In this document: positions 1 to 64,000 of the stretch, piece by piece
How the letters are laid out: every line of letters begins with the position of its first letter
How positions within the stretch are numbered: the stretch's first letter is position 1
NCBI GenBank assembly: GCA_004794655.1
Contig: SMMW01000613.1
Span: 166,501-230,500, forward strand
Direction of reading: 5' to 3'
Source of the DNA: Marisa cornuarietis
Lineage: Eukaryota > Mollusca > Gastropoda > Architaenioglossa > Ampullariidae
DNA length: 64,000 nucleotides
The notes under the pieces: generated by a model
Database searches by the model: none
The model's input: the letters and a program-made list of their open reading frames with translations, nothing else
What the model was told of the DNA's origin: nothing
Position numbers and translations under genes: made by a program

Positions 1-128
1 TTTTACTGTGGTATTTATACCAGATATAATAAACATTAAAAACATTTAATTTAAATTTTTTAAATTTTATATTTCATTTTCTGTCCATTTTTTTTACTTT
101 TCATTTTTCGTGATAGCAATATCTATAG

Positions 129-590
129 CAGAGGGTGGGCAAAGTACAACCTGCAGACATCTATGGCCCGGCCCATCTGCCAAAATGTGAAATTTACTTG
201 TTTTCATAACTTTTATAATAGGTTAATTTGATTGAAATTTATCAAATATGAAAGCATTTTGGAAAACCAAAACATTCTACTACATACAAAATATAAAAAT
301 AAAAATAACAACGCATCTAACATGTCTGGTAGAGCCCTTAGAGAGCATCTGTAACAGCTGCCTTCAAAGGAAAGGCTAGCTTTAAAGTTTTATTGTAAGT
401 GAATTCAAACAGCTTCACTTCACATATTAAATTATGTAAGAGAAAATCTTTGCAATTTTTTTCCATCCCATTTTCACCAGGTTTGTTGTGGAGTCAATTG
501 GCGTGATGTTTAGCTTGCTGCCAGCCAGCTGTATTGTTTAGAATTTTGAGACTGTCCACAAAAAGAAAACTTTGCCCACTCCTGCTCCTG
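129..590. mobile_element. hAT-like non-autonomous element (MITE relic)
   Basis: The left end begins CAGAGGGTGGGCAAAGT (129-145). The reverse complement of the right end reads CAGGAGTGGGCAAAGT (584-569), so the two ends form an imperfect terminal inverted repeat starting with CAG, as in hAT transposons. Just inside the left end are GGCCCG-type motifs (about 165-176), common in this class. There is no room for a transposase. No perfect 8-bp target duplication is visible, so the copy is old. It lies in the VCPIP1 intron left of exon 6. Confidence 0.55.
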
Positions 591-1000
591 ATAGTAAATG
601 TGAATACAATTAAGGAAAAATTTAGCCTTTTATATGAAAAATATATAATCTAATTCATCAAAAAAATTTCCTCTCTGTGATGTTTATGTTTATTATTTAA
701 CAGACCATACTGAAAATCATTTTTCATAATTATTTCAAAAACATTTCAATTTCACCATTTCTTTTGTTTTTGTCTTTTTAGCATCATATTTGATTATTCA
801 TTTTTGTTTAGTTTAATAATTTGCAATACATTTGCATTTGATCAGCAAGTTTTTGCCACACAAAGTAGCAGGAACCCTAAATCTCCTACATAATAAGGGT
901 TAAGTCTGAGAGTATAAGGAACATGAACGCCTCTTACCATAATGTTGAGGATATAAAAAGAGTTTAGCCCGAGGGTACAAGGATCATGAAGGCTTCTTAC

Positions 1001-4000
1001 CATAATATTTAGGAAATTTGTAGAGCCCCGAGGGCAGCAGCTCATGGTAAGTGTCAAGGGCAAGTTGATACAGTACACCACCTTTTGCAAATGCATGCCT
1101 GGGCATGGGAAAGTGGGTGAGCGCTTTGCATATCAAACATCGCAAGAGTTGTCCGTCTTGTACAAACTGCTTGGTCTCCTCTACTGCTCTCTCAGTTTTA
1201 CCGACGTCAACACCTGCACCAAGAAATGACATAACTTTAGTTAGTATTCTGGCTTCTTGTTACATTACTTTTCCTAAAGTCTGCCATACACAGCCATCTG
1301 TTTCTTGTGAACAGTGAACAAAGTGAACACACATTCATCACATTCAGAGAGTGTGCTTACTTCTGATATGATTTGTCCTTTGGACAACAGTTACACACTG
1401 ACACATTCACACCAAAACATGCACGTGAACACAGTGCACTTAAGTCATTAAACTTCAATGATCTCAAAAAGATCAATTCACATAAGCTGAATGTTTTCAG
1501 TCGCTGTACTTTATTATCAGGGTCTCAGATGATCACTTCTGACCTCACCTATTATCATGCACATGTGATAGAGCTCAATAGGGGCAGTAAGCTTAAGTGG
1601 TTCATTATCAAGTCTTTACCACAGCTGTTAGTGGTTCATTATCAAGTCTTTGCCACAGCTGTAGGTGAGTGGTTCAACTCTTGGCCACAGTTGTGAGTGG
1701 TTCATCAAGTCTTGACTACAGCTGCATGTGGTTTATCAATCAAGTCTTGGCCACAGCTGTGAGTGCATAAGCCACATTTCTACAAAGCCTAATCTGCAGT
1801 ACAAGAAAGTGAACAGAATACAAGTAACAAAAACAGGATAAAAATGTGATGATAAACACATTGCCAGACAAGTGCCATGCACTCACCTTGTGACTTGAAG
1901 GAGTACTGGTGCACATCTGCCACAAGGGAAGGGTGAACTCCATGCAGTTCGTAAAATACTTCCTCCATGGCAGTCACAAGTCTTTGTAGGTAGCGGTCCT
2001 ACAGGGCACAAAAGAGAACATTAATGAAGCAATATTCTTCCTACACTGAAGAGAAAAAGATCTTGCACAAAATGACATTTCATCAGTAGTCACCTTAACT
2101 GTCAAGGTTGCACGCCTAACTGGCTGAACATACCATATCAGTCCATCCAAACAAAAGTGCACAGTAAATGAAAACTCTGGTCATTACACTCAAACACTTT
2201 TGTCTATCCAATCAGTTGCTCAAACATTTCAAACATTTAAACATGCACAGCAAGTACAAACATTTCTGTACTTGATTGTAGTAAAAAATCAATAAGCTAC
2301 CTGAAGTATTTTAAAATCTCACTTAGACCCTTAAAGGAAAGGACTTTGACAAGAAGTTTAAAATTTCCCATTACACCCCTCATTTCTACATGAAAATGGT
2401 GCTGAGCATCACCAGCAGTTCAAAGGTGAAGTGCCAAGCTGCAAAGCCTGGTGCCTTTTACATGCAATAATTGGTTTTCATCACTAAAAGTAATGCCCAT
2501 TTATTTCTGCTTGATATGTGTCTACTGCTAGACTATCAGCGTGACAGCCTTCATAACCTGTGTATAGAAGACTTTTTCCCCAAAAAATACAAATTGGATA
2601 TGCCTTGTTCCTTTTTTATTCAACAACAAGTGCACAGGACGGCTTGAGGTAGCAGCAGTTAATGTCTGCATAATTTATACTTTTCTTTCTTGTCTATTTT
2701 CTTTCTACCTCATTAAGTTTATTTGTTTTTGTTTAAGATGTATGTACAGTCTTACAGAGAATATCAGTTTAATATACAAATGAGTGGATGCACGATGTCA
2801 CCTGATTTGAACAAAGATATTTTTATCTCCCACACACATATTGAACTCAAACCCATTTTCAATGCACAGGTAACAGGAGTAACAGTTTTCCCATACCTGC
2901 AGACACTTTTCGCCACCAACAGCACATAGCTGGTCATCTTCAAAGTGGATATATTTGTCAACCATACTGGAGCTGACACCCCAGGCCCTCTGTATCATGT
3001 ATCGTGGGAGGCGAGGACATGGCTTCCCTGTGGACAAGAGAAAACTTTGAAGCTTTTATGTAACTGGTAGTGCTTACTTTAGCATACAGAAATAAATAAG
3101 CAAAAAAATTAAACACATGCTGGATGATGGTACAAAGAAAATGGCTCATAGTTGTACCACACCTGTTACTTAAAGGTTTACAGAGAGCTAGTAAGTGTTT
3201 CCATCTGTTACTAAAGGTTTACACAGCACTAGCAAGTGTTTCCATCTGTTAATAAGGGTCTGAACAACACTAGTAAATAGTTTTCATATTACTGAGGATT
3301 CACACAGCTTTTGACTACAAAGCTTCCAGTTTATTCACATTCATTAAGCTCGCCGAGACTAACAGCGGAGGACTTCACAAGAGGCTAAGCGTTGGTCTCG
3401 GCAGACAGACAGCAGACAACCTATACACGTCCTTGGTTTAACTGGACTATTCCAAAACCAACAAAAGTTATAGGATCCTAGGAGATCAAGGTCAAAATAG
3501 TTGAAAAATGAGTCTCTGAACCTCCTGGAAAACTGCACTCTCATCAGTGATGGGGATATACTGCACAGGTATGCTTCGAATTTAAATTATAATAACTTCA
3601 TTATTGTTAGACCATGAAACTGCAAGTTGTTCATTATCACTGGATGTGTTAATTCTGTCATTATTTTGTAGTGAAATGTAAGTCAACTCAAAGAGTTGAC
3701 CATAATAATTAAGGACCAAGTGATACGGCTGACATATACACAATATGGTACACTACAAAATGTACGTAATTATGTTAATAAAATATTAAAGGTGCAGAAT
3801 GAGAACAGCATTCAATACAAAATCCAAGCATTCAACAGTCATCACAAATGAAAAACATGTAACATCAGTTTGGTCTACTGCTTATTTTTATTTTAATAAA
3901 GTTGTGCTGTGTACTACTATGTTGTAGTTGACTATATCCAAGTAAAGGCAGCCAGCCTGCATCCGAAATACCAAAATGCAAATAATAAATAAAACCAAAG

Positions 4001-7000
4001 TAAGTAAGCCTGGAATAAGTAATGTCTATGACTCTCTTGGGGCCTTTTTTGAGCAGCTGAAATTCCTGCTGCTAATGTCTCTGGTGGCACCAAAAACTTC
4101 AAACTTGATAAGCAAAAGGTTGTTTTTTTTTGATACAGTAAAAAATAATAAATCCAGCATATCTTGTCACAAAGGTTATGTTGGCTGGATTTATCCTACT
4201 GTGGAAAATGTGAAAAAAATTAACGATTTTCATCATCAGATCCAACAAGAATGAACACTATTTTTTCTACATGTTCGTAACCAGACTGACCCATCAGCTG
4301 TGGTTCACATGGAGAGGAAGATGGGTACCACCAACTGCTGTGTGGTGTTCTTACTTTCCCTATCACCATAGCTAAGGCGACTGTTATAGCTAAGGCAATA
4401 GTATGGTCCCTGTTCCTTACTCTCCTCATCACTATAGCTAAGATGACTGTGTGGTCCCTGTTCTTACTCTCATCACTATAGCTAAGATGACTGTGTGGTT
4501 CCTACTCTTACTCTCCTCATCACTATAGCTAAGGTGACTGTGTGGTTCCCATCTTCCACTGAGCTGCTGTGTGCTGCTGCACTTTCCTCTGTCTCAACCT
4601 GAATGTCAAATGAACTTTGTGGATACTTGTGAGTACATGAGTGATATATATATATATTTATTTTAATGAAGGATGCTAAAATTCAGTTCTGACCTCAATC
4701 AGAAGCACAAAAAATGTCAAATTGTGCAACTGATGTATGGATGATCACTGAATTCTTATGCGCAAACTTGGTGTGATTCAGACAGAATTTAATTTGCCTT
4801 TAAGTTAGTCCATCAAAGGAACATCCATACAGATTTTGCATTCTCTGTGTATAATTATTTCCATAAATTATTGTACCTTATGTAAGTGTAGGTACCACAG
4901 CAAAAGTGCTCACTTGCCAATGTTATTCTGTAGTTTTGCTCTGTGCTTTGAAGGCGGCCATAAACCTGAGGTTTTTGTGCAGTACACATATTTGTCTAAG
5001 ACCCAGCAACAATATATTATTTGGACAGCCTTTAGGCAATTGTTTTGTGCTTTGTGGCAAGAACACTCAAGTGACTATATGTGTATGTTGTACACCACCA
5101 ACACACTAGGTAGTCAACCAAATACATATATGCACACATACACACACACGAATATACACATTTTTCCTCGGAGCGACACTACACATTTATATGTGCACAG
5201 AAGCAGACAATGCCAAATGTCTAAACGCTTTTTTCATGCATCTTACTGTAAGAATCTGTAATTGAGATTGCCTACCCTTGACTCCAACTAAAGAGATGAA
5301 GTGATTTCGACCCTGACTGCTCCAAGCTACACAGATGGGCTTGTTCAGTACTCCATCCTTGCCACAGCATTTTTCAGGTTCAACAAGTGCAGGTAAAAAC
5401 ACACCTTGAAACAGTAAGACACAGTGGCGATAGTTGTGCTGCAAGTACACACTTATCAAATAAAAGCCATGGCAAATCATTTTACAAAAGCTTTTGTCAC
5501 AAACTGCTATTTCTTAATCATTAAACGAAACTGCCAGTACATCTGTTTATTGTCCAGCATATCCACCATCAAACTTTCTGTTTATTTTTCTTATTAATAT
5601 AACATTCCTCTACATAAAGTATTTTGACTGATCACTAACAGAAAACCAGGCTGTGCCTAACTGGAGTGAATCACTTCCAGCTTTTCACTGTTTTCTTACA
5701 TAGTGATGGTGGCAGGTGGGTCTAGCAGCTGATATTAGTGTCACCATACCATTCTTTCACTAAATATCATGTGCTCTGTGTTCTGTGTCCTAGATGGAAG
5801 GCACGTGGATGTGTGCCCTAATCATCGATGTGACACCCAGATGTGTGCTCTTTGCTGTGGCTTGGATATGTATGGTGTCATGGCAGGATGTGACACTGAT
5901 GTGCATGGTTTCATGACAGGATGTGACATTGACATGTGCCTACTTCCACGATCACAGTCTCAGCTCCCATGGCCCTTCTCTGGTCCATGGCTTTTAGATT
6001 GTGTGTCTTAGCAGATTCATCCTGCAATGCATGCCATGATGCTTATCTGGGCCATGCTGTTTACTCTGACACATTGTTTGCTGTGTATTTCAACTACTTC
6101 AATGCTGCAACATGTTACCAGGATACTTGTGTGGGCTGTGATGTATAGACAATGCAACCCATCCATTCTCGCATCCAGTACAAACTGTGCCTGGTGTGCT
6201 TTAATTTCTTTGCTGGCTCCTGCCCTATTTCTCTCAATGTTTCTTCCTCTACATCCCAGCCAGACAACTACTCTTCATCTGACAACCATCTTCTCACTAT
6301 TCCTGTCACCAGAACAACATCATATGGTCACAGGATCTTTAGTCACTGTACAGCAAAACAATGGAGTTCTCTCTTCTTCCACATCCACCACCTATCCACC
6401 ATTGGATCTTTTAAATGTACGCTGAAAACACATTTCCTTGAGAATTACTGCTAACAGTCCACACTATTCTATTCCTTTTCGACCCCGCCCCCCTTTTCTG
6501 TTTATTGCTACTTCCCTACTCTGCTGAATTACAACACTCTTAGTTCTTGTTACTTGCTTCCTCTTTACCTTTTTTTATTAGTCATCAATACTGTTGTTCA
6601 TCCTCCCATTCCTTCATATGTCGTTCATGTCTCACTCTTGTTTTAAGCACCAAGAGCACGCTCCTTATAAGCATGAGTATGCTCTATACAAATCACTTAT
6701 TATTATTTTTGTTGCTATAAATGTGGTGGCTGTCTGATAGGTTTGAGAAGGTGGACCAGAATCATATAAAGAAATAAACAAGTATATATATATATGTGTG
6801 TGTGATTTCATTCTTTTGGCCGTAGCAGTCGGCTGAACATCCAGCATTATTCACCTAAAGGTGGAATTTCTGCAGTTGCATAGGTTGATGACTTCTCCGC
6901 GATTTTGTTGCAGATGACATAATGAACTATGCAAACTGTTGATCTGACACCATTAATGATCATGCACCAGCCCATTTGTATACACTTACACTGATATTCT

Positions 7001-9308
7001 CTGTAAAGCACACATCACATGACATAGCTTTAAGCTATGACAATTAAATAAGAAAGCTAAGCTTTAACCTGTAAAGGTTAAATGCAAATTCTAAGCCTAA
7101 ATGCTTGAATGTGTTATGTGCACATCACTTGAAGTAAAAATAAGAAAAAAAAGAGAGAAATTAGGCAGACTGGAGAACCTTGTTTCCTCCACACTCCTCA
7201 CAACTACCCAGACCCATATACCTCTACACAGCCCCAATAAACAACATTCTACCTAGATCCATATACCTCTACACAGCTCCACTATGTATCCACATGCACA
7301 AACAGCCTCCCTCTGACCTCTACACACATGCCTATAAATACACATCTCAAAAAGACGTGCCTGTGAGCATTTGTATAAAAGCATTTACACCTACACATGT
7401 TCATTACATCACCTTTTCCCACACTCATATATGCCAAACCTTTGCTTCTTACCGGAGTAGTCTCCACTGCTTTGCATTCCTCCCAATGTATCCAAGAGGA
7501 TTATAGGCCTTTTAAGAACATTGGCAAGACCAAATATATGAATATTTCTCAGGCCTGCTGGTTCATGGTCTTTTGGCATGAAGTTTGGGTCACACTCCTC
7601 AATAATCTCTTTCCATTCATCCTTGTCAACAAAGTTCTCAAATAACAGTTCATACTTTTCCAGGTTGTCCTGTAAGTGGTGCATCAGATTGAGTCGCAGA
7701 GCATGCCAGAACAACTCTCGACCAACTAATGCCCGAGAAACTGCGTGCACCAGACAGTGACCATCTCCATCAGCATATATGGGGATTAATCGGTCATCAT
7801 CATCATTAACTTTCTTTACTGCCTCTAAAGTGTCTGCCAGGTAAGCAGCACTAGAAGGATCACGGCCAAAGCCTTCGATGTTGACGTGCTCAGAATCCAA
7901 TAGAAAAGCTCTGTCGGATAAATTTCCACAGTCAAATATCTCACCCTGACCCATTTCTGTCAGCAGCTTTGCTCGGCCTGTCTGACGATCCATGCCGTAG
8001 CGACTCAGCACAGGCGACAACAGTTTGCACATATAGTTGGACAGTCCCAAGACCTGTGGCACCATAAACAATTGGATACAGTCATGTCGCGATACAGCTA
8101 ATGCATAAGGACATAATACAGCACAAGTCTTTTTCATTTATAAAAAATGTGCTTTCCAACATTAGAATTATCACTAGTTCCTTAAACTGAAGTGTGCAAA
8201 AACACAAATAATAATAATAATCATGCAACCTTTCAGTTCTACACCAACTGTCGTTGCAAGTGTGTCACCAGTAGAAAAAAATGATTGTCTCTTTTTTCAA
8301 ATTAGCTATCTGTGTTTTCAGATGTGGAACCTGCTACCTCTTACCAAGAATAGGAAAACACACTGAAGAATGAACAATTTCTCAATAGTACTATAGTGCT
8401 GGGTGAGACATCACCAAAGGCCAGTATTACAGAAATTACAGTGTACAGAAGTGTCAACTATCTGCAGTCTCAGTGCTCTTTTACGTTGTACTCATCCAGT
8501 CAATTAACATCACTAAATGAAAACGTGAAAAAGTGATTTTAACTGAAAGCAAGGCAATGGCCAACACATTTGAGACCTATGTAAATTACTGTGTTTACTG
8601 ATTGTTTGAATGCTCTATGCAAATTCTAAATATAGGTGCAGACCTGTGGGCTAGTCTATGTTATGTGAGACTCATAAGCCATACACCAACAGGTTAGTGG
8701 TATGTTATCCATTAAGGCCAGTCACACGGCTTTATACTGCCTGCCCTATCTCGTCACCAAAAAAATACAGACTTTAAGTTCCCAAATATAGACTTATTTC
8801 TAGGAAAAGTGTGTTGGTGTTGCAAAATACCTTTAGAAGGAAAAAAAGCTTGTGAGTTGCATCACTCCTGCAAAATTATTTTCCGATATAGACAAAATTT
8901 CTTAACTGAGTGAGCTTATATATAATTTTTCTAATTAGCCCTTAAAGAGTGTGTGACCTTATAAATATGTATGATCTTATTAATAACTGCACTTTACAGG
9001 CTCTTTTCTCTTAGTCTTACCTTCACATTGTCTGGACCTCGATGAGGTTTAACAGTGCTCATAAGAAGACTTTGCAGTAAATTCTGGAAAGTGCCAGCTG
9101 AAGTTGGTGCTTCCATAATGCTAAGTAAAGTTGATTTTTCATGTCTCTGTCCACATCCTGTGCATTCCACACTTGAGCTGGTGGATAAAAAGTGTAACTT
9201 TGTCTGACATTGAGGATCTGGGCAAATCCCACAAAGGATGTGATGCTTATCACTGGTGTCAGGGCTGTTCCTGATAGAAGGTGATGGCTGGTTGTCACTA
9301 AGGGGCAT
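1001..9308 (-). CDS. VCPIP1: VCPIP1 homologue, OTU-type deubiquitinase (5' six exons, partial)
   Basis: Homologue of valosin-containing protein p97/p47 complex-interacting protein 1 (VCIP135), a deubiquitinase that acts with p97 in Golgi and ER reassembly. Coding exons, in transcript order: 9308-9021, 8053-7453, 5404-5276, 3027-2897, 1998-1887 and 1213-1001. All have AG acceptors, GT donors and matching phases, giving 491 codons. The start is the ATG at 9308. The N-terminal cysteine cluster (C26, C29, C34, C49, C52) fits the family's zinc-ribbon-like start. The catalytic motif DGDGHCLVHAVSRAL carries the expected nucleophile C196 with D193. The partner histidine is H331 in GRNHFISLVG. Vertebrate members are about 1,200 residues, so over half the protein, including the UBX-like part, lies left of the window. 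No exon is visible in 1-1000. Family assignment is firm. Confidence 0.95.
1580..1765. repeat. Degenerate tandem repeat in VCPIP1 intron 5
   Basis: Five diverged copies of a unit of about 35-40 bp built on 'gtggttcattatcaagtct' plus a 'ccacagctgt' segment, between VCPIP1 exons 5 and 6. The copies differ by small indels, so this is an old minisatellite. It does not encode protein. Confidence 0.7.
4340..4560. repeat. Tandem repeat, about 50-bp unit, in VCPIP1 intron 3
   Basis: About four copies of a unit containing 'catcactatagctaagatg' followed by 'actgtgtggttcc' and a CT-rich stretch. Copies are 80-95 percent alike by eye. Intronic minisatellite with no gene signal. Confidence 0.7.
5780..5945. 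repeat. Short degenerate tandem repeat
   Basis: Repeats of 'atgtgacac' and 'ggatgtgacattgacatg'-like units, about 27-35 bp apart, in VCPIP1 intron 2. The open frame across it reads as cysteine-rich only because of the repeated TGT/TGC codons. Confidence 0.5.
6150..6716 (+). mobile_element. LINE (CR1/Jockey-like) 3' fragment with end of reverse transcriptase
   Basis: The frame at 6152-6454 ends in a pattern typical of the C-terminus of CR1/Jockey-type reverse transcriptases: a segment like YGHRIFSHCTAKQWSS, then the ending FKCTLKTHFL and a stop at 6452-6454. The following 260 bp are a 3' UTR ending 'agcatgagtatgctct' and an ATT-rich tail. That tail matches, in reverse complement, the repeat at 35305-35665, which ties the two to one family. 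The copy is 5'-truncated and sits in VCPIP1 intron 2 in antisense orientation. Confidence 0.65.
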
Positions 9309-10624
9309 TATGCAGATAATGGAAATGCCAGAATTGCTTCCACTGTGAACAAAAAACTTTTATAAATGAAATCTTCTTTGCATGGACAATTTCACATTTC
9401 ATTCTTATTTGAGATGGAGTTTTTCTAAAGCTATATATAAATTATGCTATACAGTTGCAACCTAAGCCAGCACTTGTGCCGAACAATTATGTAATAACAA
9501 TCATATTTCTAGATTTTTAGTATATATTGTTTAATAATAAGGACAAGAACTCTCAAAACTTCCAGACTACTAATGTATAAAACAAAGTATAACACTTTTT
9601 CCACATGCTCCTGAGTGTTTCATAGTATTTTATTTATACCACTGAGTTGCAAGAAACAAATGAATGCATGATACAAAATGCAAAGATTGAGTCTAAAAAT
9701 AAATTGTGCTAGGTGGGAATATATGATGTTGGCGTTATCATACAAAAACGTCAAACCGTTTACCTAAATTCTTCCAAATCATCCATGATTGGTAGAAACA
9801 AAATGTCAGCTTTTACCACTTAATAATGAAAGTACAATGACCAAACAGGAACGTAAGGCCTATTTATGCCAAAGGTCTGAAGGACCAAATAAATTCTAAT
9901 GATTGCGTCTACAATACCCGGACTGCAGTGTTAACATCCATGTTCCCCAAATCGGGGAAATCCCAAATTACTGGAAATGCCAACTTCCTAGTACGAATTT
10001 TGGCTTAAGGCGCTTTCGGTTTGTAATTGAGAGACAGGCTAATCAAACAAGTAACTCATATGTGCCCTACCTGCACAGGCTACATCTACGAAAACGGGCA
10101 AGTTTAGAGTCGCACTAGCCGCCCCTCTCCAACTTTGCCTTTAGAAATACCACTAATAGCCATGTCAGCTCTATAAATACACAGGGCCTAAGTTCTGTAA
10201 TGGATCTTCGTGACCAGTTGGTACAGGTGGTTTAGTCCTACCTCTTCGATGTAAACGGTTTTCAGCTGAAACATCAAGCCAGGAATACTGATGAATTGGT
10301 GCCCAACATTGCCATTCCCTGATCCAAGTCACTGTTTACAAAATGTCTCTTGTGGTCGTTCCAACGTTTGTATGGATTGGTCAATATTCACTTGGCATAA
10401 TAACTTACACGTTAAACCTCATATTTGCACAGATATTATATGTCATTTATAAAAAGAAAAAACTAAGAAATATGCGAATTGGCCATCAAAATTCTTACTG
10501 GCAAAATACAAACAGTGATTTCCTTGTCCGTTGTACGCGAATAATACCGAAGTCTTGGATAATACGCAGATGTTGCAGCCAATGGCAGGAGTTGTTACAA
10601 AAACTTCACACATTTTCGAGAAAA
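9309..10624. promoter_or_regulatory. Divergent intergenic region, VCPIP1 / PPP1R2
   Basis: The two start codons point away from each other with 1.3 kb between them, so both promoters and 5' UTRs must lie here unless 5' non-coding exons exist. The stretch from about 9,900 to 10,680 is richer in CpG than its surroundings. No TATA box is obvious near either start. An ATG-led frame from 10343 runs in phase into the PPP1R2 start, but its first 94 codons resemble nothing in the IPP-2 family and are probably UTR. Confidence 0.5.
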
Positions 10625-13600
10625 ATGGCTTCCGAACGGGAGAAGAAGCCGATCAAAGGCATTTTAAAACACACATCTAGTCTTGATAAACCCCCGTAAG
10701 TAGCTGTATTCTTATTAGCCTGTTAATTTATGGTAAATAAAACAGACGGTGTCTTTTTCACGTTAAGAAGTAGTAATCTGGCTTAGTACAGTACACAACA
10801 TCGGACAGCAGTTCACAGTGTAGTAGCTTCCTGTGCAGGCTCAGGCAGCGAGTGACCGCCCATATTATTCTCTTTAACAATCGTTTATACACAATCAGGT
10901 GGTTTTTTATGACATTTTGTTGTCTTGCTCTCGGTGTTATCTGAATAATGTTTGCAAAATATCAGATTTTGTGTAAAACCTTAATAAAGGCTTTACGATC
11001 GTACCTTGGCTTATTTATAGTCAGGAATTACTGTGCGACTACGTCAAGAGAGCGATCGGAAAAATGGAAAACAAATGAAGGGGGTTACTTAGACATCACT
11101 ACTACAAAATATATAGCTACTTTAGTTTACAGGCTTTGCAGATAAAGCTAGTAGGAACAAAAGGCTTTGATTTGAGCCAAAAGTGTGGTCATAGATTTCT
11201 TCATTTTTTTTACATCTAGAAAAATGTTTACTAATAGCAAAATTTGAGTAACTAAGACAACCAGGGTCAATGGTTTGAGGACTGCGAGGACTAGTTACAT
11301 GAAAACTGATGCATACCTGCTGGTGTGGTTTCTGGGTACCTGCAGGTACAGTTGGTGGGTTCCTGGTAGTGGGGTTGATGAAGGAAGTATGTTTTTTGTA
11401 ATAATTATTGTAAAATATTAAATAACAGTATTAATATACATGCATTTCATGTAGGTTTAAACATCTTTTCCCCACCATGCATCCTATTGCACCTGGATCA
11501 TACTAACATTGTAAGTTTAGTAGGTGTAAAGTTTCAGATAATCTTTTCTTTGAGTTCTTGCTCTAAGGACATTTCTATGATCTTTGTGGGCATGCAAAAA
11601 AGAGGTCTTGTAACTTCTTATCCTGTTTGAAATTCAGCCATTTTTTGAAAATCTCTTTGTTTTAGAAGGAAACATTTGTAAACATAGCCACCATATGGTT
11701 CAGGAATGGACAAAGCAGAACATAAAGCTACAAAAATTTGATCTCTCTCACACTCTCACTCACACTCTTCCTCAAACAACAACACACACTCACACACAGA
11801 GGGAGAAATCAGCTTATTGGCACAAAGTATGCATAAAGAATCAAGAGGCATTTTCTGATTATGAACATATTTGCAAAAAAAAAATGTCTTTAGGCCTGAT
11901 GAATAATTTTTTGCTATATAGCAGCTGTACTCACCATGCAAGGATTCACATGGTTGTCATAGCATTTTTATAATTTGGTAGGTATACCTACTATAGAGTT
12001 AAAATTTCCCGTGCTCTTCAGTTCATTCAAGACAGGAGAGTGGAGAAGTGAAACAATTCACAGTTAACAAGTTGGGGAAATAGTGTTGAATGCTTTTGAA
12101 ATTGTGCTAAACGTTTTTGAACTGATCACATTTGCTAGTAACTAGCCTCAAAGCTGAGAGACAAGACTTTTATGTGTGTATATATATATTTCAGCCGAAG
12201 AGAGGTGGAATGGGATGAAATGAACATCTTGGCAACGCATCATCCACCTGACAAAGATTATGGGCATATTAAAATTGATGAGCCACCAACACCTTACAAT
12301 AAGTGCTCTGATGCAGAAGATGATGATACTGATGAGCAAGATCAAGGTTTGTCACGTCGAGGCAGTTCAGGCAAAGTTGATAAACTGGACCCAGCAGTCT
12401 TGGCATCTAGGCATGTATTTTTTTATGACAAAAAAAAAATCCCTGCATTTCATCTTCGATCAAAGCTATTTTAGATGTGTGCTTATATGTGTGATCACAG
12501 CTATGATATGTCTTTGAACACAGCTATGTCTGCTTATATGTGTTTTTTATCCCAGCTATGATGTATGCATATGTTTGCAGGGGATGATGATGGTTGTGGA
12601 TGGGGGCACATGGTTTTTCTAAATTACTTTCTGCAAACAAAAAATTCAGAATACAGCTTGATTATACTGAAGGTGTACAATGGCCAGCTTCAAATTTCAT
12701 CCACACATCAACAACATGCTTAAGTGATTCATGTCTTCTATGTGCCTTGTCATGTGACATAGTAATACCATTTTTTTTTTAAAGAAAAGGGACTTTCACA
12801 TACACTAATTATTGCACCAAGTGGGACTGTTGTGATGAGCACAGGGTGGGCTGTGCATACAGATAGTCATACCTAAAGCTCTGCTGACAGTAGTACAATG
12901 GGGCCGTGCATACAGATCATAATAATAAGATAAATGAGGATTTGTAAAGCACCTTTCCAAAGATCTGCTCAGAGCACTTTACATAAATCAGACAGACTAA
13001 ATTATCAACAACCATACATCCATATTCGCATATAACAGACACACTCCTACAACATACACCCACTAATATACAAAGTAAATTACAGACATGCGTTATGCAC
13101 CCTCATGTCAGGAGATAGTCACAGTGAAGTCGTCATTCTTACAGTCATACCTAGAGCTCTGTTGACATCAGTAGTACAACAGGGTTGTGCATACAGATAG
13201 TCATACCTAGAGCTGTGCTGACCTCCGCACATCTCCAAGCCACTATCCTTAGTCTGCATCAGCATGGAGTCCAAATGCACTTTATTGTGACTTAAATTTG
13301 AAGATTTGTTGTACATGGCAGTGCGCTTACTGTAAAACTAAACAAAATGGTTTATGATTATTCAGATTTATGGAACTACTAAACCATCTCTTTTGTTTTT
13401 TGTTTTTTTAATGTTAAGCTTTCTTTTTCTGGAGAAATATTGTGCAAGAAAGCATTCTGGAGATAAGCAATAAACCTTAAGCTAGTCTTCAAAGGGAAGT
13501 AAAAATCAGAATGTTGATGGTGCCCTTTCATACAGACATCAATGCTTAGTTGTTGTTAAATGCTTGTGTCTGCTAGCATAACTTTCCAGTCTAATTATGG

Positions 13601-14351
13601 AATGTTCATATTGTAGGTTAGAAGAGGGCTGCAAAAAGTCTGCTCATCTGCCTCCAGAGGAGGAGGAGTCATCAGAAGATGAAAATGAAACAGAGGAAGA
13701 GAGGGGTATGCATGTCAAAAAGTTCTTTGGATTGCAAGATAATGTTCATTGGGTTGCGAGACAAAGTGCAAGTCTTTTTAGATGATCTGTTGTAAATTTT
13801 TCTACATTTTTCCATAACCATCTCTTGAAAATACATTAGGACCAAGGCATTCCTTTAAGAGTACTATTGTAAATTTTCAGTGAGACTATGACTTCTCATT
13901 TGTGCTGTCTGGATAAAAATGAAGCTTCCTTAGAGGCTTGTCCGTGAAAGACCTGCAGTACTGCTTGTGCCATGTGTACTGTGAAATGCACCTTTATTTA
14001 TTAATCTTTAGGTTTATTAGTGGTGAAAAGAGTAAAAAAAAAAGTGCCTGCATGTTTAAATGTGAAAGCCATACAAATATTTTTGGGTAAGATAGTTGGA
14101 GTTTTACATGGTTTTTTTCTCTTTCAACAGCAAAGCGTAAGATGTTTGAGATGAAACGAAAACTCCATTACAATGAGTTTGCAGCTGTGCAGCTGGCAAA
14201 GAAACTGATGTCAGAGGAGGAGGAGGAGGAGGAAGATAGTACCTGTAATAATACACAAGGGGCAGCGCTCCTCGACGCTGCCACCTGCTCCTCCAGCAAG
14301 ATGGACACAGGTGTTGTAAATGATGTAAGCATGACTGGAGAGGGGGATTAA
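10625..14351 (+). CDS. PPP1R2: Protein phosphatase 1 inhibitor 2 (IPP-2)
   Basis: Exons 10625-10695, 12195-12410, 13617-13705 and 14131-14351 join in phase to a 198-residue protein; the human protein has 205. All three PP1-contact landmarks are present: KGILK at residues 11-15; EWDEMNILAT followed by DKDYG and KIDEPPTPY, which holds the PxTP site phosphorylated by GSK3 in vertebrates; and the C-terminal helix motif KRKLHYNE. An acidic serine/glutamate tract (EEEESSEDENETEEE) precedes the helix, as in the family. The protein binds and regulates the PP1 catalytic subunit in cytosol and nucleus. The start at 10625 (MASERE...) fits the family length. Intron 2 keeps frame only with a GC donor at 12411. 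Identification is firm. Confidence 0.95.
12912..13100. repeat. LINE-tail-type interspersed repeat in PPP1R2 intron 2
   Basis: The block starts 'aataataagataaatgagg' and continues with 'gatctgctcagagcacttta'. This layout (AAT-rich start, then a motif related to 'agcgctttac') recurs at 35305, 36903, 43630 and 47590, so it is one dispersed family. The copy at 35305 is linked to the LINE at 6150, and I infer the same origin here. Confidence 0.45.
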
Positions 14352-17300
14352 GCTAGTGGACACGTCTGCAAGAGCCTGTGAAGCTGTCAGCTTGATGGTT
14401 GAGCAGCAAAGTCTGGTGATATGTTGGTCACAGAAACGATACATTGGCAGAACCAACCTGCCCTTTAAATTTCGTTATTAGAATCTGCCATCCCAGAGAT
14501 TTCTTCTGTGCCCAACTGCTCCAGACAATCTTCAGAATATCTGTGGATACTTTATGTGGTGATGCAAAATGTCAGAACCCTCTAGAATTAGTGTGGAGCA
14601 AGGTGGTATCAGCTTCAGGTTTTGATTTCGAAGCATGCTCCTGCCCTGCAACCCCTGCCCCAAAAAAATGTTTAGTTAAAAGCATTGTACACAATGGGAA
14701 TGAGATGGGGAAATATGGTAAAACCCTCAAGCCACAATCAAGAGCGATTATTAGTGATTGCCTCCCCTTATACATCACACTCCATGTGCATAAAAAATGC
14801 ATGTTCTCAATTAGAAATGTGTGCACCTACACTCGCACAAATAGAAATGTGCACACGCATACACTCACACACACACACACACAGGGATGTGTGCACATCC
14901 ATACACTCACCAACATATATAAATAGACACACACGGATGTGTGCAGGTGCCTACACTCACAAACATGTATACACACACAATCTGCAGCTACTGGGGTTGT
15001 GAGATGACCCCGGCTCAATACCTGAAGTTGGTGTGTGATCAGTTTGCTTCCAGCAGCTGCCTTGTCTGCTACACTGACTCTGACCCTGACCTTGCAAAGA
15101 CAATGACCCTACAGTGCTTCAGCCCTATTTCCCATCAGACAATGCTTAGACAGTACGGTGTGTTGTTTCATCCCACTGAGATGTGACATAGATGTGTGTT
15201 GTGTCAGTGTGCAGACAGGACTTGATACAAAAATAAATTTGGATGACAAAGTGGGTGTTGCAAGCAGTTCTTGTTGAAGTTTTTTTTCCACTTCTGTCAG
15301 GTGCATGTGGACTTAGCACTCATTCCTTGCAGACCCAAGGGTTGTTTTATTGAGGTTATGGAAACATATATTCATGGTACCAGCGATATATTGGATTTTT
15401 TTCCCAAGATTTCTGAGAGATGTCTATGACTGTAAATTTGTGTTTGTCATTTAGACAGAAGAATTATTTTGATAAACTGGAATATCATTAACCTGTGATG
15501 ATCTTATTGTGCAACTTAAATGAATTTTTATCTCCAGTAGTACCTTCCCTGCTTTTGTTTTTTTAAGTGAGTTAGCCTCATGCATGTGGCTGCCTTCTCA
15601 CTGTGACAGTTTTCTCCAATCCTAAATGACCTAGATCTGGGTTTTTGTTTGATTTCAGCATTGATGTGCTTGAACCTTCTTTTCTTTAGGTATTATGCCT
15701 TGATAGAATGATGGTACTGATGGAAGATAAAATGTTAAACTAGCACCAGATCAGATGTTGCTGTGTAACCAGAAATGTCACATAACAGAGGCAGTTACCA
15801 AAGCTGTTGTGTCACAGCTAGAAGCAGTTAAAGATAATGGCAGTAGATATTGTGCTGGACCTTCACACTTGCTGTCCTCTCCTCTCGCCCCTAAAACAGT
15901 CCCATTCATGAAGTGACCAGTAATATAGGTGCTTGCTTAATGTTTCTGCTGTCAGTTGATTGTAATTGTGAGATGGTGTTGAGCATAGGTATTGTTCTCT
16001 TTTTTGTTATATTTTTTGCATAAACCTGAAAAGATCCATTGCCATTGGCCCTTGCACCTCACCTGGGATGCTGTCATTGTGTCATAAATACTGTGATCAA
16101 AAGAAAATTTGTGTATTAATTATGGTACACAAGCCTGGTTGATGGTTTGTTGTAAAAGGAGCATTTAATCAGTGTTTTAAGAGATTCAATAAAATCAGGC
16201 AGACAGGTAACACAACTGTTTTCTTGTGAAATTCTATTTGTATTGTTATTGTAAAAAAAACAACAACTGTGTAACATGGGTGCTGGCACTTTCATGAGTA
16301 GAACTGACCATGTTCCTCAGCTAATGTGATCCTTGCTGGGAGAGCTGGCTACAAGGAGTAGCCATGATCAACCAACTGCCAAAAAAAAAGAGAGAGAGAG
16401 GTGGGCGGGGGCAAAGAAAACGAGGAAAGGTGTAATTTTGTGGTTGTTATGATTTTATAAGTTGTACAATGGAAAAAGAGATATTGTTGATAAGAGCTTA
16501 TTAAATCCACTCAATGATTAAAGCTGTGACTTGAGGGCTAGCACTGCCATTGTAACTGTTGTTAAATCATGGTATGTCACATTGAAAGAACACAAAACAC
16601 AGACAAAATAAGGAAGGTTATCAGAATCATCGCTTTACATGTAAACTCACTATGTGTAGCTTCTTGCAGAAAGCAGTTCAGTGTGCGTGCCTGCATGTGT
16701 CAGTAAAGTATGTGTTGTCCAATGGCACAGTTTTAGTAAAAGCCAGTAATAGCATGTTCCTCAACTGTCCCCTGTACCTTTTTTGTTTTTAATTTTATGA
16801 GAAAGAATGGCAAATGCATATTTGTTACTGTCTGCACACATGCTTATGTTTGTGTACACTAGTATGTATTCTTCATAAAGCAGTTCTCCAAATGAAAGTG
16901 GAAAATGAGGTTTTTAATATTTTTATAGGATGCAAGAAAAACAAACTTACCTCTTGTATCATTGCTCTTGACATCCCACTCAACTGCTTCAAGGTTGTAT
17001 ACGAAGAAATATATCATTTCCATTTATGGTGGTCATCTGGAATAGCTGTCAGCTGTCATTGTTTGATGTTTTCCTTTTATTTTGGCTTTGGTTTGGTGCT
17101 TGAATTGCAAACAGGCTTTCATGCATTATCACTTCCAAGCTTGTAGCATTTAGGTTCATCACAACTTTTAGTCTGATTCATAATTGGGTGTAGGTTGTAT
17201 TGGCTGTTGTATTATTTGTAAAAGTTTAGTGTCTGTTTCAACACTCTCTATGACTAAAACCCATTTGTTGGACATAACTGAAAGAAAGTGCAACAACATG

Positions 17301-17465
17301 GCTTTCAGGTATATTTGTATATTGTTGAGAAGCACTCAGACAGTTACAATATCTGTTTCATCAACTTTGACACCGGTCTAGCCAGTAGTGCTATATGGAA
17401 AATATATAATTTTTTTCATTGTTAAGGATTTTTGTAGATTTTTTCCCCCTTGTTGAATAAAGCAT
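14352..17465 (+). terminator. PPP1R2 3' UTR region with three candidate poly(A) signals
   Basis: Downstream of the PPP1R2 stop, exact AATAAA hexamers occur at 15232-15237, 16188-16193 and 17456-17461, giving possible 3' UTRs of about 0.9, 1.8 and 3.1 kb. A CA-repeat with ACAC-rich flanks occupies 14820-14980. No coding exon is visible. Which signal is used cannot be told from sequence. Confidence 0.45.
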
Positions 17466-20400
17466 GACCTGTGTGCATGCTTTCATGCATGTTAACATGA
17501 ACTTTAGAAAAGCCACAGCAGCCACTGTGTTAATTTAAAGCTGTAGCAAATTAAATGCCAAGAGTTTTGTTTCAATTTGAGATCTTTTGGTTTTTTGTTG
17601 CTTGTTAACAAGCTGCTTCAGTTGTCACGGAAATTGTGTATGTGTGAGTGTGTGTGTCCATGCATGCACATGTATGATATGCATACATGCAATTAAGAAT
17701 ATTTTTCTCACGACCTCAAATACTGTTAAGATGTGACATGGGTGACAAGGGAAAAGCATCTTGTCAGTGTAATGGGTGGGGGGCGGGGGATGTATAGAGG
17801 AGTGGTGTTGGTTTGATGGTGACGTTTTTCTCATGTTTCAAGAGACTGTCTTGTGTTACCCTCATCCCTAGTTATCAGGTAATGTTCCCATTCAAACAGG
17901 TGCAAAATCTGGAGCTCACATTCCAGTAATGCATGTAGACTGGCTAGGAGGGTTTTTTTTATTATTAGCATGATCTAACTGCTTCTGGCTTTTGTATTCC
18001 TTGAGAAGTACCTGCTCCCTGACAAGCACCTGTTTGTGTCTGGTGGGGAGAGTTTTCCAGTTACAGGCCTTAGACACTTTGAAGTCAAGTACACTGACGA
18101 GAGGGTGTGGTTAACAAATGCCTAAAGGGGTAAATCTTCTCCATATTTCTGTTGCAAACATCACAAGGCCTGATAATGTTGCCATTTGTACTCCAGGGAC
18201 CAGGTGCACAATAAACTAGGTATTTAACTGCTACAGCCAGCCAGCATCTAGTGTAGTGAATGCATTTGGCCCCAGGAACTTTGAGGGAGATCACTCTTCC
18301 TTGTAATGTGTGTAATATTAAGATAAACGAATACTCTTTATCCTTTAGGATTCATAAGAGGGGAGGATAGCTGACGGGTTAGAATTAGTGTTGACATGCC
18401 GAGGTATGCTAGTTTAATGCAAGGCAATACAAATTTTCCCACTTAGCCCAACATTTAAGTAAATATCTGGCTCATTAGTGGGTTGTCTCATGGAAGATCT
18501 ACAGCATGGTTTTCAATGCAGAGCAGATGTTTATGCCAAAAAGCAGCATATTTAGCATGGGCCTTATGAAGATGGGCATAATGCTGACAGAAAGATCTAA
18601 TGGTCCACAACTTTGACTGAAGGTTCAAACTCTAGACAATTTCCTGTGTCGCTTGAAAAAATGAAAGGGGATGCTTCATTATTATTGACTGATAACAAAG
18701 TTGTGAAGTGTGTAGAGCACAAGAAGATATGATAACTCAAGTGAGAAAAGTGCAGACCGGTTTGCATTGTTTCCAAGGAAACAGGAAAATGATATCACCT
18801 AGAGTCCCATGGTGATGTCAGCCTCTCTTTTGTCTGTATCTGTGTAATTGGAAATCATTGTAAAATAGAACAGAAATCATGGGTGTGTTGAGACCTAAGC
18901 TCATCTACCACTTATTCAAGTGTCATCGTATGGACATTGTTTTGTCCTCCAAAAAAAAAAAAAAAAAAAAATGCAGAGTAGGCTGGAGCTGTGATAGATT
19001 AGGTGTGTAAGGGGAGAGAAGTGGGTTAAGCCTTCAGAGCTAAGTGCTTGAAAACCAGAAGTTCATTTGCTGGCTTATGCAGGAAATTCATGCATTTACA
19101 ATTTCCAGTTGAAACTTTCACAAATGAGTGCCTATGTCCATTGAAATGTGATACTCAGCTGGTGCTCCAAGCATGTGGTTATGTTAACTAAATCAAAAAT
19201 ACAAGTACTTTGTGTGGATGATGTGCAGATTCTGGAAAAGAAGTGTGTTACTTGGGGAACTATAAATTTAATGACCTCATAGAAGAGGTATTCACCAAAG
19301 TCTAAGGTGTGTAAGCATTGAATACAGTGTTGCACACAGTAACTTGATTTTCATTTATTCCTGATTGAACCGTTATTCCTAATGTTAATAAATGTCTTCT
19401 ACCTGTGTGCATGGTATTGATGCCATGGATCTGTATGTTCACTTCAAGTATGTGAGTTCATACCAGTACAGTGTTAGTGATGGGACATTTACATGTTAGT
19501 TTTAAATGGATATCTTGAGTATTTATGTGCAAGGAAGATTTAACATGAATAGTTGATAAAAAATGTTTTCTCTGTTCTTTATAACAGGTGACACAAGATG
19601 TCCATACATTAGGATTTGCAAATGATGTTCTGATAATGATAGTACATTGTGTCAAGTCAAAGGTTGATGTTGTGTAGTGTATTCTGCAGGTTATTGGTAT
19701 AGATTTCTATTTCCACTGTGTTCCTTCTTTGTATAATATAATTCCATGGGGTAGCCTTTTTATGCAGGTATAATTGTTTGGTAGGCTCCCCTTTCACAAA
19801 CTTAGACCCGCTGCAGAGTTCGAAGGTTTTCCCTGTCAGTTTTATCAAGCAATGTCATTTTTCATGAATTTTTTTCATATGCATCAGGATGTTAATGATC
19901 TTTTCTGGTGGATTTTGAAGGAATGGAAATTGTTGTTCCTCCATATATAAGAGGAGCCATGTATAGTGTATTACCAACTGATATTAAGCCCACTGAAGAT
20001 GTGTACTCGTTATTACCAACTGATATAAAGGCCATTGAAGATGTGTGCATGTGTAAATGTACAGCCCTCTGACTTCACTCAGCTTTGATCTACTATGTGG
20101 AAAGTTAACCCTTTAGATCCTTCATCTGTTAAAAAGTACTGGATATGTATTATACATGATAAGCTGTACTATATTCTGTCAGTAATGGAAGTTGGTAAAC
20201 TAGATGAAACTTGGCGAAGCTTTCGTGTATGTGAATTACTGCATTCTCCTGATATGTCGGCTTTGGGTATGAGTGGAGAAGTGAGTAACATGACAATTCA
20301 GTACTGATATGTGGTTATAGGGTTCGAGATCTGGAATTTGAGGATTTTGATTTGTTTGCTGTCACCTAGGGTGTAAGTAGAGATTTCAATATGTCCAGTT

Positions 20401-20709
20401 ATGGAGACATGCAGTCAAGTAGCATTCGTCCACAAAATACAAACAATTGCCATAAGGCTGTCCAGAAATATATTTTTGTTAGAATTTAGATGTGCAGCAA
20501 AGCTATTGGGTTCACTTAAATTCTACCCAGATACAGAGTTCACCCTACCTGCAATAGAGAAGTTTCAAGACCAGAAAGTGAACTACTCAGGTAAATGCAG
20601 ACACGTCAAATATAACAGAAAAACCGAGCATCAGTATTGTCAACCCATGCAGGGGTCAGCTCAACAGGCATACACACTTTTTTTTTGAGGGGAGGGGGAG
20701 GGACAAACC

Positions 20710-20830
20710 TCATGCTGACAGTGAACGATGTTCACATTCTTGTCTCCTCAGTAGCTTTTTTGAGGGAGCAGCTGCCCCGGCCCCTACGCCACTGCTTGAG
20801 ACCACCACCCCTGGTAGGCCAGGTACTTGT
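20710..20830 (+). repeat. Interspersed repeat shared with the SINE at 62.4 kb
   Basis: The segment 'gacagtgaacgatgttcaca' followed by 'tctcctcagtagctttttt' at about 20718-20762 matches the reverse complement of 62465-62420 nearly base for base. The similarity fades past the 'gcagctgcc' that follows. This is therefore a second, opposite-strand copy of the same element, here without a visible tRNA-like head. Confidence 0.6.
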
Positions 20831-21274
20831 AGCACGAGCCAATTTTTCGGTTGGGGCAGACTCTAGGAGAGAGAACTTGTAACCTCATGATCAGAGCTTC
20901 TGGTCTAAGAGGGGCCTACAGAAGAGAATTAAAGCTCTGGCGCTGGTTGCATTCTAGACCTTCAAACTGTTTGATCTAAAGAAGCAAAGGTGTAAGTTTG
21001 TTGCTGAGACACCCCAAACAACTAATCAAACCCTCATCTAACACAGTGGCAGAGGAACATGGCCAGAGTTAAGGGACTGTATTCTGCATGAATGGGAAAA
21101 TAGTGACAGTCCATGTAGTTGACAGATTTGTAAGTATTTTTCAATCTGTGTGTGTTGAGACAGGTAAAGTGCTTGAGCAAGTGTTGGTACGTGAAAGTTC
21201 AGAGATGTTGGTGTGTTAGGCATCAAGAATGAGCAAGCATGTGTTTGTGTGTATGCATGTTTAGATTGTTGTGC

Positions 21275-21447
21275 AGGGCAGTCCGGTGGTGCCTGTCACC
21301 AATACAGTGAAAGTTGGCTGTCCTGGGTTCAGTTCTCGTCTCGGACACGCTGTTCTTTCTCTGCATGTGGCATCTGTTTACAGGGCTGGCTGCCTTGCCG
21401 TGATATAGGCTTAGTTGCTGGCTCGGCGTAAAACACCAATTAACCCC
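21275..21447 (+). mobile_element. tRNA-derived SINE
   Basis: The head 'gcagtccggtggtgcctgtc' resembles an RNA polymerase III A box, and about 45 bp on comes 'gggttcagttctcgtc', a B-box-like segment. The 3' end 'gcgtaaaacaccaattaacc' is a tail type I recall from mollusc SINEs. Length of about 170 bp fits a SINE. No target duplication was found by eye. Confidence 0.6.
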
Positions 21448-21664
21448 CTCAGACTGTTGTGCAATATTTTATACACTAATACCACAGACAAAACAAAATG
21501 CATAATGGAAAGATTACTGTATATATTTTATATCCAAAAGATTCATGAGGGGAAAAAATGAGCCTAAAAGTTCTATGGCTAATACTTAAATACAAAAATG
21601 GATGGAACAAAAATTGCAAAAGCAATGAAAAGGATACCACAAATGTGTGGCTGCATGAACATGT

Positions 21665-21860
21665 ACACACACCCTTACTTCCTTAGATAAATACCCTATA
21701 ACAAACAACAAAGTCATGTTGATAAATACCCTATAACAAACAACAAAGTCAAGTACACAACATGTTGATAAATACCCTATAACAAACAACAAAGTCAAGT
21801 ACACAACATGTTGATAAATACCCTATAACAAACAACAAAGTCAAGTACACAACATGTTGA
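21665..21860. repeat. Minisatellite, 46-bp unit
   Basis: Near-identical units built from 'gataaataccctataacaaa' plus 'caacaaagtcaagtacacaa' and 'catgtt', four full copies and partials. Copies are almost perfect, so the array is young. Any frame through it is repetitive and not coding. Confidence 0.85.
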
Positions 21861-24544
21861 TGCATTTTGTACTTTGTACTCCATAAGCAGAAGAGCAAAT
21901 AGCATTTTCAGTAGGTGATTAGATGGGGTAACCTACCTTTTGCAAGACACAACCTCCCACCATTAGCTTTCTCAACATTAAGTACTTGGGTTTCTCACTT
22001 TCATACTATATTTGGTATGCAGAATAGTTATAGAAGAAATCATATTCCATTTTTTTTCAAAAGCTGTGTACATTTCTGAGCTAGACGTCCATAGATCCTT
22101 TATAATTGTACAGCTGGACCAAGCATGAAATATAAGTTTATCTAACAGTCAGACTTCAGGTCTCTGAAACCTGTACACTTCCCTATTTTGTATTTGAATC
22201 AAATTTTGCCAATGTGTTTTTGCTTTGCAACAAATTTACCTGGAGTAGATGTGGTGTAATATATAGGGTACTAAATATTAGGACAAAAATGACCCAAAAT
22301 TCTGTAGACATATTTCAAAGACTGGAGCTAAGACTGTGAGTGGCTGCTGATACAGTGACCCCTCAGCACAGAGGTCAACAGTGGACTGCAAGCAGGTGGG
22401 GCAGTAGCCTGCTTCAACAAGCATGTAAATACAAAGAGTTTCTAAAACTGTCTCTACAATGTCTAGAACCATCACTACACTGCTTTCTATGTAACATTTG
22501 AAAGTAAAGAGTTATTGCAAGACTAATATCTACTTTTTTTAAATAACTGTACTGCTGTAATACCACAACCCTTCATTGTTATCATACCACAGTTACAAGT
22601 TGATATATTTATTATCGCAACAAGTCAGTCCTTCAAATGTAGGTGCAGTTATCATGCACAAACTTCTACATATAGCAAGATGTGAAACTAACCAACTAGA
22701 TACATGCATAACACTAATACACGTAGCTGCAACATATACAACTGCAATGTAGATGACAATGTAACTGTAACACATGTACAATGGGAACACAGATACGTGT
22801 ACAATTATATAGACTGGATTTCTTTTGTTTTGAATGCCAGGATTGGTGATGTGGAAAACGGAAATGGAAAAAATGTGTCCATTTGTATATGTGTACTGTA
22901 TAACACGACAAGATTATAGAAATAACACAGCATATGACTAATGGAAACAATCCACAGAAAGGGAGGGAAAACCCTCATTACTGCTCATGTTGTGACAGTC
23001 AGCTCAGCTATTTATAAGACTGATTTAAAATGGTGTGGGGGCAAGAGAGAGAAAAATGGAGAAAACTTGAGGATACAGAAGAGCAAGAAATAACCATTCA
23101 AATTATCATTGAAATCCATCAATGTCTTGACAGCATAACTGGCCACTGGAAGTATCATAATCATCATCATCATGACTACGCTGACCATAACCCTGTGAAT
23201 GTTCCACCTGAAGTTATTATCATCAGAAGAGTTCACATGTAATGGAGACAGTCTTATTTCACAAAGAGTATCGCACAATCTAAGTCTTCAGCTGCTTACA
23301 CAGTGAGGAGAACTAAAACATAATGCGATGATTTGAACCCAAAAGATTATCATGTGCTTCACATGATCAAACAAATTATATCAAGATTTTCTCAGTCCTG
23401 AAATGGCCAGATGGATTTTCTTTTGTTAAAACGTGTGTGTGTGTGTGTGTGTTGTTTTTTTTTTAATGCCAACCCCACAGAAAATTGTGAGACAACAAAG
23501 AGCTCATTACACTGAAAATCTGCTAGAACATGTTTTTTAAGCTAAAATGTTTGGAATGACTAAAACATGTCAGATTACACATCAAACAAAACCAAGCAAC
23601 AACTCCCAGAGGGCACCAGTGAAAACATGAACAGTGATAAAACATTTGTGACAATCTACAAAAATAACTTTCTACAAGCTCCACATTCTTCATCACTTAT
23701 TTAAAAAGTCTCTCAATCTGAAAATAAACAGTTCTGGGCAGCAAAACAAATTTCTGGATGAGAACAAACATCCAGAGAAAGACATCTGTGCCCCGTTCTG
23801 TCAGATAAACTGGAAAAGTCCTCACATGTGGAGAGCTACAATTTACCTTCTAAATTGTCAAGAAAACCCACATTTCATTAAGAAGGCAGTTGCTTAAAAT
23901 ATCAGAAGGGCTCTCATACCTTCTAGGTTTTACAAAGCAACTACCCTTTTCACATCTCTGTCCTGACAATCAAAGGCCACAAGAAGAAGGTGCATGCTTC
24001 AAGGCTACAAAGTCATTGTGCGCATTGAGAATACAGACTGACATCTTGTTGACATGTCAAGAAACAATTCACACCTTTGCACACATACATCTCCAATAAT
24101 ATTAAAAAATGACCTGGCCAAATGAGCATGAACTTTTGTCTTGGAATCCTCACTACTGAAGTAAATCAAACAAAGCATATACATGCAGCATGCAAACTGT
24201 GTCTTAACAGTCGCAAGAAGAACTCAAATAAGCACATGCACAGAAAACATCCACAAGTTGCCTTAACAATTAAAAGGGCAACAAACTGCAGTCATACTGT
24301 ATCAACGTTTTGCTCAACTGTCTTCAGTGTGATACACAGCTGTCTCAACTGTTTATCACACTCCTCTCTCCAGTGTCTAGCTTACAAAATCCAGATGGCT
24401 ACACCTTAGTGCAAAACCAGCTTGTCTCCAGTGTCTAGCATACCACACATTCCAGCTGTCTTCACCTCTTTGCAAAACTCACTCCTTTCCACCCTTTACT
24501 TGCTAAGAACACTGCCTGTAGGGTAAAGGTAGTTCCTTACCTTT

Positions 24545-24800
24545 CAGCTACTGGGGAGTGAGACAGCACATATTGCTGGGTCAGCTTCTTTGTGAGGGTA
24601 ATGAGTGAGGTGGTATCTTGGGGTCAAATTGTTTGTCAGGTGGTGATTGATGCTGTCTTAGGTTCAGCTTGTTTGTGTGAGTGATGAGTGATGTTATCTA
24701 GGATTAGCTTCTTTGCAAGGATGGTGAGTGAGGTGCTATCTCAGGGCCCAATTGTTTGTAAGGGTGGTGAGGTGTGATTTCAGAGCCAAATTGTTTGCTT
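24545..24800. repeat. Degenerate minisatellite, about 60-bp unit
   Basis: Four to five diverged units containing 'gtgatgagtgatgttatct' and 'ttgtttgtgagggt'-type segments. Strong drift between copies; non-coding. Confidence 0.6.
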
Positions 24801-25639
24801 GGCATTTGAGACAAGAAGGAGACATGGACGGAAGGAGAAACAATCATGCAGACAAGAAATATAGACGCAAAGAGGAATCAGGGAACAATAAGGATGGAGA
24901 GCATCATAAATCTGCAGAGGAAGACGAGCAGGTGGACTAGTCAATAGACTATAATTACAACTACTGACAACTGGTCAATAGACAAAAAAAAAGTAGGATA
25001 GCACTTCAGTCTGACAGAACATGCCTGTAGGACAGCACTTACAGAACATGCCTGTAACATATCATTTATAGTCTTACATAACAGGCCTGCAGAATAGCAG
25101 TTATAGTCTGTAGGTTAGCACTGGCAATCAGCAAAAGAGACAAGTGTAAGAAAATGATGGGATCACAACCAGGAAATACCCAGAGCGAGATTTTTATCAC
25201 TCATGTATTGAAATTTTCATTTTTTTTGTTGCTGGTTCCATAGTTTGTCCCTCTATGATAAAACAGTTTGAACAATACTGTCCAAGTTTGTTCTAAAGTA
25301 ATTGCTGTCAAGCAGAGGTACTTGGTTTCTTTCTGTGATCAGGAAACTGTCAGAAAAGCTGCCAGATTTTGTATAAATATACCATACTTTAACTAGCAGG
25401 AGAATTTGTTTTATTGAGTTCAGGCAAACAATAGCATGCACTAATAACAGGCACCTGAAATCATTCGCAACCTCTACAGCTCAGCTGCTCAACCATAGAT
25501 GAAGTTTTGGCTGTGCTAATTGTGGGTATATGATGTAGGTGTATGAATGGTTTTAGGTGTAAAACTGAATGTCTTTGTGTTTTACTATGATGTAGCACTT
25601 GCCTTATCCATGTCTTGTAAGTAGCACTTGTTCTTTTAT

Positions 25640-25715
25640 ATGAATTTCATAACTGAGCACACTTTTCAAGTTATAACTGCCCATCGGGATTAATAAAGTT
25701 GGTCATTTGTCATTG
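25640..25715 (+). mobile_element. LINE 3' tail
   Basis: The segment 'ctgcccatcgggattaataa' then 'agttggtcatttgtcattg' matches the usual 3' end of CR1-like LINEs, where a short G-rich motif precedes 'aataaag' and a short direct repeat tail. Compare 'ggacaaataaagtattatct' at about 43577. No upstream coding remnant was recognised. Confidence 0.4.
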
Positions 25716-28519
25716 AAATCTGAAGAATGATACATGCATAACTCATCATGCATATCACAACAACTATGAAAGAATAAGTTTCTAGTGACAAGAAAAAAAT
25801 ACAATTTCTGAAGCAGATATCTAGAAAATGAGCCAAATGCTGTACAAGTGACAGCACAAGGAAAATGTGTGTTATCAGAGGTTAGTCATGTCACTGGTAC
25901 CCGCTTGCTCATCTGCTAATTACATCACTGGACCATGTGACAGCCACTCATTTTCCACACTGATGACATCAAACAGCTGTTAGGAATTAATAACTGTGAT
26001 AAAAAGAGATATGAAAGGAAAACAAGAATAATCATAATAATAATGATGACTGAATGAATTTAGAGCTCTTCACTATGGAGTCAGCTTATTGCAGGGGACG
26101 GCTACCAGAGTTACCTTCATAAGCCTAAGAGAGATGTCTCTTTGTATGCCTAGCACAAGTTATTCAGCACAGTAAGTCTGCATACCATTCACATCCAAGC
26201 TCGACACAACTGTGCACACACATATAACACATTCAAGTTTCACACACCCACACATATAAAAGCTTATCAGGTATTATTTCATGCACACACACACACACAT
26301 ATTCCTCACAGAGATTTAAGCAATTCTGTCCTGATAAGCTTCCATATACTATAGATATTGCTATCCTCTATAAGGACAATATATAAAGCTAGGATCACAT
26401 CTCAAATGATAAGCCACAAAATACAATACAAACTGTGTTACAACCTCATCACCATTAGTTAAATAAAACAGCCTTCTGTCCTGCCCACAAAATGCCAACA
26501 ACCTTCAAAAATGCTGCTATAGCTATGCAAAGTCACAAAGAAAATATACAAAGAAAATTTACAATCCATGCAATACAATGCTCCGAGGACACATGAATGT
26601 CAAAATTTCAAATGATTATGCAGTGTAAAAAAAAAAAAAACAGAATACAGCTGTCACTGCAACACTACAAAAGCAAAGATAGAAATGTCTGTATATATGT
26701 ATGTACGTGTGTATGTGAGTGACTGATTGTGAGAGAAAGGAGAACACGCAAGCAAGAGAGACGGGAAGTAGCAATGACTGCCATAAAACCCACCAAAACC
26801 AGACATCAAACTGACTTTTGAAGAACTTTCAAAAATAAATACATCCAACCTTACAAGAAATAAATTTTGCCTACCTTCTTTATCTTAAACACAACATCAC
26901 ACACACACACACACACAGAACTCAGGCTAGCACTTTCTGTTTACCCTGCTTCCTGCAAAAGCTTGTTACTGAGGACAGTCTAGAAAGCCAGTCACATCTT
27001 GTCCTAAAACTGAAGCCCTGGGGATTGGCTTTGGTAAATTTTGCATGATGAACTGTAGCATAACGTACAATAGATGTTGATAATTTTCAGAGTTCTGTGC
27101 CTGCACAGGTATTCTTTAAAGAGCAGAATGCTATACAGTCTTTTCTTCTCCTCAACACACCCTTTGATGTCCAAAAGAAAAATGTAGAAAATATTAAAAA
27201 GACAACACAGATAACACTGACAACACAGACAGCATTAATAGCACTGATGTGACTTGGGTTCTGGGATTGGGGCACAAGCTCTATGATGAAAACTATGGTT
27301 AACCCAATGAACTTATGCAGACCTGTATTCACCTATATTCATGGTTTGACTTCACTGTCAATGCCACTAATAAATGTATTATGTTGCCTCAAAACCATGC
27401 AAAATGTGATGGACAGACCATGCAGACATTTACAGACCATGCAATTGTCTGCATGGGTCAGGGTTCTGAACAAGAAGGGCACAATGGTTTTTTTTAAATG
27501 TTTTTTTTTTACATTCATGGTTTACAGGTCAAACTATTCACGGTCAGCACAAGTATGTGATATTGTTATATGTTATATTGGGTTTCCTCTACAACACATT
27601 CGGCCCATTCTAGCAGCAGCTTTAACTCGGGTCAAGAAACAACAGCCCAGCTGTGGTGAAACAGTGCCGAGCTAGTCTGCTGGGCATGTACTGAATAACT
27701 GCTGCAGGCAGTTACAACAAAATGCATAGAAGACAATAACAGCATAACCAGTCACATTTACATTCTCTGAGAAGCTGATAACAGAAAATGTCACTGGCCA
27801 AAGGCCCATCTCAAGCTCTGTTATGCTTGTGTAAAAGAGACATTCCCTCACATTAACACCTGTGCTGATGGTGAAGTCAAGTCAGCTTCAACAAGGCATC
27901 TTCACCAAAGATACTGGCCAGGAATTGTACAGTCACGGTGAACACCAGCTCTGTGTGCACTGTCACAATTTTCTGCTCAGGCCTCTTTCTGCTTTAGACT
28001 AGTCCCTTTTTAAATAAAGACAAACATATCACATTCCTGCTGTTTATAACACAGCATCATTTCAGTGTTTTCAATGGAATGAATCTGCATCAGGAGGCAC
28101 AAACAACTCCAAAACAAAGAAAACAAGAAAAGACAATGAGATTCAAGTCCTCAATGGACTGTGAAGCTACTGTCACCGGTGGTGATTCAGCAGGGCTGAC
28201 CTGATCAGTGTGTGTGACTGTACTTACTCCTGGCCATGTAAGAGTCTACAGACCTCACAATAAACAAATGTAGAGTCTACATTTTAGCAAAAACATTTAA
28301 ACCTGACACAAATGATGGTGAACAATATGAATGAAAACAAAAACCAATGAAAACAAATAAACAGGAAGAAAAACTGCAAGAAGAAATAATCTCAGTAAGT
28401 TTATACAGACCTCTAGAATCATGGAACATCGATCATGCTTCAGTGATTTAATGACTGTGTACATACAGACAGGGCAAGGGCACTTCAACAGCAAATCATT
28501 TGTACAACAGCAGGAGAGT

Positions 28520-28680
28520 CAGCATGTTGCCTCTAATCCTTTAACCCAAGACTGGGTCACATTGTTTCTAATCCTTTAACTGCAAGCGTGATCTGTATGT
28601 TGTTTTTAAACTTTTAGCTGCAAGAGTGAGCCTTATGTCACTTTTTAATCCTGAGTTGCAGGATTTGATGATTGCTTCTG
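28520..28680. repeat. Degenerate tandem repeat, about 58-bp unit
   Basis: Three to four drifting units with 'ctaatcctttaactgcaag' and 'tgggtcacattgtt'-like parts. It lies between the convergent genes, within reach of an extended RP2 3' UTR. Confidence 0.45.
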
Positions 28681-30044
28681 ATCCTGTCAGTCAGTACTGT
28701 GACAGTGAAATCTTTGAACAAATTGCCTTGGACTATGTTATCACATATGCAGTTAAAGAGCAACAACTTACAGTTTCAAAAAAAAATGTGTAGGAGCTGT
28801 AATATGCTGGATGATTTAATCACACAGTCTAACAATGTACAAAAACATTTGAAAGTTTTTAATTGTTGTAGTATCTGGTTTCTCCTGATGACCTGAAGCC
28901 AATCCAGTATGACTCTCAACCCTAAACATTTATAACGCTTTCATTTCTCCTGATAGTAAACAGAATCAAATGCAAAAATAATACCTTAATGCCAAAAGCC
29001 TGACAGTGCCTTCAGTAATGCTGAGATAAGTTGGCCCTCTTTTGATACGCTCTCTTCAAAGGATCTGCCCTTGATAACGTACAAAAAGCTGGTGAGTCAC
29101 AAAAACAGCAAAGAACAAAGAAAGATGCCTCTCTTACATTTTACCAAAAAAAATATTAAAATGGATTGTTAAAAAATACTTTAAAGTTTAAACACCAGAC
29201 ACAAAACTCTTTGAATTGCTAGACATGCAAAATGGGATAAACATGTCTGCATAAGTACAAACACATCTGCACACACAAACTTGGAACAGGCGTGTTGCAG
29301 AAGAACAATGAAACAGGAATGACAGCCGATGGCACTGTTCTACATATCAGCTGCGAAAGTGGCTTCATTTTCTGTAAATTTTAATGTAAGGTCAAAAAAG
29401 CTCTTTTCTTCTGCAGACATGCTAGTTTCCACCACCAGTTACTGTAAATCAGTAATAAAGCAGTGTGCAGAGCATGCATCAATTAGAGCCATGATCATAT
29501 GCTTGAAATGAGAAAAATACTTCATACAAGCAAACCATGAAATGTGTTATATTGCGTGATAGGAAGAAAAAGGCACCATCATCATCCTTGCCGGCTAATG
29601 CATCAAAATCTTTTCCTTTTGCAAAGCTGCTAAATGCTAGAAAATGTTCTTGTCCACATTGCTGCATTTGCTGTTAACACACACATGCACACTCACTGAC
29701 ATCAAGCAAAAGTGTTTCCATACTCCTGTCAATAAAAACAGGACCAGAAACCTCATCCTTCATAAGCCACCCACAGATCCTTTCCTTTTTTGCCTTTCAG
29801 TGAGGTTTATGCACAATTAGTCAACCTTGCAATAGAACTGCCAGCAATGTCTCTTGATGATCTCATAATAAAAGGAGTTGTGAATCAGGGTCAGGCTTGA
29901 TAAACCTTGTACATCATAAAATTGACCCTCCCCAAAGAAAGATGCAGACAAATGTGCAGTCCAGGACAGGTAGGTGTTCAGGCTTTTTGACCCAGTTAGG
30001 GCAAACTGTTGACAAGGTACAAATGTTGCATGATAAAATCCTGA

Positions 30045-33000
30045 TTAAAGGCCCATTTGCATGCTGGCAAAATGAAAAAAGCTATCAATCTGGCTGCGTG
30101 CTGACGAAGCCTGCTGGCTGACAAAGACCAGTCCTGTGGTACCCGTCATAATCGCCACCACACATGCCTGGCACTTCATCATCACCTGGGGGCCACAGAA
30201 CTCCAAGCCAATGACGGCACCTACAAGAGAACACACAACTCAGCAGCTCACTTAAATAATCTTAATTGATCAATTAACTTGCCATTAAATTCTCTGCACA
30301 CTACATCAGTAGTTCCTGACAACTGGGATGGTTACAAACAGTAAAAACACTGACAATTCAAAAAATTGTGCCTACAAGATATTTCACATCTCACTTTCTC
30401 TCTCTCTCTCTCACACACACACTCATACATATACACACACAGAGGAGATGCTTGGAATATCAAGGCAGCCGGAGCTAACACCATGACCTTAAGACATCAC
30501 AAAACACTTTCTAGTCACCACTAGGCTTATGGAAAGCCCAGACTGTTACAGTTTTGCACAATATGTCAAAGATGAAAACTTTTAACAATACAGGTGATGC
30601 ACATGACATCAAAGTGGAAGATTTTTACTAATACAAGAGGCACACACTATACTAAAGTGATAAAGTAGCTAAAACATCCAAAGAAAAACTGTAAATATTA
30701 AAACACTATATTTTTTCTCCAGAAACAACTGAATAATAAAAACAAGACTCCTATAATACCAACTTAGACAACACAAATTAACATATAAGAAATCACACAG
30801 CAGCATAGACACCACTAATCTAACAGGACATAAATCATTAACACTGGAGATAAAATTTTAATACTAAAGACAGCAAACTTCAGTGACACTGCTGAACACT
30901 GCTGAACACTATTTCAGCACAACATTCTGATTAAGGCCCTGAACATTAGGATGCTATCACATAATGCTACAATCTCTATGCTGACCATTGTAACACTAAA
31001 CAACACTGATCACACTGTTGAAAATTATTATTTTTGAGCATGAGGTGAGAAATTGAATGTAGAATTTGTTTTTAGAATCTAGGATAAAACACACTGACAC
31101 ACCCATATCAGTCATAATACTAAGCAGTTGCCTCTCACCTTGCTTGACAGCTGATGCATAGGATTGCGTACTGAAAATGCGAAATGCATCCTCTGAATGC
31201 ATTATTATTTCCTTAGTCTGCACCAGAGGGCAGTCAGGCTGTTAACAATGAAATTATAATTATTATTAGCTTAAAACATCCAGTGCTTCAGATATCTGTT
31301 GACAATAAATTCATCACTGTGACCACCTTCTGCATAATTAATATCAAAGTGCTACAGACATCTGTTGACTGTTATCACCAATTACACAATTAGCCTGTCA
31401 GAGACACAGCAGGGTACAATGTTTGCCTCCAGTCAGATTAACTGGACCTGCCAGACTGTAAAACCCACTGGATCACTGTACAGGAAGGTGACCCCAGCAG
31501 TGTATTGTGGGTGCACCACAAACAAGGCGAGACACACAGGACACCTGGCCATTCCCTGCATCCTGTCTCCAGCCATTTAGACTTTTGTCTTGCCACTGGA
31601 TCCACTAGGCCCAGGACAAGAGAGTGAGGCTGACATCGCCAAACTCTCCCTCGCTATCTTTCAAGTCCAACATGTCATGATCACAACATCTCAGCATAAC
31701 CTAGGAGACCAGTGGCCACAGGGGAGTGGTCAAGCAGTGTGGATACATTCAAGCTGCTTAAAGGTGGCTCAGAGCAGAGTTGCTCTTCACTGCACCAAAA
31801 CAGCAACCCTGTTTAATACTGCTTTGCTCACCTCCTTAGTCTGAGGAAACGGTTGAAAAAGAAGCCCTAAACACCCTGCACCCTGCATCCTATAGTTATC
31901 ACACTGTGACTGGTGGGAATCTCCAACAGCAGTTTGCACCCTGCTTACATCAAAGCAGATAGGTCATAAAAGAGAACAGCACTAGCTGCAAAGAAGCTAG
32001 CATGCTCTAATGTGGATATCACTGCTCTGGGCAAAACATGGCTAGCTGACAAAGGAGCTAGCACGCTACAATGTGGATATGGCTATTCTAAGTAAAATAT
32101 GGCTAGCTGACAAGAGGCAGTTGACAGAGGTTGGCAGTGGTTATATTGTCTGAAGTGATGAATGATGGCAGACTGGCACCAGCCTTGCTATCATATCCCA
32201 ACTCCAGCAAGATCTTTCCCTGAAGGTCTTAATGCTGCCTTATGATCCTCCAGTTATCACTATCTATGCCCCAAACATGACCAAACTGGACGACTTAAAG
32301 AACAAAGTTTAGGAAGAACTCAAAACCTTTATTGCAGCAGTTGCACAGTCTGAGAAGCTATTCATGCTCATAGATATCAGTGGCAGGGTAAGGGCTCACC
32401 ATGCAAGGCCAGAGTGTCTACCCCTTCACACATGGTCCAAAGGTGCCTGCCCTTTTTACAGAAAAATATGTTCTGGACTTCAAAGGGCTTAGAACAATGC
32501 CACAGTTTTCCAGCTGACTTTGTGAACCCCCTCTTTATAAGCTGTGTGAGCTGGACAATGATTACATGATCATGACATGTTCTATCAATGTTTTCATAGT
32601 CTTGCCATAGTGCACAAGCTGGACAATGATTACATGATCATGACATGTATTATTAATGTCTTCATGCCTTTGCCATAGCATACTAGCTATTGACCCCTAA
32701 GGCACATATGCTATGGATCCTACAACACCTTATATATTTGCCAATGGCATCTACGCTATGGTTATTCACAGATCTCATTAAATTATCTCTGCTACAGATG
32801 TTTTAGCATCACAATTAGAACAGCTTGGGTCATGCATTGAAACAATCCAAGCAACAGTGTCAGTACAAACATACTCAACGACGCCAAGAGGTAAAAAAGT
32901 GATGAGAAATACTTACATGCTGCCTTTTCATAAGATGAATAAGACTGACAGCCCTGTCGTGGGAACCGCCATCATTAAAGAAAACTATGAGGCAACCCTG

Positions 33001-36000
33001 CAATGTCCAGGATGACAATGCAAAACACACACAGTGCAACACCAAAAAAATAAACCACACATTTTTAAAAGAAAAATACATTTTAGAACAAGCACAAAAA
33101 ATGTCTGCCTTGTTGTTTAGTTCAAGAGATTACACGAAATGTATTTGCATGTATCATCCCACGCATGACCAAATTGTCCCAACAACAAAAAGTCAATCAC
33201 TGATGACACAATGTCAAATATTGGCAACAGAGCCACGCCTTGTCCCAGCACTATTTATAAACAACAATACACATGCATTGTGCTCTACCACAACACTAGG
33301 GTTATGCTCTGAGTGCTAATCAGTTACATGAACAATAAATGGTAGAAATTGTACAAAAAATGAACAGATGATATGGAACAACCCGGTGGGCTAAAACACT
33401 AGATGTGTTAAAATGGAAAGGCAGGAAGATGGTGTTAATGACAATGCATAAAACCCAGGTGATTATATTGTTATCGATGGTCCACAAACCTTGAATCTAT
33501 GGTCCCAATCTCTCCTTCAAACTCAATTCCACACAATCCTTGTTGAACTTCAAACATGTTTACTGCTAGAGTTAATCTCATTTTTTAAAGCCTTTGTCTT
33601 TATTGATACTTTACTTTAGTGGTTCATATTAAATGTGTCTGCAGCTCTCTCCTCTGCACACAGCTCTCTCATGCATCTGTGAATGTGCCTGTATGTGCAT
33701 CAGTGTGTGTAGACCAGATCAAGAAAATGTAAACTTAGTGACACTGGTGTCATCGGCTGTAAACTTAGTGACATCAGTGTCATTGGCTGTAAAGCACCTC
33801 CAGACACCCATGGAGATAGTAGCCCAAAGTTCCTCCCTCCTAACTTCAGCCTGGTACCTTGATCACACTAACACCTACTCTGGTAGGCACATTAGGATAT
33901 TATGGCTCATCAAATGGATAAAGTTCTGCACAACTGTTGGGAATATTTGATGTTAATAGTTACTTGTGTCATCAGTGATCAATTCGTCTTTTGGGGTATG
34001 GGTTGATTTGACTTTCAGTGTTGAGACGACTGGTCTTGAGCGAGATGATTTGGTCTTGGCAAGAGCTGATCTGACTCAAGGATGAGGTCAATAGGGCTGG
34101 GATGTGTGACTATGAGTTGAAATGACCAGTGTCCAGTTGAGGTTAGCTTAAATTAGCAGCTGGAAATTTCTATCCACATATCCCATATTACAACATTGTG
34201 CTACCTAGCAGTTAATGGGTAGAAAATCTTTCAGACGGAGACAAAGGCAGTGAAAGAAGAGGATGGAGCACAATTTTGCAGGTCATATCATGTTCTGTGC
34301 TTAAGACACGAACCATTTAGAATTCACCATGCATGTGGCCACCTTAACTCTTTTCTTTTTGACCTGGTTTACAATTAAAAGAGGTCCCCCTCTCTCTCTC
34401 AACTTTAAATAAAACAGTTTTTCATGTTTTAAATCCACAAGAGCAATTAGTCATGTGACCCACCTCATCCGATGGCTTACGCCGCAGGCCTAACGTCTGA
34501 GGAATGATGCAGTGGTTAACATCTGTACTGCCTAAGATGGTGGAGAAAGGCTCAGCTGTTGGCAAGGGAACGAAATCCTCCACTTTTGCATCCTGTTAAA
34601 AAGCAAGGACATTTTCGTTAATAAAGATGTCTCTTAGAAGTAGAAAGAAAAGTATACACACTTCAATGAAAATAACTGTCAAACAGCTTTTCTTGCTGCT
34701 GTGCTTTGCAAAATGTTGACTGTAAACTAAAATAAGACTTAGAAATGTGGATGTATATATAAGAGGAAGAGAGGTGTGTAAGAGAGGAAGAGAATGTGCA
34801 TTTGCTAACTGTCATAGGTGTGAGAGGGTTAAGCATGAGTGTAACTGCATGAGTGTATGAGGTGTGATCGTAATCTCTTCAGTTTATTGTGTATCCTTTT
34901 CTTCAGTTAATTGTGGGAGCTCCCAGGAACAAAGGAAAATTTCTATCTCTGTTAGTGACCAGACATAGACAATAAAGATGTATTGTATTGTAAATCCCAT
35001 TCTTCCAATGTGACATTTCGATAATTTTAGTTTTTGAACCAAAGATAAATTTAGTGTAATGTTACCAGCACCAAACAAGTGGTATTTTAAAATGGTGCTT
35101 TGTGTTTTTCTTTTTTTAAGTCTAGTTTAATAAACCACAGAGTCACTGAGCCTTTATTTTCCCCCTTTATTTTGCAATACTTTAATTAGTTATCGCTCTG
35201 TCTGGCACCAAAAAGGATAAAAATATGAGTGCATTTCTTATACTCCTTATTGTACTTATGTACTTAGTACACTTTTGTAACTTGTGTACTTTTGCTGAAG
35301 AAGTTGAAATAATAATAATAATAATAGTGAAGATTTTTATAGCGCATATTCACACTCATAGAGAGCATGCTCTTAGCGCTTAAAACGAGGAAGAGACATG
35401 GACTAAGTAGATACAGAACAAAGGGGACGAAAGAAAACGACAGTACTGACGACGAAACAGAAAACAAAAGGCATCAAGTAACAGGAACAGAGAAATATAG
35501 TGATTCTGCCGAGAAAGATGGGTAAAGTAGCAAGAGGGAAGGGGGGAGGGTAAGAAGGACGAGCATTGTGTGGACTGTGTTAGGAGTAATGCTCAAGGAA
35601 GAGGTGCGTTTGAAATAGGGACAATAGGGAAAATCGCAAATAATGCCACGCTTCATATGCACTACATTTTTCTCACATAAAAATGTCTTCTGTTGAGAAT
35701 CCTTGTTGCTGTTGTATAATTTTGTAAATGATCATATAAAAGTACTTTTCAAATAACATCAGCCTTAACTCTGCAACATGGCAATGAAGTGTCATTGCAA
35801 TCCCTCATACAACCACAGCAGAAAATATACTTAACAGCTCTCCTTTAATATCTAACACACAGGTTATAGAAAGGGAGGAAACAATCTGCTTAGTTATAAG
35901 CCCAAAGGATGGTAGGAGAGGAGGCTAGTACAGTACGTTACATCACTTTCAAGGCAGCTACTATTTGGCACACTGCTTCCTCATCATCCCCTGACACTGT

Positions 36001-39000
36001 TCTGCACACAAGAAACAAAGACTCACCTCAGGTAAATATGTGTAGTTGAGCCCTTCACCAGGGACAGGTGTGAAGTCGTGGATGTTACTCCAGTTGTTGT
36101 TGAATATGCTCAACCCTGACGCTTTCAGATGACCTGAATAAAATGGTGAACCGAAAATTTCATTGAAACCCAAACTCCAAATTTTATCACCTTAAGCTAA
36201 GCCCTCCAGATTTATCAATGAGAAAAACACCAATTGATAGTTTAACTAGAATATAAATAAAAAAAACTTGACATTACCTACAGTGCTCAAATACAACACT
36301 AGCATTAAATCAAACAGGAGGAGAGACTGCTGTTAATGATAGCATGTGGAACTAATTTCTTCTGTGTTGACACTACCCATGTTTGTTTCAACTGTGGATC
36401 TATGTTTCTTTAAAACCCTTTATGCTTATAAGGCTTGTGTGGCTGCTAGTCAGAAGTTATCTACTTGATCTGGGTATGCTGATTATCCTGCTAGTTCTGG
36501 ACAGGTATACTTACTTTCTAGTTCTGGGTAATTAAATTTAAAGCTGGCAAAGCGCATTTTGGAGGAAGACTCAATAACTGGCTGAGTTTCACATAGCAGG
36601 AAGGAATCAATATGGCGGCAGTCACGTGTTCGAAACTGCTGGCAAGCTACCACAAGATGGCATTCATGGCTATCTCGAATAAAGACACTGTAAACAGAAC
36701 CATAGCCGCTCATAAGCTGTGTCCATAAAAGTGACCGTCATGAGTCACAAACAACACTATCAATTATGGCCATGATGCATGATACCTTGCTTTGCTCTAC
36801 CACTCTTAGCCTTTCTATAGATATTTGATATAAAAGGAGATTTACCATGAGGCACTACACTAAAGACTGCATAAGTTAATATGCATAAATTATCTTAGAT
36901 ATAATAATAATTTAATAATGAGCATTTATATAGCATTTTCCAAAATAATTTGCTCAAGCTAATTCTAGATAAACTTACTCTAACATACACACATGTACTC
37001 ATAAAAGTCATATCCACAGAATAAATACAGACACACTTCATGACATGGTCAGGACATGGAGGAGTAAAATCGCTGATTTGAAAAAAAGAATGTTTTAAGT
37101 TAGGACTTAAAAGTGGTCAAAGAATCAGCATGACAAAAGTTAATGGGTAATTTGTTCCAAGTTGATAAGGCTCAAAATAAGAAAGAATGCCAAGACAACA
37201 GAACCCATCACAAGGATAAAGAATTTACATTCCTTGGCAGTCTAGTAACAACAGACGGAGACACAGAAAAGGATGTGAAGAACAGCCTAAACAAAGCAAA
37301 CCAAGCCTTTTTCATACTCAATAAAAATTTGGGAGTCAAAAGCTCTAAAGAGGAATACAAAATTAAGAATCCACAGAATGTCCTTTCAGTCTTACTCTGT
37401 GGAAGTGAATGCTGGAAGATATCAGCAAAAATAAGGAAGAAACTAGAGACCTTCCAAACAAGAAGTCTGAGGAAAATATTTGTGGCATATTACCATCAAA
37501 CATAATTACTAATTAAAAAATCTTCACAAAAGGCAGCTGCCCAAATATGATAACTATAATCCAAAAATAGATGGAGATGGCCAGAGCATGTGTGCAGAAA
37601 AAAAACCAGAAGTACAACCTTCATTGGACAGCTGATGGTAAGAGGAAACACATGGTTGGCTGAAAGAAACATGGTGAAGGTCAGTAGAGAGAGAACTAAA
37701 GGACCAGAAACTGCTGATATTGAAAAATGGAGGTCTCTAGTAGATGTCTTATGTACCACCAAGGTATGAAGAAAACAACAAAATAGTTCTCTTTGGATAT
37801 AAGTGATAGGGCTAGATAGGAATAGGAAAACCTCAGTGCATAAGTCTTTGTCTTATTGGGACTTGAAGGAACCTGGTGTCAGAAGATGTACAGTGCAGTC
37901 CTGGGAAAGTACAGATGGCAGTGAGTTTAGACAGGTATTGAGTCAGTTTAGTCAGTTATTCATCCCTTGACTGGTACCTGTCGCCTGGGGGAGCCCATGG
38001 ATAGATGTGGCAGCTGACAAGGCCCGCCACCTATGCTTTTTTGGGCAATAGTGAGCAGGTCCTGAACAGGACAACCAGTCCAGTTCTTGACATTCCTAAG
38101 CCAGTTCTTCCTCTGGCTACCACAGCGTCAACCACCCTCCAAAGTATCTTGAAGGACAAGTCTTCAACAATGTGTCTTGCCAGGTCACAGGACCAAACCA
38201 GACCAGTTTACTGTTGCATGTAGAGGTTCCTGGTGTCCTACAAGTGTGCCAACCATGCTTTGTACAGCAGAATAAGTCAGAGCAAAAAAGTTTATAGGCT
38301 ATACGTTCAGAGACAGTGAAGAAAGTGAATGATGGGTGTATGTTCAGATCTCAATGAGCTGCAGATAATAACCAGCAGCATTATTCTGGACCTTCTGGAG
38401 CCAATCAAGAAGATACTTGGGAATGCCAACTAAAAGGCAATTGCAATAGTCAGCCCTCGTGAGCACAAAAACACAAATGAGAGTTTTGTTTGCCTCAGCA
38501 GTGAGATAATGAAGAATGGAACTAATCATACAACGTTAAGGTAAGCAATCCTGAAGACATAAAAAATATGGTGACGAAAAGTCAAACTCTGATCAAGAGT
38601 GACGCCCAAACTGCAGACAGAAGCAAAGAAAGGAATAGGTGAGTTACCTATGGAAAGAGAGCAAAGAAGAGAAGGATGACAGCTGTAGTCTGTTCTGTAC
38701 AGGTCTTTATTTCAGTTATGCATTCCTGTGTCCGTGCTATCAGTCATATATATATATATACACACACACATAACAGATGCAGTGTTTAAAAACCATCACA
38801 CAGATTCAAACATCAAGCCCACAAACTTTGATTCTTCTGAGAACAGTGTTGTTGTACAATCTTTTACCTTTGTTTGACTGGGCCGAGAATGATGTTACAG
38901 TTAGTGCAGTCATCTATGCTCACTGTTGCTGAGTAATCGAATACATAGATGTTACACTCCTTTGGGAGAGAAAATTATTATCATTAGCATTGATTCCTAT

Positions 39001-41438
39001 GATTATTAGAGTATCTGTATAATTATATTTCAAATATCACAGCAATTAAATAATTTACTTTGATGCTACTACTAAATCTTATTTCAATACTGTTTAAGCA
39101 TTACTGAACTGATTGTTGGCTGTAGACGAATAAACATTGTAACATACTTTGTAGATGGGAACACATCATACTAAGTACAACAAAGATGTAAATGGTCAAG
39201 ATACAACAGACAGCCAAAGTTACAACTGGACTCCAAATAGTAGTTAGAATAATACTAATACCAGGAGTCCTGCACAGTGTGGTTATCCCATAAAATAGCT
39301 CAAGGTGCTGTAGAGGTGCAAGATTTAGTTACACAGGATTAATTCTGCACCCCTGTATGATGCAAAGATTACATACGAAAAGAAATGAAGGTAAGCATGC
39401 TGCATATTTCCGTTGATAAAATGTTTTTTCATTCCATTAAACCACTTGCACACTCTGTATCAACAAAGGAAATCTCACCCTCTGTACGCTGTCAAGAGTG
39501 CCGATTCAACAATTCACTTATTGTTCCCTGCTGATTCAATGATTTATTGTTTCATGCTGATTTAATGATTCACTTATTGTTACCTGCCCCTTCAGCTGTC
39601 AAGCTAAAGGACCTTTTACCTTTTGGAACATCTTCTCTTGTTCTTAGTTTATGCAGCAAATTTGTTTCGCTATTTCTAAGCACTAAACCATTTTTAGCTG
39701 CTCTACCTGACAGTTCTGTATGACCAACTGTTGGCCATTCACAGTCCCTGGCATCCGCCCCAGAGTCTCCCCCTTGTGATTCTCAATGATGAAGTCTTGG
39801 GCTTTGGATCGATCCTTTTTGTCCCTGAAATTTAAACATAATCTTTCACAGTGCTCCACCTTTACAGACCACCACTGTTCTTTTATACTCAGCAATAACA
39901 CCTGTCTGATGTCTGCGACACCCACATAATTAGATCACCTTAGAAATTCAGATCATGCGAAGGAAGGGTGTCGCATGGTCTGCATTTTGCTTTCAGAGGA
40001 CAAATAATAGAAGCATTATTTTAAGCCCTTTTAAGTTTGTCTAGAAAGCAGGGAGATTGATGAATAGAGAGTTGCAGTAATCAAGCTGCAACAAAAGCAG
40101 ACATAAGTTTTTTTTAGTGGCAGAAATCAAGAAGTAGTTGGATGTGACCAATCCAGCAAAGTTCAAGGAAGATAGATTTACAAACTACAGTGATGTGAGA
40201 TTTAAGAAATGATGTGTCAAAGGTAACACCAAGATTCTAGACAGTTTGGGAGACAGAGATGCTTACCCCAGAAAAAAATAAAGATAGCAGAGGAGGGTAC
40301 ACATTTCAGTTTATTTGCAGAGCCTATTGGAAGGACCTAGCGATTGTCTATAAACATATATGTGATGCGGCAGCCCCAAGTGGCAGATGATGGAACCTTG
40401 TGGTTGGAGGTATACAATGAACAGAAGAGGCCTAAGAACAGAACATTCAGGTTTTCTTCAATGGCAAGACATTGTTCCTCTATCTCCTAGGTAAAACCTA
40501 CAACAGGGTTCTAAGCCTCCTAAAGTCACAGCCTCACCTTTGCCAAAATCCTCCACCCCACAACGAATCAAGGACAGCAACATATAATGGCACTTTCTAG
40601 ATGATTTGATTCATAGCCCAATATCAGCCCTTTTTTTTTTTGCCAAAGGATTTCAAATCTTAAGAATGAACACATGTATGTGTGTTTATGTGCATATGTG
40701 TATGTACACCATATGCGACTGAGTAATAAAGACTAAGAGGGAATTTTTTTGTTTTTAACTTAATTGTGCACACAGTTTCTCTCAACTATATATGTGTAAG
40801 ATCACTGAAGGGTCAAATGTTTAGACATCACTTCTAAATCTATGTAATGAGGGAAATTTGTGTAAGAATCGGTGATCGAGACTTTTCATGTCATTTGTTC
40901 TCCGGTCGTTTCCCGGCATAACGGTTGTTTCAGAGAGAATGTGTATCCGCGCGCCTGTGTGTGTGGGTGTATGTCAGTCGGTCATTTTTTATTATTATTA
41001 GCTTCTTTACTGGTATCTGTCGTTTCGTGGAACACATAGACAGACGTGGCAGCTGACAGGGCCGCCACTCTCACCTATTAATTGGGGGCGATGGTGAGCA
41101 GGTCCTGTACAAGACGACCAGTCCAGTCTTTGACGTTCATAAGCAAGTTTTTCCTCTGGCCATCGAGGTGTGTGTGTGTGTGTGTTTGTGTGTGTGTGTT
41201 AGCGCGCGTGTGTGTGAGTGTGTGTGTTCACAAATTCATCTCGGAGTCTCAGAGAGAGAGAGATGCGACACTGTGACAAGGGACAGAGACCGAGAGACCG
41301 TATATCGACTGTCGCTAGCAAGTGAAAGCCGGTATCGAAACGAACTTACCATGAGTACACTTTAGGTGCCTCGTCCTGAACCTGCTCGAAATGTTGCAGA
41401 TCGGACCGGCTACGAAACCATGAAAATATACACCCCAT
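30045..41438 (-). CDS. RP2: RP2 / XRP2, ARL3 GTPase-activating protein
   Basis: Nine exons in transcript order: 41438-41350, 39824-39707, 38959-38868, 36687-36515, 36133-36027, 34592-34464, 32997-32917, 31238-31139 and 30220-30045. All phases agree, giving 354 residues against 350 in human. RP2 is the GAP for ARL3 and releases lipid-modified cargo at the ciliary base. The N-terminus MGC keeps the glycine and cysteine used for myristoylation and palmitoylation. The TBCC/CARP beta-helix domain carries [21 protein letters not shown] and [11 protein letters not shown]119 there corresponds to the arginine finger (R118 in human). [18 protein letters not shown] follows, then the C-terminal NDPK-like domain (about 200-354) ending [11 protein letters not shown]. 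No damage is seen. Introns 1, 3, 6 and 7 hold LINE relics. Identification is firm. Confidence 0.96.
31570..32480 (+). mobile_element. LINE relic with decayed endonuclease domain
   Basis: Around 32150-32400 the plus strand encodes, with stops and frame slips, a run like an APE-type LINE endonuclease: '[19 protein letters not shown]', 'VITIYAPNM', '[13 protein letters not shown]'. These are recognisable versions of the YAP and GDFN motifs, with GDFN degraded. It lies in RP2 intron 7, antisense to the gene. The flanks (31570-32140) contain tandem duplications around 'gctagctgacaa'. Confidence 0.6.
32555..32700. repeat. Direct duplication, about 80-bp unit
   Basis: The string 'agctggacaatgattacatg' plus 'atcatgacatgt' occurs twice (about 32549 and 32612), with similar following sequence. 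Local duplication in RP2 intron 7. Confidence 0.6.
34880..35000 (+). mobile_element. LINE 3' tail with short TATTG-type repeat
   Basis: The segment 'gaccagacatagacaataaa' is followed by 'gatgtattgtattgta', the form of a LINE 3' end with a short microsatellite tail. It lies in RP2 intron 5. No coding remnant is visible upstream. Confidence 0.45.
35305..35665 (-). mobile_element. CR1-like LINE 3' end, second copy
   Basis: Read on the minus strand this ends 'agcgctaagagcatgctct' followed by a (TTA)n tail, matching the 3' end of the element at 6150-6716 on the plus strand. The body is UTR only. It lies in RP2 intron 5 in the same orientation as the gene. Confidence 0.6.
36903..37190. repeat. Interspersed repeat of the AAT / 'gcgcttta' family
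   Basis: The start 'aataataatttaataatgag' and the later 'agttaggacttaaaagtgg' and 'taatttgttccaagttga' parallel the block at 43630-44040. It abuts the LINE relic at 37190. Confidence 0.45.
37190..37785 (+). mobile_element. RTE-type LINE relic, reverse transcriptase C-terminus
   Basis: The frame 37143-37505 holds a pattern typical of the end of RTE-type polyproteins: [18 protein letters not shown], then a KANQAFF segment, VLLCGSECW and a [15 protein letters not shown] run. After a frame break the sequence continues with the usual WxGHV- and KRKRGRPxTTWRR-like tail in degraded form (37560-37780). It lies in RP2 intron 3, antisense. Truncated and broken. Confidence 0.7.
37965..38260 (-). mobile_element. 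LINE C-terminal fragment, copy 1
   Basis: Read on the minus strand, broken frames give segments like '[16 protein letters not shown]', 'NVKNWTGLSC' and 'HYCPKK', the usual end of a LINE endonuclease/reverse transcriptase of the 'WFGHVxRHD ... GRxRKxWxDN' type. Clear similarity exists to 40995-41170 and 48050-48290. RP2 intron 3. Confidence 0.6.
38340..38640 (-). mobile_element. CR1-like LINE reverse transcriptase fragment
   Basis: The minus-strand frame 38529-38344 contains [20 protein letters not shown] then LQKVQNNAA, a near match to the SRLDYCNSLL...LQKVQNAAARL signature late in the reverse transcriptase of CR1/Jockey elements. The rest is decayed. RP2 intron 3. Confidence 0.7.
40010..40460. 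repeat. Unclassified interspersed repeat in RP2 intron 1
   Basis: The segment 'gatgaatagagagttgcagt' then 'aatcaagctgcaacaaaag' recalls 44220-44260 ('attgatgagtaacagtaatc') and the reverse complement of 38420-38450. It is probably decayed LINE sequence related to the CR1-like fragments nearby. Confidence 0.35.
40995..41170 (-). mobile_element. LINE C-terminal fragment, copy 2
   Basis: Shares 'gacgtggcagctgacagggc', 'ggtgagcaggtcctgtac' and 'cgaccagtccagtct' with the copy at 37965-38260. It lies in RP2 intron 1 about 180 bp from exon 1. It is followed by a (GT)n microsatellite at 41167-41225. Confidence 0.6.
41167..41225. repeat. (GT)n microsatellite
   Basis: An interrupted GT dinucleotide run inside RP2 intron 1, about 125 bp from the exon 1 donor. 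Confidence 0.9.
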
Positions 41439-41880
41439 ATTCATGAAATATCAAGCTAAAACAAACCGAAACACTAGATCATATCTGAAAACGTCAAAGT
41501 CGCATAGCAAGCTTGAAACTGAATAGCGCAGCAAGGAAAATGCTCACATTGGATTGGTTAAAAACACTTCTCTCTCAGTTACATGCTCAAGCTCGTTTGA
41601 GAAACTTTATTTTGTTGTAATAAGATGCCTAGAGTCCCAGGTGTAAAATTATCAAAACAAATTTTTACAGTGAACGTCTATCAGTTTTTAATCTTGAATT
41701 TGATGCTTTCTGGGGAAAGCTGCATAAATAACGGGATACTATCTACAATCTTTGTTAGAAAACAGACTACTCCCTGTTGCTAGCAGACGATCTATTTCGT
41801 CACATCCGCGTGGAGACTGTCCAGTGTCCACACCACAGTCTGTGGTGATACCAACAACTATTGTTCAACAGAACAAGTAG
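41439..41880. promoter_or_regulatory. Bidirectional promoter region, RP2 / YTH-RlaP gene
   Basis: Only 442 bp separate the RP2 ATG (minus, 41438) from the ATG of the YTH-nucleotidyltransferase gene (plus, 41881), so one compact region must serve both unless distant 5' exons exist. No TATA box is obvious. A possible splice acceptor ('tgttcaacag', ending 41870) precedes the plus-strand start, so a non-coding 5' exon for that gene is possible. Confidence 0.55.
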
Positions 41881-44800
41881 ATGAAAATGACAGCTACAGG
41901 CTTTCAAGATATTGGTCCAGGCTTCTATTTTATAGCAAAATGTGATAGTATGGATGCTTTGCGCAGATGCATTACCTCAGGTGTGTGGGCAAGCAGAGAA
42001 CGATCCAAATCACCTCAGCCTCACCATATTTTAGCTGAAGTCTTTTCTGAAGGCCCAGTGATTCTTATTTTCAGTGTGAACAATTGTCATGGATGGCATG
42101 GGTATGCCAGTATGCTGAGCCCTCCAGAAAGAGAAGTGGAAAAAAATGAAGGTGATGGAAGTGGTCAACGCTATCACGAGTCAGTTGATGAATGCAAGAA
42201 GAACGAAGACAGCTTCGATTCCACTAACAGTACAACTGAGTATTTAAACCCCTTAGTTGTGGGAACTGGTTTTCAAGATGCAAGTGATGATGCTAAACAA
42301 ATACGTCTTTGGCATCACTTTAAAATTCACTGGCATAAACAGTTTCTTACTGATTTTGGAGAAACAGGCTTGTCTTTTGAGAATACAAAGCAGTTTGCAC
42401 TTCCTGACAGCACACCTGTTAACAAAGCTCGTAACTGGCAACATATAACTCCAGATGTCGGACGTCAGATCTGCCAGCTGTTAGATGATTTTCATGCTAG
42501 TCTGGTTGAGAGAAGACAAAAAGCAGTGGAAGACAAACAGGCCTCTAACCCTGCTCCATTTCTTAACATGGATGCTTGTGCTGGGAAAGGCCATGGTGAG
42601 CACTGGAAGATGGTCGTCCAAAAAGTGGAGCATGAGCTTGGTCGAGTGCATCTGGCCTGCCCATATGGGAGTCAGAGGTGAGAGGTCTGTGATATTTACC
42701 TCACATTTGTCTGAGCTTACAAGAGTCTGATCTGTTCTGTGCATGCTTTACTTCACAGTTTTCTGCCCTACCAAAAGTTGTTGGGTTGTATCTGTGCATT
42801 GTAGTATGTCAGGTACTGTACAGACAAGTCAAGCTCTGTAGCTATTTGATTAGTGTATCTAACTTTAAAACAGAAGGTTGTTAAGTTCAAGGCTGACTCA
42901 AGCCACTGACTGGAAAACTTCCTATTCACCCAGAATGTGTGCCTTCATCATCATCATCATTGTTTATCCCTTCACCAGTTGATGACAAGTTATAAAGGTC
43001 TAAGACAGTAGAAGAAGGTTGGACTTAGTTTCCACATGCTGAGCTCTGTACAAGGTTATTGCTGTTTTATATTTAGAATAGGATCTAGTGCAAACCTTTT
43101 ACTAAATAGTAGTGTCATCTCAAAGTCACTTCTTGTGGTCATTCTGACTGGTTTTACTATTAGTCAGATAATGCTTTTTCCTTTATTTTTATAAAAGTAA
43201 AGAGATGTAGGTTCTGATTTTAGTTTGGTCTTTCAATGGGGTGGGAAAAGCCATCAGTTCAAATGAGTCTGTCTTCAATTACTGAATTTGTCTATTACTG
43301 TTGTAGATACAACCTTCAACATGAGGACAGCGATATCGATGCCTTTGTTGTTTATCAGGCTCACACTAGAGACCTCCTGTCCTTCAATCCTCCTAAGGGA
43401 ACTGTGAAGGTTAGACTAAATAGACTAATAGTGCTAAAATAGTAGTGCTAGCAGTAATAACAACAACGGTAGTGGTAAGCTCCATCATATCATTGTTATC
43501 ATAAATTGTCATGGTATTAATCACTGGTGTCATCATTGTCATTGTAAGTTGTCATGGTAATAGTAATTGCCCTCTAGGACAAATAAAGTATTATCTTATC
43601 TTATCTTATTATCTTATCTTATTATCTTATCTAATAATAATAACTAAATTTGTAGAGAGCATTTCCCATGCGCTGTGCTTAAAGACTAGAAACTAACCAA
43701 CAGTCAGCCATGCAACAAAGAAACACAAGTGGCAGCAGACGGAGGACTCTGTGGCAGTCATGAATAAAGTGCATGAATGCAGACAAAAACAATGAGAACA
43801 GTGAGCAGAAGAGTTCACTTGATTATGAAAGATATTTCTTAAAGACGTGGGTCTTGGGGCTAAACTTGAAAGCTCCAAACTTAGACACAGTTCAAAGACA
43901 AAGGGGCAGAGAATTCCAAATGGTAGGTTCAGAGAATCAGAAACAGCATCTGCCAGATTTCTCTCATCTGATGCATAATACAGAGAGGATACCAACACAA
44001 GCAAATCAAAGAGACCGGCTTTGATGGTAAGGTATCAGTAGCTCAGACAGATAGGCTGATGTGAGGTAATGTTGACAACTGTAGCAGAGTGTGACCATCT
44101 TGTAATCATTGCAAGCTTGAACTGGCTACCAGTGGAGCTTGCAGAACATGGGTGTAGCATGGCCTGCGTGTTGTTCACAGAAGGCAAGTGGCATTATTCT
44201 GTACTGTCTGAAGTTTGTCCTGTAGGTGATTAGGGAAATTGATGAGTAACAGTAATCTTTGGTGTTAGCTTTATTGTAAATCCTTTGTCATGGTAATCAT
44301 TGCTGTCTTTTGTCATTGTAGATTGTCATGGTAATTATTGCTGCCATCATATTCTTCAGTACTACTAGTAATAAAAAATAACCTCAAAACTCGATATGCA
44401 CATAAAAAATAAGAATGGACATGTATCCTAAATATATCTACAATTACATATGCACCAAAAATAATTTATCTATAGACTAGCAAAAGAGTACCTGAGGCTG
44501 CTTTGTAATCTACAAATCCAAGATGCTTTATAGAGTGAGGACAGACATATCTCTTATAAGTGGTATGCCTTTTGTAGAACAGTGAGAGAGAGACGTGTGA
44601 TTATACAATATTGGAGCTGCACCGATACTGTGAGCTACTTCTGTTATCGGATGCTCGGTGTGTTGAAACTCTCTTCCTCCATGATTCAACCATTATTCAC
44701 TCATCACCAGAATGGAGACAGCTACAACAGCATCGACAGCAGTTTTTGAACAGGTACAGTCTTGGTGACCCTCATCACTGAATTTGTTTTCAGATTTTCT

Positions 44801-47329
44801 CACAAACTATAGACAAAGAAATTTTTTCTTATAGGGATGTGTTTAATTTTTCACAGCTTGTGTCATGACTTGCTTTAAGCTGCTATCAAACTCTACATTT
44901 GCTATAAACATATTGAGATAGAATGTCCAGCATTCTAGCAAAGCCTTTTACAGCAGTGGATAATTGCAAAAAAGATTTACTGATTTTGTTTCTACAACTA
45001 CTTCACAATAAAACAATCTAACGACTTATTAATAACAAAAGTATTCTGGGCATTTCTGGCAGTGGTGTATATTTGAAAACTACTTTTAGAAAGACCACTG
45101 AAGACTAGATACTTTGCTAATTGTGTTAGTTAAGGGACAGTTAAGAAAAAATCCAGCAAATCTGAAGTTTGTAGCATTTTTTCCATAATATTCTGCACAT
45201 ACTAATTTTCCTAGAAAATGCCTGGATAAATATTTGGGAGATGCCTTGGGCTCAAATGGTGTAAAACGACTGGAGCGTTATGTGAAAGAGAATCCTGGTG
45301 TAACTAGTTCCAGCACCCTGCCACGCCACATCTCCAAACTGGCTTACATCATCATCAGGCTGCTACAGAATGCTGAGTAGGTCATGTCACTGGTGGTTTT
45401 GTCCCTCACTCCGTGGAGTGCATCTTGTGATGAAGTCTCAAGATGAAGTCTTGGGACATGTCTGTCTTGTAGATCTATAACACGTTTATCATGGCTCAGA
45501 GTATCATTCATGGAAGTCATGATGTGTGGTGATGGTCGTGGGTATCAGGTGTATAAATTGTGACGTCTCTGTATTATAATCATGGTGTTCACTGCATCCC
45601 TTGTGTTAATTACATGTCTCTGTATTATATTCATGGTAGTCAGTGCCTTAAAAATTATTTCCAAACTTTGCTAGGGACATCGTCAAGGGCAGGCAACTTG
45701 AAGTTTTCCGAAACGATAGCTCTAGCAGCAAGGTTTTGCTCCACAGAATTCGCACTTCTAACCTAACCTTGAGTGAAATCAACACACATATAGAAAAGTA
45801 AGTGTTTGCATGTAAACATTTAAATCATGTGTGTATGTGTATGCATATATGTCGGGATATTTAATTGAATGCTTATAAAACTCAGCATCACAGCTAAAAC
45901 AGATTGCACTATGGGACGAACAGCAAATAGTAAGAACACAAAAAGTGAAACATAAACTACACTATCTAACAATGACATGCCTTGATGAGGATAGATGAGT
46001 AGTTATCTAAATCCAGTGTCATGCCAGTTTTATATCCATTTGGCACAACAAACGTCCTCCAGCTGACTCATCTGTTTAGAATGGGTACCTGACACTGTAG
46101 ATCCGCGGTTCTCAACCTGGGGGGCGCGCCCCCCAAGGGGGGGCGCAAGCTGCTGAAAAGGGGGCCGCAAAGGCGGTCATTTTCTCATATCTCATATAGG
46201 TATTAGTGGCTATGGGGGGCGCGCGGACGTACCTTTATTCGTCTGGGGGGGCGTCACAAGTAAAAGGTTGAGAAACGCTGCTGTAGATGGTTGGGGAAAG
46301 GTAAAGCAGTGAGAAAGGGTTGAGGGGATATGGACATGGTCCTCACAAAAAAGCTAATTACTAACACCTCAACTCCCAGTGACCTTAACAAAGATTAGGG
46401 CATAAACTTGATGCACCAAATACACTTTGTTACTAAAATGTAATTACCATATTGAAAAGATATAAACAGGAAAGACTGTAAGAGTCAATATAGAAAAGAC
46501 ATTTGACTCGTAAAAAATGCTATCAAGAAAGTGATGCACAACAGTTGTGAGACAAAACTTAAGCAAAGTCATTTTTTTAAAGAGTAAGGTTTTAGCAAGC
46601 ATTTAAGTGCTGAGGCTAAATGACAAATCAGGCATGGGAGAGAATGCCATTGTTTAGAATGTGTGAGTGAATTCACAGATATGAAAAAAGGAAGATTACA
46701 CTCTCATCCCTAGCATATGGAGAATTAGATAGCCAGGTAGTTAGGATGCTGCCATTTGAACCTTGAGGCTCAATGCTAGCTAGTTCAATGGTCATGCAGC
46801 CCAGTGTTTAGAGGGTTAGAGAAAGAAAGGCAGTAAAGAAGAGGTGGACATCACCCTTACAAAACAGCTGACCCCAAACTTAGCAGAAACAGTCACAACC
46901 AGGAAATGTCACAACTGGCTCGCATTGTCAAACCCAACAGTCACGCACTTGATCACTGTTGCATGTAGACACTCAGCTTTCCACCACCACCACCACCACC
47001 ACCACCACCCTTCTCTCACACACAGCTGCCAGTCATACTAGGCTTATAATGTTCTGTTTATCTTATCTGGCTGTGTTTAGTTTACTGTTATATGCATCTC
47101 ACAGTCATAGTCAGCTGACACAGGGATATCCAACTTATAAGTTGCCTCAAGGTGAGACAAAGATGTAAATCATCTTTAGCTGACACATTTTTTGTCCAGG
47201 CTTGTGACCAATATCCAGGAAGGAAAGGAAAATGTACCTGAAGACTCACCTTCAGTCAAAGCTAATCTGGAGAAATGGATGCTGTACATACGATTTCAAG
47301 ACTTTCAGCAATTTCCTCCACAAAGCTGA
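41881..47329 (+). CDS. YTH domain fused to RlaP-like nucleotidyltransferase
   Basis: Exons 41881-42677, 43307-43409, 44578-44753, 45215-45376, 45675-45797 and 47200-47329 join in phase to 496 residues; an in-frame TAG at 41878 sits right before the ATG. Residues 8-205 form a YTH-like m6A-reader fold: FYFIAKC, then SGVWAS with cage-type W36, VILIFSVNNCHGWHGYASM, an acidic insert (about 83-140), HHFKIHW and a GRQICQLLDDF strand. From about 260 a polymerase-beta-type nucleotidyltransferase follows: YGSQRYNLQHEDSDIDAFVVY with G263, S264, D275 and D277; D308 in CDYTILEL as the likely third acid; then CVETLFLHD and KLAYIIIRLLQ. This order matches the RlaP family (RNA ligase-associated polymerase). 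Seen: motifs and fusion. Inferred: recognition of modified RNA and nucleotide addition to its ends. Substrate and partner are unknown. Confidence 0.85.
43560..43640 (+). mobile_element. LINE 3' end with (ATCTT)n tail
   Basis: The segment 'gccctctaggacaaataaag' followed by 'tattatcttatcttatctta' has the form of a CR1-like LINE 3' terminus and its microsatellite tail. It lies in intron 2 of the YTH-RlaP gene and directly abuts the next repeat. Confidence 0.6.
43630..44270. repeat. Interspersed repeat of the AAT / 'gcgctgtgctta' family
   Basis: Starts 'aataataataactaaatttg', then 'cccatgcgctgtgcttaaag', then 'aagacgtgggtcttggggct' and 'agagaattccaaatggtagg'. The same order of blocks appears, decayed, at 36903-37160 and 46570-46690. 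Intron 2 of the YTH-RlaP gene. Confidence 0.5.
46103..46280. mobile_element. hAT-type MITE with 8-bp target duplication
   Basis: A 178-bp element. The left end CCGCGGTTCTCAACCT and the reverse complement of the right end CAGCGTTTCTCAACCT differ at two of 16 positions. The flanks are an exact 8-bp duplication, ctgtagat, at 46095-46102 and 46281-46288. End sequence and duplication length are diagnostic of hAT elements. The interior is GC-rich (long G and C runs, GGCGCGCC) with no open frame, so it moved in trans. It lies in intron 5 of the YTH-RlaP gene. Confidence 0.9.
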
Positions 47330-47584
47330 TGACAAAATACAGCATATTTTGCTAAAGATATATTGAAGCAACATTGTTGTCATGTTTTTAAAACATGTAC
47401 TGAAAAAAGACTGTAGACTAGCAGCTGATGGGTTATAGGAATTAGAAGTATACACACACCACAAATCACCAGCTGTGAACTAAAGTTACAATGGATACAT
47501 TTGTGATGAGCAACTCACCATGTTTGTTATGGCATATATTTACTACATGTCCATTAATGTAAACTGGTATGAAAGCATGAAACT

Positions 47585-47900
47585 AGCACACTTAATAATA
47601 ATAATAATAGGATTTGTATAGCATATTTCCCCACACAGAGGCAAGCTCAATGTCCGTTACAAAAGACAGGGGGCAGTAGGTAACAATGCTGTGTGACAGA
47701 GACGAGTATCATGATATCATGATCATGTACTCACACACACACACACACACACACATGCACAGTGAACATTTTCAGGAACATGAAGGAACGCAGAGATAGG
47801 AGTAAGGTGTAGAAAAGAACAGTCTGGGTAGCCTGATTACAGTAGATATTTCTGAAAGAGACAGGTTTTAGCATATATAATATTCTTCTTGAAAGTGTTT
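47585..47900. repeat. Interspersed repeat of the AAT family plus (CA)n
   Basis: Starts 'aataataataataggatttg' then 'tatagcatatttcccca', as in the 35305 and 43630 copies, with a (CA)n run at about 47733-47755. It lies just downstream of the YTH-RlaP stop. Confidence 0.5.
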
Positions 47901-48049
47901 GTTATAAATTTAAAATATATACATTTCACAATTTTATAAGATTGGCTTCTTGTGGTTGTTGATATGAAAGATGCATAAAAACCATATTTAAAAATCCAGT
48001 GATGTTCTCAAACTGATTCAAAGGTTATATGATGATGATCATCATCATC

Positions 48050-48470
48050 CATTTCTTGACTGGTAATGGCTATCACCACATAAGCTGGCCTGCCGGTGCC
48101 AGTGGGACCTGACTAGATGCAGCAGTTGACACTGCATGCTATTTGGGATGGTCTTGGCCAGTGTTAAGCAGGTCCTGTAATGAGTGACCAGTCCACTCTT
48201 TCATGTTTGTCACCCACTTTTATCTACCTCAGCTGCAACCTCCTTCCATGAAGCCCTGGAGGATGGTATTTTTTAGAGTCATGCTGGATGACAGGACTGA
48301 ACCAGATCAACTTGGGCTGTTTCACTGCTGTGAGAAGGTTTCCTGGTGTCCCACAAGGCAGCTGCACTCAGTACAAAATTGTTGGTCTTCTGTTTGTCTT
48401 AGGAGATTCAGAGCAGTTTTGTCAAGACATGTTACTTGCACACTAATCATTAGAATAGTAATAGATTAGT
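48050..48470 (-). mobile_element. LINE C-terminal fragment, copy 3
   Basis: Shares 'gttaagcaggtcctgtaatg' and 'gtgaccagtccactcttt' with the copies at 37965 and 40995, in the same orientation. The downstream part (48240-48440) has 'ggatgacaggactgaaccag', which on the minus strand matches the 'WFGHV' end of the open frame. It lies between the convergent YTH-RlaP and 49.6 kb genes. Confidence 0.55.
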
Positions 48471-49614
48471 CATGTCACAAAACAGTCTTACGTTTTAGGT
48501 CTGTTTAATGAGTATGCACCCATGTTGTCACGTCTGTCTATCCATTGATATATTGTCTCATAATGCATTTGTATGGTTGCACTTGCACAAAGACATACAC
48601 AAAGACACAGATGCACGAAAACAAATTTAATATGGTCACCATATAAATAGATTTTACTGAATACAGTAGTAAACAAACCATTCTTGAAACATATTCCTTA
48701 ACACATGGTCATTAACACATCAAAAGACATGTGCTTGTATCAGTTTAAAAGGTGTACAGACTATGGTTGTAATACTGGCAAAATGTGTCATTTAATATTT
48801 GTAGATAATTTATTTCACAAAATGGATTATGATGGCAGTTGCACTCCCATCACACACACACACACACACACTCATTACTGCTTTTCCCCACCCCATCCGG
48901 GATTTTGTTGTGCTAGCTCTCTTCCACACTCTCATGCACATCTGCACACAAGCATTAAGTCATACAAGTGCTCAGTCAACATGCATAATGACAGATGTGA
49001 ATTTCTCTCCCTATGTCTGTGCAGACACAGGTTTATACAAGCCATGGGACAATCTTTGACCACACATCTGTGCATGTGTATATGTAATCATGAGACTTTT
49101 CAAAGTGTCTTAAAGTATTCACTGAATATTTCTTGATGTGGCTATGCAACTTATTTTTTATTCCAAACAACATCTGGCCATTGCCTGCAAGTTCTTGGTA
49201 CAATATTCTCATTTAAGTCAATAAATGATAAAATAGTTATAAACAAAACCATGCATCTTCAACTCCATTTTGCTGCTTCTCGTTGACTGCCTGCTAATTA
49301 TTTTATGCTCACTTTTCTGACCTCTGCACTCAACTCTGCTGCTCTCTCTCCTAACCCACTCACGCAGTAGTTTGCCTCTTAACTCCCTTAAAAAATCTGT
49401 TTCTTTTGACACTACTTCATTGCACTCAAAACCTATTTAGTAGCTGTGAACATTTGTCACAGTCATGTTGCATCTTTCTACTGGTATGGCATATAAGAAA
49501 GAAAAGAAGTTCAAATGGTGATAAACACTATTACAGGAAAACTGTGAAATAAAATGAATTCTGCCGAGATGCAAGCTTGCATGCTGCATGGAGTCCGATA
49601 TTGGAAGTAGCTTA

Positions 49615-52186
49615 TCACACAATGACTGGTTTGTTGCTTCCAATGTGTTGATACTCAGTGTTGTACATCTTAGGAGCAGTGAAAATGGATTTAGTTCCTG
49701 GGTCAGGAAGAACGAATGGAGTGTCAACTGCACAGTAATAATTCTCCTTCTGTCTCACATGGTCTTGTGGCACATAGTTGCCTGCATATTCAGATTTCAG
49801 CCCCCTGAAACATTTCAAACACTACTTTGTGGGAAACCTCTTGATATAACAAGGCAGCATTTTATAACATGGTGTGACCATTGAAATTGCATGAATGCTT
49901 ACAAAAACAGTAGTATAGAGGCTTGTTTTGTTATAGATGACTAAAATGGTAAAATAGCAGATGACATGACAAGAAGTCTCACATTGCCTTACATTAATAA
50001 ATAAGGTCTACTCACTGGTGTGGCACTGGGATCATGGCTTTAGGAGGCCGTGGGATTTTGGTAGCAGTTGGGAAGACCATTGTGTCTCTCATTGGCAACT
50101 TCTCTCGTGGTACAGTGTGTTTAGGAAGTGAGCTGTCAAGCAAACAATGTACATCATGTTTAGGGAGCATGCGGTACAACTGGACAATGTTCAGACTGTG
50201 GTCTGTTATACATTCAGATTAGGATTTAGGTTGTGCATAATGTGATGTACGCTCTCTTTTTTAGAGGAAAATTGAATTTTTACATTTTGTCAAGAAGCAA
50301 TAATGTCTTGTAGATCCATGTTTTTTAACAGGCTCTGTAAACATGAACATGACTAGGACAGTGATAAAATAGACCTACAGGTACATAAGCCCAGAGACTA
50401 CTGCAGAGTATTTAAAAGCTGTAAATTGCTTACTTGTGCTTCTGTCCATGACCCCAAGCCTTTGGGTACTCTTCACAGTCCCAGAACGTTGGTATGTCTT
50501 TTTTGGCATAACCTTTCAGCTCAGATGGCTTGAACGAGCGATGGTCCTTGTGCGTTGTGCTGAGATAAGGATCCAGGTTATGCAAAATGCCCTTGTCTCG
50601 CACATAAAATGGTTCTCCTCGAAGCTTTGGGTTCTGGGTTGACCCTTCACCATACTAGAGCCGTTAAAAGAAAATTAAAACTTGAACAAAAGACTTTTAC
50701 TTACAATATACAGTATCTTTCATCTATTTCTATGCAGGTCTTTTAAAGCTGATATCAGAAAATGATGTGAGTAGTTGAGATGTGCAACTTTAAGACTTAA
50801 GATAGGAAGTGGAACACAAAACGATGCTCATGAGATCACATGCAACTTCTACTTTGTCTCACCCTCACTTACCCCACATGTATCCCATAAAATACCCTGG
50901 CAAGTAGCTAAAAGTCCTAGAATGCCATAAACAATTACAGAAGAAACAAATGCTGGTTTTATTCTACTTCTGACTCCATTACCAAATCCATTTTAGTTGT
51001 GATTTTACAAATTCTTGGACTATATAAGAAGTCAGTCTTTACTTTTGGTTTCATAATATTAATTATTGTTAAGTCTAACTTAAATAAAAGCTTATGATTC
51101 AGCCTGTCATAGACAACTGCAGATTTTACACATAACTCTTTATCTATACCCTGGTTCACTTACTAGAGACTAGCAATCAACAAAACATTTTGGGGAAAGT
51201 GACTGGGGAAGACAGTGATGTGATGAAGATGACCTGCCTTTGATGGCCCATCTTTGTGATGATCTTGAAGAGTAAAGTTCTGTGGATAGAAGACCTCCTC
51301 AAAGTTGTATTTTTCTCTAAGACCAGGTTGCCCATTGTACTCGGCTTTCATCTCACTCAGCTGATTTCCCATTGTCAGGGGCTGCCTCCACCCACCTTTA
51401 CCTATCTGATGACAGCAAAGAATTTTTAATTTAATGGGATAGTGGACTGAATCAGACATGATAGTGCTATATTTAGAAATGTCCCTCCCACCTCTCTCTC
51501 TCTCTCACACACACAAATGAAAACACCTCACACGCATACTCTCCTTCTGTTATGATGGAAAGTGGAATGGTGTTGTTAACTGACAGCGATGCATACAACC
51601 CAGGTGCTCATGTTGTTGTCAATGACTTGCTAGTCCTAATCTATGGTGCCAGTCTCTCCAATAAACTGAGTCTTTGCAGCTGTTTCACACACTTTTATTT
51701 ACAGTTTGTACAATGGCTTTTGAAGCATGTAGACGGCAGAAATGCTGGCAAAAGGTGACAGACACTTTACCACCTCAGCAGCAACAAATATGCCAAAACA
51801 CAAACTAGTAGCAACACATGCTGACTAAAGACAACTCATGCCTGAAGATACGTGCACCACTCTGTCTCTGCACTCTTTCTGCTTCTCTTTCAATTTCTGA
51901 TAAGTCCCCCTCTTTTAGCTTGTCACATGCTTTCAGCACTTTTATACAGTTTACTAGAAGCTAAACAAATCTAGTGACTGCAAGTCATGGCTGTGTTCAC
52001 TGGCACCAAACATTCTGGTTAGCAGTCATACATGCATTCAAACCTGCTAGAAAGGTTTAGACTGGCAGGTCAAAGCAGTGCAGCAGATACTGGCCAAGTA
52101 GAGTATGGGGTCAAATATCCTTAATTACCGCACCAGTCAACATGCACCACACTTCTACAATAGTTACAAAATTTAATTCCTAACAT

Positions 52187-52217
<31 letters not shown>

Positions 52218-53026
52218 GAGTGCTATGTAAGTACCTTTTCAGCAAGGTCCTTGATGTAGCTGACCTTCCAGTGGCCTGGAGCTTTCTTGTGGATGCGTTC
52301 TCCATATAACAAAGTATGGGGTTTCCTGTCATGGTAAAATCCTGATGTAGTTTGATAGTGCTGCCCTCTAGTGAGCTCATCTTCTTTGGCCAGATGAGGA
52401 GGAAGAGGATCTCTTATGATAGTCTGTCAGCAACCATGAAACCCATTGGTATTAAAACATTACACCAAACTCTTAAATTTAAGCAGAATCCATAATTACA
52501 TCTAAATAAAACATTTTAAAACAGTGAAAGGTTATCAATAAGTCACAGAGTTCAACAGCCAAGTAATCATAGGGGCAGTGAGAATGAGTGGTGCACAAAG
52601 TCTAGAGTGTAGCATCTGAAAGTAGTGCTCAGTCACGTATTTCTCCCACCTTTAGCTCCCCTGATAAACCAGTTACCCATTTGTGTTGGACAGCTAGTGG
52701 GTTGGCAAGCTGAGTTTTTCCGTCACAGGTCAGAGCAGGTTCTGAACCAGCAAGTCTTCTGGCTCAAAGCATACTAACATGATGCATGACAAACATTTTA
52801 TACATTCTATGCTCTCATTACAATCGGCGTCGAAAAAGCATTTCCTATAAAGTTGCTAGTATAGAGTTGTTTTCTCTAAGTACAGGTGCAGAAAACTTGC
52901 GATACTTACGGTAAACTCGGTGTCTGGAAAATAATAGCCCGGCCTGTAATGATGGCCGACTTCAGTACTTGTCTGGTGCCAGTCCTGCCGCCGGTCGCCG
53001 TATTTCAGTTCTTGGAAATCGCTCAT
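49615..53026 (-). CDS. Unrecognised protein, axonemal microtubule-associated type
   Basis: Exons in transcript order: 53026-52910, 52423-52235, 51405-51238, 50654-50434, 50132-50016 and 49804-49615. Phases agree and give 333 residues from MSDFQELKYG to the stop. There is no signal peptide, membrane helix, coiled coil or enzyme motif. The protein is basic and rich in Y, P, H, K and W, with scattered short motifs such as YRPGYYFP, GERIHKKAPGHWKV, PLTMGNQLSEM (about 111), FWDCEEYPKAWGHG and NTEYQHIG. That texture is typical of microtubule inner proteins and SAXO/CFAP-type axonemal proteins, which lie extended along tubulin. This is inference from style; I could not match a named family. Intron 3 keeps frame only with a GC donor (exon end 51238). 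Exon coherence across six junctions makes a real gene very likely. Confidence 0.8.
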
Positions 53027-54799
53027 TTTAAGAAAATGTTTCGCTTCAGGAAATAATTTTGATCAGATTGTCTTAGTCGAGCTTTTGAAACCCTACATGT
53101 AGATGCACAACACTGTTACGGAGCTTCGCTTTGTAGGGACTGCGGTTGCTAGGTAAACACGACGTTGAGGGGAAACTACTCCAAAACAAGAAGTCATCGC
53201 GATGAGTGACGCGCCTTGAGCTCGCTTACACTTTATGACAGCTGTCCGGTGTACATCACAAACATCTTCTCTCTCACATTCCCTTGGTTTCCCGCAAAGG
53301 AGCAGCCGTGGGAAGCACGCAGGGACTTGTATCGTCTGTATGAAGTCTGTGGCAACACGTCTAGCTTCGTAATCAACACTCCGGCCAACGGAAGACCCGA
53401 CCGCCTTCCCAGTGTTTGGATAGTCAATGCGGTGTTGTTTGTATCACATCGTGGATTAACTGATACTAACTGATGTGATGCTGTTTTCTGTGTTAAAGGA
53501 AGGTGGTTCCCAAATGCGTGTGGTAGGTGTTAGTCTTGGTGTAAAGAGTCTGCACTCGGCGACTTCATGTACGTGCTGGCTACTTTTTCGTTGACTTATA
53601 ACAGTAGACGGATTTAGTTCTGTGCAAAAGACTTGGCGGACGTACTGAAGTTTAAATATTTCATACACGCGTACGTTTCTGAAGTCCATATTGAAACTGA
53701 CCATTTATCTGAGTGGTAGTGTGGTTTGACTGTCTGAAGGTAGCACGAGTGTTAGAGAACTGTTGAAACCCTTGCTTGGTGGAGTGGTGTCTGTGAGTCA
53801 AGTCTGTCATGAATAGAAATACATGTACATGTAGTTTGAAACATTTTAAGGGAGGTGACCAGTGTGATGGTTTGTTAAAACCTGGCTGTATATGACGATG
53901 TATTTCGAAGAGGAATCATAAAAGTACAGTATTAGTTTGTATTTGGAATAAGTATAAAATAGCGGGAAGCCCACATCCACAATTGTGTTGTTGGTAAAGC
54001 AGGTGTGAGGTGTGAGCACAGTGCATCGTGCTTGTCTGTGTGCTACAGGTGTCCCCGACATCCACTTGCTTGCCATATTCTCACTACATTGATTCACCTG
54101 GGAAAAAGCTCGCTAAAACAATTTATTTGCATGTTACAGTGGAATGTAACAACCGGGCCTTTAGCAATAAAATAATATCAACTGCATTTTCATAATATAA
54201 AGATAAGAATATTACACAATTACTTTATATGACCGACATGGCTACGCAGACTTGTGCATACATGTGTGATATAGTTGTCTTCTGTCACATAATGCTGAAA
54301 CTTAAATGAAAGAGCAAATGGAGATTTTTATGGGGAAAAATGGTGATGCACCACAGCAAAAAAAGAAACAACAACAAAAACCAGCATAGTGTTAGAGAAA
54401 GAAAGCAGCACCTTCACAGGGTCAGAAATCTATTTCCTGTCTTTTTCGTGGAAAAATAGTTCAGTGCTATATTTCTTGAATCCGCAGCACTTTCTTTCTC
54501 TCTCCTGTCTCTCTCTCCTCTCTCTCTCTCACACACACATGCGCGCGCACACACGCACACAAGGTTGAGTTGTTGCAAATAATAAAATGGAATTGTGATG
54601 TGACAGTAGGGGCTTTTTGAGGCTGTAATCATAGTGCCTGAGTCTTACCATGGCGTGAAATTAGTGGATGCACAATGACCTCTCACTCACGCTACAGGGT
54701 TCAGGTCAAAGCGTGACCTTTACGAGTCAACATCCTTGTGTACACTGGAGGAGTCGACATCATAGTGTGACTCGGGGAGTCCTGTACAGGTGCAACGTG
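53027..54799. other. Intergenic region between two minus-strand genes
   Basis: This contains the promoter of the 49.6-53 kb gene at its left end and the 3' flank of the kelch-b561 gene at its right. A moderately CpG-rich stretch lies at about 53090-53420. A CT/CA microsatellite lies at 54490-54560. Short open frames on both strands (for example 53216-53473 plus) show no domain or splice context, and I see no gene. Confidence 0.5.
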
Positions 54800-55770
54800 T
54801 TAAAGACGAACGGACTCCGTGGTGGTGTTGATGATGCCCACTTCCCCGCACTTCTCCCACCCGTTGATGAGGTTGTCGGGTTCACCGGCAGCCGCAAGCT
54901 GTAAGGTCAGCTGTTGGGGGCTCCGACACTCTCTGCGCATGTCGGTCACTAGGCCGACCAGGACCCCCAGTGCCAGGAGGAGGAGGAGGAAGGCCAGCCA
55001 GGTGTGCCATGCGATGAGGACAGGAAGCGTGGAGACGGCCAGGAAAGTGCCCACAGACACATTGGCCAGCCCCAGACTCAGTGCCAGTCTCCCGCCCCAG
55101 CGGTGGGTCACCTCCCACAGACATAGCACCACGCTCTTAGACTCCTCATCCCTGGGCCGCTGCGGCCGGCTGCACACAAATTACAAGGGTTGTGGACGGC
55201 GGTTTGTTTTACCATTAAATTGCACACACACACACACACACACTGACACCGTGTTATGCACCTACCAAGGCACGCACACATGCATGCACGCATGCACACA
55301 CACAGTTCTTGGTAGCTCTGATCTTGACACTAAACTGGCTATGAACTATTTGAATAGCTCATGAACAACCAGTGAAAACCATACAACCATTTAGCTTACA
55401 AGATGGCATTAAATGGCTGAAGAACATCCAGTGCTGTCGCCACTATTCCAACAATGGCGTGCGCGAAGAAAAAGTGGGAGGACCCAAGAGAGACCACACC
55501 CATCACAAAGCCTGCCAGGATACAACAAAGGCCTGTAGTCTGTAACAAAACATCATACAACATTAATGCTAGTTTGCCTTCTTAAAGGTCTGTCACTTAT
55601 TAGTGATTCACAAAATTATCTTTTTATGCACAGCGATTCCTCTACCTCTGACTTTGGAACAAACACGAAAAGTGGTACTCAAGGGTGTTCGTGTGGTAAT
55701 GAAACCAGTTTTAAAAGTCTTAACTTTGAAAACATAGTTTCACTGAGCTGTCACATATTGCCTCGCTGTA

Positions 55771-55810
<40 letters not shown>

Positions 55811-58800
55811 AATATATATATATATATAGTCCTGTACTCAGTTTCACTGTTAAGGGATAACTTAGCGAGCCATGGCTGGCCTTTTCACAATACCCTTCCC
55901 CACTTCCAGCTCAACACTTTATTGCACAATGTCTGTGTTAGACAGTAGTGTTAGTGGAAATTCTTTTTCTTGATATCTTTTTTCCCACGCCGTGCTTAAT
56001 AAAGGTTTCGTAGCAAATTCTCCATTAACTTTGTCCAATGGTTGCCACCAAACAATTACGTCACTGGTCAAAACTTCAACTTTGGCACCGAAAGTAACGC
56101 AGTTCATGATTTTCTTATCATAAAACATTTAGTGCTCATGCAAAACATGGTCACCTATAAACTTTACTTTGACCCTCAGGTGAATGTCTTATGCACAATG
56201 TTTGACTTTCTCTGATTAATTATTAGGACAATTATTCTGTTGTTTTTTTTTTCCAACTCCGTCGTTCATGTTCCCAGATCTATTGCTTGATCTATCAGCT
56301 ACAGACTTTGTATTCCTACGCGATAATGTAGATCTTTGCTCAAGATCTTCTATCTAAGGTTTCCTGGGGATTTGTTGCTCAACATGCTCAAGCTGCTCAT
56401 CCTGCCCTTGATCCTGTCCAGCCTGGTGACGGCGATGGCCACGCTGGATAAGAAAGCTTCCGGCAAACTGGGGCTGGGCATTTAACAACTGCTGGTCCTT
56501 AGCGACAACTGCCACTCTCTCCACGGCGACATCTGTGTAGAGAAGTTTTCTTACGACATCATGGTCCATGATATTTTGACTAACAGCGATGGAAATGTTC
56601 ATTGACAGTGATTAAATGATCAGTGCTAACTCCAGCTCTACACCTTAGAATTACGACACTGGATCCGCAGCAAAAAATTAAAGCAAGGAATAATAATTAT
56701 TTCGCAATAAGAATTAAACAGAAGAAAGATTAACAAAGAGACAAACAGTCGTTAAAAGCTGAACAACTAAGATCCTAAGATAAACAGTTCCGCTGCGGTC
56801 ATCAGATGTCAAAGCCATCGGAAAACTGATATTACACCTGTCCATCGGCAGCCTAATGGCCGCGCTGTCAACCGTCCTCAGATTTAGTTTAGCCGAGTCA
56901 AGGATAAATAAATATAAATCTACTTTAATAATAATAATAATAATAATTAACGCTTTTCTAAAGATGTCCAATCACCACAGGTAGTGAGACTGAGTCAGAC
57001 TACAGCCATAATTATCTCCTTCCTTGTAACCAACAATTAAAGGACTGGACTGAAAGTTTTCACGCTTTAAACCTCCTGCACAGTTTTGCTTGGCTACCTG
57101 CACTGCAACATGAACGTAGAACCACGCGTGCCCGCTGCCCCGGAAGTGACGAACGACAAACATTCCGATGGGCAGCAGGAAGCCCCAGCCAGCCGTCATG
57201 AGAATGCCGTGAACTGTCACGTGACTGACCGTCACACCCGAACAAGGCAGGCTCACCGCCCGTTCTACGTCAGAGGCGTTGGCACGCAGCAGCCACAGGT
57301 CGTTGGTCTGAAACCCACTAAAGCAAAGGGCGGATAACACTAAAGCAAAGGGCAGATAACACTAGAGCAAAGGACGGATAACACTAAAGCAAAGGGCGGA
57401 TAACACTAAAGCAAAGGGCAGATAAAACTCGAGCAAAGGGCGGATAACACAAGAGCAAAGGGCGGATAACACTGAAGCAAAGGGCGGATAAAACTCGATT
57501 TGTCCCCCGTTTACATGCAAGTGAATGAATGTTGGCAGTGTGGACTTGATCAAAAGGACATGGATTTGTCAATATCATTGAACGCAAAGCGTATTCGACG
57601 CTTGATCAAACTAGTTTATTCTTTGTCTGCAATAAGGGGAAAAATCATTTGAAAATCATGAAAAAATTACAGATAACAGGAGCCAGACTTTGGTTCTCGA
57701 TTGCAATAAGTTGCTACAGTTTCCCACTATGAAGACTAAGTGTTTAAGCGTAACAACTAAAGAATGATAATGATACAAATATCGACTCCTCATCACCCAC
57801 TCATAATCGGTACCACCGAAGAGGAAAACGCCTTCAGGTCCTGTTGCCATGGCAGCCGATTTACGAAGTGCGGGCAGCTCCCCGCTGCTGTTATGCTGAA
57901 ATATGAAAAGAGAGGGAAGTCGGGCAGACGACTTGTCACGTGGGCGCATTCCGCCGCCACCCCCCATCCCGCTCTTTGAAGTCACGGCAGGTGTGGAGGA
58001 CTACACAGGGTGAGTGTGTCTCCTAACGCCTATTCTCTTGCCCCTTTCTTTTACCTGTCGGTGGATGTCAGATGGTGACCTATTTTAAACCCCCAATCTG
58101 ATGAGTTATTATCATGATATCACGATTTATTGGTCTACGTGAGCCATCTTCTTGTGCTTATCGTTATCATTCTGTGATGTCATCTTGATATCAGTGGAAT
58201 GATTCCCAGACTCAAGTTTCTTTAATTCACACTTGCCATTCTAGTCCATTCTTTTCCTATCCCCTCTCCATGTACATCTCTGTATACTCACGCACGGACG
58301 AACAGACAGACAGACAGACAGACTGACCGCTGATGTCCCACGAACGCGGATCTGGGTCCATGAGCCAGAATCCAAGTCAAGGACAGACAATTCATCCTCC
58401 TTTAAACAGTATGTCTGAACAAAAAAAGAAAACAATACCAGGTTAGTTTTTGTAATCAATTATTTTGCCTAATGACAAGAAATTAGTTATTTGCATCAAT
58501 CACATGCGAGTACAGCACGTGTAGCAAGATGACGGTGACGACACACAGCTTAGTGACGTGAGAGTACAGCATGTGTAGGGATTACTAGCAACATGACGGT
58601 GACGACTCACAGCTTAGTGACGTGAGAATACAGCATGTGTAGGGATTACTAGCAACATGACGGTGAGGACACACAGCTTAGTGAGGTGAGTACAGTACGT
58701 GTAGGGACATGACGGTGACGACACACAGCTTAGTGATGTGAGTACAGTACGTGTAAGGATTACTAGCAACATGACGGTGACGACACACAGCTTAGTGACG

Positions 58801-59806
58801 TGAGAGTACAGCATGTTTACATACCAAGATAGCTTGTGTATCGGGTTGCCCCCCGTACAGGACGGCTCTCCTCTTGCCATCAGATGGCGGTAGCAGCGCG
58901 AGAGTTGAGTACAGACTGAAATGAAGCAGCAAGAAGCCGCAAAGCCCAAAATATATCAGTCCCGGGAAAACGTCCGAATGGCATATGATAGCCCATTTAG
59001 CACACACACACACACACACACACATGTATAGCTACAAAAATTACGACCAGTGATTAATTGTGCCTGTAATGAGCTACTGACAGTACATCTGAAGAACATA
59101 TACCTACTAGTGTTTAGTCTTATCAATAGTACTATAGTAGCACCTACAGCAGAGGACTCAGAGCTGCAGCAAGGGAAGATGATGTGATAAAACCATCAGA
59201 CAAAAAGATGGCGATGCGCTCACCGTGGACTGGGGCAGGTGTGCAGCTGTGTCCACACTCTCGTCCGTCCGTTGTACAGCCAGGTGTCATGAGACGGGCA
59301 CGGTCCAGCTGTCCCCCCTCCCCTGTCAAGCACAGGACAGAGCGAGGCTGTCAAGGCGAGGTGTAACAATTGTAACACACTTAGTGAATACTCTAAAGTC
59401 TAAACCTCTAAGCTAACTACTACTCTAGACCATTTAGCTAGCTGCACCCCTCTCACTGTTCTCAGACACAGTCCACGTGTGTGTTGGCACCATGAAAGGG
59501 TCGTCAGGGAAAGCCAGCGAGAAACTACATTTTCTGTGACCATCACCAGGCGAAGGCTGAAGTCTTTACAACAGACTTTATTATCTTTGTAGCTTGTCAC
59601 TAGTTTGAAAACTATGGACAGATGGCTGGATGGCTGGATGGCTGGATGGCTGGATGGTGGAAGGCTTGTATGTGGGAGTGCCTATAGTTTCTTACGTCAA
59701 ACAGCCGGAGAAGATAAGCAGCTCATCCTTGTCGGTGACCAGTCCACTGTGCAGGTAGCGGGGATGTGGACACCAGGGGCTGTACAGCCCACATCCACTT
59801 GATTCT

Positions 59807-59859
<53 letters not shown>

Positions 59860-62145
59860 GAAGAAATTGTCATTCGTTGCCACATTCTCTCAAATTTAAT
59901 CTTTACATCATATCGTCTGCATATTTATTTTTACATCACACTGCCTCCATGTTCATCTGTACATCATCCTGCTATTTCTTTGACAGAATAATGTCATTAA
60001 TTCATTAGTACTTAATTCCTTCATGGTTACAATGTTAATACAATGTTATTACATAAGGGGAGGTAACACGAGCCGACCTCAGCGTCTAATTGTTGTAGTG
60101 TAATAATACGAACTGACGATGTGGTGGCGAACTGGGTCGCGGCTGCACATTACTGTGGTTGTTGCACAACACGAGGGTTTATTTCCACTGACCTCTGAAC
60201 CAGACATTCGTATTGACGTCATAAGCGTAAGTGTCGTCAGTGCGCATGTCAGCAGTTCCCAGTGTGACGTAGAATCGAGATCCTGTGACGTAGATGCCCC
60301 CAGCGGCCCCGAACCTCGGAGGTGGGTTATTGTTCCCGGGTGTTGAGTAGCTGCGTGAGACAAGAGCGTAAAATGATTTAAATAAATCTCGTCCTAACAA
60401 CAACAAGAATCGCCCTCCTCTCGCGGAATCTCGTTAGCGAAAACTCGTCTCTGATCCCACGATCTGTTATCCCGTGTGAGATAATACATTCAGACAACAA
60501 ACAGTCTGAGAAAAGTGGTAGGAATGTGAGGAAGTTTCTAATCGCTGTGTTTATCAAACACGAATGTTTAGTCAAAGAACTGTGTTCATGAATGAGCCTT
60601 GTGCTCATACTCTCCAGCACGTACAATGAACTTTATACACCAAAGTGTTCACAATCTCCAGCGCTCACAAACAGGAGAAACAGGTCATCACCGGGGAAAA
60701 CAGGTCATCACAGGAGAAAGTGCTCACACACAGGAGAAACCGCTCACACAGGAGAAAGTGCTGACACACAGGAGAAAGAAGTGCTCACACACAGGAGAAA
60801 CTGTTCACACAGGACAAACCGCTCACAAACTTCAGAAAGTGAGTGACGGCACATTACTCACTTGGTGACTTCCTGTGGGGAGAGCGCCTGCCACTGCTCA
60901 CTCCTGTGGAGCAGGTAACATACTGATGAACAATTAATTAAATGAGTCAGCGAGCAAGACAAGAGAGTGACATGACTGGCGTGTTATGAGTAAACACATC
61001 CCTCAGTCATGTGCCTCACCAGACCCATCAAGCAGTGCCAATACTTGGGGTTACATTAAATATATTAAATATATTATAAATACACTCACAGACAACAGAA
61101 GCGTGGTCATACAGATATCATTATTATGTTTGGGGTCAAATGATCGAAGTATATATACAACTCCACAAGAAAACTCAGCGAAACAATGGAGTGCCTCAAA
61201 GCTGGACGTCCACGTGTCAGAGGTTAAGGGAGTGAATTGTAGAGAGATCGCCCGAGAGAAAATAATTCTGTAAAGACCAACAAAACACATTTTGTCTGTA
61301 AGCGTGCGTGTGAGTGTGAGTGACGTGTGACAACTCCAGGTCATGTGACCTCAGGTCAAATCTCCACATGTCGTTGTAGTAGACGCCGTCACCGCCTCGC
61401 CCCGTGGCCAGGTAGAAGTAGTCGCCGGTGACGCCGCTGACGGCGCCATGTCTAGCGTGCGGGTGCACCGAGGTGCTCACCTGGCGCCAAGCACCTGTGC
61501 AACCAAAGTTGTGATGTCATCCGCTTACCTTCAGTCAAGCACAACACTAATATAACACTAACACAACACTAATACAACACTAACACAACACGAAGTCATC
61601 GCTCGCAGCGTGTGGTAAATGTAGTAGACATCACAATTCTAAGAAGAAACACGTAAACAAATGTTTATCACTCCTGAAGAGACAATGAACATTCCTAAGC
61701 AAACTAATATCACCTGTAAATTGGCGAGTTTATCAGGTGTAAATACAATGTGGAAAATGGCGAGACTGCTCGGTGTCTGTTGTTTGTCACTCTAATTGTC
61801 ATCAGTGATGTAACATGATCTTTACTCAACTGTCATTTTCACTCAGAAGCGGTGCCACAGCTTTTCCTCTTTAAAAAAAAAGAAAGAAAAATCGCGCCTC
61901 ACCTTGAGACAGGTTGTACAGCCAGGTGTCGCCAAGAGGACCCGGCAGACCCCCGAAGAGGACGAGTTGCTGTCGCCTGACATCGAAGCCCAACACGGAG
62001 TCGCTACGAGGGGAGGGCGCCACGTGTCTGCCACCAGCGCTGACTCCAGACCCGTTGTGCAGCAGATGCCACGTAAACTGACCCCTGACCTCGACGGCCT
62101 TCATCAGCAGTAAACTCAAGGTGGGCAGCAGGAAGAAGACAGCCA
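54800..62145 (-). CDS. Kelch-repeat / cytochrome b561 transmembrane protein (5' end unresolved)
   Basis: Twelve exons in transcript order: 62145-61903, 61494-61350, 60903-60862, 60350-60189, 59797-59696, 59322-59224, 58915-58825, 58414-58328, 57895-57797, 57307-57098, 55539-55400 and 55169-54800, giving 595 residues. The first begins in mid-codon after an acceptor, so at least one upstream exon is missing; its hydrophobic start ([12 protein letters not shown]) looks like a signal peptide. Residues 1-370 hold kelch blades ([55 protein letters not shown]). Then comes a cytochrome b561 domain with one histidine in each core helix: H389 (VHGIL), H422 (YVHVAVQ), H453 (AHAIVG), H495 (THRWGG), plus a fifth helix and a tail of about 50 residues. 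These bind two haems in the family and support transmembrane electron transfer. Inferred: a membrane reductase with a kelch ectodomain in place of DOMON. The junction 60189/59797 is uncertain. Confidence 0.85.
55771..55830. repeat. (AC)n followed by (TA)n microsatellite
   Basis: An uninterrupted AC run of about 18 units followed by a short TA run, in intron 11 of the kelch-b561 gene. Confidence 0.95.
56355..56484 (+). pseudogene. Exon-sized relic of an SLC1-type glutamate transporter
   Basis: The plus strand from about 56360 encodes [18 protein letters not shown], then [13 protein letters not shown] and KKASGKLG, ending at a stop at 56482-56484. This is the conserved early membrane segment of excitatory amino acid transporters (SLC1A; FPGE/DLL.RMLK..ILPLI.SSLI and LD.KASGK.G). 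The frame is intact over about 40 codons, but the following family sequence is missing and there is no donor site. No other SLC1 exon was found in the window. It lies antisense in the intron between the two cytochrome b561 helix exons, so it is best read as a duplicated or inserted exon fragment. Confidence 0.6.
57309..57493. repeat. 22-bp minisatellite at a splice acceptor
   Basis: About eight copies of a 22-bp unit (ctaaagcaaagggcggataaca and close variants). The array abuts exon 57307-57098 of the kelch-b561 gene, so on the minus strand the final bases before the acceptor come from it. Confidence 0.9.
58500..58824. repeat. Minisatellite, about 50-65-bp unit, at a splice donor
   Basis: Five to six copies built from 'gatgacggtgacgacacaca' plus 'gcttagtgacgtgag' and 'agtacagcatgtgtaggg', with and without 'attactagcaa'. 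The last copy ends in the donor region of exon 58915-58825 of the kelch-b561 gene. Confidence 0.85.
59807..59860. repeat. (ATC)n microsatellite beside an exon
   Basis: About 18 perfect ATC units. On the minus strand this is (GAT)n and ends within about 10 bp of the acceptor proposed for exon 59797-59696, where a pyrimidine tract would normally be. Confidence 0.95.
60660..60845. repeat. Short-unit tandem repeat in kelch-b561 intron
   Basis: Imperfect repeats of 'acacaggagaaa' joined to 'gtgctcac' or 'ccgctcac', unit about 20 bp. The frames reading [14 protein letters not shown] peptides here look like zinc-finger linkers but lack the paired C and H, so they are not zinc fingers. Confidence 0.8.
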
Positions 62146-62293
62146 CTGTTAGTTAATGAGAACACAAAGTGTAACTGAAGAACAGAGAGTTTTTTTTTTA
62201 ATATTTACTTGAAAACAAGTATTGTGCAGGGAATATGTCAGAAGCATAATAGAGACAACACCTGACAGTAAAGATCAGGTAGAATAGAAACAG

Positions 62294-62294
<1 letters not shown>

Positions 62295-62350
<56 letters not shown>
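62295..62350. repeat. (TG)n microsatellite, SINE tail side
   Basis: About 28 TG units. On the minus strand this (CA)n run follows the 3' part of the SINE at 62380-62705. Confidence 0.95.
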
Positions 62351-62355
<5 letters not shown>

Positions 62356-62379
62356 GAGACAGAATAATATTCTATATTG

Positions 62380-62705
62380 CCGTCGCGTAGGAACCAGGAA
62401 GGAGGGCAGCAGCCCACTCAAAAAAGCTACTGAGGGGACACGAATGTGAACATCGTTCACTGTCACCATCAAACTTGCCCTTGCGTGGTTGGTTTATTTA
62501 GCAGGAAAGTGCTTCCACCTTGCGGTGATTTCGCACCATGCGGGAAAGGGAGAGGGGAGGAAACCGGAGTACCCGGAGAAAACCCCCGGCGCCCAGCCCC
62601 TGCGAACAGGTGTCGAGACGAGATGTGAACCCTGAGCCGCTCACTTCAGTGATGACAAGCGATCAGTGTTTTAACCACTACACGTGCCTCCCCCAAGCCA
62701 AGCAA
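62380..62705 (-). mobile_element. tRNA-derived SINE with conserved core
   Basis: On the minus strand the element opens with an A-box-like TAGTGGTTAA (62680-62671) and a B-box-like GGTTCACATC (62631-62622) at tRNA-like spacing. The central box 'gaggaaaccggagtacccgg' plus 'agaaaaccccc' (plus strand, 62557-62588) is a motif I recall as widespread in SINEs of molluscs and other marine invertebrates. The 3' portion (62465-62400) recurs at 20718-20790. Confidence 0.75.
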
Positions 62706-62964
62706 CTGAACTACCTACGCCACTGCTAATTGGAGGCAGAATAGAATAGAATGCAAAAGCTAGTGAAACACAAATCAGAGCTGAAAGATAAAAAGACAGG
62801 CGAAGAACACGAGACAATGCCAAACACGCAGATAAAGAACTAAATGTAAGGCACAAGAAAGACCACAAAAAAAGTATGCTCCCCGCAACACACATAAGAA
62901 AAGATAGAAAAAGAAATGTAGGTTTACACGAATGAAGTTTAACAAGCAGCTGTATGATTGAGCC

Positions 62965-64000
62965 CTGTAGCTCTATGATACAGAGATAGGCCCTCGACAC
63001 TCTCACTCACACATGTAGCTCTATGATACAGAGACAGGCCCTCGACACTCTCACTCACACATGTAGCTCTATGATACAGAGACAGGCCCTCGACACTCTC
63101 ACTCACACATGTAGCTCTATGATACAGAGACAGGCCCTCGACACTCTCACTCACACATGTAGCTCTATGATACAGAGACAGGCCCTCGACACTCTCACTC
63201 ACACATGTAGCTCTATGATACAGGCCCTCGACACTCTCACTCACACATGTAGCTCTATGATACAGAGACAGGCCCTCGACACTCTCACTCACACATGTAG
63301 CTCTATGATACAGGCCCTCGACACTCTCACTCACACATGTAGCTCTATGATACAGGCCCTCGACACTCTCACTCACACATGTAGCTCTATGATACAGAGA
63401 CAGGCCCTCGACACTCTCACTCACACATGTAGCTCTATGATACAGGCCCTCGACACTCTCACTCACACATGTAGCTCTATGATACAGATCACCCTCGACA
63501 CTCTCACTCACACATGTAGCTCTATGATACAGGCCCTCGACACTCTCACTCACACATGTAGCTCTATGATACAGATACCCTCGACACTCTCACTCACACA
63601 TGTAGCTCTATGATAGCTCTATGATACAGGCCCTCGACACTCTCACTCACACATGTAGCTCTATGATACAGAGACAGGCCCTCGACACTCTCACTCACAC
63701 ATGTAGCTCTATGATACAGGCCCTCGACACTCTCACTCACACATGTAGCTCTATGATACAGATACCCTCGACACTCTCACTCACACATGTAGCTCTATGA
63801 TACAGATACCCTCGACACTCTCACTCACACATGTAGCTCTATGATACAGATACAGGCCCTCGGCACTCTCACTCACACATGTAGCTCTATGATACAGGCC
63901 CTCGACACTCTCACTCACACATGTAGCTCTATGATACAGATACCCTCGACACTCTCACTCACACATGTAGCTCTATGATACAGGCCCTCGGCACTCTCAC
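62965..64000. repeat. Minisatellite of about 23 copies, 42-48-bp units
   Basis: Units are built from 'tctatgatacagagacaggc', 'cctcgacactctcactcaca' and 'catgtagc'. Length variants of 48, 45, 44 and 42 bp differ only in the segment after 'gatacag'. The array runs off the right edge. Frames of about 200 codons are open on both strands because the 48- and 42-bp units are multiples of three; nothing suggests translation. Any further 5' exon of the kelch-b561 gene would lie within or beyond this array. Confidence 0.95.

Follow-up and report, generated by a model that had tools for sequence, protein, structure and literature searches.

A single gene of the mollusc Marisa cornuarietis encodes a YTH domain and an RlaP-type nucleotidyltransferase in one protein. 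Sequence comparisons confirm that the two domains of this YTH–RlaP fusion belong to the same product, probably that of an intact, old animal gene. YTH and RlaP are each known families: what is new is their combination in an uncharacterised animal gene. The fusion already stands in protein databases under automatic names (YTH domain-containing protein, nucleotidyltransferase). No description of it was found among the papers listed in the literature searched, subscription papers lying outside its reach, and no paper found there names YTH and RlaP together; the sequence-only reading, which knew of no earlier account of a YTH domain joined to a nucleotidyltransferase, agrees with this search.

We give an even chance to the proposal that the protein is an RlaP-type RNA 3′-end nucleotidyltransferase carrying its own RNA-recognition module, a YTH fold with a remodelled pocket. 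Healing of RNA ends by an enzyme that recognises RNA through a domain of its own would be the most economical mechanism. The YTH half would bind damaged or marked RNA, perhaps tRNA, rRNA or stress-cleaved RNA, and present its 3′ end to the nucleotidyltransferase half, which would extend it by one or a few nucleotides; the RNA might then be sealed by another enzyme, the ligase RtcB or RLIG1. The Pfam YTH and RlaP scores, the matches to phrog_388, the alignment with the RlaP of Gordonia phage DatBoi, the repair-gene neighbours of RlaP relatives, the residue conservation and the structure models all support this RNA-end reading. It is weakened by the nearest nucleotidyltransferase folds, by the status of RlaP activity as itself a prediction, by the bacterial RlaP loci that have no repair cluster and by the 11 kb around the RlaP of Cronobacter phage CR3, where no ligase was called. 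An unlikely alternative casts the protein as a sensor of innate immunity, in which RNA held on the YTH half would prompt the nucleotidyltransferase half to make an oligonucleotide signal.

Organization of the gene

The gene lies in the window, that is, the whole stretch of 64,000 nucleotides that was analysed. A splice check joins six exons in frame to give 496 codons and a stop, and each of the five introns has a GT donor and an AG acceptor.

41881..42677, + strand: exon 1; start codon, entire YTH domain, linker and RlaP start up to GSQR (splice check, Pfam)
43307..43409, + strand: exon 2; RlaP motif DSDID with two catalytic Asp (splice check, conservation)
44578..44753, + strand: exon 3; CDYTILEL, which has the third catalytic Asp, and CVETLFL (splice check, conservation)
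45215..45376, + strand: exon 4; helical C-terminal part with the RLLQNA motif (splice check, conservation; phage RlaP alignment via the Haliotis orthologue)
45675..45797, + strand: exon 5; helical C-terminal part (splice check; phage RlaP alignment via the Haliotis orthologue)
47200..47329, + strand: exon 6; C-terminal helices and stop codon (splice check; phage RlaP alignment via the Haliotis orthologue)

Splice sites and in-frame join agree with the initial claim of one gene with six phase-matched exons and 496 residues. The 42677/43307 junction splits one conserved RlaP motif, whose GS ends exon 1 and whose partner DSDID lies in exon 2. A stop codon stands in frame immediately upstream of the first ATG; translation may start at 41881 or at the second Met at 41887, with which the Pomacea start aligns. 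The closest protein match is the orthologue of the apple snail Pomacea canaliculata, which is 87% identical over 100% of the query, in keeping with gastropod DNA in the window. This Pomacea model (P0001), labelled low quality by its source, diverges after CVETLF (LHDSTIIHSS in the window, LMIQPIIQAS in Pomacea), and the window sequence is unbroken at that point.

Elsewhere in the window, two ORFs of a VCPIP1/VCIP135-like deubiquitinase gene occupy 7409-9359 on the minus strand (VCIP135_N 2.6e-40 and 5.2e-27; OTU 3.2e-10), and a tandem repeat at 62939-63613 has frames that give repeated YHRATCVSESVEG or ALDTLTHTCSSMIQ units.

The YTH half and its pocket

The YTH profile PF04146 scores 63.1 bits on the window protein against a curated cut-off of 22.1, and 48.5–78.2 bits in all six full-length fusion relatives scanned.

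41926..42483, + strand: YTH domain, residues 16-201 (Pfam PF04146, E 3e-17)
41986..41988, + strand: W36, counterpart of W377 in the YTHDC1 pocket; 75 of the 79 rows of the family alignment have W, 4 have gaps
42310..42312, + strand: W144, an aromatic particular to the family, in the column that follows YTHDC1 L439; 73 of 79 rows have W, 2 have Y, 1 has F and 3 have gaps
42430..42432, + strand: R184, counterpart of YTHDC1 R475; 77 of 79 rows have R, 2 have gaps

In the structure model this half has a clear YTH fold, with best Z values of 18.5 for YTHDC2, 18.3 for CPSF30, 17.9 for YTHDF2 and 17.1 for YTHDC1, so that profile and model both bear out the original assignment of the N-terminal half. 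These values do not single out one YTH subfamily.

The pocket of YTHDC1 consists of W377, W428 and L439 (PMC6112328, accessible part). In an alignment of 72 family rows with YTHDC1, a comparison of columns and not of coordinates, the W377 equivalent is kept in 71 rows (1 gap), that of K361 in 70 and that of R475 in all 72, the remainder being gaps. The loop that bears W428 has Trp in 0 of 72 rows, the L439 column has L in 3, and the equivalent of N367, the residue that forms the bond to N1 of m6A, is S in 56 rows, A in 9, G in 2, D in 2 and N in 1, with 2 gaps. Set against the m6A-reader pocket, defined by W377, W428, L439 and the bonding residues N363/N367, the family departs from the pattern: of W377, W428 and L439 just W377 is kept. 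The alignment shows a YTH-fold domain with a putatively remodelled pocket, in which W377, K361 and R475 are retained and the rest of the m6A pocket appears lost.

These columns bear directly on the idea of an m6A reader whose nucleotidyltransferase tails m6A-marked RNAs, which we regard as distinctly unlikely. The fold seen in the model and the three retained residues favour it, but the W428 loop is devoid of Trp throughout and S or A takes the place of N367 in 65 of the 72 rows. Moreover, MJECL36 combines a YTH-like fold and an aromatic cage with undetectable m6A binding (PMC6112328, accessible part), so that a YTH fold alone does not prove m6A reading. In the form in which the sequence-only reading proposed it, guidance by m6A finds no support in these columns.

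The RlaP half

The RlaP profile PF10127 matches residues 254-369 with 42.4 bits (curated cut-off 23, E 8.7e-11) and scores 40.6–56.3 bits in all seven family relatives scanned; the match of the sponge protein spans positions 11-224 of the 249 in the profile. Both halves of the joined protein therefore exceed their curated cut-offs in the Pfam check that had been suggested, and the RlaP-like character first read from the GS...DSDID motifs is upheld by the score and by the conservation of those motifs.

42667..42672, + strand: nucleotidyltransferase GS motif (G263, S264); of 79 rows, 75 keep the Gly and 74 the Ser, with 4 gaps in either column
43332..43340, + strand: catalytic D275-I-D277; of 79 rows, 51 keep D275 (26 have gaps, 2 another letter) and 53 keep D277 (24 have gaps, 2 another letter)
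44599..44601, + strand: third catalytic residue, D308; kept by 49 of 79 rows, with gaps in 28 and another letter in 2

Nearly all non-matching rows at these five residues are gaps, as the 79-row family alignment includes many exon-1 fragments. The alignment shows a conserved catalytic triad (GS...SDxD and a third Asp). The profile phrog_388, a phage nucleotidyltransferase family, matches the proteins of Pomacea (9.4e-24), Haliotis (3.5e-23) and the sponge (1.4e-19), and residues 213-439 of the Haliotis protein align with 6-223 of the 224-residue DatBoi RlaP at 24% identity.

Sequence searches of solved structures gave no significant match for the RlaP half (two matches, E 0.38 and 0.77), and PADLOC and NCBIfam profiles gave no convincing family. 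In the model, the nucleotidyltransferase half comes closest, among solved folds, to aminoglycoside nucleotidyltransferases and to Hailong HalB rather than to tRNA-repair enzymes. It is very unlikely that the enzyme modifies a protein or small molecule in the manner of MNT or aminoglycoside nucleotidyltransferases, with YTH as a targeting module, for MntA reaches 13.1 bits against a cut-off of 60 and the RlaP and phrog_388 profiles fit far better.

Gene neighbours of RlaP in phages and bacteria

RlaP is described as a companion of RNA ligases that occurs across counter-RNase repair systems (PMC7824862 and PMC6514570, accessible parts). Its predicted role is to replace missing nucleotides ahead of ligation (PMC7824862, accessible part), its activity being itself a prediction there. 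In phage DatBoi one small gene separates the RlaP gene from an RNA ligase gene (PF09414, 3.7e-9). In Cronobacter phage CR3 a tRNA nucleotidyltransferase whose domains are PolyA_pol and HD is encoded ∼2 kb from RlaP, and no ligase was called among 21 annotated genes in 11 kb around it.

The bacterial set comprised the best 80 of 301 loci with a long RlaP, mostly from Flavobacterium and Chryseobacterium, of which 79 were parsed. Neighbours were clustered by homology, each cluster being named from one scanned representative. The clusters of interest are RtcB (13 loci), a kinase with a PNKP phosphatase domain (7), Thg1 (5) and TROVE (3); at least one of these four repair clusters occurs in 26 of the 79 loci and none in 53, counts drawn from loci that are not independent, as they stem from one query and close genera. 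The RNA-ligase context expected at the outset is thus seen for some RlaP relatives.

Further scanned neighbours are TatD, HamA, ATP-grasp and a polyvalent-protein kinase, which to our knowledge are not RNA-repair genes. Two or three RlaP-type genes are present in 64 of the 79 loci. Locus L001 holds short and long paralogues (1496-2293 and 6001-7056): the best profile for the short one is phrog_14344, and for P0092, the query by which the long one was detected, it is phrog_388. In Elizabethkingia a TROVE (Ro60-like) gene stands directly before RlaP (L077, 4598-5977).

Distribution and descent of the fusion

PF04146 and PF10127 occur in one protein in at least 36 named species among the matches listed. 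At least 32 of these are molluscs (15 gastropods, 16 bivalves and one chiton), and the others are Lingula, Owenia, Lineus and the glass sponge Oopsacas; the suggested survey of other molluscs, annelids and brachiopods thus recovered the architecture. No named vertebrate, arthropod, cnidarian or echinoderm is among the fusion matches listed. These come from several searches, one of which listed 120 of 5925 matches and two of which scored candidate sets of limited size; many of the matches have no species label, and absence from these groups is provisional. The search with 120 listed matches was biased to Flavobacterium by a bacterial row (P0075) in its profile.

The motif GS[QHR]R is present in 73 of 79 family entries and missing in 6. 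YN follows it in 49; the other 24 break off or depart just past the motif, which fits gene calls running into an intron at a conserved position. Six uninterrupted frames of 450–487 codons lie on contigs of 1632–2279 bases, too short for introns like these five, which points to spliced RNA (or a retrocopy); the contig label lgn presumably denotes assembled read archives.

In the full-length tree 20 molluscan rows form a clade (support 96/97) apart from brachiopod, annelid, nemertean and sponge, as vertical descent would be expected to give; two bivalves fall with the gastropods, and the sponge sequence, on a long branch, lies outside the clade. The single-half trees are poorly resolved and both place the sponge among molluscs: beside Solemya for the RlaP half (SH-aLRT 94) and with bivalves for the YTH half (81). 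A viral relative was sought in viral_contigs, where none of 63 pattern-matching stretches encodes one.

That the fusion is an artefact of the gene model, or that two genes lie side by side by chance, is scarcely credible: the M. cornuarietis structure was read from genomic DNA alone and the Pomacea model is flagged as low quality, but the architecture shared by so many species, the intron cutting through a conserved motif and the six open frames speak against it, and splice check, orthologue match and uninterrupted frames led to its rejection.

A candidate animal pathway

It is possible, if rather doubtful, that the remodelled YTH pocket reads an RNA mark or lesion-linked feature and that the same protein restores the 3′ end beside it. 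Capture of an RlaP of phage or bacterial type would then predate the separation of the main lophotrochozoan groups, and would be older still if the sponge gene was inherited. No ligase partner was found among four other ORFs scanned in the window. Orthologues of C12orf29/RLIG1 are reported from vertebrates and, among other eukaryotes, only from some molluscs, namely gastropods, bivalves and cephalopods (PMC9931718, accessible part), or from many metazoans (PMC11071452, accessible part); on either account a ligase would be available in molluscs. RLIG1 and the fusion overlap in Mollusca, and named vertebrates are absent among the fusion matches listed. A link between the two is speculation.

The fusion hints at an undescribed animal way to mend or mark RNA ends. 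It joins two fields, YTH readers and RNA end repair, that do not overlap in the literature searched. Were the enzyme active, RlaP would be at work in animals, its activity would point to a substrate for this YTH domain, which is probably no classic m6A reader, and mollusc RNA ligases could have a partner that heals ends ahead of them. The fusion is present in oysters, mussels and snails, which offer workable test species.

Comparison with known systems

The animal protein shares with phage and bacterial RlaP (PF10127, phrog_388) the profile match, the GS...SDxD...D pattern and a helical C-terminal part with RLLQ.A, and phage RlaP aligns with it along nearly its whole length, as in Haliotis and DatBoi. 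The animal gene differs in its introns and its YTH fusion, and no ligase neighbour was identified in the parts of the animal window examined. Hailong HalB, a bacterial defence gene, has ∼11% identity and, as far as we know, no YTH domain.

CoCoNuT systems likewise contain proteins that have a YTH-like domain and a predicted action on RNA, but they are prokaryotic restriction systems of GTPase and nuclease, and the term nucleotidyltransferase is absent from the accessible part of that text (PMC11090510). RLIG1, an animal 5′-3′ RNA ligase reported in Mollusca (PMC9931718, accessible part), is also an RNA-end enzyme; it is a different enzyme with a different reaction.

In contrast with YTHDC2, YTHDC1, YTHDF1-3 and CPSF30-L, the fusion is without W428 and N367 and has the conserved aromatic W144. 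We know of no nucleotidyltransferase partner in any of these proteins: that partner is the fusion's own feature.
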